Shown here: piece by piece, positions 1 to 64,000 of the stretch
Numbering within the stretch: position 1 is the stretch's first letter
How the letters are laid out: each line of letters begins with the position of its first letter
From: Rheinheimera sp. SA_1
GTDB taxonomy: Bacteria > Pseudomonadota > Gammaproteobacteria > Enterobacterales > Alteromonadaceae
Reading direction: 5' to 3'
NCBI RefSeq assembly: GCF_001669775.1
Contig: NZ_LXWK01000011.1
Span: 62,001 to 126,000, forward strand
DNA length: 64,000 bases
Made by a program: the position numbers and the translations under genes
Notes under the pieces: generated by a model
Database searches by the model: none
Told to the model about the DNA's origin: nothing
Seen by the model: the letters and a program-made list of their open reading frames with translations, nothing else

Positions 1-1
1 T

Positions 2-520
2 ATTTTATTTGCTGATCAAAACATTGAAGAAACAAATGCTGCGACCGGCATTCTAGCGACCAGCAGTGCCAAAACCCAGGCACCAAAACTTAGGGTGTTA
101 AAGGTGTTAGCCCCGGTAGACAACCCTAATCCACCTTCTGGCACAACACCCGGCACCAGTTCGGAAGCACATCTACAGCAAGCCATTGAACAGTTACAGC
201 AGTATTTTGCTGGCACCCGCCAGCAGTTTTCATTAACTTTGGCGCCGTTTGGCAGCCCGTTTCAACAACAAGTCTGGCAGGCCCTTTCCATTATCCCTTT
301 TGCCCACAGCTGCAGTTACGGTGCTATTGCCAACCATTTGCACAACCCAAAAGCGGTACGCGCTGTCGGTGCTGCCAATGGCCGGAATCCAATTGCGATA
401 GTGGTGCCCTGCCATCGGGTGATTGGCGCCAATGGCAGTCTGACCGGTTATGCCGGAGGCTTGAACCGCAAGTTATGGCTGCTCGACCATGAAATGCAAA
501 TTGCCGCGCAGAACCAATAA
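2..520 (+). CDS. ogt: methylated-DNA--protein-cysteine S-methyltransferase (Ogt/MGMT), 5' end outside the window
   Basis: Repairs O6-alkylguanine and O4-alkylthymine in DNA by transferring the alkyl group to its own active-site cysteine in a single suicide reaction. The acceptor motif PCHRVIG lies about two thirds along, followed by the conserved [10 protein letters not shown] and a C-terminal LLDHE. An internal GTG at 95 could be read as a start, but the frame stays open to the window edge and the upstream residues (ILFADQN) match the family's N-terminal domain. The gene is therefore cut by the window and begins further left; only the C-terminal 172 residues are visible. The family is certain. 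The choice between ogt and adaB-like naming rests on the missing N-terminus. Confidence 0.9.
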
Positions 521-621
521 CATTCGTAAAAATCGAATCATAATCGTGGTTTAATGCAATTTATTGTCGATTAAATTTCGGGTTAAATGATCACTCAATG
601 CAATCACCCGGAATAACGACC

Positions 622-1497
622 ATGAAAGAACGGCAACTGAAGCAAATTTTACCGGCGCAACAAGTGTCAGATGGCGCCGGCGTGAAAATCCGCCGCAGTT
701 TAGGCCTGCAACCGCAGCTGCGACTCGACCCATTTTTAATGCTGGATTGTTTTGGCTCGGATCAGGCGGCCGATTATCTGGCAGGCTTCCCGGCACATCC
801 ACATCGTGGATTTGAAACCGTCACTTATATGCTGGACGGCCATATGCTGCATGAAGATCATTTAGGGAATCAAGGGCATCTGAAATCCGGTGGCGTACAG
901 TGGATGACCGCCGGTAGCGGTATTATCCATTCCGAAATGCCACAGCAGGAATCAGGCTTGATGCGTGGTTTTCAGTTGTGGCTGAACTTGCCAGCCAGCG
1001 AAAAAATGAAAGATCCGGCTTATGTTGACTTAAAACCAGAACAACTCAGCCGGCTTGCCCTTGTTGGCGGTGGTCATGCCGTCGTCATCGCTGGTCACTT
1101 AACCCTGCCGCTGCAAAATCAAACCCTCGCTGGCCCTATTCAGGGGTTGTCGACCGAACCTTTATATGTGGATCTCAGCTTCACTGCCGGTGAGCAGGTG
1201 CAACTGCTGATCCCAAGTGGCCACAATGCACTGGTGTATCCGTTTGAAGGTGAAATCAAAATTGCCGGTAGCAGAGTACAAACGCATCAAGCGGCCATTC
1301 TGACCGACGGCGACAGCCTGATGATCACTGCGGATGCCGCAGCACGGGTGATTGTGCTCGCCGCCAAACCTATTGGCGAACCTGTGGTGCAATACGGGCC
1401 TTTTGTAATGAACTCGGTAGCCGAAATTGAACAAGCGATCCGTGATTATCAGGCTGGGACCTTAACCAAAATGGCTGCAGGCACAATTCAGGTTTAA
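622..1497 (+). CDS. pirin family protein
   Basis: Bicupin of 291 residues. The N-terminal cupin carries HPHRGFETVTYML and, later, SGIIHSEMP; these supply the His/His/His/Glu set that binds iron in pirins. Bacterial pirins are variously quercetinases or regulators of metabolic enzymes, and nothing here shows which. The ATG at 622 is preferred over an in-frame ATG at 598 because GGAATAACGACC places a ribosome site at normal spacing and the protein then starts like its homologues (MKERQLKQI). It appears monocistronic: a 100-bp gap separates it from the upstream gene, and a hairpin and a separate promoter precede mtnN. Molecular role unassigned. Confidence 0.88.
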   Translation: MKERQLKQILPAQQVSDGAGVKIRRSLGLQPQLRLDPFLMLDCFGSDQAADYLAGFPAHPHRGFETVTYMLDGHMLHEDHLGNQGHLKSGGVQWMTAGSGIIHSEMPQQESGLMRGFQLWLNLPASEKMKDPAYVDLKPEQLSRLALVGGGHAVVIAGHLTLPLQNQTLAGPIQGLSTEPLYVDLSFTAGEQVQLLIPSGHNALVYPFEGEIKIAGSRVQTHQAAILTDGDSLMITADAAARVIVLAAKPIGEPVVQYGPFVMNSVAEIEQAIRDYQAGTLTKMAAGTIQV

Positions 1498-1533
1498 CGA
1501 ACCCGCCTGAGCGATAATGTCTGAATATTTAAA

Positions 1534-1561
1534 CCGCGCAAACCTGCAGCAACTTGCGCGG
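1534..1561 (+). terminator. hairpin after the pirin gene, possible terminator
   Basis: Perfect 8-bp inverted repeat CCGCGCAA / TTGCGCGG around a 12-nt loop, 36 bp past the pirin stop. No real T-tract follows on the plus strand, so intrinsic termination is uncertain. It could equally stabilise the 3' end of the mRNA. Confidence 0.35.
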
Positions 1562-1595
1562 CTAAAATAGTTCGGCAACAGACGGTTTCCCTTCG

Positions 1596-1601
1596 TATAA
1601 T
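1596..1601 (+). promoter_or_regulatory. consensus -10 box (TATAAT) ahead of mtnN
   Basis: A perfect TATAAT lies 28 bp before the mtnN ATG, between the pirin hairpin and the gene. No good -35 hexamer is present at 16-18 bp spacing (TTCGGC at 19 bp is the best), so the assignment rests on the -10 box and position. An AGGTGAAATCAAG stretch just before the ATG is the ribosome site. Confidence 0.4.
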
Positions 1602-1628
1602 GGCGGTTTTGCATCAGGTGAAATCAAG

Positions 1629-2339
1629 ATGAAACTTGTCGGAATTATCGGGGCCATGGAGCAGGAAGTGGCGCTGCTGAAACAACAATTAACCAACGCC
1701 ACTACCACAAAGATTGCCAGTTTTGAATTTCACCGCGGCAGCCTGCAAGGGATTGACGTGGTGCTGGTACAATCTGGCATCGGCAAAGTGACCGCCGCTA
1801 TAGCTACAGCGTTACTCATTCATCAGTTTCAGCCCGATTGTGTGATCAACACCGGTTCTGCCGGTGGTTTTGATCCGGAATTGTCAGTTGGCGATATCGT
1901 CATTTCTTCAGAAGTTCGCCACCACGACGTTGATGTCACCGCTTTTGGTTATGAACCAGGCCAGGTACCACGTTTACCGGCAGCTTTTACCGCGCATCCG
2001 GCACTCATTCTTGCCGCCGAACAAAGTATTGCCGCCCTGGGTTTTTGTCAGACCAAAAAAGGCCTAATCACCACCGGTGATGTGTTTATGTGTGATCCGG
2101 AGCGCATTGCCAAAACCCGCGCCACTTTCCCGACCATGCTGGCGGTGGAAATGGAAGGCGCGGCCATCGCACAGGCATGTTATCAGCTCAATACCCCTTT
2201 TGTGGTGATCCGCAGCTTAAGTGATATCGCCGGCAAAGAATCGCCAACCTCGTTTGAGGCTTATCTGGAAATTGCCTCGCGCAACAGCAGCGCTATGGTG
2301 GTGGAACTGCTTGGCAACCTGCGCCAGCTGGAGCTGTGA
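1629..2339 (+). CDS. mtnN: 5'-methylthioadenosine/S-adenosylhomocysteine nucleosidase
   Basis: Hydrolyses methylthioadenosine, S-adenosylhomocysteine and 5'-deoxyadenosine to adenine plus the thioribose, removing inhibitory SAM by-products and feeding methionine salvage and autoinducer-2 synthesis. The 236-residue length is normal for the family. Visible family signatures are GIIGAMEQEV at the N-terminus (catalytic Glu13), NTGSAGGF in the ribose-binding region, VEMEGAAIAQ, and RSLSDIAG with the catalytic proton-donor Asp199. It is followed after 41 bp by a CbiB-like gene, an arrangement seen in related marine gammaproteobacteria (from memory). Function is secure. Confidence 0.96.
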   Translation: MKLVGIIGAMEQEVALLKQQLTNATTTKIASFEFHRGSLQGIDVVLVQSGIGKVTAAIATALLIHQFQPDCVINTGSAGGFDPELSVGDIVISSEVRHHDVDVTAFGYEPGQVPRLPAAFTAHPALILAAEQSIAALGFCQTKKGLITTGDVFMCDPERIAKTRATFPTMLAVEMEGAAIAQACYQLNTPFVVIRSLSDIAGKESPTSFEAYLEIASRNSSAMVVELLGNLRQLEL

Positions 2340-2380
2340 TGTCTCAGCTTATGCTACAAAAAAATCAGGACTAACACCCC

Positions 2381-3376
2381 TTGCAGCCTGAAACGCTCGC
2401 GCCCTTATACACCTTACAACAACTGTTGCAGCATCCCTGGTTGCAGCAGCCGTTGTTGTTGTGGCTGGTGATTGTGCTAAGCAGCCTGTTGCCGCTACCA
2501 GCCAGTTATCAGCCGTTGGTGTTGTTTCGCATTTTGGCTAGCCGACTGGCCAGTAGAGTGAACAAAACAGCTTACCCATCAGCGCAACTGAAATTGTCTG
2601 GTAGCTTAGCGGCAGTGATTGCCATCGCTCCCTGGCTGTTGTTGGCCTGGGCTTTTACGCTGTTATCGCAAATGCCGCAGCTGTGGCATAGTTTGTTACT
2701 TTACCTCTGTCTGGACTGGCAAACCGTCCGCCAGCATGCACTGCAAATTCAGGCGAGCCTCGAAAAACAACAACTCAGTCTGGCGCGGGATCAATTGCAG
2801 CCGCTGGTGTTGCGTGAAGTACGGTTGATGTCGGAAGTTGGTGTCAGCAAAGCCTGTCTGGAAAGTCTGTTATTCCGCCTCGCGACGCAATGGACTTCGG
2901 TATTGTTGTGGTTTTTAGCTGCCGGTGTGGAAGGTGCCATTGCTTATCGTTTATTGCAGGAACTGCAGCAGCAGTGGAACCCGAAACAGTCGCAATTCCA
3001 GCATTTTGGTAAACCGGTGGCGGCCATAGTGGCTGTTCTGAACTGGCCGGGCATGTTACTAACCGGCACCGTATTAGCTTTATTGGTAAGTTTGCGCCAA
3101 AGCCGGCAATATCTGAAATTTGCCAGCGATGGCTATTTTAGCTTTCCGGCACGCTGGTTACTGGCAGCAGGAGCTGCAGCATTAAATCGCAATCTGGCTG
3201 GACCGGTGTATTATCAGGGACAAAAAATCCGTCGGGTCCGCATTGGCCCGGCGCTGGAGCCCAAAGCGGCTGATATTTCGCTACTGCTGAAATTATGCCG
3301 CCAGTATCAGGTTGGCGTATGGCTGCTCCTGAGCAGCTATCTCGGGCTTGGGCTCCTTGCCAGTTGGCCATCGTGA
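2381..3376 (+). CDS. CbiB/CobD-like membrane protein (divergent adenosylcobinamide-phosphate synthase family)
   Basis: Integral membrane protein of 331 residues with about five hydrophobic segments. Its layout resembles CbiB, which joins aminopropanol phosphate to adenosylcobyric acid. The central stretch REVRLMSEVGVSKACLESL aligns with the CbiB region that carries an ENxSDG signature, but here that signature is replaced by FRLATQW. No other cobalamin biosynthesis gene is in the window. It may therefore have lost or changed its reaction. The start is a TTG (AGGA ten bases upstream); the nearest ATG, at 2351, runs into a stop after seven codons. Position behind mtnN suggests co-transcription. 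Enzymatic role doubtful. Confidence 0.6.
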   Translation: MQPETLAPLYTLQQLLQHPWLQQPLLLWLVIVLSSLLPLPASYQPLVLFRILASRLASRVNKTAYPSAQLKLSGSLAAVIAIAPWLLLAWAFTLLSQMPQLWHSLLLYLCLDWQTVRQHALQIQASLEKQQLSLARDQLQPLVLREVRLMSEVGVSKACLESLLFRLATQWTSVLLWFLAAGVEGAIAYRLLQELQQQWNPKQSQFQHFGKPVAAIVAVLNWPGMLLTGTVLALLVSLRQSRQYLKFASDGYFSFPARWLLAAGAAALNRNLAGPVYYQGQKIRRVRIGPALEPKAADISLLLKLCRQYQVGVWLLLSSYLGLGLLASWPS

Positions 3377-3532
3377 CCCGAAGCCGACCGGCATTTTTAC
3401 CATCTGCCCGAACTCCAGCCACACGATGTTCTGGACTTTAGGGTAGAAGTTGCGATATTTTCAATGATATTGACATCTTTTCTACAGACCCAACCTTTAT
3501 GTTCAAGTTTTCTTGTCGGCACGATCCATTTC

Positions 3533-6500
3533 ATGCGTAAGCTGTTGAACTGGCTTGGTCTGTCCTTGGTATGTTTGCTGGCGCTGAATGGCCAGGCAAG
3601 TCAGGCCGCCGAATTAAAACCACTGCTTCAACCGCTGACGGTCGAGCAAGGCCTGTCGCGGGGCTCGGTTCGTAATTTACATATCGATCAAGAAGGCTTT
3701 TTATGGATAGCCACCAGCAACGGCCTGAACCGGTTTGATGCCACCCGTAACCTGATTGTGGGTGCTGATGACGCCAAAATTGCTGGCCTGGATTTTAATC
3801 AGGTCATTGAACACCAACCGAATCAAATCTGGGCCGTCGCCAGCCAGGTCGGAATTTTTCAGATTAATAAAACCACCGGCGCCATTCGCTTAGTGCTGGA
3901 TTTGGCGGCCCAGGAACAGCTGGAATTGCCATCGCTTACCGAAGTGATTGTTGAAGATGATGACCATCTACTGGTCGCAATCAATAGCAGCCTGTATCGT
4001 TTTTCGATTAAAACCAGACAACTCACTGAATTATTTAATTTAAAACAAGCGAACATCGAACTTGGCTGGATCCGTCAGCTCTGGCGTTATCAGCAACAAT
4101 TGTTGGTGGGTAGCAACCAGGGTTTATTCAGCATTAATCTTAAAACCGGTGAATTTCAGCTGATAAAGCTCGCGCCGACCCGGGTACACCAACTGCAACC
4201 GATGATCCGGCATCTCTATGCAACTGCAGAGCATCTGTTCATCAGCAGCAATACCTCAATCTATCGATTGCCATTGTCGCAATTACAGCAACCGGTTGCA
4301 CAATGGCAACCGGAACGTATTTTGAAGAATATCCGGGTAATGCGGATGTTACAGCATCAGCATCGCTTGTTGCTGGCAACCAGTAGCGGTCTGTACGAAT
4401 ACGACGAAGCGCAGGCATCCAGTAAATTTTTGTGGCGATTCAGTCAGGGTAGTCAGGAAGTCGGTCAGGACATCATTACCGATCTGGTGCCAACTTCAGA
4501 CGGCGGATTATGGTTAGCCAGTCGTGATGATGGCGTGTATTACTGGCACCCGCGGAGTACCGCATTTAAAAATATCCGCCTGCAGAGCTCTGACCAAAGG
4601 ACAGAAAATCTCAGTATTATGCACACGCTGGGCGCACTGGCTCTGGCCGAGGGGCAGCCAGACAAGTTATGGGTTGGCTCTGGAATTGGCCTGCAACAAC
4701 TGGATTTACGCAGCGGCGAATTTACCAGCTTTACTTATCCAGATGAAATACCAGCTGATTTTGGCCAGTCGCTTAGCCGCATCTATCCACAATCCGATAA
4801 CCATCTGTGGTTGCGCTCCAGCAATTCACTGCGCTTTTTCTCCGTCACTGACCAACAGTTTTTACCCGCCCCGCTGGCCGATCCAACGCAACAGAGCTTG
4901 TTAACAGCTGCGGTACGTGGCCACTGGCGTGACGAGCATGGTGATTTCTGGTTCTATAATTTGCATGAGTACTATCGCTATCGCCCATCGCTTGGTTTGA
5001 TTGAGCCTTTAGCAGGCTTAAAGGAAAAAGTACCACCACAGCTGGCTGGCAGATTTCTGGGTTATGTGCCCAATCAAACAAACCAAATCATCCTTAGCGC
5101 GCATGACCAGTTATGGATTTATGATACAACGACGCAGCAAGCCAGACTGATGTATCAAACAGCCGATTATCAGCCAACGTTAGCGCGTTTTGCCGACAAG
5201 CTCACGCTAGATCCACAAGGGATGTTATGGATCACATTCCATGGGGTTGGTTTGCTGGGATTTGACAGTCAGTTACAGTTAAAACATCACTTTAACGAAC
5301 AGCATTTGTTGTTAAGCAACAGTGTGTTTTCCAGTGAACTGGATGGTCAGGGCCATTTGTGGTTTTCTGGCAATCACGGCTTGTCGCGACTTGATACTAA
5401 AACCTTACGTATTGAACATTTCTCGCGCAAAGATGGTCTGGCTTCGCACACATTTAACTATGGTGCCAGTACACGCCTCAGCAACGGCAATCTGGTATTT
5501 GGCAGTCGCCAGGGATTAACGCTGGTTGAATCCCGCAGATTTGTCGAACAACCGGTCGAACCGAAAATTGCCATCACCTCGATACGGGGCCTGAATCAAC
5601 CAGCCTCGACAGCACTTGGCAATTTAACCGGCCAGACTTTTACCTTTAATTACGAAGTGCCGGGCATCGAAATCCAGTTTTCGGCCTTGAGTTTCCGCGA
5701 TAGCAGCAAAATCAGCTATCGGTTATGGCTGGAAGGTGCACAACGGCTTGATTACCCAGAACAAACTTCACCACAAATTGTGTTCCCGCAACTGCAGCCC
5801 GGCAGCTACCTTTTTAACGTCGCCGCAATTTCACCAATGACCGGCCTGGAAAGCGCGCCGGCGCAGATCCGTCTGGAGATTACTGCAGCGCCCTGGCGCA
5901 CCCAAACGGCCTATATTAGCTATGGCGCGCTATTGTTCCTATTCACGCTGCTGTGGTGGCGCAATCGCCGCCGACAACGCCGGTTGCTGGCGCAAGCGCA
6001 CAAAAAAGTAAAAATCTCCGAACAACGCTTAAAACAAGCACTGGAAGCGGTCGAAAGTGGCGCCTGGGAATGGCACTCACATAAAAACAGCATTTTCGCT
6101 CAGCGTGTGCATAGTATGCTGGGGTACAGTGAAGCACTGGATCCACTGACGATGCAGCAGCATCTGTCGTTGATCCATGTTGATGATCGCGAAGCGTATC
6201 AGCAGGCATGGCAACGTTTTACCAGCGCACCAGATAAAACCTTCGACCACAGCTACCGCATGCAGCACAAAAACGGTCATTGGTTGTGGTTCAGAGACAT
6301 TGGTAAAGTCACCGAATTATCCAGCCAGCAAAAAATTGAACGGGTGATTGGCACCTACAGCAACATTACCGAAACCCGTGCCACCAAAGAAAAAGCCCGG
6401 CTATTTGGCGAAGCGTTTCAGCAAACCCGCGACTGGGTGGTGCTGTTGGATTTAGAACAAAGAGTTATCGCCGCCAACCAGTCGTTCAGCGATGTGTTTG

Positions 6501-8056
6501 GCAATATGGACGAATATTTAACCAACCCCCGGGTCCATGATCTGGGAATTAGCCTCAATCGCCGGCGGTTTTATACCAAGTTGCTGGCCGGGATGACAGT
6601 CAATCAGCATTGGCAAGGCGAAGAACTGGTGCAATGCCCGGATGGCTCCGAGCGCCCTACCCTGATCAACATTACTGCGGTGGGTGATGATTTGCAGGTG
6701 GAGTTTTTTGTGTTGGTGTTTACTGATATCACAGCTCAAAAACAGGCGGAAGACGATTTACGTTATCTCGCGAGCTACGACACCCTAACCGGCCTGCCGA
6801 ACCGTGCCTTGCTGATGGACCGCATTTACCACGGCATCGAACAGGCGAAACGTGAACGCCGTTCGCTGGCGTTGTGCTTTATCGATCTGGATAAATTTAA
6901 GCAAATTAACGATAGCCTCGGCCACGATATCGGCGACTTACTGCTGAAAAAAGTCGCCAAACGGCTGACCGACACCCTGCGGTTAACCGACACCGTGGCA
7001 AGGCTTGGCGGTGACGAATTTGTGGTACTGCTGGAAGCCTATAAAAACGACGACAATATCAGCCACGTGGCGCGCAAGATGATTAAAACCATTGGCGAGC
7101 CGATGCAGCTTGGCGCTCATATCGTCAGTGTGTCACCCAGTATCGGCATTGCCGTGTTCCCGGAAGATGCGCATGACGCGAAAGAACTGCTCAAACATGC
7201 AGACGTGGCGATGTATCACGCCAAAGACAGCGGCCGCAATAATTTCCAATTCTTTATCAATGAAATGAATGAAAAAGCTTATATGCAACTGGCGCGGGAA
7301 ACCAAGCTTCGAAGCGCTTATCAGCAAAGTGAGTTTTTTAACTTCTATCAGCCGATTTACGACAGCCGCCAGCAAAAAGTCGTGGGCGCTGAAGTGCTGA
7401 TGCGCTGGCAATCGGATCAGGGCTTGGTGCCGCCAAACGACTTTATTCCGCTGGCCGAAGATTTAAATCTGATAGTGCCGATGACGTTAACTCTGTTGGA
7501 ACGCGCACTCTGTGATTTACAACAATGGCATCAGGCCGGTTTTAGCCTTTATCTGTCGGTGAATTTATCGACCCGCCATTTAGAGCAGGATGACTTAGCC
7601 TTACAAACCAGCAACTTGCTGCAAAAATATCAGTTGCCAGCCAGCTGCCTGCGCTTTGAAGTAACTGAAAGCGCCTTGATGCAGGATCACCAAAGCGCCA
7701 TCGCCACCATGCTGGCGCTGAGTGAACTCGGTATTCAACTGGCACTGGACGATTTTGGTACCGGTTATTCCTCGCTGAAATACTTAAAAGAACTGCCGAT
7801 TGACGCCATTAAAATCGACCGCAGTTTTGTCAAAGATATCGGCATCGACAGCAACGACGAAACCATCATCGACGCCATGCTCAGCATGGCCAACAGCCTC
7901 GGCATGTACTGCATCGCTGAAGGCGTCGAAACCGAACAACAACTGGCATTTTTCAGCCAGCGCCAGTGTTACCTTATTCAGGGGTATTTGTTTGGCAAAC
8001 CGATGCCAGCGGTTGAGTTTGGGGCTCGCTTGGCGAGCGAGCGGGATTTGGTTTAA
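3533..8056 (+). CDS. membrane sensor: two-component-type propeller, Y_Y_Y, PAS, PAS, GGDEF, EAL
   Basis: Predicted dual diguanylate cyclase/phosphodiesterase of 1507 residues controlling c-di-GMP. In order: signal peptide (about 1-27, ending QASQAAE); periplasmic beta-propeller repeats with recurring GLWLAS/FLWIATSNGL blades (about 30-690); Y_Y_Y domain (about 700-785); one membrane helix (about 793-813); two PAS domains (about 830-950 and 960-1070); GGDEF with intact GGDEF at residues 1159-1163; EAL domain (about 1265-1500). The EAL signature reads EVL (Glu1287), with DDFGTGYSSL and EGVE intact, so catalysis is plausible. An in-frame ATG at 3464 gives a 23-residue extension that would spoil the signal peptide; ATG 3533 is chosen. 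This is the classical hybrid-kinase sensor half fused straight to c-di-GMP enzymes. Its ligand is unknown; polysaccharide sensing is known for the propeller family in other phyla. Confidence 0.88.
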   Translation: MRKLLNWLGLSLVCLLALNGQASQAAELKPLLQPLTVEQGLSRGSVRNLHIDQEGFLWIATSNGLNRFDATRNLIVGADDAKIAGLDFNQVIEHQPNQIWAVASQVGIFQINKTTGAIRLVLDLAAQEQLELPSLTEVIVEDDDHLLVAINSSLYRFSIKTRQLTELFNLKQANIELGWIRQLWRYQQQLLVGSNQGLFSINLKTGEFQLIKLAPTRVHQLQPMIRHLYATAEHLFISSNTSIYRLPLSQLQQPVAQWQPERILKNIRVMRMLQHQHRLLLATSSGLYEYDEAQASSKFLWRFSQGSQEVGQDIITDLVPTSDGGLWLASRDDGVYYWHPRSTAFKNIRLQSSDQRTENLSIMHTLGALALAEGQPDKLWVGSGIGLQQLDLRSGEFTSFTYPDEIPADFGQSLSRIYPQSDNHLWLRSSNSLRFFSVTDQQFLPAPLADPTQQSLLTAAVRGHWRDEHGDFWFYNLHEYYRYRPSLGLIEPLAGLKEKVPPQLAGRFLGYVPNQTNQIILSAHDQLWIYDTTTQQARLMYQTADYQPTLARFADKLTLDPQGMLWITFHGVGLLGFDSQLQLKHHFNEQHLLLSNSVFSSELDGQGHLWFSGNHGLSRLDTKTLRIEHFSRKDGLASHTFNYGASTRLSNGNLVFGSRQGLTLVESRRFVEQPVEPKIAITSIRGLNQPASTALGNLTGQTFTFNYEVPGIEIQFSALSFRDSSKISYRLWLEGAQRLDYPEQTSPQIVFPQLQPGSYLFNVAAISPMTGLESAPAQIRLEITAAPWRTQTAYISYGALLFLFTLLWWRNRRRQRRLLAQAHKKVKISEQRLKQALEAVESGAWEWHSHKNSIFAQRVHSMLGYSEALDPLTMQQHLSLIHVDDREAYQQAWQRFTSAPDKTFDHSYRMQHKNGHWLWFRDIGKVTELSSQQKIERVIGTYSNITETRATKEKARLFGEAFQQTRDWVVLLDLEQRVIAANQSFSDVFGNMDEYLTNPRVHDLGISLNRRRFYTKLLAGMTVNQHWQGEELVQCPDGSERPTLINITAVGDDLQVEFFVLVFTDITAQKQAEDDLRYLASYDTLTGLPNRALLMDRIYHGIEQAKRERRSLALCFIDLDKFKQINDSLGHDIGDLLLKKVAKRLTDTLRLTDTVARLGGDEFVVLLEAYKNDDNISHVARKMIKTIGEPMQLGAHIVSVSPSIGIAVFPEDAHDAKELLKHADVAMYHAKDSGRNNFQFFINEMNEKAYMQLARETKLRSAYQQSEFFNFYQPIYDSRQQKVVGAEVLMRWQSDQGLVPPNDFIPLAEDLNLIVPMTLTLLERALCDLQQWHQAGFSLYLSVNLSTRHLEQDDLALQTSNLLQKYQLPASCLRFEVTESALMQDHQSAIATMLALSELGIQLALDDFGTGYSSLKYLKELPIDAIKIDRSFVKDIGIDSNDETIIDAMLSMANSLGMYCIAEGVETEQQLAFFSQRQCYLIQGYLFGKPMPAVEFGARLASERDLV

Positions 8057-8086
8057 GCGGCGGCTTAATGCGCTTTGGTTTGGTTT

Positions 8087-8323
8087 TTGTTTGGCTGCAA
8101 ACGGCTGTTTTAAAAGCGTTTCGCCTATGGCGAGTTTCTTTCTTTTGCTTCGCCAAAAGAAAGAAACCAAAGAAAAGGCGACCCCTGATCGCTCGAAAGC
8201 CCGCAATAAAATCAACAGTTTGAGGCGCCGACAAAACTCGCAGGTCGCTACCGTCGACCTGCTCAGACAGTTGTCGGCTTAAAACCTCAAACCGTCGATT
8301 TTAAAGCGGCTCGCTTTACGGGG
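8087..8323 (+). repeat. structured repeat family, copy A
   Basis: Thirty bases past the sensor gene. Near-identical to copy B (9136-9452) and related in structure to inverted copy C (10254-10458). Elements in order: small hairpin TCGCC-tat-GGCGA; hairpin with 14-bp arms GTTTCTTTCTTTTG (8134-8147) and its complement (to 8167) around loop CTTCGC; constant stretch ACCCCTGATCGCTCGAAAGC; then nested stems AAAATC/GATTTT (8208/8297), GTTTGAGG/CCTCAAAC (8218/8285), GCCGACAA/TTGTCGGC (8227/8271) and CAGGTCG/CGACCTG (8241/8255) closed by loop CTACCGT; final constant GGCTCGCTTTACGGGG. Short open frames across it are not credible genes. The family was not identified by name. It could be a structured RNA or a non-autonomous element. 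Confidence 0.85.
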
Positions 8324-8453
8324 ACTAAGAGCAAGAGCTTGCATATTTAGTATCAACATTTTTACTCAAACCACCACAAGTGGCAGAAGACCCAGCCAGC
8401 GGCATTTTTTGACCGTAACATATGATGGTTGGGTTCTCTTTAGGGTAAATCGC

Positions 8454-8508
8454 ACGATTTAATCGTATTGACCGTTTCATGCGATAAAATGTATGCTGCA
8501 TTTATCGC
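8454..8508 (+). promoter_or_regulatory. promoter and probable autoregulatory operator of the toxin-antitoxin operon
   Basis: TTGACC (8468-8473) and TATGCT (8492-8497) form a sigma-70 promoter with 18-bp spacing. Two inverted repeats embrace it: ACGATT-T-AATCGT (8454-8466) just upstream of the -35 box, and GCGATAAA / TTTATCGC (8481-8508) straddling the -10 box. Phd/YefM antitoxins are known to repress their own operon through such palindromes; operator function here is inferred. Confidence 0.6.
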
Positions 8509-8526
8509 TAAATCTGGAGCTTAATT

Positions 8527-8769
8527 ATGCAAACCCTCACGGCAAATGACGCGAAACGCAATTTTGGTGAGTTGCTGCTAAACGCTCAACGTGAACCCAT
8601 CAAAATTAGCAAAAACAGTAAAGATGCTGTAGTCGTGATGTCGATCCACGATTATGAAGCACTGGAAGCGATGAAAGCTGATTACCTGCAACACTGCTTT
8701 CACGCTGCAAAAGAAGATTTAGTGCAAGGTAATATTGTTGATGGCGAAAGTTTCCTCAAGGCTCTGTAA
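8527..8769 (+). CDS. type II antitoxin, Phd/YefM family
   Basis: Eighty-residue DNA-binding antitoxin expected to neutralise the toxin encoded 8 bp downstream and to repress the operon. The N-terminal half has the Phd/YefM pattern (TLTANDAKRNFGELLLNAQ, then PIKISKNSKDAVVVMS and a YEALE helix). The acidic C-terminal tail would wrap the toxin. A strong GGAG site lies seven bases before the ATG, and the promoter at 8468-8497 carries palindromes. It is flanked by structured repeat copies A and B. Family assignment is firm; the exact subfamily is not. Confidence 0.88.
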   Translation: MQTLTANDAKRNFGELLLNAQREPIKISKNSKDAVVVMSIHDYEALEAMKADYLQHCFHAAKEDLVQGNIVDGESFLKAL

Positions 8770-8777
8770 GCACGCAG

Positions 8778-9077
8778 ATGCAGAATAACCGATATAAATT
8801 GAGCAACTTAGCTCAAGTGCATTTACATAAAATCAAAGACTATAGCATTCAGAATTTTTCTGAATCACAGTGGCACAAATACAAAGAAGTTCTGTTATCC
8901 GGCTTTCAGATGTTAGCGGATAACCCTGGGTTAGGACGACCTTGCGCAGAGATTTACTTGAACGGATTCTACTTTCCAATTGGTAAACACGCAGCCTACT
9001 TCACAAAAGAAACCAATTTCATCTTGATCGTTGCCATATTAGGGCAGCCACAACTGCCACAAAATCACTTGCAATAG
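8778..9077 (+). CDS. type II toxin, RelE/ParE family
   Basis: Ninety-nine residues with the ParE/RelE fold pattern: KLSNLAQVHLHKIKDYS at the N-terminus, MLADNPGLGRPCAEI in the middle, and a C-terminal strand NFILIVAILG. ParE members poison gyrase and RelE members cleave mRNA on the ribosome. The GLGRP motif followed by a short basic stretch leans towards ParE, but the target cannot be told from sequence. It is translated 8 bp after the antitoxin stop with little ribosome site of its own, so translational coupling is likely. The ORF looks intact. Confidence 0.82.
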   Translation: MQNNRYKLSNLAQVHLHKIKDYSIQNFSESQWHKYKEVLLSGFQMLADNPGLGRPCAEIYLNGFYFPIGKHAAYFTKETNFILIVAILGQPQLPQNHLQ

Positions 9078-9135
9078 CATACTCATCACTTGCTGGCAGC
9101 TTATCTGCCTTGAGTAAATTCCGGTTAGCTTGTGG

Positions 9136-9452
9136 ATGTTTTTGGCAGCAAACGGCTATTTTTAAAAGCGTTTCGCCTATGGCGAGTTTCTTTCTTTTGC
9201 TTCGCCAAAAGTAAACTTTGGCCGCAAAGGGCCGGGATTAAAAAGCGTTTCGCCTTTGGCGAGTTTCTTTCTTTTGCTTCGCCAAAAGATAGAAACCAAA
9301 GAAAAGGCGACCCCTGATCGCTCGAAAGCCCGCAATAAAATCAACAGTTTGAGGCACCGACAAAACTCGCAGGTCGCTACCGTCGACCTGCTCAGACAGG
9401 TGTCGGCTTAAAACCTCAAACAGTCGATTTTAAAGCGGCTCGCTTTACGGGG
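9136..9452 (+). repeat. structured repeat family, copy B, with internal duplication
   Basis: Same orientation as copy A and almost identical from the GGCGACCCC core onward (only a few substitutions, e.g. in the GCCGACAA/TTGTCGGC stem, here ACCGACA/TGTCGGC). It is longer because the upstream hairpin module (AAAGCGTTTCGCC...CGCCAAAAG) occurs twice, at about 9165-9211 and 9241-9288, separated by CTTTGGCCGCAAAGGGCCGGG. The first hairpin lacks its 3' arm. It begins 59 bp after the toxin stop. Between its end and the next gene (9453-9641) I see only AT-rich sequence. Confidence 0.85.
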
Positions 9453-9641
9453 CTGAAATGCAAAAGCTTACTCGAGGATAATTCACTTTGAACGTGGAGC
9501 GGAAATTTAGTTTTATTTTGTTGTACCAACTTATCATTCCCATAAGAAATCATCGGGCAATAACGAACTTGATAGAATAATTCACCAGCATATACTAATT
9601 AAAGTTAAGCATAAAACCATCTATATCCTTTGCGACAACAT

Positions 9642-10124
9642 CTAACATTTTTTTTCTGACTGTTGAAGCACTACTGAATGATAAGAAAATTTTTTGCGCA
9701 ATTGATGGTAGTTCAACTGATAGCAACCTCCACTCAATATTGTCTCAATAGGATTATTGTAGCCTTTGAAAAATCCCAACAGTCCAGCGCGTTGCTTAAA
9801 AACTTCCGTTATAGATGCAGCAATATTTACAGCATCTTGATGATCGTTACAAAATTGTCGTAGAACAGTTTGATAATCAAATTCTTTAGCATGCCATCCA
9901 TGTTCTAAAGCAACATGCGTTTTAAACTCATTGATCTGCTCGAAGATAGAAGACAAGTGCCTAAAAATAATAGATACATCTACCTGAGAAATTAGCTTCA
10001 TATTCTGCTTATAGTTGCGCTCGTTTAAATCAAGTTTTTCTGTTGGCTTTGTGGTTTCCGCAACAATTTTTACAAATAAATTCTTAAACTGTTCCAATAC
10101 ATAATTCGGGTTATTCAATTCCAT
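9642..10124 (-). CDS. hypothetical protein, orphan
   Basis: Not recognised. A soluble protein of 160 residues with no signal peptide or membrane segment. It is predicted mostly helical, with an aromatic/His-rich middle (HGWHAKEFDYQTVLRQF) and a C-terminal LRKKFSYHSVVLQQSEKKC. A strong AGGTAGGGG site sits just before the ATG, which supports real translation. Base composition is clearly more AT-rich than the surrounding core genes, and it lies between structured repeat copies B and C beside a toxin-antitoxin pair, all signs of acquisition. The flanks (10125-10253) are AT-rich with nothing else visible. Confidence 0.6.
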   Translation of the reverse strand: MELNNPNYVLEQFKNLFVKIVAETTKPTEKLDLNERNYKQNMKLISQVDVSIIFRHLSSIFEQINEFKTHVALEHGWHAKEFDYQTVLRQFCNDHQDAVNIAASITEVFKQRAGLLGFFKGYNNPIETILSGGCYQLNYHQLRKKFSYHSVVLQQSEKKC

Positions 10125-10253
10125 TTACCCCTACCTTTCACCTACTAAAACCATTAATTGTAAAATATTAGCAATAATATCTAATTGGGCATATAAAATT
10201 TAGCCGCGAATGCAAGCTATCGGCAAAAAAATACACGTCCAGCCGCTTTTCCT

Positions 10254-10458
10254 CCCCGTAAAGCGAGCCGGTGGTTTGGCCGGTTTTGAGGTTTTAAAAC
10301 TGCGCACTGTCTGAGCGATTTGACGTTAGCAAATCGCGAGTTTGCGCAGTTGCCTCAAAATCGAGCCAAACTTCCGGGCTTTCGAGCGATCAGGGGTCGC
10401 CTTTTGTTGGTTACTTATTTTGGCGAAGCAAAATAAGTAACTCGCCGGAGGCGAAACC
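10254..10458 (-). repeat. structured repeat family, copy C, inverted relative to A and B
   Basis: On the minus strand this copy keeps the constant parts of copies A and B (CTTCGC loop, ACCCCTGATCGCTCGAAAGC, CTCAGACAG, GGCTCGCTTTACGGGG), while the hairpin arms have different but still complementary sequence. Stems in plus coordinates: GTTACTTATTTTG (10410-10422) with its complement 10429-10441; GCGATTTG/CAAATCGC (10315/10330) closed by ACGTTAG (CTAACGT on the element strand); AACTGCGCA/TGCGCAGTT (10298/10343); TTTTGAGG/CCTCAAAA (10284/10353); GTTTGGC/GCCAAAC (10274/10365). Compensatory change on this scale indicates selection on structure. The remaining 10459-10630 leads into the transporter gene and holds only small inverted repeats. 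Confidence 0.85.
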
Positions 10459-10630
10459 CATGCCATGCCATCGGCATGAAAAAAATCTAAATAAAACGGC
10501 AGATGGCGCAGCCATGCAAAACGTCTGTACCCAGACGCCCAAAAAGCGCCTTTGCTCTGTCGCGCCAGACAAGCTAAACTCCCGCCACTTTCCCAGCCGG
10601 AAACCCGGCCCCCAGCAAACTGCAGTGCAA

Positions 10631-11509
10631 ATGCCAATAAAAACACCATTCAACACAACCATCAAACCGCTCTACGCTGCGGCACTGCTGCTATTACTGG
10701 CTGAAGCCTGTTTCGCCGGCATCGGTGCTTTAGTGAAACTCACCAGCGCCAGTGCCAGCGAAGCACAGGTGGTGTTTTTTCGTAACTTTTTTGCCTTGTT
10801 GGTGATGTTGCCGTGGATTATTAGTCAGGGGGTGCAGATTTTAAAAACCAAACGTTGGTATTTGCATTTAAGCCGCGCTACCACCGGCATTATTTCGATG
10901 TACTGTTTTTTTTATGTGATTAGTCAGTTGCCACTGGCGCAGGCGATGCTGGTGTTGTTGCTGTCGCCTTTTGTGGTGCCGATTATTGCGCGGTTTTGGC
11001 TGAATGAACGGCCAAGCCGCTTGACGTTGTTTGCGATTGTGCTGGGGTTTGTTGGGGTCTTTATCGCCATTCCACTCGGTGGGCAAGCCAGTAGCCTGGT
11101 TATTTTATTGCTGGGGTTATTGTCAGCGGTGCTGGTGGCGGTGACCAAAACCACCATTCGATATATGTCGGATACCGAGCCTGCCGCGCGTACGGTGTTT
11201 TATTTCTCGTTGCTGACCGCCATTATTTCGTTTGTACCGGTGCCGTTTTATTGGAATCCGTTGCCTGCGGTGGCCTGGTGGGCTTTTGTCGGGATGGGCG
11301 TGTTGGCTGCTGTTGGTCAGATGGCGATGACTAAAGCCTATGCATTGGCGCCAGCCAGTGATATCGGTATGTGGACTTACAGCAGTATTATTTTTGCTGG
11401 TTTATTTGGGTATGTGTTCTGGCAAGAGCCGGTGACGATGGCCTGGTTTGGCGGAGTGGTGATTATTTTTTACGCTGGTTATATTACTTCTAGACAAAGA
11501 TTGTTATGA
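10631..11509 (+). CDS. EamA/DMT-family transporter
   Basis: Inner-membrane permease of 292 residues with about ten hydrophobic helices, arranged as two EamA repeats (about 12-145 and 155-285). DMT-family proteins export or import small metabolites, and the substrate cannot be read from sequence. The frame is open for 57 more codons upstream, but that segment is basic, partly derived from repeat copy C, and lacks a membrane character; the ATG at 10631 gives a normal family length (MPIKTPFN...). No strong ribosome site is visible at this ATG. It converges on the ABC permease gene across a hairpin at 11519-11554. Confidence 0.82.
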   Translation: MPIKTPFNTTIKPLYAAALLLLLAEACFAGIGALVKLTSASASEAQVVFFRNFFALLVMLPWIISQGVQILKTKRWYLHLSRATTGIISMYCFFYVISQLPLAQAMLVLLLSPFVVPIIARFWLNERPSRLTLFAIVLGFVGVFIAIPLGGQASSLVILLLGLLSAVLVAVTKTTIRYMSDTEPAARTVFYFSLLTAIISFVPVPFYWNPLPAVAWWAFVGMGVLAAVGQMAMTKAYALAPASDIGMWTYSSIIFAGLFGYVFWQEPVTMAWFGGVVIIFYAGYITSRQRLL

Positions 11510-11518
11510 GTCGATGTT

Positions 11519-11554
11519 GCCGCAGTAGTAGGTAGTTCACCCCACTGCTGCGGC
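11519..11554. terminator. hairpin between convergent transporter genes, probable bidirectional terminator
   Basis: GCCGCAGTAGT (11519-11529) pairs with ACTGCTGCGGC (11544-11554), 11 bp with one G-U pair and a 14-nt loop. It lies between the stop codons of the EamA gene and the convergent ABC permease. A T-rich but interrupted stretch follows on the plus strand. Confidence 0.5.
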
Positions 11555-11589
11555 CAATTCTTACTTCATTTAATCGTCAATCATTCGAA

Positions 11590-12804
11590 TTAAACACTTC
11601 GCGTGGCAGTAGCCGGTGAAATCGCCGCCGCTTTACGCGCCGGATAAAACACCGCCAGCTGCCCCACCAGATATAACGCCAGCACCCCAAACACCAGCAG
11701 CTGCGGCTGTAACGGTGCCAGTTCAAATTTACTGACTAACCAAATATTCAAACCAACGGCCGCAATAGCTCCAATCGTCACACCCAAAGTGCTAATCAGG
11801 AAGTTTTCCAGCATAAAATAACGCATTACCTGTAACTGCGTTGCCCCCAAGGCACGGCGGGTGCCGATTTGACGACGACGGCGGTTGATGCTGAACATCG
11901 CAAGACCAACAATGCCAAAGGCGGTGATCAAGGTCAGGATCACAATCACCAGCAACAGAATTTTATTCAACGCATTGTGACTGCGGTAACTATCCTCGCG
12001 GGTGTCTTCCAGACTGGTGACGTTGCGGATAATGCGGTTTTTATTCGATTCCGCCAGCGCTTTTTCGATGATTGGCATCAGCTCATCGCGTCGGCCCGGC
12101 TCAGTGCGGATCATATAACGACCGTTGCGGTTTTCCATCTGAAACGGCACCAGCATGCTACGTTCCACACCGTCCCAGCCATTCCACGGTGCTTGCAATG
12201 TTTTGACAATACCGCTGATTTGAATCGCTTCGTTCTGGTTGATGTAGACAGTCTTGCCAAGTGCAGTCTGATAAGCCCCCGGATACAAGGCTTCAGCCAT
12301 TGCCTGACTGACAATAGCGCGCGCTGGCCAGCTCACTGAAGCTGCTGGTCGCCACTCGATATCGGTCAACTGAAAGTTTTCACCGGCAATCAGCTCTAAC
12401 CCCAGCGTATTGATACCGTGGTCGTCGACCATATACACCGCCACGCCAATATCGTCTTCCCCTTCACCGGCTTTGTGTTGCAAGCCCATTGACCAGCCAC
12501 CGCCACTGAGCGGAATAGCATTGATCTGCGTAGCATCGACTACACCAGGAATGCCGCGGATCAGCCGCAAATCATCGGCCAGCGCCGCTTCATGATTGTA
12601 GTTCTGACCAAACACGGTATTGCTTAGATAAAATAGATTCGCTTCATCCAGACCACTTGGCCTGGCCATTTGGCTACTACGTTGTTGCATCATAAAAATG
12701 GCATTGACCATGATGCTGAGCGTTAATGCAATTTGCAGTGCAATCAGAATTGCCCCGACTTTTTGCCGTAATAAGGCTCGAAAAATTGGACCTAATTCAA
12801 ACAT
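11590..12804 (-). CDS. ABC transporter permease, MacB/FtsX type (second permease)
   Basis: Permease of 404 residues: N-terminal membrane helix (about 15-37), large periplasmic MacB-PCD-like domain, then three C-terminal helices with the FtsX pattern (ILLLVIVILTLITAFGIVGL, then RRRQIGTRRALGATQLQVMRY). The RRALGA motif is the cytoplasmic coupling signature of the family. It starts 10 bp after the preceding permease gene and closes a four-gene operon (adaptor, ATPase, two permeases). MacB-like exporters extrude macrolides, peptides or lipoproteins; no substrate evidence here. Confidence 0.88.
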   Translation of the reverse strand: MFELGPIFRALLRQKVGAILIALQIALTLSIMVNAIFMMQQRSSQMARPSGLDEANLFYLSNTVFGQNYNHEAALADDLRLIRGIPGVVDATQINAIPLSGGGWSMGLQHKAGEGEDDIGVAVYMVDDHGINTLGLELIAGENFQLTDIEWRPAASVSWPARAIVSQAMAEALYPGAYQTALGKTVYINQNEAIQISGIVKTLQAPWNGWDGVERSMLVPFQMENRNGRYMIRTEPGRRDELMPIIEKALAESNKNRIIRNVTSLEDTREDSYRSHNALNKILLLVIVILTLITAFGIVGLAMFSINRRRRQIGTRRALGATQLQVMRYFMLENFLISTLGVTIGAIAAVGLNIWLVSKFELAPLQPQLLVFGVLALYLVGQLAVFYPARKAAAISPATATRSV

Positions 12805-12814
12805 TTCAAGCTCC

Positions 12815-14125
12815 TTATTGGCTTTTTAGCTGTTGTGACGGTTGCACTGTGCACGCGCGCCATGTTGGATACAAACCCGCCAGTAAACTGGAGACTAGCG
12901 CCAGCAACATCGCCAGGCCCACCATCGCCAGATCCAGCTCAGCCAACCCTTTCATTTCATCGCCGTACAACAGCTGCACGCCCTGTAAACCAAGCCAGGC
13001 AAATACCAGCCCCAGCAAGCCACCGGCAATGCCGATACAACCGGCTTCGGTCAGATACTGGGTAAATAAGTCCTGCCGACTGGCACCAAGCGCCTGCCGT
13101 AAGCCAATTTGCGGTGCCTTACTTAAGAATTTCGCTAATAACAAACCAATAGTGTTCAGCAGACAAACCAGTAAAAACATCAGTGACATCACCATCATCA
13201 GGCTGGCGTCCTGCGCCACCACTTGCTGATTTTCCATCCACTGCATCACGTCACTCAGCCGGTTATTGATTGGCCGTTCAAACCGGCCCAGTTTTTTCTG
13301 CTCGGTGACATAAGCATTTAAAAACGTCAGATAATCTTCTTTTTCCTGTTCAGTACGAAGCTCGGCCCAAAATTGCGTCCAGACACATTCTGAATTTAAG
13401 AATGCTTCGTAACCTTCACCACTAGGTTTCCAGCAATTGGTATTGCCATTACGGTTAATTTTCGGCTGCGATAGTAAACTAAAGGGTATAAATAACTCTT
13501 CGGCTTCGTTAAATGCGCCGGTGGTCACATCATAAAATCTTGGACGCGGTAACCAGTTGGCAATAACCCCTACCACCTGAAAATAATCACCGGCTAGTTT
13601 TACTTTTTCGCCGACCGAATCACGACCACCGAATAACCGCTCGTTCAGGCTTTGGCTTAGCACCACCACCTGCTGCATCGATTCATCGGCAGCACGATCC
13701 CAGCTACCGCCAAATAAAAACGGCACGTCAAACATCGCGAAAAAATCGGCAGAATTGGCCCGGCCAGAGACCTGAAACGGCAAACTGTCTTTGCCCTCTG
13801 GCTCTACGACCGCGCCCATTTGCGCCTGCACCACTTGCCGATAGGCTTTGTTGGCGGCCCAAAGTGCAGTGGCATCCCGATAGGTCAACTGATCCGGTGG
13901 ATCGCCGTTATCGTTGGCCGGTTGATGCGGATCCCAGTTATCGAGCTGCACATAAAACAGCTGCTCACTTTTGGTTGGAATAGGGTTGGCAGACATCAGA
14001 TAGTTGACGGTGACCGTGGTCATGGCAGCACCGATACCCAAGCCAATCGCCAACACCATCAGCAGACTTAAGCCATAGCTTTGCCGGATACTGAGCCAGG
14101 CTAAACGCAAGTAGTATGCAAACAT
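12815..14125 (-). CDS. ABC transporter permease, MacB/FtsX type (first permease)
   Basis: Permease of 436 residues with an N-terminal helix (LSLLMVLAIGLGIGAAMTTV), a periplasmic domain of about 260 residues, and three C-terminal helices. The family coupling motif GLRQALGASRQDLF sits between the first and second of these. It begins two bases after the ATPase gene, so translation is probably coupled. It presumably pairs with the other permease (11590-12804) as a heterodimer around the LolD-like ATPase. Substrate unknown. Confidence 0.88.
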   Translation of the reverse strand: MFAYYLRLAWLSIRQSYGLSLLMVLAIGLGIGAAMTTVTVNYLMSANPIPTKSEQLFYVQLDNWDPHQPANDNGDPPDQLTYRDATALWAANKAYRQVVQAQMGAVVEPEGKDSLPFQVSGRANSADFFAMFDVPFLFGGSWDRAADESMQQVVVLSQSLNERLFGGRDSVGEKVKLAGDYFQVVGVIANWLPRPRFYDVTTGAFNEAEELFIPFSLLSQPKINRNGNTNCWKPSGEGYEAFLNSECVWTQFWAELRTEQEKEDYLTFLNAYVTEQKKLGRFERPINNRLSDVMQWMENQQVVAQDASLMMVMSLMFLLVCLLNTIGLLLAKFLSKAPQIGLRQALGASRQDLFTQYLTEAGCIGIAGGLLGLVFAWLGLQGVQLLYGDEMKGLAELDLAMVGLAMLLALVSSLLAGLYPTWRACTVQPSQQLKSQ

Positions 14126-14127
14126 GG

Positions 14128-14883
14128 TCAGACTCCTGCGACTTTAGCGCTGTGCTCAGCCGAGACTGGTGACACAATATGCAAAGGCTCGTGATGCAGT
14201 GTCTCGTGCATCGCAGCAGTGAGTTCAGATACCCGGCCATCTTTAATCAGAATTTGCCGTTTGGCACGCTGTGCCAGACCATGATCGTGCGTCACCATAA
14301 TGATGGTGGTGCCCTGGCGGTTAATATCCTCCAGCAGCGCCATCACACTCTGCGCCATCTGACTGTCAAGGTTACCAGTTGGCTCATCCGCCAGTAAAAA
14401 CCTGGGGCTGGTGGCAAGCGCCCGGGCAATCGCCACCCGTTGTTGTTGACCACCGGACAGCTGACTTGGCAAATGTTTCATTCTTGACGCAAGCCCCACC
14501 AGTTCCAGCTGTTGTTCAATACGGCGTTTTCGCTCTTTGGCGTCAAAACCGCGATAGCGCAGCGGTACATCAACGTTGTCGAATAGGTTCAGCTCTGGAA
14601 TTAAATTAAAGCTCTGGAAAATAAAGCCTATTTTCTGATTCCGCATTTTTGAGCGCTGGCTGTCGGTTTGTTGATTGACGTTTTCGCCATCCAGTAAAAA
14701 TAAACCTGAGCTGGCCACTTCCAATAAACCGGCGATATTTAAAAAGGTGGTTTTACCCGAACCCGATGGGCCGGTGACACTGACAAAATCACCTTCCTGC
14801 ACTTCCAAATCCACCTCACGCAGCGCATGGGTTGACACTTCACCGGTATGAAAAACTTTGCCTAACTGTTTCATTAGCAACAT
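14128..14883 (-). CDS. ABC transporter ATP-binding protein, LolD/MacB type
   Basis: Cytoplasmic ATPase of 251 residues that powers the adjacent permeases. Walker A is GPSGSGKTT (about residue 39), the Q-loop lies in FIFQSFNLIPELN, the signature is LSGGQQQRVAIARAL, Walker B is FLLADEPTGNLD, and the switch histidine is in MVTHDHGLA. The roughly 30 residues beyond the usual end of the domain (AAMHETLHHEPLHIVSP...) are a His-rich tail not typical of LolD. It lies between the membrane-fusion adaptor gene and the permeases. Confidence 0.93.
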   Translation of the reverse strand: MLLMKQLGKVFHTGEVSTHALREVDLEVQEGDFVSVTGPSGSGKTTFLNIAGLLEVASSGLFLLDGENVNQQTDSQRSKMRNQKIGFIFQSFNLIPELNLFDNVDVPLRYRGFDAKERKRRIEQQLELVGLASRMKHLPSQLSGGQQQRVAIARALATSPRFLLADEPTGNLDSQMAQSVMALLEDINRQGTTIIMVTHDHGLAQRAKRQILIKDGRVSELTAAMHETLHHEPLHIVSPVSAEHSAKVAGV

Positions 14884-14932
14884 AAAATAGTCCTCAGGGC
14901 GGCAATGGGCCGCTGTTGTTGATTTAACTGAA

Positions 14933-16216
14933 TTAGTGATTTAACTGGATTTGTTGAGCGCCGTTAAACATATCGGTGCCGGAAATAATGATTTGATCGC
15001 CTTCGGCTAAGCCGCTCAGCACTTCCACCGCTGACAAACTGCGGGCGCCGATGGAGATGGGAGTTTTCACCGCCAGGCCATTTTTAACGATGTAAGCAAA
15101 CTGGCCGTTGGAGCTTTCCAGGAACTGGCCCCGTGAAACCTGCAATACTGCATCGCGTTGCTCCAGTAAAATCCGGCTGGCGAGCCGCTGGTTCTGACGA
15201 AGTCCTGGCGGTGAGGCTTTTTCAAAGCGCACCCGACCAGTCACCTGATTGTCGACAATTTCTGGTGACACGCTGACTAACCGCGCCGGATAGGTTTGTT
15301 GATCCAGCGTGATATCAGCCGGCATGCCAATGGCGAGGTCGTCGGCGTAGTTTTCCGGGATGGCAATTTCGACTTCAAACTGAGTTAAATCGACCACTGA
15401 CAACAGCAGCTGATTTTTGGTTAAGTAGGTTTTATTGTCGGTCGCCAGATTGCCGATGATGCCATCGACCGGCGATTTCACTTGCAGTGCGTCCACCTGA
15501 CGGCTTAAATTTGCCACCAACAAGGTCTGGCGTTGTAATTCTTGTTGCAGCGCGGTCGATTCAAACTCCAGGCTTTCCTTATTCAGCACCGCATCTTTTA
15601 CTGCGTGTTGATGCTGCAATGAAGCATTATTCAAATCATCACCGGCTTTTTCATAATCAATCTGGCTAATGGCTTTAACGCTATAACCTTGTTCGGCACG
15701 GCGTTTTTCACGCTCAGCGGTAGTGAGCGCCACCTTGGCCAAATCAACCGCTTTTTGGTCGATTAGCTGTTGTTTACGCGATTGGATGATTTGCCGCTCC
15801 AAGCCAGTGCTCAGGCTATTCAGCGTGGCTTGTTCCTGTTTAAGCTTGCTATCAAGTTCCGGACTATCAATGGCGGCAATCACGTCACCTTTTTTCACCT
15901 GGGTACCGGCTTCAGCAAAAAAACTGACGGTGCCGTCGGCTGAGGCATAAAGTTTTGGACTCACCGCCGCCACCACTTTGCCCTGCACCGACACATCCCG
16001 GACAAAAGGCGCAGTTTTGACGCTATCCAGCCGCACCCGGGCCATTGACACCGACATGTCAGATTGCTGCCAGTTGGACAGCAATGGCGTTACTTGCCAT
16101 AACAGCAAGGCTGCCACAGCGACAATCATTGCCAACATGATGATTTTTTTCGACTTTAACGGTTTGGTATTTCGGATTTCATCCTGAGCACTAGGCTCGG
16201 CAATTTTTATAGACAC
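14933..16216 (-). CDS. HlyD/RND-type periplasmic adaptor subunit of the ABC efflux system
   Basis: Membrane-fusion protein of 427 residues: cytoplasmic N-terminal tail, one membrane helix (about 26-44, IIMLAMIVAVAALLLW), lipoyl-like half motif, a long coiled-coil hairpin (about 100-250, rich in Gln/Leu/Glu), second lipoyl half (VKSPVDGIIGNL), beta-barrel and C-terminal domain. It would bridge the ABC permeases to an outer-membrane channel such as TolC. A GTG start at 16216 is chosen because GGAG lies seven bases before it; an ATG six codons upstream (16234) has AGGA directly adjacent and is less likely. First gene of the efflux operon; a palindrome lies 73 bp upstream. Confidence 0.88.
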   Translation of the reverse strand: MSIKIAEPSAQDEIRNTKPLKSKKIIMLAMIVAVAALLLWQVTPLLSNWQQSDMSVSMARVRLDSVKTAPFVRDVSVQGKVVAAVSPKLYASADGTVSFFAEAGTQVKKGDVIAAIDSPELDSKLKQEQATLNSLSTGLERQIIQSRKQQLIDQKAVDLAKVALTTAEREKRRAEQGYSVKAISQIDYEKAGDDLNNASLQHQHAVKDAVLNKESLEFESTALQQELQRQTLLVANLSRQVDALQVKSPVDGIIGNLATDNKTYLTKNQLLLSVVDLTQFEVEIAIPENYADDLAIGMPADITLDQQTYPARLVSVSPEIVDNQVTGRVRFEKASPPGLRQNQRLASRILLEQRDAVLQVSRGQFLESSNGQFAYIVKNGLAVKTPISIGARSLSAVEVLSGLAEGDQIIISGTDMFNGAQQIQLNH

Positions 16217-16288
16217 GGTGCATCTCCAATTCATTCCTGCAAACTCAGTCGCAGTGACTTTGGAAATGGTTTAGGAAAATCTGAAATT

Positions 16289-16315
16289 ATTTTTGGTCAG
16301 CACTAAACCAAAAAT
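16289..16315 (-). promoter_or_regulatory. palindrome upstream of the ABC efflux operon, candidate operator
   Basis: Perfect 9-bp inverted repeat ATTTTTGGT / ACCAAAAAT with a 9-nt spacer, 73 bp before the adaptor start, in the right place for a dimeric regulator. No regulator gene is adjacent, so the binding protein is unknown. Confidence 0.4.
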
Positions 16316-16378
16316 ACAGGCGCTAGATAGGCAATTGAATTAAAACAATAATTTATGAGAACAGTATTTATTAGCGCC

Positions 16379-16422
16379 AAAAAAAATCCCCAATCACAAC
16401 AGAGGCATGATCAGGGATTGGG
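16379..16422 (-). terminator. intrinsic terminator on the minus strand, with no assigned gene
   Basis: Read on the minus strand: CCCAATC (16422-16416), a 20-nt loop, GATTGGG (16395-16389), then one G, one A and eight T (16386-16379). It lies upstream of, not downstream of, the efflux operon, so it terminates something started between here and miaB. Confidence 0.65.
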
Positions 16423-16550
16423 AAGTCGTTGTAGCAACTTCATCCAGTGTAGTTCAGCAAAATCAGCTTGCAGGTTAATTAGTCTTTTCTGAACTAAAAA
16501 ATTCAACCATGCACTTACTGATACTTACCAACCGCAGCGGTGCTAAAAAG
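16379..16550 (-). ncRNA. candidate small RNA between the efflux operon and miaB
   Basis: On the minus strand an extended -10 box TGCTATAGC (16565 down to 16557) is followed, about 130 bases on, by an intrinsic terminator that belongs to no known gene. The implied transcript of about 170 nt has a long-range pairing AGTTCAG / CTGAACT and no convincing ORF (only a ten-codon frame near its end). It could be an independent sRNA, an attenuated leader of the efflux operon, or an end for antisense miaB transcripts. No match to a known RNA was recognised. Confidence 0.35.
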
Positions 16551-16635
16551 TCGCTGGCTATAGCACTTCAGCCATGGCTCGGGTAAAATGCCAGCCCTTT
16601 TGTAGTTGACGACTTTATACAGGCAAGAAAATACC

Positions 16636-18060
16636 ATGAGCAAAAAGCTGCACATTAAAACCTGGGGCTGCCAGATGAATGAATATGATTCATCCAAAAT
16701 GGCCGACTTGTTGGATGCCACTCATGGCTATACCCTGACTGAAAACGCTGAAGACGCTGACGTCATTTTATTAAATACCTGTTCCATCCGCGAAAAAGCG
16801 CAGGAAAAAGTATTTCACCAATTGGGCCGCTGGCGCCCACTGAAAAAGAAAAATCCTAATTTAATCATTGGTGTTGGTGGTTGTGTAGCATCACAGGAAG
16901 GCGCTTCTATTCGCGAGCGCGCACCTTATGTCGACATTATCTTTGGACCACAAACCCTGCACCGGTTGCCGGAAATGATTAATTCGGTCAAAGGCGACCG
17001 CTCACCGGTGGTCGATGTATCATTCCCTGAAATAGAAAAATTTGACCGCTTACCAGAGCCAAAAGCCGATGGCCCGACGGCCTTCGTGTCGATTATGGAA
17101 GGCTGCTCGAAATATTGTACTTTCTGTGTGGTGCCTTACACCCGCGGTGAAGAAGTCAGCCGCCCACTCGACGATGTGTTGTTGGAAATCGCCCAACTCG
17201 CCGAACAAGGCGTGCGCGAAGTGAATTTATTAGGCCAGAACGTCAACGCTTATCGCGGCGAAACGCACGATGGTCAAATTTGCCACTTCTCTGAATTGCT
17301 ACGCTTAGTCGCCGCTATTGATGGCATCGACCGCATTCGATACACCACATCACATCCTGTTGAATTTACAGACGATATTATCGAAGTGTATCGCGACATC
17401 CCGGAACTGGTGGATCACCTGCATTTACCGGTGCAATCGGGTTCAGATCGTATTCTGACGCTGATGAAACGTAATCACACCGCCCTTGAATACAAAGCGC
17501 AAATTCGCAAACTGAAAAAAATCCGGCCGAATTTAAGTATGTCATCTGACTTTATTATTGGTTTCCCTGGTGAAACGGCGGAAGATTTTGCGCAGACCAT
17601 GGATTTAATTGCGACTATTGGCTTTGATATGAGCTTCAGTTTCATTTACAGCGCCCGTCCTGGCACGCCTGCGGCCGATCTGCCGGATGACGTCAGCGAA
17701 GATGAGAAAAAGCAGCGGCTGTATATTCTGCAAGATCGCATCAACCAACAATCACTGCAAATTGCCCGCGGCATGCTTGGCACCGAGCAACGGGTGTTGG
17801 TCGAAGGTCCGTCGAAAAAAGATTTAATGGAACTGACCGGCCGCACTGAGAATAATCGGGTGGTGAATTTTGAAGGCACCCCTGATATGATTGGTGGCTT
17901 CGTTGATATTAAAGTGACAGACGTATTCACTAACTCTTTGAAAGGTGTCGTTATCCGCACTGAAAAAGAGATGGATTTACGCCGCGAAATATCACCACAA
18001 CAAATTCTGGCGCGTCAGCCAAAAGCAGATCCACTTGGGGTGCAAACGTTTCAGCCCTGA
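16636..18060 (+). CDS. miaB: tRNA-2-methylthio-N6-dimethylallyladenosine synthase
   Basis: Radical-SAM methylthiotransferase that adds a methylthio group to i6A37 of tRNAs reading UNN codons. The 474-residue protein shows the N-terminal UPF0004 domain with its three cluster cysteines ([25 protein letters not shown]), the radical-SAM CxxxCxxC (CSKYCTFC), and a C-terminal TRAM domain (about 380-445). The ATG at 16636 gives the standard N-terminus ([13 protein letters not shown]). It is followed by a hairpin and then phoH-ybeY-corC-lnt, the usual order in gammaproteobacteria. Confidence 0.97.
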
Positions 18061-18078
18061 GTTCAACTAAATTTTACA

Positions 18079-18106
18079 GAGGCCGCTAAATAAAGCGGCC
18101 TCGTTT
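18079..18106 (+). terminator. terminator or attenuator between miaB and phoH
   Basis: Nine-bp perfect stem GAGGCCGCT / AGCGGCCTC with a 6-nt loop, followed by a short GTTT. It ends 18 bp before the next start. The T-tract is weak, so partial read-through into phoH-ybeY-corC-lnt is likely. Confidence 0.6.
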
Positions 18107-18124
18107 AAATAGAGAACAGGCCCA

Positions 18125-19270
18125 TTGGACAACCCAATCAGTAGTATTGAATTTAAAGTAGATCCCACCGACCACCAACGGCTGTCGCTGTTATGTGGCC
18201 CCTTCGATGACCATATCCGCCAGATTGAACGACATTTTCGCGTTCAGCTCAGTTTTCGTGATGACAAATTCCGCTTGCTTGGCCTCACAGCGCAAGTGCC
18301 GCTGGTGCAACAATTGGTTGAGCAACTCTATGCAGAAACGCTGAGTCCGGCGGGCAAATTGGTGCCATTAACCGCCGAGCAAGTGCATCTGGCAATGAGT
18401 GGTATTGATCATCCGGCGACCTTGATCCAAGTCGATGAGCAGGCACAAGAAGTCAGCATCAAGACCAAAAAGGGCATGATCAAAGGCCGTAACCCGAATC
18501 AAAGCCGTTATGTCGCCAATATTCTGCGCCATGATGTGACTTTTGGCATTGGTCCGGCCGGTACCGGTAAAACTTATTTAGCGGTGGCTTGTGCGGTCGA
18601 CGCGCTGGAAAAAAATCAGGTACGCCGTATCGTGCTCACCCGCCCGGCGGTCGAAGCCGGTGAAAAACTAGGTTTTTTACCAGGCGATTTAGCACAAAAA
18701 GTCGATCCGTATCTACGGCCGTTGTATGACGCCTTGTTTGATATGCTGGGTTTTGAAAAAGTCGAAAAGTATCTGGAACGTGGCACTATCGAAATTGCGC
18801 CGCTGGCTTATATGCGCGGCCGCACCTTAAGCGATGCCTTTATTATTCTGGATGAAAGCCAAAACACTACGGTTGAACAGATGAAAATGTTCTTAACCCG
18901 GATTGGTTTTAATTCCAAAGCCGTGATTACCGGTGATGTAACGCAAGTCGATTTACCCCGTGGCACTTATTCTGGTTTAAAACACGCCATTGACGTGCTA
19001 TCTGAAGTCGATGCGCTGAGCTTTAACTACTTTGTCGCTAAAGACGTCGTGCGCCATCCAGTGGTGCAAAAAATCGTCATCGCTTACGAAGCCTTTGAAG
19101 CTGCTGCCGCGGTGCGTAAACAAGCAGAAAAAGAAGCAGCCTTGCTGGCTCAGGCGACTGCGAATGCCGCTGCAACTGTCGTGGTGCCATCCTCACCAGA
19201 TACCGCCGGAGCAAAGCCTGCCAGCCGTCGTAAAACCGTCACTAAAGCTGCGGATACTGAAACCCCATGA
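18125..19270 (+). CDS. ybeZ: PhoH-like ATPase (YbeZ/PhoL)
   Basis: Cytoplasmic ATPase of 381 residues thought to act with the endoribonuclease YbeY in rRNA maturation and RNA quality control. Walker [12 protein letters not shown] lies near residue 141 and Walker [10 protein letters not shown] near 240; the N-terminal part resembles the YbeZ-specific domain ([17 protein letters not shown]). The last 50 residues are an Ala-rich, lysine-containing extension, longer than in E. coli. The start is a TTG (AACAGG upstream) since no ATG or GTG in frame gives the conserved N-terminus. It overlaps ybeY by four bases (ATGA). Confidence 0.93.
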
Positions 19271-19725
19271 GCATCATTCTTGATTTACAGTTGGCCTCAA
19301 CGGCTGATAATTTACCTAGCGAAGCGCAAATTCAGTTATGGTTGAATGCTGCAGTCAGTCCTTTTCAGCCCGTCGCGGAAGTCACAGTGCGGATTGTTGA
19401 TGAAACCGAAAGTCAGCAACTTAATTTTGACTATCGTGAAAAAGACAAACCGACCAACGTGCTGAGCTTTCCATTTCAGTGCCCACCCGGTATTGAACTG
19501 CCGTTATTGGGCGATTTAGTGATCTGCGCTGGAGTCGTCGCGCAGGAAGCCAAGGAGCAAAATAAAACCCTGGATGCACATTGGGCACACATGGTAGTAC
19601 ATGGCAGCTTGCATTTACTTGGCTTTGACCATATAAATGATGACGACGCTTTGGAAATGGAAGCGGAAGAGATACAAATTCTGGCAGAACTGGGTTTTGC
19701 CGATCCTTATTTGATTCAAGACTAA
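19267..19725 (+). CDS. ybeY: endoribonuclease YbeY, rRNA maturation factor
   Basis: Zinc-dependent single-strand endoribonuclease needed for 16S rRNA 3'-end maturation and ribosome quality control. The metal site [11 protein letters not shown] (three histidines) is intact near residue 115. Other family blocks are also present: TNVLSFPF and LGDLVIC. The 152-residue length is normal. Its ATG overlaps the phoH stop, which implies translational coupling of the two partners, and corC follows after 19 bp. Confidence 0.96.
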
Positions 19726-19744
19726 CGGAGCTGGTTTTTTTATT

Positions 19745-20608
19745 ATGGGTGACGACAATCCACACTCGGGACGCGGTTCTGCCGCTAAATCATGGTTAGA
19801 ACGTATTGCCGCCATATTTACCGCAGAACCACAACAAGTCTCAGATCTGGAAGATATTATTGCCGAAGCCAATTCGCGCAATCTGATTGATTCCGACACT
19901 AAGGGTATGCTGCAAGGTGTACTGGATGTCTCCAAAATGCGCGCCCGCGATATTATGGTGCCCCGCTCCCAGATGGCCACGATCGATATTGATCAACCAC
20001 TGACTGAATTTCTACCCATCCTGCTGGAAAATAATCACAGCCGTTATCCAGTGGTCAATGAAGATAAAGACCATATCGAAGGCATTCTGATTGTTAAAGA
20101 TATTCTGCAATATGCGTTAAAACCTGATGTGGAATGGTCGTTACGCGAATTATTGCGCCCGGCGGTGATTATTCCGGAAAGCAAAAGAGTCGATGCGCTG
20201 CTGAAAGAATTCCGCCAAAAACGCTACCACATGGCGATAGTCGTCGATGAATATGGTGGTGTATCTGGCCTGATTACCATCGAAGATATTCTGGAGCAGA
20301 TAGTCGGCGATATCGAAGATGAACACGATGACGAAGAAGGCGAAGATATCCGCAAGCTCGGCAGCAATGTGTTTATGGTCAGTGCGTTAACCCCGCTCGA
20401 TGAATTTAACGAAAGTTTCAATACCGGTTTTGACGAAGAAGAAGCCGGCACTATCGGCGGAATTGTGTTACACGCTTTTGGCCATATGCCGGCAAAAGGT
20501 GAAACCATCAGCCTCGAAGGCCTGACCTTTAAAGTCACCAAAGCCAACAGCCGCCGTCTGGTGCAGTTGCAGGTGATCCGGCCAAAACCGACAGAAGATG
20601 CTGAATAG
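19745..20608 (+). CDS. corC: CorC/YbeX family CBS-domain protein
   Basis: Cytoplasmic protein of 287 residues, associated in related bacteria with magnesium/cobalt efflux and, more recently, ribosome maturation. Two CBS domains (about 70-190, including MVPRSQM and VVDEYGGVSGLIT) are followed by the CorC/HlyC domain (about 205-285). A GGAG lies 14 bases upstream of the ATG, longer than optimal. It sits between ybeY and lnt as usual. Confidence 0.94.
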   Translation: MGDDNPHSGRGSAAKSWLERIAAIFTAEPQQVSDLEDIIAEANSRNLIDSDTKGMLQGVLDVSKMRARDIMVPRSQMATIDIDQPLTEFLPILLENNHSRYPVVNEDKDHIEGILIVKDILQYALKPDVEWSLRELLRPAVIIPESKRVDALLKEFRQKRYHMAIVVDEYGGVSGLITIEDILEQIVGDIEDEHDDEEGEDIRKLGSNVFMVSALTPLDEFNESFNTGFDEEEAGTIGGIVLHAFGHMPAKGETISLEGLTFKVTKANSRRLVQLQVIRPKPTEDAE

Positions 20609-20629
20609 CAGCGGTAAGGAAAGTTGTAA

Positions 20630-22189
20630 GTGTTTAGTTTGAAATTTTCCCGCCGTGATCTTTTCCTCAGTATGTTGCTGCTGGTCGCCGGTCTTGCGAA
20701 TACGCTGGCATTTGCACCTTATCAGCTCACAGCTTTACCGCTTTTTACCTTGGCGTTGCTGAGTCTGGTGTTGTTTCAATGTCAAAGTGCCGGTAAAGCC
20801 GCCTGGTTTGGTTTTATCTACGGTGTTGGCTGGTTTGGCCTTGGCGTGAGCTGGGTGCATGTCAGTATCGCTACTTTTGGCGGCATGCCACTTGTTGCCA
20901 GTTTAGGCATTATGGCGTTACTAGTTGCGTATTTAAGCCTGTTTCCTGCCCTCGCCGCCTGGCTGAGTTGTCACCCGCGTTTCAATACGACCGCTTCATT
21001 GAATAAACATCCGCTATGGTGGCCGTTATTGCTGGCCAGCTGCTGGGTCCTGGCCGAAAATCTGCGTTCGTGGTTATTCACTGGTTTTCCCTGGTTATCC
21101 TTAGGATACAGTCAGACCGAAGGTTATCTGGCGCCTTATGCGCCGTTGATTGGCGAAACCGGCATTACTTTTATCATGGTTTTCGTTGCCGCCAGTATGA
21201 TGCTGCTGGTACACAAACAATGGCGAATGGCGCTGGTTGCTGCGGTGTTATTGCTGGCAAGTCCGCTATTGGATCCCTTCAAAGGCTGGCAATTGCAGAA
21301 TGAAAAAGTCAGCGTGGCTTTGGTGCAAGGCAATATCAAACAGGAACTGCGCTGGCTCCCGGAGCAAGAATTACCAACGATGAAAAAGTATATGCAGCTG
21401 ACCAAACCTCATCTGCAGCAACAAATTATCGTCTGGCCGGAAGCAGCTATTCCGCAGGTTGAACCACTGGCGCAAGCTTATTTATTCAATCTGGATATGC
21501 AAGCGGCGGAAAATAACAGCGCGGTAATCACCGGTATACTTGATTACAAACGCAATAACGATGCTTATAACGGCATGATTGTGCTGGGGAAAAGCGGTAC
21601 TGCGGCAACCGCAGGCGACTATATTTACGAAACCAGAAACCGCTATCAGAAACACCAATTATTGCCAATAGGCGAATTTGTGCCCTTTGAGCGGTTACTC
21701 CGCGACATCGCCCCGTTTTTTGATTTACCCAATAGCTCGTTTGCCCGCGGCGACTGGCAACAGCCTAATTTGCAGGCCAATGGTTATCAGTTGCTCGCGG
21801 CTTTGTGTTTTGAAATCGTTTTTCCGCGGCAAATTCAGGCCAACTTTACCGACGATACCGATTTTTTGCTGACGGTCAGCAATGATGCCTGGTTTGGCTC
21901 GTCCATTGGCCCGCTGCAACATATGCAAATTGCCCAGATGCGCGCGCTGGAATTTGGCCGGCCGCTGCTGCGCGCCACCAATAATGGCGTGACGGGTATC
22001 GTGCTGCCAGATGGAAAGTTGCAGGCGGTGTTACCGCAGTTTGAAGATGGGGTTTTGGTTGCTGACGTGCAGTTAGCTGCAGGCCGGACTTTATATAGTA
22101 AAACGGGTGACTGGACTTTACTGATCTTGGCTGGATTATTATTGCTGTTGTCTGGATTTTACAGCTGGCGTCAACAACGCCAGCTGTAA
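20630..22189 (+). CDS. lnt: apolipoprotein N-acyltransferase
   Basis: Inner-membrane enzyme that adds the third acyl chain to the N-terminal cysteine of lipoproteins, the last maturation step before Lol sorting. The N-terminal half has about six membrane helices; the periplasmic carbon-nitrogen hydrolase domain holds the catalytic triad Glu271 (WPEAAIP), Lys341 (YQKHQL) and Cys393 (ALCFEIVFP), at the spacing known from E. coli. The 519-residue length is typical. A GTG start with AAGGA upstream is used. It matters to several lipoproteins here (LptE, RlpA, NlpI and two others). Confidence 0.96.
   Translation: MFSLKFSRRDLFLSMLLLVAGLANTLAFAPYQLTALPLFTLALLSLVLFQCQSAGKAAWFGFIYGVGWFGLGVSWVHVSIATFGGMPLVASLGIMALLVAYLSLFPALAAWLSCHPRFNTTASLNKHPLWWPLLLASCWVLAENLRSWLFTGFPWLSLGYSQTEGYLAPYAPLIGETGITFIMVFVAASMMLLVHKQWRMALVAAVLLLASPLLDPFKGWQLQNEKVSVALVQGNIKQELRWLPEQELPTMKKYMQLTKPHLQQQIIVWPEAAIPQVEPLAQAYLFNLDMQAAENNSAVITGILDYKRNNDAYNGMIVLGKSGTAATAGDYIYETRNRYQKHQLLPIGEFVPFERLLRDIAPFFDLPNSSFARGDWQQPNLQANGYQLLAALCFEIVFPRQIQANFTDDTDFLLTVSNDAWFGSSIGPLQHMQIAQMRALEFGRPLLRATNNGVTGIVLPDGKLQAVLPQFEDGVLVADVQLAAGRTLYSKTGDWTLLILAGLLLLLSGFYSWRQQRQL
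22161..22187 (+). terminator. 11-bp hairpin spanning the lnt 3' end
   Basis: ACAGCTGGCGT and ACGCCAGCTGT are perfect inverted repeats around a CAACA loop, covering the last lnt codons. No T-tract follows, but the convergent cheV stop is only 17 bp from the lnt stop. It may block read-through in both directions or protect mRNA ends. Confidence 0.4.
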
Positions 22190-22206
22190 CGGCATATGAA
22201 GGGTAA

Positions 22207-23133
22207 TTAGGCGGTGGCCATCCATTGTTGCACTGCCGACACCAGCTCATCCGGGTGGAATTTAGCAATAAACTGATCCGCGCCGACTTTGCTGACCATC
22301 GCATTATTAAACACGCCGCTGAGTGACGAGTGCAAAATCACGTGAATGCGTTTTAAGTGCTCATGGGCTTTAATTTCGGCGGTTAAGGTATAGCCGTCCA
22401 TCTCCGGCATTTCGATGTCAGAAATCAACAGCGGCACTTTGCCCGACACGTCGCCACCGAGCTCTTCGGCTTTGGCCAACAACCAGTCCAGTGCCATCCG
22501 GCCATCATTAACCGTTTGAATTTCCACGCCAATGGCTGACAGCGCACGTTTCACCTGGTTTCTGGCAACCGCTGAGTCATCCGCCACCAGCACTACCAGA
22601 TTTTTAAAATCAACGTCTTTGCTTTTTTCTTTCACCGATTCGCTGACCGTTTCATCCACCGGCGAAATTTCGAAAAATACTTTTTCGACGTCGAGGATTT
22701 GCACTAATTTGTCGTCAACCTTGGTCACCGCCGTGACGTAATGCGCTTTGCCAGCCCCTTGTGGCGCCGGCATAATTTGCTCCCAATTACTGCTGATGAT
22801 CCGGTCAACGCCTGAGACTAAAAAGCCCTGGGTATGCCGATTGTATTCGGTGACCAGCACATAGGCAGTAGCTAATTCGGTGATCATCGGGCCACCGGTT
22901 GCCATGCTTAAGTCGATGACGGTGACTGGCTCGCCACGCAGATGCGCTATCCCGCGGACGTTTGGATGTGATCCTGGTAAAGCACTTAATTCCGGACACT
23001 GCAGCACTTCGCGCACTTTAAATACGTTGATCCCAAACGGCTGCGTGCCGTAAAGGCGGAATAACAGCAGCTCCAGCCGGTTTTGGCCGACAATATTGGT
23101 TCTTTGGTCCACGCTGGACATCAGGCTACTCAT
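22207..23133 (-). CDS. cheV: chemotaxis coupling protein CheV
   Basis: CheW-like adaptor (about residues 10-165) fused to a response-regulator receiver domain (about 178-300), linking chemoreceptors to CheA and tuning adaptation by phosphorylation. The receiver shows VVLVADDSAVARNQV, the phospho-acceptor Asp in LISDIEMPEMDG, the conserved Ser of LHSSL, and Lys in FIAKF. An ATG at 23145 is in frame, but GGGGAAAAGC stands before the ATG at 23133, which is chosen (308 residues). Monocistronic; no other chemotaxis genes are in the window. Confidence 0.93.
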   Translation of the reverse strand: MSSLMSSVDQRTNIVGQNRLELLLFRLYGTQPFGINVFKVREVLQCPELSALPGSHPNVRGIAHLRGEPVTVIDLSMATGGPMITELATAYVLVTEYNRHTQGFLVSGVDRIISSNWEQIMPAPQGAGKAHYVTAVTKVDDKLVQILDVEKVFFEISPVDETVSESVKEKSKDVDFKNLVVLVADDSAVARNQVKRALSAIGVEIQTVNDGRMALDWLLAKAEELGGDVSGKVPLLISDIEMPEMDGYTLTAEIKAHEHLKRIHVILHSSLSGVFNNAMVSKVGADQFIAKFHPDELVSAVQQWMATA

Positions 23134-23325
23134 GCTTTTCCCCATCAGATTAGGATGACCGGATCAATACCGGTTTTTCATTCGCGACATCTGAACAAGA
23201 TAGGCGAAAAACTCTAATAATGCTCGTGGTTTAGCTTCAGGAATGCCGGTCTGATGAAAATATTCTGCACGCGGTAAAAATCATTGAAAAAGCGCAGGAG
23301 ATGGTTGCTTTAGATCAGCCTTTGG

Positions 23326-24624
23326 CTATGAAGATAATTCGGTCAGCCGCTGCTGCAAAAACTGCTGATCGGCGTTATTAACTGCCAAAGTTAATGCCCG
23401 CCGATAAAAATCTATGGCCTCGGTGTTCTGCCCAAGCTGACGGTGGAAATCCGCCGCCACTGCGAACAATAAATGGTATTGCGCCAGACTTTCGTCTGCA
23501 AGCAGCGGTGGTAATTGCAACAAAGCTGCCGCCGGGCCATGGCACATACTGAACGCCACCAATTGATTCAGCGCCACCACCGGTGTCGGTTCTAATCGAA
23601 ATAACAGCTGATACAAAGCGTAGATTTGCGGCCAGTCGGTACTGGCACTGTCGGTGCTTTCACTATGCACTGCCGCAATCGCGGCCTGAATGGCGTAAGG
23701 TCCAATCCGACCTGAAGCAAGTGCGGTTTCCACGTGCCGGATCCCTTCAGTAATCAAAGCTTGATCCCAGTGCTGTCGCTGCTGCTCAGCTAGTAAAATC
23801 AGCTCCCCTTGCGCTGTAAACCGTGCCTGTTGCCTTGCATGTTGCAATAACAACAGCGCCAATAAGCCACAACTTTCAGTATCGAATTGAAGTACAAGTA
23901 ACTGCCGCGCCAAATCGATAGCTTGCTGGGCTAAATCCGCTTGCTGCATACCGTCAGTCTGCGACAAAGTGTCAGCTGCTTTTATTTGCGAGGCCGGCAC
24001 CGAGTACCCTTCATTAAACAGCAAGTAAATCACTTTATGCACCGCTTGTAACCTGGGTGACAGTTGCTGTGGCGGCGGTACCTGATAAGGAATGGCGGCG
24101 GCTTTAATTTTCTGCTTGGCGCGGACGATGCGCTGTGCAATAGTTGAAGGCGTCTGTAAAAACGCCCGGGCAATTTGCTCGGTGGTTAAGCCACAAACTT
24201 CACGCAAGGTCAGCGCCAATTGCGCTTCCAGTGACAATGCCGGATGACAACAGGTAAACACCAGCCGCAAATAATCATCAGGCCATTGTTGTTGATCCAT
24301 TTGCAGTGCAAAACTGTCGTCCGCGTCTTCTGTTTCGATCTGCGCCAGCACTGTTTCACCGTCGCTGACAAAACGCTGTTGCTGACGCAGTTTATCAATG
24401 GCTTTAAACCGCCCGGTGGACACCAGCCATGGCACTGGCGATGCTGGCACACCGGTTTGTGGCCACTGCGCCAGTGCAGCACTGAATGCTTCCTGCAACG
24501 CATCTTCGGCCCGGTCAAAATCACCAAGCAACCGGATCAAAGTCGCCAGCACTTGCCGGGAATGTTGCTGATACAGTTGCTCAATTTGCGCAGCAAGCGC
24601 AGTGGCAGATTGCAGTATTGGCAT
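23326..24624 (-). CDS. ECF42-type RNA polymerase sigma factor with C-terminal TPR-like domain
   Basis: Sigma factor of 432 residues. Region 2 (LATLIRLLGDFDRAEDALQE) and region 4 (LTLREVCGLTTEQIARAF) are followed by a long helical extension (about 185-430) with tandem helix pairs. This extension, together with a neighbouring DGPF gene, defines the ECF42 group. No anti-sigma gene is present, as is usual for this group; the extension is thought to control activity. It is the third gene of the operon after an NTF2-like protein and the DGPF protein. The signal and regulon are unknown; a promoter matching the group consensus is at 25521-25547. Confidence 0.88.
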   Translation of the reverse strand: MPILQSATALAAQIEQLYQQHSRQVLATLIRLLGDFDRAEDALQEAFSAALAQWPQTGVPASPVPWLVSTGRFKAIDKLRQQQRFVSDGETVLAQIETEDADDSFALQMDQQQWPDDYLRLVFTCCHPALSLEAQLALTLREVCGLTTEQIARAFLQTPSTIAQRIVRAKQKIKAAAIPYQVPPPQQLSPRLQAVHKVIYLLFNEGYSVPASQIKAADTLSQTDGMQQADLAQQAIDLARQLLVLQFDTESCGLLALLLLQHARQQARFTAQGELILLAEQQRQHWDQALITEGIRHVETALASGRIGPYAIQAAIAAVHSESTDSASTDWPQIYALYQLLFRLEPTPVVALNQLVAFSMCHGPAAALLQLPPLLADESLAQYHLLFAVAADFHRQLGQNTEAIDFYRRALTLAVNNADQQFLQQRLTELSS

Positions 24625-24658
24625 AGTTAGGACTTTTGCGTCATTTCACAGCGCCATT

Positions 24659-25003
24659 TCATACCGCTAGTTGCCGCACCGGCCGCACTTCGACACAACC
24701 AACCCGCGCCGCCGGAATACCCGCGGCCAACTGCAACGCTTCATTTAAATCCCGCGCTTCAATCAGGTAAAAACCGGCCAGCTGCTCTTTAGTTTCAGCA
24801 AAAGGACCGTCGCTAAATAACACCTGCCCGGCACGCATTCGCACCGTCGTTGCAGTAGCGACACCTTGTAATGCTTCTGCCGCCAGCATCCGGCCGCTTT
24901 GCGCCACTTGTTCAGCATAAGCCTGACATTCGGCATCCTGCGGACTTTCAGGTAAGCTGTGAAGCAACTGTTCGTTACTGTAAACCAGACATAAATATTT
25001 CAT
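24659..25003 (-). CDS. YCII-related DGPF-domain protein
   Basis: Small cytoplasmic protein of 114 residues with the family signature SDGPFAETKEQLAGFYLIEA and the N-terminal strand MKYLCLVYS. DGPF proteins accompany ECF42 sigma factors in many bacteria and are likely targets or modulators of them; their biochemical activity has not been established. It sits between the NTF2-like gene (22 bp gap) and the sigma gene (34 bp gap). Confidence 0.9.
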   Translation of the reverse strand: MKYLCLVYSNEQLLHSLPESPQDAECQAYAEQVAQSGRMLAAEALQGVATATTVRMRAGQVLFSDGPFAETKEQLAGFYLIEARDLNEALQLAAGIPAARVGCVEVRPVRQLAV

Positions 25004-25025
25004 CGGTGATCCTTCTGGTTGCTAT

Positions 25026-25475
25026 TTAATCGGGTTGCAGCGAAAACATCGCTTCATTGCTGACCATATCAAAAGGTACCGAAAAATGCTCATGCACCAC
25101 TTGCCACTGGCCAGCTGTTTTGCGCCAGCATTGCGTGGTTCGCATCCAGCAACCTTGTACTTCGCCTTGTTCGTTGGTACCACCACATTGGATCAGCGCA
25201 TGGCTGAATGCCAAATCAACATTGGCTTCCACTTCAAGCTGCGCCATCTGAAAAACCGACGGGCCGCCACCACAATGAGACATACAATTTTCCCAGTGTG
25301 CCCGATACACCTCAACGCCACGAAACTGCAGCTTTTGAATTGCGTCAAAGGAACGAATGTGTGGCGCATAAATTGCCATCACCCGGCTGAGGTCTTTTGC
25401 TTGCACCGCCTGGGTCCAGCTGGCTAAAAGTTCACGAATTTGTTGTTCACTGGTTAATTGTTGAGACTGTTGCAT
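25026..25475 (-). CDS. NTF2-like/SnoaL-type protein (ketosteroid-isomerase fold)
   Basis: A 149-residue alpha+beta cone-fold protein. The N-terminal helices EQQIRELLASWTQAVQAKD and IYAPHIRSFDAI are typical of YybH/SnoaL-like families, and the C-terminal strand WQVVHEHFSVPF closes the cone. Such proteins bind or isomerise small hydrophobic ligands; the substrate is unknown. An AAAGGAGAAT site precedes the ATG. As first gene of the ECF42 operon it may be an enzyme whose expression the sigma factor controls. Confidence 0.78.
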   Translation of the reverse strand: MQQSQQLTSEQQIRELLASWTQAVQAKDLSRVMAIYAPHIRSFDAIQKLQFRGVEVYRAHWENCMSHCGGGPSVFQMAQLEVEANVDLAFSHALIQCGGTNEQGEVQGCWMRTTQCWRKTAGQWQVVHEHFSVPFDMVSNEAMFSLQPD

Positions 25476-25520
25476 CGATATTCTCCTTTAGTTGTGAATA
25501 GTTGCGCAATAGCTGTTATA

Positions 25521-25547
25521 GTCGTTCCACTAACCACCGAATCGACA
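25521..25547 (-). promoter_or_regulatory. candidate ECF42-dependent promoter
   Basis: On the minus strand TGTCGA (25547-25542) is followed after 17 bases by CGAC (25524-25521), 46 bp before the first gene of the operon. As I recall it, the published ECF42 consensus is TGTCGA at -35 and CG(A/T)C at -10, so this fits exactly and implies autoregulation. The rest of the 307-bp divergent intergenic region (25476-25782) shows only AT-rich sequence with TATACT/TATATA boxes that might serve the plus-strand gene. Confidence 0.65.
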
Positions 25548-25782
25548 AGCCGCTTGAAAAATAATTCTGTTTTTTAACGCGCGACCTTTCTATCAAACCA
25601 TAAACCTCTGATTTATTTAAAATTATACTGACTATATAACTTCATGTACTTCAGCGCACGCGCCGTCAGCAGCTTTTAAGCATGCATGACCCTGTTTTAT
25701 ATATGCCGTTCAGCTTAAGTACAGCCTTTTGGCGGTACCTTGAACCCACCTTCGCCAGCAGGCTGTAATTAAGGACATCTCT

Positions 25783-26328
25783 ATGAATAATTCAATGTTA
25801 GTCGGATCGATCATTGGCGCTATCGCCGTTACCGCTTTAGGCTCAGTTGCCGGTTACAAATATCTGGATCAAGAACCACAATATGCTGAAGTTGTCAGCA
25901 GCAAAGCCATCATCGAAACTTACAGTGAGCCGGTTGAGCAATGTAAAGACGTGATAGTGCAACAGAAAAAAGCCGTGAAAGATGAAAATCAAATAACCGG
26001 TACCGTGCTTGGCGCCGTCGTTGGTGGCGTATTGGGCAACCAGATTGGTGGTGGTTCAGGTAAAAAAGTGGCAACCGTTGCTGCAGCTGCAGCCGGTGGT
26101 TATGCCGGTAAACAAGTGCAACAAGATATGCAAAACAACGATGTTGAAAGTCAGAACAAACGGGTTTGCAAAACTGTACAGCAACAAAAAGAACGCACCG
26201 TCGGTTATGACGTCCGTTATTTACTGAATGGCGAGCTGAAAAACATTCGGATGGATCAAAAACCAGCCGAGAAGATTTTAATTAAAGATGGCCAGGTGAT
26301 TGCAGCGACTTTGCAAGCCAGTTCGTAA
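25783..26328 (+). CDS. glycine-zipper 2TM-domain envelope protein
   Basis: A 181-residue protein with an uncleaved-looking N-terminal membrane segment (about 5-26, VGSIIGAIAVTALGSVAGY) and a glycine zipper (about 68-110: TGTVLGAVVGGVLGNQIGGG then AAAAGGYAGKQV), the Rick_17kDa/2TM pattern. The C-terminal part (VGYDVRYLLNGELKNIRMDQ) resembles the domain of UmoD/YcfJ-like envelope proteins. Likely an inner-membrane or periplasmic envelope-stress protein; the exact role is unknown. An AAGGACATCT site precedes the ATG. It ends at a strong terminator. Confidence 0.8.
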   Translation: MNNSMLVGSIIGAIAVTALGSVAGYKYLDQEPQYAEVVSSKAIIETYSEPVEQCKDVIVQQKKAVKDENQITGTVLGAVVGGVLGNQIGGGSGKKVATVAAAAAGGYAGKQVQQDMQNNDVESQNKRVCKTVQQQKERTVGYDVRYLLNGELKNIRMDQKPAEKILIKDGQVIAATLQASS

Positions 26329-26367
26329 CTGCTAATTCGCAATAAGTAGTTTCGTCACCGTTTTTAT

Positions 26368-26398
26368 AAAAAAGCCGAAGCGACACTTCGGCTTTTTG
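26368..26398. terminator. bidirectional intrinsic terminator
   Basis: AAGCCGAAG / CTTCGGCTT (9 bp, loop CGACA), with a T-run on the plus strand after it and A's before it. It therefore serves both the glycine-zipper gene (plus) and the convergent cytochrome b561 gene (minus). Confidence 0.92.
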
Positions 26399-26433
26399 CT
26401 ATCTGCGATAACCGCAAGCAGCACAACAGCAAG

Positions 26434-26985
26434 TTATTTCTTAAAACTCATCCGCACTAAGGTATTGTCTTTTAACCAATAATGATGAAATAACGCGGCC
26501 AAAGCGTGGATACCAATCAGATAATAGCCAATAGTCGCGCCAATTTCGTGCAAATCTTCCAGCCATTCAGCCGTGGCGGCATCAGCGGCAATCAGCGCTG
26601 GTAACTCAGCGCCAAACAACCGTAGCGGCACCGCATCGGCCGACAATAAAAACAGCCCCAAAACCGGCATCACCAACATCAACAGGTAAATGGCCAAATG
26701 CACCACTTTCGCCAATTGATGCTGCCACTGTGGTTGTTGTGGCACTATCGCTGGCGTTGGTTGACTGAATCTGGCAAACAGCCGTACGGCCAACAACAAT
26801 AAAATGCAGATCCCAAACCAATAATGGCTGGTTTTCATCAGGTCCCGCCCCGGCGTACCACGCTCGAAAATATCGCGAAATTCCATGCTGACATAGACAC
26901 AAATAAACAGCAGCACCGTCAGCCAATGGATAATGATGGTTAACCGGCTAAAACTTGGTGCGGTTTTCGATGTTGCGTTTGACAT
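26434..26985 (-). CDS. cytochrome b561 family protein
   Basis: Four-helix inner-membrane di-heme cytochrome of 183 residues. Candidate heme ligands are visible in the helices: TIIIHWLTV, KTSHYWFG, EDLHEIGA and IGIHALAALFHH. E. coli members (CybB) oxidise ubiquinol and pass electrons to superoxide. The ATG at 26985 has AGGAG six bases upstream and is chosen over an in-frame ATG six codons earlier. Appears monocistronic. Confidence 0.92.
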   Translation of the reverse strand: MSNATSKTAPSFSRLTIIIHWLTVLLFICVYVSMEFRDIFERGTPGRDLMKTSHYWFGICILLLLAVRLFARFSQPTPAIVPQQPQWQHQLAKVVHLAIYLLMLVMPVLGLFLLSADAVPLRLFGAELPALIAADAATAEWLEDLHEIGATIGYYLIGIHALAALFHHYWLKDNTLVRMSFKK

Positions 26986-27230
26986 GGTTGACTCCTGGCA
27001 CAAAAGACCTGCAGCTTTCGCCGCTCAGATAACAGCGTACGTACGACCGTCCGCAAAACAATAGCTTTAGCATACCGGACAAGTCTTAAGAATGGATGAA
27101 GTAGATCGCGGAGTTGAAGTGAAACTTGATACAGCGCAACTATTTGTGCGCATTAACGGCGCAATGTCAGATGAGTACAGTATCAGATGCGGATTATGTC
27201 AGACGAGAGCGATGTCATATCGCACTGAAG

Positions 27231-27557
27231 CTACCAGCGTCCAAAATACTGATCAATCAACAAGGTCAGCTGCTCGTTGAGTTCAGCTTCAAGATCGTCG
27301 GCATTCGCCTGATACAACGCAAAATAACGGGCAGCCTGCGCCGGATTTAAGCTTCGTCCGGCCAGGGTACACTGCATTTCCGGCAGACTTTTATCAAACC
27401 GTGGCACTAAAATCCACCGCATAAAGCCAGCAGTATGGGATGTCACCAGCGGCTGCGAGAACTTACAGAAATCTTCAATATAATCGGCACCTTGCGGACC
27501 AAGACAGCCAGGTTCCACCCGATAAATCACTTCCAGAATTGCCGCTGTTGCTGTCAT
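27231..27557 (-). CDS. conserved hypothetical protein
   Basis: Not recognised. Soluble protein of 108 residues beginning MTATAAILEVIYRVEPGC, with a central ADYIEDFCKFSQPLVTSH and a helical C-terminus (LEAELNEQLTLLIDQYF). It has two cysteines but no metal motif, signal peptide or membrane segment. The ATG at 27557 has TGGAAA upstream; an ATG ten codons earlier is less likely. It lies downstream of the LacI-family gene on the same strand, separated by about 100 bp and a weak terminator. Confidence 0.6.
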   Translation of the reverse strand: MTATAAILEVIYRVEPGCLGPQGADYIEDFCKFSQPLVTSHTAGFMRWILVPRFDKSLPEMQCTLAGRSLNPAQAARYFALYQANADDLEAELNEQLTLLIDQYFGRW

Positions 27558-27644
27558 TGTTTTTCCATTAAACACATCATTAAACACGCCACTGAACCCG
27601 GTAAAACTACCTTAGCAGAAGCGGCTTGCCAACAGCAACCGCAA

Positions 27645-27662
27645 CAAAAAAACCTTACGGTT
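27645..27662 (-). terminator. weak intrinsic terminator after the LacI-family gene
   Basis: On the minus strand AACC-GTAA-GGTT, overlapping the stop codon, runs into seven T. The stem is only four bp, so efficiency is doubtful. Confidence 0.4.
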
Positions 27663-28716
27663 AACAGCTTTGCCGAACGACTAAATCACATCGTAGTTCA
27701 ACGTCACCGCTAAGCTCACCCGCCAGCAAGCGACTAGCCGCCAGCCGGCCTTTTTCGGCACTGTATTGCTGAATGGTGGTCAGCGCCGGATAAAAGCGCT
27801 CGCCTTCTTCAATGCCATCAAAACCAACCACCACCAATTGCGATGGAATCTCGATGCCGAGTTCACGCGCCACCATCATCGCCGCCAGCGCAATGCGATC
27901 GCTCATGCACAACAACACGCTGGGCCGAATGGCTTGTTGCAAAGCTTCGCGCGCGGCCATCAGCGCCTGTTCGTGCTGATTGACCGGAATATGCCACACC
28001 GCTTCGGCTGGCAATTCTCGACCCGCTTCTTTGGCGGCGGCCAGATAACCTTCCAACCGGCGTCTGGAAATGGCCTGCTCAGACCGATACAGCTCATCCG
28101 GTTGGATACGACAGACCCGGTCCGACTCAATCAGCCGCAAGCCAAGTACGGCAATCTTGCCTGGCATGCTGGCAAAAGCATGTAAGGCAATCTGTTTAGC
28201 TGAACTGAAATTATCAATATTGACCGACGGCAAATCGTCGACGTTGCAATCGACGGTAATCATCGGCTTTTGCTGGCGCAAAATACGCTCCAGCTGCTCC
28301 GGATTATTCGGCGCACCATATAGAATAAAGCCGTCGGGAACCGCTTCGGCGCTGCTGCTGCGACTATTATGGGTGCCGGACAACAACAATAAATCGCGGC
28401 CTTGTTGCTGTAGTACTTCGGCGACACCTTTAATCAACTGATTGGCCACCGGATCACTGACCGAATATTCCAGCGTATCGGACAATAAAATCGCAATAAT
28501 GCCGGATTTACCAGTGCGTAAACTGCGAGCAGCTGCATTCGGGCCACTGTAGCCAAGCACTTCACATTGCGCCAGAATTTTCAACCGCAATTCCGGCAAC
28601 AACTGATCCGGACGATTAAAGGCGTTGGAAACCGTTGCCACGGACACGCCGAGTTCAGCAGCCACCGTTTTCAGGTTCTGTTTTTTTAATTTTGCCTGCG
28701 GTAGCCCTGAACTCAC
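27661..28716 (-). CDS. LacI-family transcriptional regulator
   Basis: A 351-residue regulator: N-terminal helix-turn-helix and hinge (LKTVAAELGVSVATVSNAFN through LGYSGPNAAARSLRTGKSG), then a periplasmic-binding-protein-like ligand domain (about 75-345). Ligand and targets are unknown; LacI regulators usually control sugar or nucleoside genes, but none lies next to it. A stretch rich in Lys and Gln (GLPQAKLKKQNLK) precedes the helix-turn-helix. No obvious palindromic operator was found at its own promoter. Confidence 0.92.
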   Translation of the reverse strand: MSSGLPQAKLKKQNLKTVAAELGVSVATVSNAFNRPDQLLPELRLKILAQCEVLGYSGPNAAARSLRTGKSGIIAILLSDTLEYSVSDPVANQLIKGVAEVLQQQGRDLLLLSGTHNSRSSSAEAVPDGFILYGAPNNPEQLERILRQQKPMITVDCNVDDLPSVNIDNFSSAKQIALHAFASMPGKIAVLGLRLIESDRVCRIQPDELYRSEQAISRRRLEGYLAAAKEAGRELPAEAVWHIPVNQHEQALMAAREALQQAIRPSVLLCMSDRIALAAMMVARELGIEIPSQLVVVGFDGIEEGERFYPALTTIQQYSAEKGRLAASRLLAGELSGDVELRCDLVVRQSC

Positions 28717-28754
28717 GACGAACCTCTCTATTATTTTTTATGGTAGGTGCTGAC

Positions 28755-29435
28755 TCAGCCGTTATTATTCATATTGGCAATAAACTGGTTGGAATCGGCA
28801 ATAGCACGGTTCATTTCGCTGATCAGGCTGTTGACGTCCTGCTGCAGCACCCCAAATTCGCCCTGAATAGCGCCAACGGCTTTTGCATTTAAGTTATGCT
28901 TTAAATACAGCACGTTATCATTGAGAACACGCAGTACTGGCGGCATTTTACTTTCAGCACGGCGCATCACTTTCACCAGTTCATTAAACTGCCGTTTGGT
29001 ATCCAGCAGTTTCTTTTTGCTGTCGGTTTTAAGCTGCTTGTTTTGATATTGGGAAAGCTCAGCTTCCCATTCACCAAATAAATCAAAAGCCACGGTTTCG
29101 ACTTTGTTAATGCGGCTGGTCACTTCCTCGGCCGACTTTTTACTGTCGTCATATTGCGCACTCAGTGCCTCGTAGCGCTGCTGTAAATTGCCACCATGAA
29201 AATTCAGCAATTGACTCATCTGATCCAGCGCATCTTTAAATTCCTGCTGGCTGGCTTGTTGGGCGTCACGCGCCTCTTCCACCCGATCAATCAGAATATC
29301 GCGTTTGTGCACGCCAACTTTTTCCATCGCGGCATAATAAGCCGTGGTGCAACCAGGCAACACTACCAATGACGCCAGCAGAGAAGCCAGCCCCAGCGTT
29401 TTTACCAAAGTTGGTACTTTCAACATCTTTTGCAT
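28755..29435 (-). CDS. DUF2959 family lipoprotein
   Basis: Predicted 226-residue lipoprotein. The lipobox LVVLPGC follows a hydrophobic segment, and the mature protein is a long alpha-helical coiled coil (YYAAMEKVGVHKRDILIDRV onwards) typical of DUF2959. No function is established. Several in-frame ATGs exist up to 29507, where the frame would overlap the upstream protease gene. The ATG at 29435, preceded by AAGGTGAAG, gives a normal lipoprotein signal. The mature protein is rich in Lys, Glu and Gln. It follows the Lon-like gene after 49 bp and may be co-transcribed. Confidence 0.8.
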   Translation of the reverse strand: MQKMLKVPTLVKTLGLASLLASLVVLPGCTTAYYAAMEKVGVHKRDILIDRVEEARDAQQASQQEFKDALDQMSQLLNFHGGNLQQRYEALSAQYDDSKKSAEEVTSRINKVETVAFDLFGEWEAELSQYQNKQLKTDSKKKLLDTKRQFNELVKVMRRAESKMPPVLRVLNDNVLYLKHNLNAKAVGAIQGEFGVLQQDVNSLISEMNRAIADSNQFIANMNNNG

Positions 29436-29484
29436 CTTCACCTTGTTTAACATCATAAAATTCAATTCTTTATTCATCGTCTGA

Positions 29485-31905
29485 CTATTCATCATCGGCC
29501 GAGCCATTTACCAGTTCAGCAATTGCCGCCAGCCGGCTCATCGTCAGCGCATTTAAAGTCTTTTTCGGGTATTGGCCGCGGCTATTTTTCACACCCGCCA
29601 CCACGCCAGTCAGTAGCTCCAGCGCATCATCGACAGTTTTAGCGACATAAATATGGAACAGACCCGTTTCGACTGCAGCAACTACCTCATCGTTCAGTAC
29701 CAGATTCAGCTGATTGCTAGCCGGGATCACTACGCCTTGGGTGCCGGTTAATCCGCGTGACTGACACAGCCGGAAATAACCTTCGATTTTCTCGTTGACG
29801 CCACCTATCGCCTGCACCTGGCCGTGCTGGTTGATTGAACCGGTCACCGCCAGCGATTGCTGAATTGGCACATTACAAATGGCTGAAATTAACGCACAAA
29901 CTTCAGCAAGTGAAGCGCTGTCGCCGTCAATCAGGCCATAAGACTGCTCCATTGCGATATTGGCCGACAAGGTCAGCGCAAATGTTTGCGCATATTTAGC
30001 ACCCAGATAACCGGTTAGCAGCATCACACCTTTGGAGTGAATGGCTTTGCCCAATTCCACTTCACGCTCGATATCAATCACACCATTTGAGCCAGGATAT
30101 ACAGTAGCGCTAATACGCGCTGGCGTACCAAAAGCAGTGTCACCAATTTCCAGTACGGTCAGACCATTTACCTTACCAACAGCACCGCCATCAGTATCAA
30201 TCAGAATTTGGCCTTCCTGAATATCTTCTAAAAAGGATTCACTGATGCGACCGGTGCGGTATTGTTTGCCCGCCAGCGCCTGTTGAATATGCAGCGCAGT
30301 CAGTTCAGCATCACCGCTCTGATTAGCGTAATAACAAGCTTCGCGTACCAATTCCAGCACATCGGCAAAGCGCGCCGATAACTTGCGCTGATGTTCGGCC
30401 TGACGGAAACTAAAGTTCAGCAACTGCTTCAGGCCACAAGCGGTTAACGGACCGGCGTCCAATGCCTGGATCTGATCCTGCAGCTGCAACGACATATACT
30501 TCATAGTCTGGGCAGTAAAAGGCAAATAATGTTCAAAATCAGCCAGTACCCGGAACAATTCGTTAAATTCGTCGTCGCCATCCTGCACCAGATAATACAA
30601 ATCGCGGGAACCGAGCAGCACAATTTTCACATTCAATGGAATGGCTTTGGGAGTAATAATGGTGGAATTGGTCACGGCATGGTCAGACAGCGTGTCGATA
30701 TTAATATCACCGCTTTTCAGTGCTAACTTCAGCGCATCCCACACCGCAGGCTGCGACAACAAACGGTCAGCATCCAAAATCAGATAACCGCCATTGGCTT
30801 TATGCAAAGCTCCGGCGCGGATCATCCGGTAATTGGTATAAAGCGCGCCTTGTTCAGAACTGTATTCGACCCGGCCAAACAAGTTGCCGTAACTGGGGTT
30901 CGGTTCAAACACAATAGGCGCACCGGACATCAGCTCATGATGCACCAACACATTGGGCACAAAATCGCCGATAAACAAACTGCGTAAATCCATTTCTTCC
31001 AGTTTGTCGGTTTCCAGCTCTTCTGGCAGTAATTCCAGCACGGCTTTGATCAGCTCGGGTTTCATTTCACGTAGATAACGCAAAATACCAAGCTCGGTCA
31101 CATAATCGTGTTCCAACTGTTTTAGTAGCGGTTTGATCGCCTGCTCGATGGTGTCGCGGCGTAAAGTCCGTAAGTTTTCGGAAAGTTCACGCTTCCACTG
31201 TGGCAGCTCAATCAACTGCTCGTTCAGAATGGTTTCAAGCTCTGACACCAGACCATAGAAAAACTGGCGTTTGTCATCAGATAAATTAGCAAATTCAGCG
31301 TCGTCTAAAGGCTTACCATCTACCACCGGCGAAAAACTAACAGCACCATTTTCTTCGTACAACACCACTTGTTTTTCCAGCGCTTTGCGCTCGACCAGCT
31401 CAATTGCGGCTTCATATTTGTCGTCAAATGTGGCGTGAATGGCTTTTTTCTTACGTTGATAACCCGGGTTATCAAAAGCAGCCGGAAAGGTATCCAGCAG
31501 TTCGTCAATTAAAGCTTCGATTTTCTTGACCAATACCCGGCCTTCACCTGGCAGCAGCCGCAAGGTTTGTGGAATACGTTCATCATCGAAGTTATTGAGA
31601 TAACACCAGTCGTCCGGTGTTTCTTTTTCACTGGCCGCTGATTGCAGAATATCCTGCACCAAGGTAAACCGACCCAGCGCAGGCTCACCCATCACATAAA
31701 GGTTGTAACCCGGCATATCCATGCCAATGGCAAATGACAACGCCGCTTTGGCGCGATCCTGGCCAATAAATGTACTGCTAAAACCGGCGACATCTAAGGC
31801 ATCGGTGATCAGTTGCTGATCGAGTTGCGGGCCAAGCTGATCGACGGGCAAAGCGAAACTTTGGATATGAATAGAAGAGGCTTTAGTTACGGCCGGATGC
31901 GTCAT
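29485..31905 (-). CDS. Lon-like ATP-binding protease (S16 family)
   Basis: Cytoplasmic protein of 806 residues. The AAA-like N-terminal half has a P-loop variant GEPALGRFT with Arg where Lys is usual, which is common in this Lon-related family. The C-terminal S16 protease domain carries the Ser/Lys dyad Ser663 (DGDSAS) and Lys706 (VNEKIEG), 43 residues apart as in Lon. It differs from true Lon by lacking the Lon N-terminal substrate domain. It probably degrades specific or damaged proteins; substrates are unknown. It is followed on the same strand by the DUF2959 lipoprotein gene. Confidence 0.9.
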   Translation of the reverse strand: MTHPAVTKASSIHIQSFALPVDQLGPQLDQQLITDALDVAGFSSTFIGQDRAKAALSFAIGMDMPGYNLYVMGEPALGRFTLVQDILQSAASEKETPDDWCYLNNFDDERIPQTLRLLPGEGRVLVKKIEALIDELLDTFPAAFDNPGYQRKKKAIHATFDDKYEAAIELVERKALEKQVVLYEENGAVSFSPVVDGKPLDDAEFANLSDDKRQFFYGLVSELETILNEQLIELPQWKRELSENLRTLRRDTIEQAIKPLLKQLEHDYVTELGILRYLREMKPELIKAVLELLPEELETDKLEEMDLRSLFIGDFVPNVLVHHELMSGAPIVFEPNPSYGNLFGRVEYSSEQGALYTNYRMIRAGALHKANGGYLILDADRLLSQPAVWDALKLALKSGDINIDTLSDHAVTNSTIITPKAIPLNVKIVLLGSRDLYYLVQDGDDEFNELFRVLADFEHYLPFTAQTMKYMSLQLQDQIQALDAGPLTACGLKQLLNFSFRQAEHQRKLSARFADVLELVREACYYANQSGDAELTALHIQQALAGKQYRTGRISESFLEDIQEGQILIDTDGGAVGKVNGLTVLEIGDTAFGTPARISATVYPGSNGVIDIEREVELGKAIHSKGVMLLTGYLGAKYAQTFALTLSANIAMEQSYGLIDGDSASLAEVCALISAICNVPIQQSLAVTGSINQHGQVQAIGGVNEKIEGYFRLCQSRGLTGTQGVVIPASNQLNLVLNDEVVAAVETGLFHIYVAKTVDDALELLTGVVAGVKNSRGQYPKKTLNALTMSRLAAIAELVNGSADDE

Positions 31906-32007
31906 GCAAATTATTCCCGGGAAAAAAACTGACGCCTATAGTAACAAAAACTACTCAGGGCGAAAGTGGCTAAATGCAGCCGGCTGTTGTGAATGCAGAG
32001 AAATGAG

Positions 32008-32042
32008 CAGGATCTGTCAGTGAATTACACTGGCAGACCCTG
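32008..32042 (-). terminator. hairpin terminator at the ybeL 3' end
   Basis: Fifteen-bp stem (one mismatch, one G-U) between CAGGATCTGTCAGTG and CACTGGCAGACCCTG around loop AATTA, overlapping the last ybeL codons. On the minus strand it is followed by the pyrimidine-rich CTCATTTCTCT. Confidence 0.55.
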
Positions 32043-32477
32043 ACGGCGAAATCGGTTAGCACCACAGGCAGCACATTCGCCGAGTGAAGCTGGATGATAA
32101 AAAACTACAGATCCACCACAGTCATAACAACAATAAATTCCCATGCCGACTTCCTCACCGGCAAGATAAACCCCGTTGTGGACAAAATCACTTTGTAGGT
32201 CCTGCCACTCCAGCTGCGTTTTGTCGGTGACCTGTGCTAATTCATACCAAAGTGTTTCCGGCCACAATGATGGCATCGTCTGTTCATCAGACTGCCTGCG
32301 GAAAGTTTCGATAAACAGGCTGGTTTCGTAAGCGGTCAGTTCATTCCCGGCTTTCCAGTAAGCTTTAAGGGTTTCACTGAGATTAAACAACTGCGTCACT
32401 TGCTGCTGTTTTGCCAGACTTATGGCTGCAGCAAGCTCATTCAGCCATTGCTGATAACGGGCATGAAAATCTTGCAT
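32025..32477 (-). CDS. ybeL: zinc-ribbon protein YbeL (DUF1451)
   Basis: Protein of 150 residues with a helical N-terminal part and a C-terminal zinc ribbon: CCYDCGG and CAACG supply four cysteines. The stretch WYELAQVTDKTQLEWQDL and HNGVYLAGEEVGMG match E. coli YbeL closely. No function is known. In E. coli the gene lies divergent to leuS; here a TonB receptor gene is inserted between them. ATG 32477 is preferred over the adjacent GTG at 32480; AGGGG is upstream of both. Confidence 0.85.
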   Translation of the reverse strand: MQDFHARYQQWLNELAAAISLAKQQQVTQLFNLSETLKAYWKAGNELTAYETSLFIETFRRQSDEQTMPSLWPETLWYELAQVTDKTQLEWQDLQSDFVHNGVYLAGEEVGMGIYCCYDCGGSVVFYHPASLGECAACGANRFRRQGLPV

Positions 32478-32854
32478 CACTATTCCCCTTGTGACAAAAG
32501 GTACTCGTAAAACAGTATAGTTGCCGCAACATGGATTGTTCCTAATCTGTCGAAACTAATCTTTAAATGCCGCGCGAATGTCACATAACTTCACATTTAA
32601 GAATCTTTTAAGCATAAATAATTACACTTTTACCATCTGAAATCGCCGGATAATGCGAACCATTTGCAACAACCTCATTTTCGATAGCTTTTTTGTGCAA
32701 TTTAACGCATTACAGTTGTTTTTGTTGAACGAAGTAGTTAGTTTGTTGTCGTGCTGGGAAAATGGTCGAAAAGACCTTGCGGAAATGCCATTTACTACGC
32801 ATTTTTTCGACTTTCCAGCGCTATTTTCAACATAGATATACAAGGAAATCCAGG
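32478..32854. other. 377-bp divergent intergenic region between ybeL and the TonB receptor gene
   Basis: Must hold promoters for both genes. The sequence is AT-rich, with several TAAT/TTAA tracts, but I find no convincing -35/-10 pair, no clear palindrome and no recognised riboswitch. The only firm signal is AAGGAAATCCAGG ahead of the receptor ATG. The length suggests regulated transcription. Confidence 0.4.
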
Positions 32855-35698
32855 ATGCATTCTAACAATAAATTGAACCAGGCAGTGCGTTTAGCATTAG
32901 CTTTGGGCGTTACCACCACGGCCCTGTTCGCGAATTCCGTTTCTGCACAAGAAACGACAGCAGAAGACAAAGTTGAGCGTATTGAAGTTACCGGCTCAAA
33001 AATCAAACGTATCGGCGAATTATCACCAACGCCAGTGACTGTGATCACCGGTGACGGCCTGGTCGATGCTGGTGTTGTCAACGTTGCTGACTTATTGCAC
33101 AAAATGCCTAACACTTTAGTTGGTCTGTCACCAGAAACCACTAACAACACTATTTTCGCCAGCGGCCTGAACAACACCGACTTACGTGGTCTGGGTTCAA
33201 ACCGTACTCTGGTATTAGTGAACGGTCGTCGCTTTGTATCTGGTGCACCAGGCAGCAGCGCTGTTGACTTAAACAACATCCCAACTGCAATGATCGAACG
33301 CGTGGAAATCACCACTGGTGGTGCTTCTGCTGTTTACGGTTCTGACGCTGTTGCAGGTGTTGTGAACATCATCACCAAGAAAACATTCGACGGTGTAACC
33401 GTTGATGTTTCTACCACGCGCCCAACTCAGAGCGGTGGTGAAGAAGATTATGCTTCTTTAACATTCGGTGCTGAAGCTGGCAAAGCGACTTTCGTATCAA
33501 ACCTGAGCTGGGCTTCACAAAACCAGGTTTCTTATATGGACCGTGACTACCTGCGTGAAGGTCCAATCGCTATTCAAAACCCGAACTACGTTGCAACTGA
33601 CCCGAACAGCCCATTACGGGTCATGTGGGGTACAGGCCAACAAGTTCTGGCAGCTTACTCTCCATCAGGTACCTTCGTATCTGGCGGCAAACGTTATACA
33701 TTTGGTGACAATGGTCAGGTTCGTCTGATGAACCTGGGTCAAGCGTTACCTCCACTGGTTGGTGGTCGTGTTGACTACATCGGTGGTGAAGGTTACAACT
33801 TCGCTGAAAACTCATTCATGCGTACACCATTAGACCGCATCAGCTTCGTTTCTAATATGAACTATGCGATCAATGACGATCACAATATGAGCATGGAATT
33901 AAACCTGACGCGTTCTGAAGCATACGGCGAAAGTTCTCCTGCTTTCATCAACTTTGCTGTCAGCGCAAACAATGGTTTATTAACGCCAGAAGCTTCAGCG
34001 TTAATCGCTTCTGCCAATGCCGCTGGTCGCGTTACCATGGGCTACCTGGCATCTGACTTCGGCAACCGTAAATATAGCCAGGAACGTACGTTAGCCCGTA
34101 TTTCTCTGGGTTTTGACGGTGCACTCACTGATACCTGGTCTTACGACGTATATGCAGCTATCGGCCATGTACAAGCTGATACCGAATGGTACGGTGAGAT
34201 GTTCTATAACCGCTTCCTGCAAGCTGTTGACGTAGAGAAAACTGCCAGCGGTACCCTGCAATGTCGTGATGCAGCAGCCCGTGGTCAGGGTTGTTTACCG
34301 TTAAACGTGCTGGGTCGTGGTATTTACAGCGATGCAGCCTATAACTGGGTATCAACAGACGCTATGCGTCGTTCATCAATTGAGCAGTCAGTGGTTTCTG
34401 CAACTGTGACTGGCGAACTGTATGAACTGCCAGCAGGTTACATCACTACAGCATTCACTGCTGAATACCGCAAAGAAGGTTCGTCCACACTGCCAGATCC
34501 AGCAATGCGTGCCGGTCTGTTGTTCAACAACAGCTCACAACCACTGGAAGGTGAATTTGACGTTAACGAAATTTCAGCTGAATTCTCAGTACCATTACTG
34601 TCTGAGTTGACTCTGGTTGAAATGCTGACGTTCGAAACTGCTTACCGTAAAATGGACTACTCAACTTCAGGTTCTGATGATGCGTGGAAAGTAGGTTTGA
34701 ACTGGGAAGTCACTGATGATTTACGTGTTCGTTTGAACAAAGCGAAATCAGTCCGTGCACCAAACATTGGTGAATTATACAACCCACCAGGTCAAACGTT
34801 CCGCACTCTGAACGATCCTTGTGCCGTCAGCCAACGTGCTGGTCTTAACGCTAAGTACAAAGACAAGATTCTGGCAAACTGTGCTGCACAAGGTGTTCCA
34901 ACAACGTTTGAACCTTCTACCGAATGGAAAGGCTCAACACGTCCAGGTTTCATCATCGGTAACACTGATCTGACCAACGAAACTGCACACGACATCACCA
35001 TTGGCTTTATCTACACGCCAGCTCAGATCGAAGGTCTGGGTTTCACAGTCGATTACTGGAAGTTTGAACTGACGAACGTCATCAACAGCTTTACTGGTCC
35101 TGACGTAGTGAAATACTGCTACCAGTCTTCTTCACTGGATAACCCGTACTGCCCACTGTTGACTCGTGATGCTGCTACGTTTGAAATTAACAACTACTTC
35201 GAGAAGCCAGTGAACTCTGCTTCACGTGACGTAGAAGGTGTCGATTTAGAAACTTCATATCGTTTCGCGACAAACTTCGGTGATTTCAACATGCGTTTAA
35301 TCAGCACATATATGTCTACTTACGAAACCAACCCAACTGGTTTTGCTGAAGATCTGATTGACGATTTAGGTGAAGTGGTACTGCCAGAATGGAAACACCG
35401 TTTCAGCACTGAGTACACTTATGGTGATGCTTCTGCTGTTGTGACTGTAAATCATCGTTCTGATACAGTTCAAGCGAACGACTGGACTCCAAACCAGAAC
35501 AACTACAACGACGTACCTTCATATACGACGTTCGACCTGACAACTCGTTACAACGTAACGCCAGAGTTCCAGGCTCGTGTTGGTGTACTGAACATGTTCG
35601 ATCGTAACCCTCCAATGATCCCAGGCCAGAACACTAACGGTGCTGCATGGGACGTGATCGGTCGTCGTATCACTGCAGGCGTAAGCTACAGCTTCTAA
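32855..35698 (+). CDS. TonB-dependent outer-membrane receptor
   Basis: A 947-residue outer-membrane transporter. Signal peptide about 1-32 (ending ANSVSAQE); TonB box-like region VERIEVTGSKI; plug domain about 50-170 (LRGLGSNRTLVLVNGRRFV, YGSDAVAGVVNIITKK); 22-strand barrel to the C-terminal GVSYSF. The barrel contains several cysteine pairs in extracellular loops (e.g. LQCRDAAARGQGC). The substrate is unknown; no siderophore or glycan genes flank it. Codon choice is strongly biased to GGT, CGT, AAC, GAA and CTG, unlike its neighbours, suggesting very high expression. The ATG at 32855 has AAGGA at ideal spacing. Ends at a strong terminator. Confidence 0.93.
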   Translation: MHSNNKLNQAVRLALALGVTTTALFANSVSAQETTAEDKVERIEVTGSKIKRIGELSPTPVTVITGDGLVDAGVVNVADLLHKMPNTLVGLSPETTNNTIFASGLNNTDLRGLGSNRTLVLVNGRRFVSGAPGSSAVDLNNIPTAMIERVEITTGGASAVYGSDAVAGVVNIITKKTFDGVTVDVSTTRPTQSGGEEDYASLTFGAEAGKATFVSNLSWASQNQVSYMDRDYLREGPIAIQNPNYVATDPNSPLRVMWGTGQQVLAAYSPSGTFVSGGKRYTFGDNGQVRLMNLGQALPPLVGGRVDYIGGEGYNFAENSFMRTPLDRISFVSNMNYAINDDHNMSMELNLTRSEAYGESSPAFINFAVSANNGLLTPEASALIASANAAGRVTMGYLASDFGNRKYSQERTLARISLGFDGALTDTWSYDVYAAIGHVQADTEWYGEMFYNRFLQAVDVEKTASGTLQCRDAAARGQGCLPLNVLGRGIYSDAAYNWVSTDAMRRSSIEQSVVSATVTGELYELPAGYITTAFTAEYRKEGSSTLPDPAMRAGLLFNNSSQPLEGEFDVNEISAEFSVPLLSELTLVEMLTFETAYRKMDYSTSGSDDAWKVGLNWEVTDDLRVRLNKAKSVRAPNIGELYNPPGQTFRTLNDPCAVSQRAGLNAKYKDKILANCAAQGVPTTFEPSTEWKGSTRPGFIIGNTDLTNETAHDITIGFIYTPAQIEGLGFTVDYWKFELTNVINSFTGPDVVKYCYQSSSLDNPYCPLLTRDAATFEINNYFEKPVNSASRDVEGVDLETSYRFATNFGDFNMRLISTYMSTYETNPTGFAEDLIDDLGEVVLPEWKHRFSTEYTYGDASAVVTVNHRSDTVQANDWTPNQNNYNDVPSYTTFDLTTRYNVTPEFQARVGVLNMFDRNPPMIPGQNTNGAAWDVIGRRITAGVSYSF

Positions 35699-35753
35699 GC
35701 TGAGGTTCTTCGGCTGGTAGTCGTTAAACTACCAGCAGAAAAATTCAGCATAA

Positions 35754-38588
<2,835 letters not shown>

Positions 38589-38589
38589 T

Positions 38590-39087
38590 ATGACTGAAAA
38601 GCCGGTATTTTTAGTGAAGCTGTTACTGCCAGTGCTGCTGCTTGCCAGCTTACTGCTCGGCAGCTGTGGTTTTCATCTGCGTGGCCAGTTACCGCTAGCA
38701 AAATATCCGGCTATTCATCTGCAAGGCGACCGGCATTCACAGTTGTTGACTGAACTCAGCATGCAGCTCAGTCGCAACAATGTGCAATTGCCGGAGCAAA
38801 GCAGTGTCGATATTCCGCAAATTACCCTGGACCGCGATAGCCTGCAACGCCGGACTTTATCGTTGTTCCCGAATGGTCAGGTGGCGGAATACGAACTGAT
38901 TTACACCGTCAACTACCAGTTACAACTGCCCAATCAAGAACCGGTGCCGTACCAGATTGAGCTGTTCCGCGATTATCAGGACGATCCGAACCGCGCTTTG
39001 GCAAAAGCCCGTGAATTGGATTTGTTGTTAGCTGAATTGCGTGGTCAGGCAGTCGCACGGATCATCCGCCAACTCGGCCGGCTGTAA
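38590..39087 (+). CDS. lptE: LPS-assembly lipoprotein LptE
   Basis: Outer-membrane lipoprotein that plugs the LptD barrel and helps insert LPS. The 165-residue protein has a signal peptide with lipobox LLLGSC followed by the conserved GFHLRG, and the typical C-terminal ELDLLLAELRGQAVARIIRQL. It is tightly packed between leuS (1-bp gap) and holA (3-bp gap). The Lnt enzyme encoded upstream would complete its acylation. Confidence 0.94.
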   Translation: MTEKPVFLVKLLLPVLLLASLLLGSCGFHLRGQLPLAKYPAIHLQGDRHSQLLTELSMQLSRNNVQLPEQSSVDIPQITLDRDSLQRRTLSLFPNGQVAEYELIYTVNYQLQLPNQEPVPYQIELFRDYQDDPNRALAKARELDLLLAELRGQAVARIIRQLGRL

Positions 39088-39090
39088 GCC

Positions 39091-40137
39091 ATGCTCAAGC
39101 TTTACAGCAATCAACTGGGCGCCCAGCTTAAAAAAAGTCTGGCGCCGGTTTACCTGGTGTTTGGCGAAGAACCACTGCAAAAAATGGAAGCGCTGGATGA
39201 CATTCGCGCTGCCGCTAAAAAACAAGGTTTTGACGATCGGCAAAGTTTTATTGTCGAAGCCAATTTTGAATGGGCCGACTTTGTTAACGAGCTGAACAGC
39301 ATGTCGTTATTTGCCCAAAAACAGCTGCTGGAACTGGATTTAGGCACCGCCAAACTCACTCCCACCGCACTTGAGCAACTTAAACAACTGCCCGCTTTAT
39401 TGCATGCCGATGTCATTCTGGTGCTGCATGCGGCGAAATCTGCCACCGAATTTACCAAACAAAGCTGGTTTAAAACCTTGTCGGAAATGGGCGTACAGGT
39501 GCAGTTTTACCCGCTGGACGACAGCCAGTTTATGCGCTGGCTAAAAGAGCGGGCGCAACAGTTGGGTTTAAAACTACAAACCGACGCCCTGCAATTGCTG
39601 CAACATCATGCGGCCGGGAACTTACTCGCGGCACGGCAAGAACTGGAAAAACTGGCGCTCACTCATTACGGCCAATGGCTGGATGCAGCTTTTTTACAAC
39701 AATATCTCGCCGATCAGTCGCATTTTACCGTGTTTCAACTGATTGACGCCGTGCTCGCCGGTTTGGGTGAAGAAGCCTTGCACCGGCTCGACCGGCTGCT
39801 GCAACAAGATACCGAAGCGGTGGTGATTGGCTGGCAACTGCAAAAAGAAGCGCTGACTTTATTACAACTGCAGGCCGCCGAACAACAAGGCTTGCCGCTG
39901 GCAGATTTGTACAAAAAATTCAGTATCTGGCCAAAACGCCAGCCGCTGTATCAACAGGCATTACTACGCTTATCCAGCAACTGGTTACATTATCTGGTGC
40001 AGGAACTGGCTTGTTTTGACCGGGGTTATAAATCGGGTCAGCTGTCGCACCCGGAAGTGGCATTGGGGCATTTAGTGACGCTGTTTATCAAACCAGTGCC
40101 AAAATTGTTTTCTTTGCAACAACAACTGGCATCTTAA
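39091..40137 (+). CDS. holA: DNA polymerase III subunit delta
   Basis: Clamp-loader subunit of 348 residues that opens the beta sliding clamp. The N-terminal ATPase-like fold begins LAPVYLVFGEEPLQKMEAL, with FNELNSMSLFAQKQLLELDL-type helices (here FVNELNSMSLF) that contact beta; the C-terminal collar domain covers about 215-340. The length is normal. It begins three bases after the lptE stop and is followed 12 bp later by nadD, the conserved order. Confidence 0.95.
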   Translation: MLKLYSNQLGAQLKKSLAPVYLVFGEEPLQKMEALDDIRAAAKKQGFDDRQSFIVEANFEWADFVNELNSMSLFAQKQLLELDLGTAKLTPTALEQLKQLPALLHADVILVLHAAKSATEFTKQSWFKTLSEMGVQVQFYPLDDSQFMRWLKERAQQLGLKLQTDALQLLQHHAAGNLLAARQELEKLALTHYGQWLDAAFLQQYLADQSHFTVFQLIDAVLAGLGEEALHRLDRLLQQDTEAVVIGWQLQKEALTLLQLQAAEQQGLPLADLYKKFSIWPKRQPLYQQALLRLSSNWLHYLVQELACFDRGYKSGQLSHPEVALGHLVTLFIKPVPKLFSLQQQLAS

Positions 40138-40149
40138 GGCGCAGCAGCC

Positions 40150-40788
40150 ATGGCAATGCTAGGTTTTTATGGCGGTACTTTTGACCCCATCCATCAAGGT
40201 CATTTGCAGTCTGCGCTTTATGTGCAGCAGTATTGCCAACTGGATCGGCTGGAACTCATCCCCTGCCATATTCCACCCCATCGCGCGCATCCTGGGGTCA
40301 GCAGCGAACATCGCGCAGCAATGGTGCGGCTGGCAATTGCCCCCTACCCGCAGTTGGCGCTGAATGTCATTGAACTTGAAAAAAACTCACCGTCTTATAC
40401 TGTGGAAACGCTGGAACTACTGCGCGCGAAATATCCAAACGACACCCTGCTGTTTGTGATTGGCATGGACTCCTTAACCCAGTTTCACAGCTGGTTTCGC
40501 TACAGAGACATCTTAAAACTTTGCCATTTACTGGTCTGCCAAAGACCAGGTTATCAGCCCGATAGCATCGAGACCAAAGCTTTATTGGCAGAGCATCAGC
40601 TGCAGGCGGTCAGCGATTTACGAAGTAAAACTCACGGCGGAATTGTAATCCTGCCAAACCCAATGCTGGATGTCTCGGCCACCGCTATTCGCAAATCACT
40701 GCAACAATCAACAAACAGCAATGCCGATGCGCTGCAAATAGACGCGGTAGCAGCTTATATCCTGGAGCATCAGCTCTATCAGGTATAA
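40150..40788 (+). CDS. nadD: nicotinate-nucleotide adenylyltransferase
   Basis: Transfers AMP from ATP to nicotinate mononucleotide in NAD synthesis. The 212-residue protein opens with the nucleotidyltransferase motif GFYGGTFDPIHQGHL (the HxGH pattern as HQGH), has IGMDSLTQFHSWFRY in the middle, and ends with the ISATAIRKSL-type motif (here VSATAIRKSL). Two near ATGs (40150, 40156) are possible; the first is listed. Confidence 0.95.
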   Translation: MAMLGFYGGTFDPIHQGHLQSALYVQQYCQLDRLELIPCHIPPHRAHPGVSSEHRAAMVRLAIAPYPQLALNVIELEKNSPSYTVETLELLRAKYPNDTLLFVIGMDSLTQFHSWFRYRDILKLCHLLVCQRPGYQPDSIETKALLAEHQLQAVSDLRSKTHGGIVILPNPMLDVSATAIRKSLQQSTNSNADALQIDAVAAYILEHQLYQV

Positions 40789-40847
40789 CTTCGGCACAAA
40801 AGCTGTTAAAATGCCGCGTTTTAGCGCACAGCCAATGGGGTATACCA

Positions 40848-41168
40848 GTGCAAACTTCGCAATTAATCGCCTTTGTCGTTGATAAGATTGACGATATGAA
40901 AGCAAAAGACATCGTTCAGTTGAACGTGTCAGGAAAATCCACCGAAACCGAATGTCTGGTGGTTTGTACAGGGACCTCGAATCGCCACACTCGTTCCGTA
41001 GCAGCCTACCTGGTGGTAGAAGCCAAAAAAGCCGGTTTACATATTCTCGGTGTTGAAGGTGAAAAGACTGGCGAATGGGTACTGGTTGACCTCGGTGAAG
41101 TGGTTGTTCACGTGATGCTTGATGAAAGCCGCAGCTTTTATCAGCTGGAAAAACTCTGGGCTGCCTAA
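40848..41168 (+). CDS. rsfS: ribosomal silencing factor RsfS
   Basis: A 106-residue protein that binds uL14 on the large subunit and blocks subunit joining in stationary phase or starvation. Family blocks [31 protein letters not shown] and [16 protein letters not shown] are all present. The start is GTG with GGGG seven bases upstream. RlmH, which modifies the same subunit, is encoded 5 bp downstream. Confidence 0.96.
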
Positions 41169-41173
41169 TCACG

Positions 41174-41644
41174 ATGAAGTTGTTGTTGATTGCTGTCGGT
41201 CAGAAAATGCCAGCCTGGGTCAGTACGGCCTATGAAGAATATGCCAGGCGTTTTCCGCGCGATTTGCCGCTGGAGCTGATTGAAGTTCCGGCCGGGAAAC
41301 GTGGCAAAAATGCCGACATCAAACGCATTTTAGACCTTGAAGGCGAGAAAATGCTGGCCGCAGTGCCCAAAGGCAGTCGCATTGTGACGCTGGAAGTGGA
41401 AGGCGGCAACTGGAGCAGTCCACAGCTTGCCCAAAAGCTCGAACAATGGCAAATGGATGGCCGCGACGTATGTTTATTGGTGGGCGGACCTGAAGGTCTG
41501 GCACCCGCCTGCATCGCTGCCAGTGAAGCCAAATGGTCGTTATCGGCACTGACCATGCCGCATCCGCTAGTCAGAGTGGTCTTGGCCGAAAGCCTGTATC
41601 GCGCCTGGAGCATCAGTACCAACCATCCTTACCATCGCGAGTGA
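41174..41644 (+). CDS. rlmH: 23S rRNA pseudouridine-1915 N3-methyltransferase
   Basis: SPOUT methyltransferase of 156 residues that modifies m3-pseudouridine 1915 in helix 69. The SAM-binding knot shows LLVGGPEGL and the C-terminal [25 protein letters not shown]-type region, with YHRE at the end. It acts on assembled 70S ribosomes. Its stop overlaps or abuts the mrdA start. Confidence 0.96.
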
Positions 41645-41646
41645 CC

Positions 41647-43812
41647 ATGCGCAAAACCCGGATTGCCATCGCCGATCATGCTGCCGAAGCTATATTGTTC
41701 AACCGGCGTATTGTATTTTCGGTGATTGTGGTTCTGGTGCTGTTTTTGGTATTACTGCTGAATTTATACCAGCTGCAAGTGGTCCGCTACGAAGAATACT
41801 CCACCCGCGCCGATGGCAATCGCATCAAACTGGTGCCACTGTCGCCCAATCGCGGGATGATTTTTGATCGCAATGGCGTATTGCTAGCCGAAAACAGCCC
41901 GGTGCATTCACTTGAACTGATCCCAGAGCAAGTGGCAGATCTACCGGCTACAGTGACCGCGTTAAGCGCATTAATTAGCATTGATGCCGACACCCAGGAA
42001 CGCTTTTATAAAGACGTCAAAAAACAACGCCGCTTTAAAAGTATTTCGTTAAAAGAACACTTAACCGAGCAGGAAGTCGCTATTTTGGCGGTGCATCTGC
42101 ATCAATTTCCTGGTGTCACCCTCGAAGCCCGTTTAACCCGCAATTATCCTTATGGCGACTTGTTAACTCATGCGCTGGGTTATATCGGCAAAATTAACGA
42201 AAAAGAATATCAGGCGCTGGAAGCGGCAGAAGTCAGTGCCAATTACGCCGCCAGTCGCGATATCGGTAAATCCGGTATCGAAAAATTCTATGAAAGCCAG
42301 TTACATGGCACTGTCGGTTATCAGGAAGTTGAAGTGAATAGTCGTGGCCGGGTGATCCGGACCTTACGCGATCAACCAGCCATTTCCGGCGATGATTTGT
42401 ATTTATCCATTGATTTAGGTCTGCAGCTCAAAGCGCAGGAAGCGCTGGGCGAAAACCGAGGCTCTGTGGTGATGTTGGATCCAAGAGACGGTTCGGTATT
42501 GGCGTTTTACAGTAACCCCAGCTACAACCCGAATTTATTCGTGCACGGCATTAGTGGTAAAAATTACAACTTATTGCTGAATTCACCAGATCGACCGCTG
42601 GTCAATCGCATCACGCAAGGTTTGTTTCCACCCGCTTCCACCATCAAACCTTTGCTTGGCGTGTTGGGGCTGGAAAGCGGCACCGTCACTGAACAAACCC
42701 GCATTCCGGATCCTGGCTTCTATCGGCTGCCGAACGTCAGCCGACGCTGGCGCGACCATGTAGAATGGGGCCATGGTTATGTTGATATTTACACTGGCAT
42801 TATAAAAAGCTGCGACACCTATTTTTACCATCTCGCTTACAAACTCGGCATCGACAAAATTGCCGATTTTATGACTAAAGCTGGTTTTGGCCGACCAAGC
42901 GGCATAGATCTGCATGAAGAAAACGAAGGCAATATGCCAACCCGCGCCTGGAAAAGGGCCAAACACAAGCAAAACTGGGGACCAGGCGATACCATTAATA
43001 TTGGTATCGGCCAGGGCTACTGGCAAGCAACTCCGCTGCAAATGGCGTTAACCACCGCCACTTTAGTCAATAGCGGTGGTCGGATCACGCCAAGACTGGC
43101 GCGGAATTTCCATAACCAGCAGCAAGATCAATCGCTGCTGGTGCCGCTGGAGCAGGCTATTACCGTGGTCGACCCCAATAACTGGGCGATTTCCCGTGAA
43201 GCGATGTACCGCACCGCCCATCAAGAAGGTGGTACTGCCAGAGGCGCATTTTTGGGAGCAACCTATACCATTGGCGGAAAAACCGGTACGCAGCAAGTCA
43301 TCAACATCGCCGCCGGCCAGAAATACAATGCCAAGGCGATTAACGTACGTCATCGTGACAACGCGATGTTTATCGGTTATGCCCCGCATGACAAACCAGA
43401 AGTAACCATTGCTGTGGTGGTCGAAAACGCCGGTGGTGGTGGCAGTAACGCGGCGCCGGTGGCGCGGCAGATGCTGGACTATTATTTTTCACCACAATAT
43501 AACGCGCCAAAACTACCGTCGATTGCAGAGATCGCCGTGATCCAGCAACAACGTTATGACGCCATGGTGCTACGCGAACAGGCCTATGCCGAAGAAGCCG
43601 CGCGCGAAAAAGCCGCCAAAGAAGCACGTAAAGCAGCCGAGCTGCAGCGAAAATCCGGCAATGCCATAATTCCCGATGCAAACAGCCTGCCGCCACAGAC
43701 TTTACCGGCCGGCCAGACATCACCGGCTGTGGCGACATCAACTGAACAAACGGCAACCGAAAGCAATCCATCACCGCCAACGACGACCGAGGAAAAACCC
43801 ATCGATGAGTAA
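41647..43812 (+). CDS. mrdA: penicillin-binding protein 2 (peptidoglycan transpeptidase)
   Basis: Rod-complex transpeptidase that cross-links lateral-wall peptidoglycan; 721 residues. One N-terminal membrane helix (about 22-44), dimerisation domain (about 60-225), transpeptidase domain with Ser331-xx-Lys (STIK), the SxN-position motif SCD and KTGTQQ. The tail after residue 630 is long, Ala/Glu-rich then Pro/Thr/Ser-rich, about 90 residues beyond E. coli PBP2. An alternative GTG start at 41641 would overlap the rlmH stop. RodA is encoded immediately downstream with an 8-bp overlap. Confidence 0.96.
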   Translation: MRKTRIAIADHAAEAILFNRRIVFSVIVVLVLFLVLLLNLYQLQVVRYEEYSTRADGNRIKLVPLSPNRGMIFDRNGVLLAENSPVHSLELIPEQVADLPATVTALSALISIDADTQERFYKDVKKQRRFKSISLKEHLTEQEVAILAVHLHQFPGVTLEARLTRNYPYGDLLTHALGYIGKINEKEYQALEAAEVSANYAASRDIGKSGIEKFYESQLHGTVGYQEVEVNSRGRVIRTLRDQPAISGDDLYLSIDLGLQLKAQEALGENRGSVVMLDPRDGSVLAFYSNPSYNPNLFVHGISGKNYNLLLNSPDRPLVNRITQGLFPPASTIKPLLGVLGLESGTVTEQTRIPDPGFYRLPNVSRRWRDHVEWGHGYVDIYTGIIKSCDTYFYHLAYKLGIDKIADFMTKAGFGRPSGIDLHEENEGNMPTRAWKRAKHKQNWGPGDTINIGIGQGYWQATPLQMALTTATLVNSGGRITPRLARNFHNQQQDQSLLVPLEQAITVVDPNNWAISREAMYRTAHQEGGTARGAFLGATYTIGGKTGTQQVINIAAGQKYNAKAINVRHRDNAMFIGYAPHDKPEVTIAVVVENAGGGGSNAAPVARQMLDYYFSPQYNAPKLPSIAEIAVIQQQRYDAMVLREQAYAEEAAREKAAKEARKAAELQRKSGNAIIPDANSLPPQTLPAGQTSPAVATSTEQTATESNPSPPTTTEEKPIDE

Positions 43813-44911
43813 TCAGGAGCATCAGACCCGTTGGCAACGCTGGCATATCGATATTCCGCTGTTATCCGGAATAGTGATTCTGCTGCTGGTGGCACTTTTT
43901 ACGCTGTACAGCGCCGATGGTCAGGATCTGGTTAAAGTGGAAGGCCAGGCGCTGAAGATGATTTTTGCCCTAGGCATCATGCTATTTTTGGCGCAGATCC
44001 ATCCCAATACCTTTCGCTATTGGGCAATCCCGATGTATATCGGCGGTCTAGTATGTTTATTGATCGTCGAGTTTTTTGGCTATACCGCCAAAGGCTCAAC
44101 CCGTTGGATTGATTTGGGATTTACCAAATTTCAGCCATCGGAAATGATGAAGCTGGCAGTGCCGATGGCCGTGGCCTGGTATATGGCAAAACATCCGATG
44201 CCGCCAAGAAATCGGGATCTGCTCACCGGCTTTATCATCTGCGCAATACCGACTTTACTGATTGCCAAACAACCAGATTTAGGAACGTCGATTCTGATTG
44301 CGATGTCTGGCGTCTTTGTGCTGTTCTTCTCAGGCATGAGCTGGCGCATTATTGGTGTTCTGGTGGCACTCATCGCCGCATTTTTACCGGTGTTATGGCA
44401 CTTTTTGATGTATGACTATCAAAAACGACGGGTGTTAACGCTGTTTGATCCAGAACAAGACCCATTAGGTGCCGGTTATCAAACCATTCAATCGATGATT
44501 GCGATTGGCTCCGGTGGATTTGAAGGCAAAGGCTGGATGCAGGGTACCCAGTCGCAACTGGAATTTTTACCGGAGCGGCACACCGATTTTATATTTGCAG
44601 TGTATGCCGAAGAAATGGGTCTAATGGGTGTGATGGCGTTGCTGGCACTGTATTTTTTTGTGATCAGCCGTGGCCTGATCATTGCCAGTCAAGCGCAGGA
44701 CAATTTCAGCCGCTTTATGGCGGGCAGCATTACTCTGACATTTTTTGTCTACGTCTTTGTTAATATTGGCATGGTATCTGGTATCCTGCCGGTGGTTGGT
44801 GTTCCGCTGCCTCTGATTAGCTTTGGCGGAACTTCTTTGGTGACTTTGCTGGCCGGCTTTGGCATTCTGATGTCGATCAGCACTCACAAACGGATGTTAG
44901 CGAATCAATAA
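43805..44911 (+). CDS. mrdB: rod-shape peptidoglycan glycosyltransferase RodA
   Basis: SEDS-family polymerase of 368 residues with about ten membrane helices, partner of PBP2 in the elongasome. Recognisable blocks are GSTRWIDLGFTKFQPSEMMKL, QPDLGTSILIAMSG, and SGILPVVGVPLPLISFGGTS. ATG 43805 overlaps the mrdA end by eight bases, with GAGGAAAA upstream inside mrdA. Its stop overlaps the rlpA start (TAATG). Confidence 0.96.
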   Translation: MSNQEHQTRWQRWHIDIPLLSGIVILLLVALFTLYSADGQDLVKVEGQALKMIFALGIMLFLAQIHPNTFRYWAIPMYIGGLVCLLIVEFFGYTAKGSTRWIDLGFTKFQPSEMMKLAVPMAVAWYMAKHPMPPRNRDLLTGFIICAIPTLLIAKQPDLGTSILIAMSGVFVLFFSGMSWRIIGVLVALIAAFLPVLWHFLMYDYQKRRVLTLFDPEQDPLGAGYQTIQSMIAIGSGGFEGKGWMQGTQSQLEFLPERHTDFIFAVYAEEMGLMGVMALLALYFFVISRGLIIASQAQDNFSRFMAGSITLTFFVYVFVNIGMVSGILPVVGVPLPLISFGGTSLVTLLAGFGILMSISTHKRMLANQ

Positions 44912-45927
44912 TGAAAAAATTTTCCTGTTTAGAGCGCTCTCTGGCGCAACCCTTGTTGCTGATTTCTGCCACAGTGTTACTAGCCGCTTGCTCCAGCGCG
45001 CCACAACCCTCAGATCAATCAAGCTCAGCTTCGTATCCAGAGCCGAATAAAGGCCGGTACGCGCAACAAAAAGACAGTATTCCGCTGCGTTTTCCAACCG
45101 CTGACGAAATGATGGATCCTGAACCTGTAGTGGAGCCGTTAAGCCGCGGTGGCAACAAAGCCTACAATATCTATGGTGTGGATTATTACCCAACCACGAC
45201 TATTACCGAATACAGCGAAACCGGCACAGCGTCCTGGTATGGCAACAAATTTCATGGTCACAACACCTCCAATGGTGAAAAGTACGATGTGTTTTCAATG
45301 ACCGCCGCCCATAAAACCTTGCCATTACCTTCTTATGTACGGGTCACCAACCTCGATAATTTCAGAAGCGCGATAGTACGGGTCAATGACCGCGGCCCGT
45401 TTCATAACGGCCGGGTCATTGATTTGTCCTACTCTGCCGCCTACAAGTTAGGGATATATCAAACCGGCACCGGTCGGGTGAAAGTCGAGTTGGTGGCATC
45501 TCCTGCCATGGAAAATATGAGCAGTTTTGCCACGCCTATTGCACAAGAGCCGATGATCCCTTACGAGCCAATGACCGAAACCATGGCGCCAGCTGCAGCC
45601 AGAAACTCAGCACCGGCAACAGCGCCAGTAACGGCACCGGTAAGCTTGCCTCCCCCGGCTTCCGTTCAGTCTATGGGGCAAAATACCTCGCAAGGATGTT
45701 TTATTCAGCTAATTGCCAGTGGCGATCAGGCAAAAATAAACCGCCTCGGGAACGAATTACAACAACAGTGGTCTGTACCCACAACAGTTCAAACTGCCAA
45801 TGGCATGTTTAAACTGTTAGCCGGGCCATTGCACGAACCAGCAGCTGCGGCCAGTTGGTTAGAAAATTTAAGAAGTAGTGGTTATCCGGATGCTTTTTTC
45901 ACCAATAAAAAACTGTGTAGTGGTTAA
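44911..45927 (+). CDS. rlpA: septal ring lytic transglycosylase RlpA
   Basis: Outer-membrane lipoprotein of 338 residues. Lipobox LLAACSS; double-psi beta-barrel about 105-195 (GTASWYGNKFHGHNTSNGE, then VRVNDRGPFHNGRVIDLS, with the conserved Asp); Pro/Ala-rich linker; C-terminal SPOR domain (about 258-335) that binds denuded glycans at septa. Whether it cleaves naked glycan strands, as in Pseudomonas, cannot be told. Translation is coupled to mrdB by start/stop overlap. Confidence 0.94.
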   Translation: MKKFSCLERSLAQPLLLISATVLLAACSSAPQPSDQSSSASYPEPNKGRYAQQKDSIPLRFPTADEMMDPEPVVEPLSRGGNKAYNIYGVDYYPTTTITEYSETGTASWYGNKFHGHNTSNGEKYDVFSMTAAHKTLPLPSYVRVTNLDNFRSAIVRVNDRGPFHNGRVIDLSYSAAYKLGIYQTGTGRVKVELVASPAMENMSSFATPIAQEPMIPYEPMTETMAPAAARNSAPATAPVTAPVSLPPPASVQSMGQNTSQGCFIQLIASGDQAKINRLGNELQQQWSVPTTVQTANGMFKLLAGPLHEPAAAASWLENLRSSGYPDAFFTNKKLCSG

Positions 45928-45989
45928 CTGCCAGCGGTGACAACAACCGGATTGTTTTCCAAGCATTCATCAAAAAAAGAAAGAGTCTC

Positions 45990-47147
45990 ATGAACCAGTA
46001 TCGTCGAATTTTTATTGCCACCAGTTTCAGTTGCATCAGCTTTTTTGCCAGCAGTCAGGCCGTGCAAGTGACCCCATCCGCGCCGGAAGTCAATGCCAAA
46101 GGCTTTATTCTGATTGACTACCACACAGGCAAAGTATTGGCAGAAGGTAATGCCGACACCCCACTGGCTCCTGCCAGTCTGACCAAAGTGATGACCAGTT
46201 ATGTGGTCGGTACCGAAATTAAAAATGGCAATATTAAGCCAGACGATCAGGTCACCATCAGCGAAAACGCTTGGGCCAAAAAATACACTGACTCTTCCAA
46301 GATGTTTATTGAAGTAGGCGCCACCATTTCGGTGAATGAACTCAATCGTGGCATCATTATTCAGTCTGGTAACGACGCCTGTGTTGCGATCGCTGAACAT
46401 ATCGCCGGTACTGAAGGTGCTTTCGTTGAACTGATGAATGCCCACGCCAAACGCCTGGGCATGGAAAACACCACGTTTAGCAATGCCCACGGTTTACCGG
46501 ACGAAGCACAGCGCACCACCGCCCGTGACATGTCAAAACTGTCAGTCGCGCTCATTCGTGATGTACCGGAAGAATATAAAATTTATGCTGAAAAAGAATA
46601 TGTGTTTAACGGCATCAAACAGTACAACCGCAACGGCTTGTTGTGGGATAAAACCCTGAACGTGGACGGCATCAAAACCGGCCATACCGCTGAAGCGGGT
46701 TATAGCTTAATTACCTCAGCCACCAAAGACGGTATGCGTTTAGTCTCTGTGGTGATGGGCACCGACAGCGCCAAAACCCGGGAAGCGGAAAACAAAAAAT
46801 TACTGACCTACGGCTTTCGCTTTTTCGAAACTTTCTCACCTTATAAAGCTGGTGAAGTTTTTGCTGCCCAGCGCGTTTGGCAAGGCGATAAAGAAAGCAT
46901 CAATTTAGGTGTACTGAGTGAAACACCAATCACCCTGCAACGTGGCCAGCGCAAAAACTTAAAAGCTGATTTTAAATTATCGCAACTGTTGGTCGCGCCA
47001 ATCGCCAAAGGCCAGGTAGTGGGTACGCTTTATTTGAAGCTGGGTGAAGAAGATATTGCAGAATTTCCGTTAGTGGCCTTGGAAGACATTGCTGAAGGCA
47101 CCATATTCAATCGTCTGGTTGATTATGTGAAAATGCAATTTCTTTAA
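45990..47147 (+). CDS. dacA: D-alanyl-D-alanine carboxypeptidase, PBP5/6 type
   Basis: Periplasmic, membrane-attached DD-carboxypeptidase that trims pentapeptides. The 385-residue protein has a signal peptide (about 1-27), active-site Ser63-xx-Lys66 (SLTK), SGN (QSGNDACV), KTGHT, and a C-terminal beta domain with an amphipathic anchor (IFNRLVDYVKMQF). It is the last peptidoglycan gene of the cluster and is followed by a strong terminator. Confidence 0.96.
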   Translation: MNQYRRIFIATSFSCISFFASSQAVQVTPSAPEVNAKGFILIDYHTGKVLAEGNADTPLAPASLTKVMTSYVVGTEIKNGNIKPDDQVTISENAWAKKYTDSSKMFIEVGATISVNELNRGIIIQSGNDACVAIAEHIAGTEGAFVELMNAHAKRLGMENTTFSNAHGLPDEAQRTTARDMSKLSVALIRDVPEEYKIYAEKEYVFNGIKQYNRNGLLWDKTLNVDGIKTGHTAEAGYSLITSATKDGMRLVSVVMGTDSAKTREAENKKLLTYGFRFFETFSPYKAGEVFAAQRVWQGDKESINLGVLSETPITLQRGQRKNLKADFKLSQLLVAPIAKGQVVGTLYLKLGEEDIAEFPLVALEDIAEGTIFNRLVDYVKMQFL

Positions 47148-47165
47148 TCTCAGTCATAGATTGCC

Positions 47166-47193
47166 TACCCATTATCTTCAAGGATGACGGGTA
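47166..47193 (+). repeat. minimal ERIC-like remnant (internally deleted)
   Basis: TACCC...GGGTA ends enclose TCTTCAAGGATGAC, matching the terminal part of the full element at 49281-49425 with the whole centre missing. It lies between the dacA stop and its terminator. Confidence 0.5.
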
Positions 47194-47215
47194 AAGTTGT
47201 CATTGACTGTCACAT

Positions 47216-47241
47216 AGTCCCGGCATAGTCCGGGACTTTTT
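47216..47241 (+). terminator. intrinsic terminator after dacA
   Basis: AGTCCCGG-CATAGT-CCGGGACT followed by TTTT; 8-bp perfect stem. It separates the wall genes from ybeD-lipB-lipA. Confidence 0.92.
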
Positions 47242-47298
47242 GTTAGAATAACCGACATTATGCGTAAGCTGAAAACCTAAGTTGTGAGTGAGGATAAA

Positions 47299-47580
47299 AT
47301 GGTCACTGAAGTCAAAAACACTACCTTTGATGAGTTTCTGGAATTCCCCTGCTCATTCAATTTTAAAGTTGTGGGTGTGGCCCATGACGATTTGGTGCCA
47401 CAGGTGATTGCTACATTGCAACAACATGCCGACGCCAATGACTATTCACCTTCGATTAAACCAAGCAGTAAAGGCACTTATCACTCAGTGACTGTGATCG
47501 TTACCGTCACAAGTAAAGCGCACATCGAACTGCTGTATACCGAGCTTGGCAAGCTGGAACTGGTCCGTTATGTGATGTAA
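47299..47580 (+). CDS. ybeD: YbeD/DUF493 family protein
   Basis: Small ACT-like fold protein of 93 residues. [33 protein letters not shown] and the C-terminal [12 protein letters not shown] match E. coli YbeD. Suggested regulator of lipoate or related enzymes, not proven. An ATG at 47299 with GAGGA five bases upstream is chosen over GTG 47284. It sits before lipB as in enterobacteria. Confidence 0.92.
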
Positions 47581-47651
47581 GGTCGGGATAAAACTCGACC
47601 TTTGAAGTGTGACCGTTATAATGCTGCCAAATTGTGGCCACGGAGCCTGTA

Positions 47652-48305
47652 GTGCCTTTAGCTGACGCCTTAGTCATCCGCGATTTAGGATTGGTGGATT
47701 ACACCAGTACCTGGCAGCGGATGCAGCAATTTACTGACCAGCGCACCGATGAAACCATGGATGAAATCTGGTTGCTGGAGCATCCGCCGGTGTTTACCCA
47801 AGGTCAGGCCGGCAAGGCTGAACATCTGTTATTACCAGGCGATATTCCGGTAGTACAGGTTGACCGTGGCGGTCAGGTGACGTATCACGGGCCTGGTCAA
47901 CTGGTGGCTTATGTGCTGCTGAATATCAAAAGACGCAACATCGGTGTGCGCCAGTTGGTGACTTTAATCGAACAGGTTATCGTCAATACGCTGGCGTCTT
48001 GCGACGTTAAAGCGTACGCCAAAGCCGATGCACCAGGCGTTTATGTCGATGAAAAGAAAATTGCCTCGTTAGGGCTGCGGGTGCGTAAAGGCTGTACATT
48101 TCACGGGCTGGCGCTCAATGTCGATATGGATTTAACACCTTTTAACCGGATCAACCCCTGTGGTTATGCCGGGATGCAAATGATTCAAAGTAAAGATTTT
48201 GGCGGCCCGCTGCATATGGCTGCAGCCAAAGAAGAACTTAGTCGTCAGTTTGCCAGCTTGTTGGCGGTGACTTCGCTTGAATATAAGACAGGGTTTTATG
48301 ACTAA
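47652..48305 (+). CDS. lipB: octanoyl-[acyl carrier protein]:protein N-octanoyltransferase
   Basis: Moves octanoate from ACP to lipoyl domains, the first step of endogenous lipoate synthesis. The 217-residue protein has [18 protein letters not shown], catalytic Lys136 (KKIASLGLR) and Cys170 (NPCGYAG). The GTG at 47652, with GGAG six bases before it, is chosen over a GTG six codons upstream. It overlaps lipA by eight bases. Confidence 0.95.
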
Positions 48306-49272
48306 CATCACCAAAACAGCTTTAATGGAGCCCGGCGTTAAGTTACGTGACGCTGAAAAAATGGCTTTGATCCCGGTCAAAGTGTTGCCGACCGAACCGG
48401 CCGAAATGCTGCGTAAGCCAGAATGGCTGAAAATCAAACTGCCCCGCTCGTCAGAACGTATCGACGAAATTAAAAGTGCCATGCGTAAGCATGGTCTGCA
48501 CTCAGTCTGCGAAGAAGCATCTTGCCCTAACTTAACTGAATGTTTCAGCCACGGTACCGCTACCTTTATGATTTTAGGCGCTATCTGTACCCGTCGTTGT
48601 CCGTTTTGTGATGTCGCCCACGGCAGGCCGTTACCACCAAGTGCAGAAGAGCCGGAAAAACTGGCCTTAACCATCAAAGATATGAAGCTGAAATATGTGG
48701 TGATCACTTCGGTTGACCGCGATGATCTGCGTGACGGTGGTGCGCAGCACTTTGCCGAATGTATCAGCGCTATCCGTAAAGAAAGCCCGACCATTAAAAT
48801 TGAAGTGTTGGTACCGGATTTCCGTGGCCGGATGGATGCGGCGCTGAACATTCTGACCCAAACCCCACCAGATGTGTTTAACCACAACCTGGAAACCGCA
48901 CCACGGCTGTACAAACTGGCGCGGCCGGGTGCTGACTACAAATGGTCGCTGGAACTGCTACGCCGTTATAAAGAAGCGCATCCGGAAGTATCGACCAAAT
49001 CAGGTTTGATGGTCGGCCTTGGTGAAACCACCGAAGAAATCATCGAAGTGATGAAAGATTTACGTTTGCATAACGTCGACATGTTAACCGTTGGCCAATA
49101 TCTGCAACCGAGCAAACATCATTTACCGGTGCGTCGTTATGTATCGCCGGCTGAATTTGATGAAATCAAACGCATCGGCTTTGAACTGGGCTTTAAACAC
49201 GTCGCAGCCGGGCCTTTTGTCCGCTCTTCATACCATGCGGATCGCCAGGCCGCTGGTGAAGCGGTAAGCTAG
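48298..49272 (+). CDS. lipA: lipoyl synthase
   Basis: Radical-SAM enzyme that inserts two sulfurs into the octanoyl chain. The 324-residue protein carries the auxiliary cluster motif [12 protein letters not shown] and the radical-SAM CTRRCPFC, plus the C-terminal RSSYHAD arginine-serine motif. ATG 48298 lies inside the lipB end, with AGGG upstream. The operon ends at the terminator 49427-49453, after an ERIC-like element. Confidence 0.97.
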
Positions 49273-49280
49273 TTCTCGGT

Positions 49281-49425
49281 ATATACCCAAAATCATTGAA
49301 GATTCGGGTAGGCGGCAACTGAGCGAAACCCCAGGAGCATAGCAGTCTATGTGACTGGGTCGGACTGGCGCCCCAGCGAGTGAAGGCGGCCAACAACCCC
49401 GAATCGTCAAGGATGACGGGTATAT
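49281..49425 (+). repeat. ERIC-like (IRU) imperfect palindrome
   Basis: About 145 bp with ends ATATACCC and GGGTATAT. The centre holds the classical ERIC blocks CCCCAGGAGC and GTGACTGGG, followed by GTGAAGGCGGCCAACAA and CAAGGATGACGGGTATA. ERIC elements are transcribed, non-coding and non-autonomous. This one lies in the 3' UTR of lipA, just ahead of the terminator. Shorter relatives occur at 35829-35868 and 47166-47193. Confidence 0.85.
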
Positions 49426-49426
49426 T

Positions 49427-49453
49427 CAGGCTGCAACTGCAGCCTGTTTTTTT
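49427..49453 (+). terminator. intrinsic terminator of the ybeD-lipB-lipA operon
   Basis: CAGGCTGC-AACT-GCAGCCTG followed by seven T; 8-bp perfect stem directly after the ERIC-like element. Confidence 0.93.
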
Positions 49454-49497
49454 AGTAAATACAAGGCTATGCTGTAGCTATCAAATCAGGAGTCGAT

Positions 49498-49851
49498 ATG
49501 GACCACAGACGATTTAGCCGGATCTTGTTTAGTAGTGATGCACAGCTACTTTGCAACGACCAGAGCTTCAGCACGGAAATATTAGACCTGTCGCTACAAG
49601 GCGCTTTAGTCAAACGCCCGGCAGATTGGAACATCGAAATTGGCAGTTCAGTACAACTGCAATTTCAGCTGAATGATTCAGAGTTAGTGCTACAAATGGA
49701 CACTATTGTTGCGCATAGTCATCAAGATACACTTGGTCTTCGCTGTGAAAAAATGGATATCGAAAGTGTCAGTCATTTAAGGCGGCTACTGGAGCTTAAT
49801 ATCGGTGATGCCGATTTACTGAGTCGCGAATTAAGTGAATTGTCGAACTAA
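49498..49851 (+). CDS. PilZ-domain protein
   Basis: Single-domain c-di-GMP receptor of 117 residues. The two binding motifs are present: the arginine motif near the start (RRFSR, residues 4-8) and DLSLQGALV (the DxSxxG pattern, about residue 31). It probably controls motility, surface polysaccharide or pili in response to c-di-GMP made or degraded by enzymes such as the GGDEF-EAL sensor in this window; the partner is unknown. Confidence 0.85.
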   Translation: MDHRRFSRILFSSDAQLLCNDQSFSTEILDLSLQGALVKRPADWNIEIGSSVQLQFQLNDSELVLQMDTIVAHSHQDTLGLRCEKMDIESVSHLRRLLELNIGDADLLSRELSELSN

Positions 49852-49880
49852 TCACCAAACGTCTGACTAAACGAATGGGT

Positions 49881-51122
49881 TTATCGAACAGCTTGACGAA
49901 CCCCATTGCCGGCCGCTTCAGCTAAAGCTTGTTGTGCTGGTGGATAACCCGAACGCGCAGCAATTTGCATCAGTTGCTGCCACCCAGCCCAGTCATTTTC
50001 TTGTCGTGCCAGATAAGCAAAATAATATGCCACCGGCATCAGTTGTTCTGGCCGTTGCAGTTGTTGCTGCATTAATTTTAAATAAAGATCCGGCACCGCC
50101 AGTTCATAGTGCTGTAGATGACTGTCAGCGCTAACCACCCGATACGCCTGTTGTGATGTATGTTTACACGAATCAACCGCTGTCAGAATGATATCACCAG
50201 CTTCTAGTTGCCATCTGGCCAGATATGCTGGCAAATCATCTTTTGCAAACAACAGATTCGGGGTGATGCGCCCCGCTACACACTCGCTGTCTGCGATGGT
50301 TTGCGCCAGTGGATATTCATCAATAAAACCAAACAGATGACTGAGTTCATGCCGCAATAACGGCAAAGACGCGGTTTCCGGCAGCTGTAACCAACCGTTG
50401 TTAAAACTGGCACCGCCCTGCCCGGCAAGCACCAACAATTGGGTGGCGCCTGACTGCAATACCAACTCTTTTAATGGCTTTGCATCACACTGAATGCGTT
50501 CTGCGCGTTGTTCACTGCACGAAAGCTGCTGACTATCAATAAAAACCGGCGCATTAAAACACAATGCCAGGCTCGACAGCTGTGGGTCTTGCTGCCATTG
50601 CTTTGAAAGTTGTAGCCATTGCAACGCTGATTGTGCTGTGCTGAGCACTGGCTGGAGATGAAGGGCGCAGTGGGGTTCGTCTGCTGTTGTTAGTTGCTGC
50701 TGCAGCTTATTTTTTATCGGCGCTGTCATTTTCGAAAACGCCTTTTGCCATTGCTGCTGGTAGCGAAGCACTTCAGAGGCCGGAAGCTGTTGCCAAAGCC
50801 CCAGCTGGGCTAAAAACGGCTGACGTTGCTCCGCAGCTAAGGGTACATTTTGTAGCCATTCACTTAATTCAGCCACACTGGTGGTGGACTGCTGCAACCG
50901 GAGTACCGCAGCCACCGCTGCTGCATCGCCTGTTGCTGCAGCTTGTTGGTACAAGGGTAATGCCTGACTGATCAAGCCTCTTTGTTCGGCTTGCTGAGCT
51001 TGCAGCAAGGTTGCATAAGCCGTTGATGGCGGTGGTTCGCTACACGCAGGCAGCAATAGTGCCAATAAAAAAAAGCCAGCAAGCCGGCTTTGTTTTGAAT
51101 TCACACTGCGACTAATGCGCAT
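49881..51122 (-). CDS. putative lipoprotein with HExxH metallopeptidase-like motif and helical repeats
   Basis: Predicted lipoprotein of 413 residues (lipobox LLLPACS). Residues after the lipobox form TPR/Sel1-like helical repeats (LLQAQQAEQRGLISQALPLY...). The middle holds a possible zinc site HELSHLFGFIDEY (His258, Glu259, His262), resembling the HExxH...DEY pattern of M64-like peptidases. The C-terminus returns to Sel1-like repeats (AARSGYPPAQQALAEAAGNG). The third metal ligand is not identified, so activity is uncertain. The start is doubtful: ATG 51122 overlaps the nlpI stop by 11 bases, GTG 51104 is an alternative, and a longer frame to 51341 lies entirely inside nlpI. Close coupling to nlpI suggests a shared envelope role. 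Confidence 0.6.
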   Translation of the reverse strand: MRISRSVNSKQSRLAGFFLLALLLPACSEPPPSTAYATLLQAQQAEQRGLISQALPLYQQAAATGDAAAVAAVLRLQQSTTSVAELSEWLQNVPLAAEQRQPFLAQLGLWQQLPASEVLRYQQQWQKAFSKMTAPIKNKLQQQLTTADEPHCALHLQPVLSTAQSALQWLQLSKQWQQDPQLSSLALCFNAPVFIDSQQLSCSEQRAERIQCDAKPLKELVLQSGATQLLVLAGQGGASFNNGWLQLPETASLPLLRHELSHLFGFIDEYPLAQTIADSECVAGRITPNLLFAKDDLPAYLARWQLEAGDIILTAVDSCKHTSQQAYRVVSADSHLQHYELAVPDLYLKLMQQQLQRPEQLMPVAYYFAYLARQENDWAGWQQLMQIAARSGYPPAQQALAEAAGNGVRQAVR

Positions 51123-52041
51123 GATCATGCTCGTCTTGTGCCACCACTTGCTGCCGGATTTTGGCCATTTCCAGCCTGGCATAACGGTGTTCAACAAACT
51201 CATAGATGTTAGTAGCAAGAGTTTTCTTGTAATATTCAATGGCTTGCGTTGGATTGTTCTGCAAAGCATGCCATTTGGCCAGATAAAAATACACTTCGCA
51301 CAATTGCTCGGCCAGTTGTTTTGGCTCTGTAACATTATCACTCGCCACGGCCAACAATTGTTGTTCGCTGATCTGCCCTAGATAAAAAGCGGCAATCTGA
51401 CGCGACCACTGTTTTTCATCAAGTTTTGGTAATAATTCAGCTAAGGTTTTATCTGCTTGAGGCTTGGACACTTCAATTTCAGCCAGATACAACCACAATG
51501 CCCGGTATGGATCATCGGGTTTAATTTGCTGGAATTGGCGGAAATCGCGCAGCGCTAACTCAAGTTTGTCGTCATTCTGCAATGCAATTGCACGGTTCAG
51601 ATAGACGTATTGATAGTCTGGTTCAAGCTCCAAAGCCGAATCAAAGGCTTCATAAGCCGATTCAAAATCACCACTTAAAGTATGGTGAATACCCAGAAAA
51701 TTATAAGCGTCAGCCATATCAGGTTTTAACTGCAATGCACGCATAAAATCATATCTGGCTAAAGAAGGTAAACCGACACTGTCGTACATCACACCACGGT
51801 CGTAAAACAATCGCGCACGTTGGTCTTTGGGCACTTCAGGCGAAGTCACGATTTCATTGATGCGGGCGATGGCAATTTCAGTGCGATAAGGGATGGGTTG
51901 TGGTTCTGGCGTCAATGGCTGCTCAACCAGGATACCTGGCTGAGCAGTTGACGTCATTACACAGCCGCTAAGCCCAGCTGCTGCAACAAGCAGCAGTGGG
52001 AAAAGACTGGCTTGCGCCAGCTTAGATGGCAGCTTCAGCAT
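51112..52041 (-). CDS. nlpI: lipoprotein NlpI
   Basis: TPR lipoprotein of 309 residues that in E. coli scaffolds peptidoglycan hydrolases and the protease Prc. Lipobox LSGCVM, then tetratricopeptide repeats ([60 protein letters not shown]). It lies just after pnp and overlaps its end by 20 bases, the conserved arrangement. The C-terminal HDHAH tail is His-rich. Confidence 0.92.
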
Positions 52042-54142
52042 TCACAGCAGCTTTTTCAGATGCTTCTTTGATGCTCAGACGGACACGACCTTGCTTGTCA
52101 ACTTCCAGTACTTTCACTTGTACTTTCTGGCCAACAGTTAAGTGATCAGCAACGTTGCTGACGCGCTCGTCAGAAATTTGTGAAATGTGTACCAAGCCGT
52201 CTTTGCCTGGTAATACATTCACGAAAGCACCAAAATCAACGATCCGCACCACTTCGCCCTGATATACAGTGCCCACTTCGATTTCAGCAGTGATAGCTTC
52301 AATCTTGGCGATAGCAATGGCAGCAGCCTGAGAGTTAGTGGCGGCAATTTTAACAGTACCGTCATCTTCAATCTCAATCGTCGTGCCTGATTCTTCGGTG
52401 ATCTGACGGATCACAGCGCCACCTTTACCAATCACATCACGGATTTTCTCCGGGTTGATGCGGATGGTGTAAATGCGAGGAGCGTGTTCAGACAGTTCTT
52501 CACGGTGCGTGCTGATTGCCTGGTCCATCACGTTCAGAATGTGAATACGAGCCGCTTTGGCTTGTTTCAGTGCGATCTGCATGATTTCTTTGGTGATACC
52601 TTCAATCTTGATATCCATCTGCAGCGCAGTGATACCAGCGGTAGTACCGGCTACTTTAAAGTCCATGTCACCTAAGTGATCTTCATCACCTAAAATGTCA
52701 GAAAGAACAACGAAGTCGTCGCCTTCTTTCACCAGACCCATCGCGATACCAGCCACAGAAGCTTTGATTGGCACACCGGCATCCATCAGGGCTAATGAAG
52801 AACCACAAACAGAGGCCATTGAGCTTGAACCGTTTGATTCAGTGATTTCTGACACCATCCGCACTGTGTACGGGAAAGCATCAAAATCTGGCATCACAGC
52901 AGCAACACCACGTTTGGCTAAACGGCCATGACCGATTTCGCGACGTTTTGGTGAACCGACCATGCCAGTTTCGCCGACTGAGAACGGAGGGAAGTTGTAG
53001 TGGAATAAGAAATGGTCAGTTTTGTCTGACAGCAGATCATCGACAGTTTGTGCATCACGAGCAGTACCTAAAGTACAGGTTACCAGCGCTTGAGTTTCAC
53101 CACGGGTGAACAGTGCTGAACCGTGGGTACGTGGTAACAGGCCAGTCATCACTGACAGCGCACGGATCATTTCATTGTCACGGCCATCGATACGTGGCTC
53201 GCCTTTGATGATCCGGCTACGAACAATTTTACTTTCCAGGTTGTGGAAAATTTCGCTGGCTTCAGTGTCGTTAAAGCTTTCGCCTTCAGCCAGTTCAGCT
53301 TTGATTTTTGCAAATACTTCAGCTTTGATTGCACCGATACGCTCGTAACGCTTGGCTTTTTCAGTAATGAAATAAGCTTCGCCAACTGGCGCCGTTGATA
53401 AAGCTTCGATTTTTGCAATCAATGGCTCGTTTTTGGCCGGAGCAACCCAATTCCAGGCTGGTTTGCCGCCTTCAGCAGCAAATTCAGCAATGGCATTGAT
53501 GGCAGTTTGCATTTGGTCATGACCAAACACCACTGCGCCTAACATCACTTCTTCAGATAACACACCTGCTTCAGATTCAACCATCAATACTGCATTGGCA
53601 GTACCAGCAACCACTAAATCTAACTTACTGGTTTTTAATTCAGTTTCTGATGGGTTTAACACGTACTGACCATCAATATAACCAACACGGGCAGCGCCTA
53701 ACGGGCCGCTGAACGGGATACCAGAAATGGCTAAAGCAGCAGAAGTACCTAACAGAGCCACGATATCCGGCTGGATTTCTGGTTGTACTGAAACTACAGT
53801 CGCAATCACCTGAACTTCATTGGTGAAGCCTTCAGGGAATAAAGGACGGATTGGACGATCGATTAAACGAGAAGTTAAAGTTTCGCCTTCAGACGGACGG
53901 CCTTCACGTTTGAAGAAACCACCTGGGATACGACCGGCGGCATACATTTTTTCTTGATAATTTACAGTCAGCGGGAAGAAATCCTGACCTGGTTTTGGTG
54001 CTTTTTTACCAACAACAGTGACTAAAACTGAAGTGTCACCCATGCTGACCAACACGGCACCGTCAGCTTGACGGGCGATAACGCCGGTTTCCAGAGTTAC
54101 AATGTGTTGGCCGAACTGGAACGATTTTACAATTGGATTCAC
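52022..54142 (-). CDS. pnp: polyribonucleotide nucleotidyltransferase
   Basis: Phosphorolytic 3'-5' exoribonuclease and degradosome core, 706 residues. Two RNase PH domains (about 5-230 and 310-545) flank a helical linker; a KH domain ([18 protein letters not shown]) and an S1 domain ([21 protein letters not shown]) follow. GTG 54142 with AAGGAA eight bases upstream gives the family start [13 protein letters not shown]; a frame running further upstream is rejected. Two hairpins lie in the leader. The order rpsO-pnp-nlpI is typical. Confidence 0.97.
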
Positions 54143-54176
54143 GTGGTTATTTCCTTTGTGATTTACGCGTGGACTG

Positions 54177-54250
54177 GGGCTCTGTTGAGCCTTAAACGCG
54201 GTGTATTTTGGGTCGATTTTTCGCGAGACAGTATAGCTTGTAAGCTGTCT
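54177..54250 (-). promoter_or_regulatory. pnp 5' leader with two stem-loops
   Basis: Plus coordinates: GGCTC-TGTT-GAGCC (within 54177-54191) and AGACAG / CTGTCT (54226-54231 / 54245-54250) with an inner AGCTT/AAGCT extension. In E. coli a leader hairpin cleaved by RNase III mediates PNPase autoregulation; a similar role here is inferred from position only. The rest of 54143-54448 holds the rpsO terminator. Confidence 0.4.
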
Positions 54251-54395
54251 GAAAAGATAGCCGCGCAAGACTTGCGATTACATAAAAATGACTGGTCGGA
54301 TTGAAGTGAGTCTTGGAATATTGATTTAACACCGGCTTGCTGAAAAATTGCGTGTAATCCCGACTGTGATCATGCAAAAACCTGGTTCGAAGTAA

Positions 54396-54420
54396 ACAAA
54401 AAAGGAGCCGAAGCTCCTTT
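54396..54420 (-). terminator. intrinsic terminator after rpsO
   Basis: On the minus strand AAAGGAGC-TTCG-GCTCCTTT runs into a T-tract: 8-bp stem with a UUCG tetraloop. Confidence 0.93.
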
Positions 54421-54448
54421 GATGTTCTCACGAGATTTAAGTGGTCGA

Positions 54449-54718
54449 TTAACGACGCAGACCTAAACGCTCGATCAGAGTTGCGTAACGAGTTGCGTCT
54501 TTACGCTTTAAATAGTCTAACAGTTTACGACGCTGAGAAACCATACGCAGCAGACCACGACGAGAGTGGAAGTCATGCTTGTGGTCAGCGAAGTGAGGTT
54601 GCAGCTTAGAGATAGTTGCAGTCAGCAGTGCAACTTGCACTTCTGGTGAACCAGTATCGTTAGCAACAACGCCGAAATCGGCCAGAATTTTTGCTTTTTC
54701 AGCGGTAGTTAGTGACAT
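54449..54718 (-). CDS. rpsO: 30S ribosomal protein S15
   Basis: 89-residue primary 16S rRNA-binding protein of the central domain. Conserved blocks: [20 protein letters not shown], the [20 protein letters not shown] rRNA-binding helix, and C-terminal [16 protein letters not shown]-type site precedes the ATG. Located between truB and pnp as in most gammaproteobacteria. Confidence 0.98.
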
Positions 54719-54827
54719 AGAATCCTCCAGGATTATTTAAACAAGCTGTCGCCAGGCACTAATCCAGCTGACAACCAAAAATGAGCGCGCATTCTAGCAT
54801 GCTCAAAACGAATTACAATTGCTATTT

Positions 54828-55766
54828 TCAACTGGCCTGAAACTGACTGGTGTTGAGCAGGCGACGAACTGCCAGCACACCTTTGGCTACAGCACCAATC
54901 CCGATAAACTGCCCCGCTTCGGTATAAAGCTTTATTGCAGTCAAAGTCGGTGCTGTTTGTAAAGATTCAGCTTCTGAGTCGCTGAGCACCACCGTCTGAC
55001 CATGTACTAACCGTTGATGTTGCACTGGATTTATTGTCAGCTCTGCCAGACCAAGCAGCGCCTGGTCCATCGGCAGCAACAGCGCATCCAGGCCTTGCCA
55101 GTCTTGTTTGTCGTTCAGTGGCACTAAGTCACTTTCGACCCGCATCTGACTGGCCTGAAATGGTCCAACGTGAATACGGCGCAGTGCACTGACATAAGCA
55201 CCAGAGCCAAGTGTTTCGCCTAAATCATCAATCAGCGTGCGAATGTAAGTACCTTTGCTGCAATGCACCACAAAAGTGGCGTCCTGCCCATCAAAGGACA
55301 ACAAATCAAAGCGGAAAATATTGATCGGCCGCGCTTCACGAGGCACGGTAATGCCTTGCCGGGCGTATTTATACAGCGGCTGACCCTGATATTTCAATGC
55401 TGAATACATGGTTGGAATTTGCAGCTGCGGCCCACGGGCTTTGACCACAGCGCTTTCCAAATCAGTCTGGCTGAAGTCGATAGACTTTTGACTGATGACT
55501 TCACCAGCAGCGTCGCTGGTATCGGTGCGCACGCCAAAACGGGCCGTAACTTCATAAGTTTTATCGGTATCAAGCAGAAACTGACAAAACTTGGTCGCTT
55601 CACCAAAACAAATCGGCAATAAACCGGAAGCCAGTGGGTCGAGTGCGCCAGTATGCCCAGCTTTTTCAGCCTGATACAACCAGCGAATACGCTGCAAAAT
55701 ACCGTTACTGGATACTTCTAATGGCTTGTCCAGCAACAAGATGCCATTGACCTGACGACGCGCCAC
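54828..55766 (-). CDS. truB: tRNA pseudouridine-55 synthase
   Basis: Makes pseudouridine 55 in the T-loop of all elongator tRNAs. 312 residues. Catalytic Asp in GHTGALDPLASGLLPICFG; GTYIRTLIDDLG and the C-terminal PUA-like domain are present. It starts 3 bp after the rbfA stop. Confidence 0.97.
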   Translation of the reverse strand: MARRQVNGILLLDKPLEVSSNGILQRIRWLYQAEKAGHTGALDPLASGLLPICFGEATKFCQFLLDTDKTYEVTARFGVRTDTSDAAGEVISQKSIDFSQTDLESAVVKARGPQLQIPTMYSALKYQGQPLYKYARQGITVPREARPINIFRFDLLSFDGQDATFVVHCSKGTYIRTLIDDLGETLGSGAYVSALRRIHVGPFQASQMRVESDLVPLNDKQDWQGLDALLLPMDQALLGLAELTINPVQHQRLVHGQTVVLSDSEAESLQTAPTLTAIKLYTEAGQFIGIGAVAKGVLAVRRLLNTSQFQAS

Positions 55767-55769
55767 TCT

Positions 55770-56198
55770 TTATTCTTCTTCGTCAGCGGCTTTTGCTGCC
55801 GGTGCATCAATTTCCTGACCTGCGGCAATCCGTTTTTTCTCATCGGACTTACGCACAGTTTCCACCAGATTTGCCATGCGGATGCCTTCATCCAATGACT
55901 TATCAAAGTAAAAACGAATGGTAGGCACAATACGCGCCTGGATGCGTTTGGCAATTAAACTACGGATATAACCTGAAGCTTCGTTCAGGATATTCAGGTT
56001 TTCCTGAACTTTTTCCGGCGCCATGCCTAAAAACGTCACATAAATTTTGCCGTGCGATAAGTCGCGTGACACTTCAACATCTGACACTGTGATCATGGTG
56101 TGTAAACGAGGGTCTTTAATCTCGCGTTGCAAAATCACTGCAATTTCTTGCTGCATCTGCTGCGATAACCGGTCCACCCGGCTGAATTCTTTAGCCAT
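55770..56198 (-). CDS. rbfA: 30S ribosome-binding factor A
   Basis: KH-like cold-adaptation and 30S maturation factor acting on the 5' helix of 16S rRNA. 142 residues; RVDRLSQQMQQEIAVIL, the VTFLG strand and RIVPTIRFYFDKSLDEG are typical. ATG 56198 with AAAGG seven bases upstream is chosen over an upstream ATG. The acidic Ala-rich tail (APAAKAADEEE) is longer than in E. coli. Confidence 0.96.
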   Translation of the reverse strand: MAKEFSRVDRLSQQMQQEIAVILQREIKDPRLHTMITVSDVEVSRDLSHGKIYVTFLGMAPEKVQENLNILNEASGYIRSLIAKRIQARIVPTIRFYFDKSLDEGIRMANLVETVRKSDEKKRIAAGQEIDAPAAKAADEEE

Positions 56199-56221
56199 AA
56201 TTTTACCTTTTTCAGTAGAAC

Positions 56222-56246
56222 AAACAGGGGCACCAGGCCCCTGTTT
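56222..56246 (-). terminator. hairpin between infB and rbfA
   Basis: Perfect 10-bp stem AAACAGGGGC / GCCCCTGTTT around a 5-nt loop. Only a short, interrupted T-stretch follows on the minus strand, so it is a weak terminator or an RNA-processing/stability element within the operon. Confidence 0.5.
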
Positions 56247-56279
56247 CATACTGTTATCTAACTCAATCAAGCATTTGCA

Positions 56280-58955
56280 TTACAGGGTGCGAACAACCTG
56301 AATCACTTCAAACACTTCGATCTGATCGCCTTCACGCACGTCGTTGTAGTTCTTCACGCCGATACCACACTCGAAGCCGTTACGAACTTCAGACACGTCG
56401 TCTTTAATCCGACGTAGCGATTCAAGCTCGCCTTCGAAGATCACCACGTTGTCACGCAGAACACGGATTGGTGCGTTACGTTTCACTACACCTTCTGTGA
56501 CCATACAACCGGCAATAGCGCCAAACTTCGGTGAACGGAATACAGCACGAACCTGCGCCAGACCAATGATCTGTTGCTTGAACTCAGGTGCCAGCATACC
56601 GGTCATCGCCGCACGAACTTCATCTAACAGTTCATAAATGATGCTGTAGTAACGTAAGTCAAGTGACTCATCTTCAACGATTTTACGCGCTGTAGCGTCA
56701 GCACGGACGTTAAAGCCGATGATGATGGCAGAAGATGCAGCTGCCAGCGTTGCGTCAGTTTCAGTGATCCCACCGACACCACTACCGATGATGCGAATTT
56801 TCACTTCTTCAGTCGACAGGCGGCTTAATGATTCACTGATTGCTTCAACCGAACCCTGAACATCGGCTTTTAACACGATATTCAGTTCAGAAACGTCGCC
56901 GTCAGTCATGTTCGCAAACATGTTTTCCAGCTTGGCTTTCTGTTGACGCGCCAGTTTCACATCACGGAACTTGCCTTGACGGTACAGGGCAACTTCACGG
57001 GCTTTACGCTCGTCTTTCACCACTGTTACTTCATCACCGGCCTGAGGCACGCCTGATAAACCAAGGATTTCTACCGGAATAGAAGGACCAGCTTCTTTCA
57101 CTTCCTGACCATTTTCATCGCGCATTGCCCGAACACGGCCGTATTCAAAACCACACAATACGGTGTCGCCCTGACGTAACGTACCTTCTTGCACCAGAAT
57201 TGATGCAACCGGACCGCGGCCTTTATCCAGACGTGATTCAATCACTGTACCGCGGGCAATGCCCTGACGGACGGCTTTTAATTCCAGCAATTCAGCCTGG
57301 TTCAGGATCGCTTCTAACAGATCATCAATACCCGCGCCAGTTTTGGCAGAGATTGGTACGAATTGAGTGTCACCACCCCATTCTTCTGAAATAACGCCGT
57401 ATTGAGATAATTCATTACGTACCCGATCCGGATCCGCATCTGGTTTATCCATCTTGTTCACTGCAACCACTAACGGCACACCAGCTGCTTTTGCATGCTG
57501 AATTGCTTCTTTGGTTTGTGGCATCACGCCATCGTCTGCAGCAACCACCAGGATAACGATATCTGTGGCTTTTGCACCACGGGCACGCATTGAAGTAAAG
57601 GCGGCGTGACCTGGGGTATCGAGGAATGTCACCATACCGCGATCAGTTTCAACATGATAAGCACCGATATGCTGAGTAATACCACCGGCTTCGCCAGCAG
57701 CTACTTTCGCTTTACGGATATAATCGAGTGTTGAAGTTTTACCGTGGTCAACGTGACCCATAACGGTCACAACCGGTGCACGTGGCTCCAGCTGACCTTC
57801 ACCTTCGCGGTCTGCCATTACAGTTTCTTCTAACTCGTTTTCACGGGTTAAAGTGAACTTGTGACCCATTTCTTCACAGACAATGGCGGCAGTTTCCTGA
57901 TCAATGACCTGATTGATAGTCGCCATGGCGCCCATCTTCATCATCACTTTAATTACTTCAGATGCTTTAACGGCCATTTTGGCAGCCAGTTCAGCCACAG
58001 TGATGGTTTCACCAATCTTCACTTCACGCTCTACCGGCTGCGCTGGCTTGTTAAAAGCATGCTGCATACTGGTTGGCGTTTTCTTTTTCTTGTGACGGTT
58101 GGCGCGGTTAAATGCGTCTTTATCGTCAGCGTCATCTTTTTTCTTGGCTTTGCCAACTGGCGCTTTTTTGCCATGGCGACGGCCACCACGTTCATCACGG
58201 GCATCAACTTCGTCTTCTGCCTGTTTCGCGTAGACGTTTGAAGTCAGGTGGTAATCACCCACTTCAACCGGTGCTTTTTCCTCTTTCGCCCAACGTTCAG
58301 CATTTTCTTCCGCTAATTTGCGGGCTTCTTCTGCCTGACGTTGTGCATCTAATTCCAGCTTCTTCAGACGTTCGGCATCTTGCTGCGCAATGATGCGATC
58401 AGCTTCACGCTTGGCATCTTCTTTGGCCTGACGACGTGCAGCTTCTTCCGGATCATCCCGCAGTAATTGGGCTCGGGCTTCATCGCGTTTCTTCGCTTCT
58501 AAAGCTTTGCGTTCAGCATCTGCTTTACGATCCGCTTCGTCTTTAATTTTGCGCTCAGCAGCAGCTTTTTCTGCTGCCTGGCGTGCTTCTTCCGCTTTCA
58601 CAGCTTCTTCAGCTAAACGTGCTTCTTCAGCCGCAGCAGCTGCTGCATCATCAACTAAAGGACGTTTCACATAAGTCTTCTGTTTTAATACCTGCACCTG
58701 AATTTCACGGTTGCGACCAGCGCCACCGCTTACACTCAATGTAGAGGTTTCTTTACGCTTAAGCGTCAGACGTGATGGCTCTGTACTACCGCCACCGTGC
58801 TGTTTGGACAGATGTTCCAGTAGAGTTTTTTTCTCTTCTTCAGAAACCATCTGGCCAGTCTGCTTCGGGATGCCCGCATCAGCAAATTGTTGGACTAACC
58901 GATCAACAGTCGTTCCCACATCACTGGCTAGTTTTTCAATCGTTACTTCCGCCAT
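56280..58955 (-). CDS. infB: translation initiation factor IF-2
   Basis: GTPase of 891 residues that brings fMet-tRNA to the 30S subunit. N-terminal IF2-associated domains (about 1-55 and 320-375) flank a highly charged Ala/Glu/Lys/Arg-rich coiled linker (about 110-230). The GTPase has [18 protein letters not shown] and NKMDKP; domains II-IV follow. ATG 58955 with GGAGG upstream ([10 protein letters not shown]) is preferred over ATG 58979. The gene follows nusA. Confidence 0.97.
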
Positions 58956-58979
58956 GTCAATGTTACCTCCGTTGACCAA

Positions 58980-60476
58980 TCAGTTTTCTTCACTAAACCA
59001 AACAATATTACGTGCAGCCATAATCAGCGCAGCGGCTTTTTCTTCAGTCATTTTTTCAATATCAAGCAAATCATCGACACCTAATTCAGCCAGGTCATCG
59101 AGCGTCACCACACCTTTGCTTGCAAGCACATAGGCGGTGTGAGTTTCTAAACCAGGCAGGTTCAACAGAGCTTCACTCGGGGCAGCACCTTCCAGTGATT
59201 CTTCACTGGCCAGCGCACGAGTGGTCAATACAGCCTTGGCTCGTTTACGCAGTTCTTCAACTGTGTCTTCGTCCAGACCATCAATTGCCAGTAATTCGGC
59301 TACAGGGACATAGGCAACTTCTTCTAGTGATGAGAAGCCCTCATCAACCAGAATGCCGGCAAAATCTTCGTCAATTTCCAGCGCCGACATGAACAATTCA
59401 AGCACCTTGGAATTCTCTTCCTGGTGTTTTTTCTTCATATCAGACACTGACATTACATTCAGTTCCCACTGGGTCAGTTGGCTCGCCAGACGCACGTTCT
59501 GACCAGCACGACCAATGGCCATTGGCAGGTTGGCGTCTTCCACAGCGATATCCATGGCGTGACGTTCTTCATCAACAATGATTGAAGCAACTTCAGCCGG
59601 AGCCATAGCGTTAATCACATATTGCGCCGGATTATCGTCGTACAGAACTATATCAACGCGCTCGCCGCCTAATTCGCCAGAAACGGCCTGAACCCGTGAA
59701 CCACGCATACCCACACAAGCACCAACCGGGTCAATCCGGCGGTCATTGGTTTTTACGGAGATTTTGGCGCGTGAACCCGGATCACGGGCAGCACCACGAA
59801 TTTCAATCATTTCTTCGCCGATTTCTGGCACTTCAATCCGGAATAATTCAATCAGCATCTCTGGACGAGTGCGACTTAAGAATAATTGGGCACCACGGGC
59901 TTCCGGATTCACCGCGAATAACAGAGCGCGAATGCGGTCGCCAGGACGGAAAGTTTCGCGTGGGATCATATCTTCACGCGCTAACATCGCCTCGGCATTG
60001 TTACCAAGGTCGACAATAATACTGTCGCGGTTTACTTTTTTAACTACGCCGGTGACTAACTCGCCGACCTGATCAATATAAGCTTCAACAACTTGCGAAC
60101 GCTCAGCTTCACGCACTTTCTGAACGATAACTTGTTTCGCCATCTGCGTGGTAATGCGGTCAAACACGACTGAGTCAATTTGTTCTTCAACATAATCGCC
60201 AATCTGTAAATCTGGTTCGTCATACTGTGCAGCAGAAAGTGTCATTTCACGTGTTGGATGTTCCATCACATGATCGTCTGCCACGACTTGCCAACGACGG
60301 AAAGTTTCATAAGAGCCGGTTTTACGGTCAATCGCTACCCGAACTTCGATGTCGCTTTCATTTTTCTTTTTGGTAGCGGCGGCCAAAGCGTATTCTAACG
60401 CCTGGAAAATCTTTTCACGCGGGACTGATTTTTCGTTAGAAACCGCATCAACTACTAATAAAATTTCTTTTGCCAT
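58980..60476 (-). CDS. nusA: transcription elongation/termination factor NusA
   Basis: RNA-polymerase pausing and antitermination factor of 498 residues: N-terminal domain, S1 domain (about 135-200, [20 protein letters not shown]), two KH domains (about 200-345, with [14 protein letters not shown] and [16 protein letters not shown]), and two C-terminal acidic helix-hairpin repeats (about 365-495). Standard place between rimP and infB. Confidence 0.97.
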
Positions 60477-60505
60477 GTTTTCTGCCTCACTAAGAGCCGG
60501 TTAAC

Positions 60506-60961
60506 TTAAAAAACCGGAACTACGTTTGCTTTATCTACGTTATCCATAAGCAAACGATAAGGTTTGCCATCCACTTCAATTACTAACATATCTTCGACGA
60601 TTTCAATCAGTTGCCCTTTGAATTTACGGCGACCGTCCTGTGGAATGGCCAGCTTCACTTCTACTTTTTGCCCAACAACTTTAGCAAAATGAGCAGGTGT
60701 AAATAACGGGCGGTCCAGACCAGGAGAAGAAACTTCGAGGTTGTATTCGTTCTGAATTGGATCTTCAACGTCAAGGATGGCACCAACTTCGCGGCTGACA
60801 ACGGCACAATGGTCAACACTAACCCCGTCCGGATGATCGATAAATAACCTTAAAGTGGAATGGCGCCCAGCAGGCACGAACTCACAACCCAACAATTCAA
60901 AGCCTGCAGCTTCTACAGTAGGGCTTAAAAGTTCAGTTAAACGCTGTTCTTGTTTCGTCAA
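60506..60961 (-). CDS. rimP: ribosome maturation factor RimP
   Basis: 151-residue factor for 30S assembly. Recognised by LRLFIDHPDGVSVDHCAVVS, YNLEVSSPGLDRPLF and the C-terminal Sm-like domain. First protein gene of the nusA-infB operon, downstream of the two tRNA genes and two terminators. A CTGGAGGT site precedes the ATG. Confidence 0.96.
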   Translation of the reverse strand: MTKQEQRLTELLSPTVEAAGFELLGCEFVPAGRHSTLRLFIDHPDGVSVDHCAVVSREVGAILDVEDPIQNEYNLEVSSPGLDRPLFTPAHFAKVVGQKVEVKLAIPQDGRRKFKGQLIEIVEDMLVIEVDGKPYRLLMDNVDKANVVPVF

Positions 60962-60977
60962 AGAGACCTCCAGAAAT

Positions 60978-60997
60978 AAAAAAAGGGCATATAGCCC
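60978..60997 (-). terminator. weak hairpin with T-tract ahead of rimP
   Basis: On the minus strand GGGC-TATAT-GCCC runs into seven T. With only a 4-bp stem it is weak; it lies between the strong terminator 61028-61051 and the rimP start and could act as an attenuator. Confidence 0.4.
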
Positions 60998-61027
60998 AGA
61001 ATATTAGTACATCAATACTTCAGATAT

Positions 61028-61051
61028 AAAAACGCCCCGAAGATCGGGGCG
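61028..61051 (-). terminator. intrinsic terminator after the tRNA genes
   Basis: On the minus strand CGCCCCGA-TCT-TCGGGGCG followed by TTTTT; perfect 8-bp stem. It ends the tRNA-Leu/tRNA-fMet transcript before rimP. The surrounding 60962-61249 holds no gene. Confidence 0.88.
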
Positions 61052-61249
61052 AAAAAACATCCGAAAAAACAAGATATCGCCAATCTTGTTTATAAATCTG
61101 GTCTGTTGCCTTGATTTACCATCGAACCGAAATGCGGGTCCATCGAGGAAACAGAAGAAGGTTCAAAGAACCTTCCAAGCTACACAAGGTTAGCCGTTTG
61201 GCTGACCTACATTCACTTAGTCAAAGTGAATTATGTAACTGGTATTAGT

Positions 61250-61326
<77 letters not shown>

Positions 61327-61459
61327 TCCGTAACTGGCGTGCATTATATAGTGCTGAGCACTGTATCGCAAGATTTGTTTTAACTTACACTGACTTGGAT
61401 TCAATGCCGTAAATCATTGTTTTCTACGAATTACGGCGGATTTCTAGTCATTTTTAGAT

Positions 61460-61543
61460 TGGTGCCGAGAGCGGGACTCGAACCCGCACGCCTAGGGCAC
61501 TACCACCTCAAGGTAGCGTGTATACCAATTTCACCATCTCGGC
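61460..61543 (-). tRNA. tRNA-Leu (GAG)
   Basis: 84 nt including encoded CCA, class II with a long variable arm. The anticodon loop TTGAGGT gives GAG (61509-61507). Located between secG and tRNA-fMet, as leuU in E. coli. Confidence 0.96.
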
Positions 61544-61578
61544 TTAACTTTTTACCTTCGCGAACAACAGACTAAGAA

Positions 61579-61917
61579 TTAGTTGCCGACCGGAATATCT
61601 TTGGTAGTGTCTTTTTTCTCTTCAACAACTGGTTTGGTTTGCTCAGTTGGAACTACGATATTTTCAAATTCAGATTTCTTTTCGATATGGCTGATATTGT
61701 AATTACCGAGAATCAGACTTAATGCAAAAAACGCGATTGCCAAGACCGAGGTAGACCGGGTTAAAAAGTTACCGGTACCTGAAGAACCAAATAACGTCGC
61801 TGAAGCACCGGCACCAAAAGAAGCGCCCATGTCTGCACCCTTACCATGTTGAATCAATACCAAACCGATGATGGCGATTGAAACTAACAAATATACTGCG
61901 ATTACGATTTCGTACAT
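61579..61917 (-). CDS. secG: preprotein translocase subunit SecG
   Basis: 112-residue inner-membrane partner of SecYE with two helices (about 3-21 and 53-71) and the conserved cytoplasmic QHGKGADMGASFGAGASATL. The C-terminal 35 residues are charged. ATG 61917 gives the family start MYE; the ATG one codon earlier overlaps the tpiA stop (ATGA), so the two genes are coupled either way. Confidence 0.95.
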   Translation of the reverse strand: MYEIVIAVYLLVSIAIIGLVLIQHGKGADMGASFGAGASATLFGSSGTGNFLTRSTSVLAIAFFALSLILGNYNISHIEKKSEFENIVVPTEQTKPVVEEKKDTTKDIPVGN

Positions 61918-62663
61918 CATGAATCCTGTGCACTTAGGCATATGGCAGCAAATTCTGCCGGTTTTAAACTTGCACCACCAACCAATCCACCGTCGATGTC
62001 TGGTTGGGCAAACAGCGCCGCGCAATTCTCTGCATTGACGCTGCCACCGTAAATAATTCTTACCTTCGAAGCTGCCGCATCATCGTACTTTTTCAGATAA
62101 GTTCTGATAAAAGCATGCACTTCTTGCGCTTGCGCCGGACTTGCTGTTTCGCCAGTCCCGATCGCCCAGATTGGCTCATAGGCAATGACCGAATGCTGCA
62201 GCAATTCAGGGTGCGCAGCATACACTGCATCCAAATGCTGTGCAAGAACCTGCATGGTTTTTTCTTGCTGTCTTTCGGTTAAAGTTTCGCCAAAACAAAC
62301 AATTGGCGTCATTTTAGCCGCAATTGCCCGCTTGGTTTTTGCCAATACCAACGCATCAGTATCACCAAATAATGCCCGGCGCTCTGAGTGCCCGATAATG
62401 ACATAACTGGCACCTGCGGTTGCGAGCATATCAGCACTTATTTCACCTGTGAAGGCTCCGCTGACTTCACTGCTGACATTTTGAGCACCCAGTTGATAGC
62501 GGTCGGATTTTGGAAAGTCATTCAGAAAGATTACCGGAGGGCAGATCAGAATTTCAGTATTTGATGCTGGTAGCTGCGTCAGCACTTCACAGCATTGAAC
62601 GGCCAGTTCACAACTACCATTCATCTTCCAGTTTGCTGCAATTAATGGTCTGCGTTGTGTCAT
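61917..62663 (-). CDS. tpiA: triosephosphate isomerase
   Basis: Interconverts dihydroxyacetone phosphate and glyceraldehyde 3-phosphate. 248 residues; substrate Lys in AANWKMNGS, catalytic His in IIGHSERR, catalytic Glu in AYEPIWAIGTG, and phosphate loop IIYGGSVNAEN. Located between glmM and secG, the usual order here. The 172-bp gap to glmM has no clear terminator. Confidence 0.97.
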   Translation of the reverse strand: MTQRRPLIAANWKMNGSCELAVQCCEVLTQLPASNTEILICPPVIFLNDFPKSDRYQLGAQNVSSEVSGAFTGEISADMLATAGASYVIIGHSERRALFGDTDALVLAKTKRAIAAKMTPIVCFGETLTERQQEKTMQVLAQHLDAVYAAHPELLQHSVIAYEPIWAIGTGETASPAQAQEVHAFIRTYLKKYDDAAASKVRIIYGGSVNAENCAALFAQPDIDGGLVGGASLKPAEFAAICLSAQDS

Positions 62664-62835
62664 GCGAGCTCTCCGTAATAAGCGGGCGAGATATTAACGA
62701 ACCTCGCCCCGTCAAACAAGAGACAACCGCAAAAAAACGCGGTTACTCACCTGCAAACTTCACATACAGTAAGCCAGAAAATGCCAGCGTTCTATGCTAA
62801 ATGCGATGCTGAATATTGAGACTGGCGCAGCTAAA

Positions 62836-64000
62836 TCAGCTCGCCAACTTCACAGCAGCAGCTATTTTATCTGCAAAATCTTGTACCTGCTGTTGTTCTC
62901 TTCCCTCTACCATTACACGAATTAATGGTTCAGTCCCTGATTTTCTGATCAAAACCCGGCCTTGGCCTGCCAATTCAGCTTCGACACCGGCAATAACTTC
63001 CTTCACGTGCAGATTCTCCAAAGGCGCGGTGCCTTTTTCAAATTTGACGTTGACCAGTACTTGCGGCAATTTGGTCATGCCATGACTTAAATCCGCCAAG
63101 GATAATCCAGTATCAATCATCGAAGCCAGCACTTGCAGCGAAGCGATAATGCCATCACCAGTTCCGGCATGATCCAGATTCAGCACGTGGCCGGAGTTTT
63201 CACCGCCAATCCGCCAGCCTTTTTCCAGTAGCATTTCCATCACATACCGATCACCAACTGAGCTGCGAGCAAACGGAATACCCAAATCAGCCAAGGCTAA
63301 TTCAAGACCCATATTGCTCATTAGCGTACCCACAACGCCACCGGTTAAGCGGTTACGTTCTTTTGCAGAGCGGGCCAGCATATAGATAATTTCATCACCA
63401 TCAATCTGCCGGCCAGTGTGATCGACCATCATCACGCGATCGCCGTCGCCATCATAGGCAATACCTAAATCTGCACCTAATTCGACCACCGCTTGTTGCA
63501 GCGCCGCGGTATGAGTAGCGCCGCATTTTTCGTTGATATTTAAACCGTTCGGGCTGCAAGCAATGGTTTGTACTTCGGCGCCGAGTTCTTTAAACACGTT
63601 TGGGGCGATGTGGTAAGTAGCACCGTTAGCGCAATCGAGCACAATTTTAAAATTGCTCAATGACATATGCTTCGGTAAATGGCTTTTACAAAATTCAATG
63701 TAACGGCCTGAAGCGTCTTCAATCCGCTGTGCTTTACCAAGCTTTTCAGAAGTTTCACAGACCATTGGCTGTTCTAATTCGGCTTCAATGGCGCGTTCAA
63801 TTTCGTCATCCAGTTTGCTGCCATTGGCAGAAAAGAACTTAATGCCGTTATCGTAATACGGATTGTGCGAGGCACTGATCACAATGCCTGCTTCAGCTCG
63901 GAAGGTATGAGTCAAATAAGAAACCGCAGGCGTTGGCATTGGGCCTAACAGACGAACATCGATACCAGCAGCAATCAGTCCAGCTTCCAAAGCCGTTTCC
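62836..64000 (-). CDS. glmM: phosphoglucosamine mutase, 5' end outside the window
   Basis: Converts glucosamine-6-phosphate to glucosamine-1-phosphate for UDP-GlcNAc, hence peptidoglycan and LPS. About 387 C-terminal residues are visible. The phosphoserine loop is [15 protein letters not shown], the metal loop DGDGDR, and the sugar/phosphate loop [14 protein letters not shown] at 63990 could be read as a start, but the frame continues as ETALEAGL to the window edge, matching the family upstream of [11 protein letters not shown], so the gene is cut there. Confidence 0.95.

What the first reader, a model, noticed from the sequence alone, without database searches (positions are those of the whole stretch)
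8087..10458. Repeat family with co-varying hairpins: likely a conserved structured RNA or mobile element
Three copies (A 8087-8323, B 9136-9452, inverted C 10254-10458) share constant blocks (loop CTTCGC, ACCCCTGATCGCTCGAAAGC, loop CTA(C/A)CGT, CTCAGACAG, GGCTCGCTTTACGGGG). Between A/B and C the arms of at least five stems change completely yet stay complementary: CAGGTCG/CGACCTG versus GCGATTTG/CAAATCGC; GCCGACAA/TTGTCGGC versus AACTGCGCA/TGCGCAGTT; GTTTGAGG/CCTCAAAC versus TTTTGAGG/CCTCAAAA; AAAATC/GATTTT versus GTTTGGC/GCCAAAC; GTTTCTTTCTTTTG versus GTTACTTATTTTG with their complements. The loops and linkers do not change. That is direct evidence that structure is maintained. I recognise no named family. 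A role in RNA processing, termination, or a non-autonomous transposon is inference.
Basis: seen in the sequence. Interest (0 to 1): 0.7.

Follow-up and report, generated by a model that had tools for sequence, protein, structure and literature searches.

The report
Paired DNA hairpins flanking swappable genes
In water bacteria of the genus Rheinheimera, elaborate hairpin-forming DNA repeats come in inward-facing pairs that enclose small accessory genes, and at some chromosomal spots different species hold the same kind of pair around different genes; what moves the genes is not known.

Summary
In detail: three copies, constant loops, arms that change but stay complementary. It is one family, found in 22 of 22 genomes held of the genus. 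The RNA reading is not supported. The arms covary strongly, but G-U pairs are 0.9% of standard pairs against 14% in 6S RNA of the same genus, and A-C mismatches are no rarer than G-U. The structure is therefore kept as DNA. Of 33 close neighbour pairs of copies, 30 face inward. The two members are usually of different type (23 of 30). Pairs enclose 0.07-2.1 kb of A+T-rich DNA, mostly with accessory genes: toxin-antitoxin, DUF2971, HEPN, UDG, MerR, unknown. At three sites occupied in two species each, ends and flanks match but the cargo has no detectable similarity. In the window, repeat B, one ORF and repeat C form such a pair; repeat A and a YefM/ParE-type module lie beside it. The core loop motif recurs in 13 of 185 sampled gammaproteobacterial genomes. 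Best reading: non-autonomous, DNA-structured ends of exchangeable gene cassettes. No recombinase was identified; ordinary homologous exchange remains a live rival.

The parts
8087..8323 (+). Repeat copy A, type 1 ('CAATAAAATC' arm); outer hairpins 8087-8174, core 8175-8323
8134..8167 (+). Pyrimidine/purine hairpin GTTTCTTTCTTTTG-CTTCGC-CAAAAGAAAGAAAC in front of the core of A (same module in B and, varied, in C)
8527..8769 (+). Cargo between A and B: antitoxin gene, Phd/YefM family
   Evidence: Pfam PF02604, 42.5 bits against cut-off 29.8
8778..9077 (+). Cargo between A and B: toxin gene, ParE_toxin family
   Evidence: Pfam PF05016, 47.5 bits against cut-off 23
9160..9214 (+). Extra partial copy of the 5' part of the repeat, directly before B
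   Evidence: 98% identical to A over 54-55 nt
9238..9452 (+). Repeat copy B, type 1; core 9304-9452; left end of the pair B-C
9642..10124 (-). Cargo gene between B and C, 160 aa, no Pfam match; region 34% G+C
   Evidence: PADLOC only a weak AbiEii match, E 0.0056
10254..10457 (-). Repeat copy C, type 2 ('GAAGTTTGG' arm); core 10254-10403; right end of the pair B-C, inverted to B
   Evidence: stem-column identity to B 0.47
3464..8056 (+). Left flanking gene (PAS-GGDEF-EAL protein); lies 84-269 bp from the EamA gene's match in 8 of 16 relatives fetched
10460..11509 (+). Right flanking gene (EamA-like transporter); ORF as listed, true start probably nearer 10640
   Evidence: (scanned from 10640)

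Best explanation
These are the ends of a family of non-autonomous, DNA-structured gene cassettes. Each end is a palindromic stretch of about 220 nt: one or two small outer hairpins, then a long imperfect hairpin whose arms vary but whose internal strands AACTCG and CTCARACA and (in most) apical loop CTANCGT do not. Two ends, mostly of unlike type, face each other and usually enclose a short accessory gene or two. Shown: DNA-level conservation, inverted and mostly heterotypic pairing, copies more alike within than between genomes, and occupation of the same site by pairs with unlike cargo. Inferred: the ends act when one strand is extruded as a hairpin (replication, ssDNA uptake, cruciform); recombination at or inside the ends replaces the cargo and, more rarely, places a pair in a new intergenic site; the enzyme is supplied in trans and is unknown.
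For: Covariation with almost no G-U. Of 33 neighbour pairs under 4 kb apart, 30 face inward, 1 outward, 2 the same way. Pair members are of unlike type: mean stem-column identity 0.58 against 0.715 when members are re-paired within my clade groups, 0 of 2000 as low. No detectable nucleotide similarity of cargo while both flanks and ends match: L049/L061 (flanks 91-93%), L144/L145 (79-87%), L048/L064 (80-83%). The borders of the match lie near the inner ends of the cores: left, 9, 8 and -1 nt past the core end; right, 27 nt before the core (cargo side) in L049/L061, 8 nt before in L048/L064, 32 nt inside it in L144/L145. One cargo is 98.6-99.5% identical in three genomes whose adjacent right flank is 88.5-90.4%. 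DUF2971 genes lie beside a copy in 4 of 15 cases. Cargo is A+T-rich (intervals 33-46% G+C against 48.7% for the window). The window site lacks the insert in 8 of 16 relatives fetched.
Against: No clean insertion with a target-site duplication was found; the empty sites read in detail differ from the filled ones by more than the element. No recombinase or transposase was seen in a pair examined. No excised or circular form, or movement, was observed. 87 of 150 listed copies have no listed neighbour within 4 kb, partly from broken contigs and from 37 copies that one search did not list. At one site the smaller state is best read as a deletion between short direct repeats, that is, passive instability. 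Seven pairs are homotypic: four in G001, G015, G021, which show one type only, and three in G012 and G017. The contrast between cargo and flank identity is weaker for L056/L148, whose flank further out is 95.6% over 459 nt. Some pairs hold little or no room for a gene (spacers of 72-246 bases).
Confidence: 0.5

Rival explanations
1. Passive hot spot. The repeats are old palindromic intergenic elements whose arms stay complementary by template switching during replication; cargo is replaced by ordinary homologous recombination between flanks or repeats, without a dedicated enzyme.
For: No enzyme found. The same window site carries other inserts of 1.06-2.8 kb, without the repeat's loop motif, in 4 further relatives. 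Deletion between direct repeats inside two hairpins at the L180/L181 site. Perfect Watson-Crick arms are what template switching would give.
Against: Inward orientation in 30 of 33 and unlike types in 23 of 30 pairs are not explained by passive recombination alone, although selection against long perfect palindromes could explain the second. The match breaks off near the inner edges of the repeats, but homologous exchange between repeats could do that too.
Confidence: 0.3
2. Structured RNA: a cis-acting or small RNA whose fold is conserved.
For: Strong covariation, conserved loops, stable fold.
Against: G-U 0.9% of standard cells against 14% in 6S RNA of the same genus, A-C as common as G-U; no Rfam match; copy number and position differ between relatives.
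Confidence: 0.06
3. Bidirectional terminators or insulators that cap converging genes, enriched because they are useful there.
For: Of 22 pairs with both neighbouring ORFs called, 13 lie between converging ORFs, 4 and 4 between ORFs in tandem, 1 between diverging ORFs (mechanical ORF calls). Terminator-like hits in 7900-10700: 14 against 3.9 expected.
Against: Most of these hits are small hairpins with broken T runs; the window pair lies between two genes in the same direction; it does not explain swapped cargo or unlike pair members.
Confidence: 0.09
4. A relative of REP/BIME repeats moved by a Y1 (RAYT-type) transposase.
For: Palindromes in inverted pairs, intergenic, more alike within genomes; Y1 matches in 19 of 22 genomes.
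Against: No Y1 match in G003, G010 and G019, which hold 10, 3 and 24 copies; the GTAG tag occurs in 0 of 95 distinct cores.
Confidence: 0.03
5. attC-like sites used by the genus's chromosomal integron integrase.
For: Integron integrase above cut-off in 18 of 22 genomes; attC-like sites right behind the cargo gene in L048 and L064; as in attC, the bottom strand folds better (94 of 95; composition shuffles 52 of 60).
Against: Integron core boxes RYYYAAC...GTTRRRY in 0 of 95 cores; G021, one contig, has a pair but no integrase above cut-off; pairs are inverted, not direct.
Confidence: 0.02

Closest known systems
Intrastrand triplex (PIT / TM-ECO) elements of E. coli (Holder et al. 2015, PMC4666352; seen: abstract, found passages, sections 15 and 16, part 1 of 2 of the discussion)
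   Same: Intergenic; five inverted pairs in E. coli MG1655 that all combine a type A with a type B motif; loci more rearranged than control sites; no transposon link found
   Different: 34-37 nt G/C-rich triplex motif; here a 220-nt element with a long covarying hairpin. My test for a mirror-image third strand behind the T/C-A/G hairpin failed (mirror better in 3, direct better in 20, tie in 13 of 36 distinct Rheinheimera forms). Swapped gene cargo is not reported in the parts I saw
MITEs, including identical MITEs flanking class 1 integrons in Acinetobacter (review PMC10969869, passages seen)
   Same: Short non-autonomous inverted repeats, intergenic, strain-variable, can bracket and move genes
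   Different: MITEs have short TIRs, direct repeats and descent from an IS; here ends are about 220 nt, mostly of two unlike types, with no parent transposase or direct repeats found
REP/BIME and RAYT or TIRYT elements (PMC3733652, passages seen)
   Same: Palindromic repeats in inverted dimers; long TIRs flank some tyrosine transposases
   Different: REPs are 20-40 bp with a GTAG or CGTC tag; no GTAG in 95 cores (CGTC not scanned); no Y1 transposase match in 3 copy-bearing genomes
Integron gene cassettes with attC sites (general knowledge)
   Same: Sequence-variable, structure-conserved hairpins; small accessory gene cargo; bottom strand folds better
   Different: attC sites are direct, one per cassette, with R boxes; here inverted pairs, no R boxes

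Membership tests
Conserved structured RNA | Covariation that passes through and tolerates G-U but not A-C | tested here: not met
   G-U 12, A-C 15 of 1391 cells; 6S control G-U 121, A-C 1 of 878
Conserved structured RNA | Match to a described Rfam family | tested here: not met
Conserved structured RNA | Stable transcript | not testable with these tools
   no expression data
MITE | Terminal inverted repeats | tested here: met
   30 of 33 neighbour pairs inverted and inward, though the two ends are mostly of unlike type
MITE | Target-site direct repeats | tested here: inconclusive
   no clean empty/filled pair; sites aligned or read show no duplication that I could call
MITE | Parent transposon with the same ends | tested here: inconclusive
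   no transposase or integrase among 20 cargo proteins put to Pfam, and none seen by eye among the other ORFs inside pairs; genomes not scanned exhaustively
REP/BIME with RAYT | GTAG tag | tested here: not met
   0 of 95 distinct cores hold GTAG; flanks of the cores not scanned
REP/BIME with RAYT | Y1 transposase in every copy-bearing genome | tested here: not met
   no match in G003, G010, G019; matches in 19 of 22
Integron attC | R boxes RYYYAAC ... GTTRRRY | tested here: not met
   0 of 95 distinct cores
Integron attC | Integron integrase in the genome | tested here: inconclusive
   above cut-off in 18 of 22; G021 (one contig) has copies but none above cut-off
Intrastrand triplex (PIT) element | Third strand that is the mirror image of the purine arm | tested here: not met
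   mirror match better in 3, direct better in 20, tie in 13 of 36 forms; other genera 6, 7 and 4 of 17
Intrastrand triplex (PIT) element | Inverted pairs combine two unlike types | tested here: met
   23 of 30 pairs; in E. coli MG1655 five of five pairs (PMC4666352)

The most novel reading that the evidence does not exclude
A distinct kind of gene-cassette system, spread over several gammaproteobacterial families: two unlike ends are recognised by the shape of their folded single strand (conserved strands AACTCG / CTCARACA, free arms), as attC is, but they face each other and act as fixed docking ends between which accessory and defence genes are swapped by an undescribed recombinase.
Probability: 0.18. 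Interest if true: 0.87.

Novelty: new variant of a known kind. Interest (0 to 1): 0.6.

Why it matters
Small defence, toxin-antitoxin and unknown genes turn over quickly at fixed chromosomal spots, and the mechanism is often unclear. Here the borders of the swapped stretch can be named to within tens of bases, in related genomes, with a marker motif that can be searched for. The G-U versus A-C count is also a simple general test that separates DNA palindromes from RNA structure when a covariation hit turns up.

Tried and rejected
Rejected readings. (1) Structured RNA: rejected by the G-U/A-C count against the 6S control and no Rfam match. (2) Triplex element: the mirror test did not favour it. 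(3) RAYT/REP: no Y1 match in three copy-bearing genomes, no GTAG in the cores. (4) attC: no R boxes. A first attC detector was useless: it found 1 site in three known integron arrays. The relaxed one found 12 there, 2 in 20.7 kb of cargo and 1 in 28 kb of background, so the two cargo hits are suggestive only, by their place right at a stop codon. (5) Target-site duplication: sites compared gave no clean empty site.

Led nowhere: phages (no match) and plasmids (only the T/C-A/G hairpin or short pieces). 87 viral contigs hold the exact apical motif, but in the 80 loci scanned only one close neighbour pair appeared, in the same direction. Literature: the searches (open-access PMC only) listed no paper that I recognised as describing this family; the motif strings gave 0 papers.

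Limits of the counts: 150 of the 187 copies reported were listed and used. One search uses all 30 inward pairs; its clade groups are mine, set from gene similarity and from the repeats. One search compared 18 pairs chosen because their loci had been fetched. The 20 proteins put to Pfam are not every cargo ORF. The 6S control left out G004, whose match is partial. That similar repeats exist in Pseudomonas and Xanthomonas I recall, but did not test by name.
Full report
What is there. The window holds three copies of one repeat: A 8087-8323 (+), B 9238-9452 (+, with an extra partial copy at 9160-9214) and C 10254-10457 (-). Each has small outer hairpins, a pyrimidine/purine hairpin (8134-8167 in A) and a core of about 149 nt. 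The core is one long imperfect hairpin: a basal AGCC/GGCT stem, variable stems, the constant AACTCG and CTCARACA strands, and an apical stem closed, in most copies, by CTANCGT.

How common it is. In the same genome 12 near-complete copies match A, A included (17 matches in all). A covariance model built from 45 copies finds copies in 22 of 22 genomes of the genus, 187 by the per-genome counts, 150 of them listed. In 295 genomes drawn from the order, searched with stricter filters, 3 have a match: two are of this genus and one is weak (35 bits) in another genus of the family. One named record is Rheinheimera riviphila. Copies are more alike within a genome than between genomes (mean core identity 0.80 against 0.66, 45 copies).

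DNA, not RNA. On the unfitted alignment 22 of 31 pairs have compensatory changes. On 95 distinct rows 681 cells are changed on both sides against 216 in shuffles, and sliding the partners destroys the signal; the count of pairs with any double change (23 against 21.3, 5 of 500 shuffles as high) and of pair types (46 against 58.9) separate little or not. But G-U makes up only 12 of 1330 standard cells and A-C 15. In 6S RNA of 21 genomes of the genus (16 distinct rows), handled the same way, G-U is 121 of 867 and A-C is 1. The core shows 311 double and 7 single changes, 6S 45 and 46. On the fitted alignment G-U is 12 and A-C 29 of 2943 cells; with the clade whose apical stem does not align removed (76 rows), G-U is 4 and A-C 15. 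An RNA helix should tolerate G-U and not A-C; these arms do not. The bottom strand folds better in 94 of 95 copies (mean difference -7.9 kcal/mol), though composition alone gives -2.4 and 52 of 60. The simplest reading is that complementarity is kept as DNA, by selection for an extruded hairpin or by template switching; these tools cannot tell the two apart.

Pairs. Among the 150 listed copies there are 33 neighbour pairs less than 4 kb apart: 30 face inward with their GGGG ends, 1 outward, 2 the same way. The distance between cores is 72 to 2095 bases. In the exact-motif survey of other families, 7 of 9 neighbours within 4 kb are also inward and 2 the same way (my count from the listing, which shows only the first places of each genome). 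Members of a pair are usually of unlike type: identity over the variable stem columns averages 0.58, against 0.715 (sd 0.038) when members are re-paired within clade groups, 0 of 2000 as low; 7 of 30 are alike (0.8 or more), against 14.8 expected. The alike pairs all have spacers of 961 bases or more, so avoidance of long perfect palindromes may be part of the reason. Of 28 pairs, 13 lie between converging ORFs, 4 and 4 between ORFs in tandem, 1 between diverging ORFs, and 6 are undetermined.

Cargo. Between A and B lies a Phd/YefM antitoxin with a ParE-family toxin; between B and C a 160-aa protein without a Pfam match. Twenty cargo proteins were put to Pfam: most from pairs, three from beside single copies (L051, L052, L063), one from another family (L190). 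Nine pass a cut-off: Phd/YefM, ParE, DUF2971 twice, TIR (beside a single copy), UDG, UPF0547 with an ankyrin repeat, HEPN, MerR. The same 20 were put to PADLOC: three match strongly (a ThsB-like TIR protein and, for the two DUF2971 proteins, candidate family PDC-S31), four partly or weakly, 13 not at all. None of the 20 matched a transposase or integrase family. Of 15 DUF2971 genes found in the genus, 4 lie within about 1.5 kb of a copy. Cargo G+C is 33-46% against 48.7% for the window. In two cargos (L048, L064) an attC-like site starts at the stop codon.

Cargo is swapped at fixed sites. Eighteen pairs were compared all against all. Three sites are occupied in two species with both flanks homologous: L049 (own genome) and L061 (G005), L048 (own genome) and L064 (G019), L144 (G019) and L145 (G012). 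In none does the cargo show nucleotide similarity. For L049/L061 the match runs through the left flank and left repeat at 91%, stops 9 bases after the core, and resumes 27 bases before the right core, on its cargo side. For L144/L145 it stops 8 bases after the left core and resumes 32 bases inside the right core; for L048/L064 the two repeats match at 78% and 71% up to within 8 bases of the core ends, but the stretch between flank and repeat does not align. L050/L062 and L146/L147 share one flank and differ in cargo. Conversely, L054, L056 and L148 share cargo at 98.6-99.5% while their adjacent right flank is at 88.5-90.4% (further out L056 and L148 are 95.6% alike over 459 nt) and their left flanks do not match one another. 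This fits spread of the loaded pair, but left-flank rearrangement is unexplained.

The window site. The PAS-GGDEF-EAL gene and the EamA gene have 84-269 bp between their matched stretches in 8 of 16 relatives fetched (G012, G019, G017, G010, G003, G018, G014, G007). In 5 (G005, G009, G021, G001, G006) they are 1.06-2.8 kb apart; in 3 the second gene was not in the piece read. The loop motif was found in none of the 16 pieces. G005 holds the same toxin-antitoxin module there, with a decayed copy-A-like remnant before it and an outer-hairpin remnant after it, and lacks the B-ORF-C pair. The other four inserts code for different small proteins. So this is a hot spot, used by this family and by other DNA.

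States of a site. At one site G010 has the full pair, G003 only the outer hairpins and G018 neither. The G003 state is best read as a deletion between direct CTTTCTTTTG repeats inside the two outer hairpins, so loss by slippage is part of the dynamics. At a second site (L170-L172) the insert lies in the loop of what looks like a terminator hairpin in G018.

Wider class. The exact motif AACTCGCTNCGCTCARACA occurs in 13 of 185 sampled gammaproteobacterial genomes, up to 32 times in one; the same pattern read backwards occurs in none. By eye, roughly two thirds of the 20 loci read also show a T/C-A/G type hairpin upstream and a linker ending in a C run, and arms on either side of the motif look complementary. 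Three short pairs in G426 lie between converging ORFs. That this class is homologous to the Rheinheimera family is likely from motif and layout but not shown by a model search.

What moves it. Y1 transposase matches are missing from three copy-bearing genomes. The integron integrase is above cut-off in 18 of 22 genomes, but the cores lack its boxes, and the single-contig G021 has a pair without an integrase above cut-off. No transposase was seen inside a pair. The mobiliser, if there is one, is unknown; homologous exchange by natural transformation or phage, with the repeats as borders, would explain much of the data.

Known relatives. The nearest parallels are E. coli triplex (PIT) elements, whose five inverted pairs in MG1655 all combine type A and type B and whose loci are unstable (PMC4666352), and MITE pairs flanking integrons (PMC10969869). 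Neither fits all tested features. I therefore call this a new variant of a known kind (non-autonomous palindromic ends around passenger genes), with a minority case for a new kind.

Noticed in passing
G000:C3:81221-82165 (locus L330) and 17 other genomes of the genus: A chromosomal integron integrase is above cut-off in 18 of 22 genomes, with a cassette array and attC-like sites in the three arrays scanned; in G017 and G019 a copy of the repeat lies about 50 bp behind the integrase gene.
   Followed up: partly
L065:3172-4221 (G019): An IS110-family transposase gene sits between two same-strand copies of the repeat, next to one of them.
   Followed up: no
L055:2705-3030 (G015): A copy of the repeat is interrupted by several other small hairpin repeats, as if hairpins insert into hairpins.
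   Followed up: no
L141, L142 (G007): Tandem arrays of the outer hairpin and of the inner end in G007, suggesting slippage or nested growth of the palindromes.
   Followed up: no
window 54662-54775 (-): Ribosomal S15 leader RNA, an ordinary known element.
   Followed up: no
Ilyobacter polytropus plasmid NC_014633.1 (L047) and order relatives L039, L040: Only a short piece around the T/C-A/G hairpin matches there (six places in the plasmid), far outside the genus.
   Followed up: no
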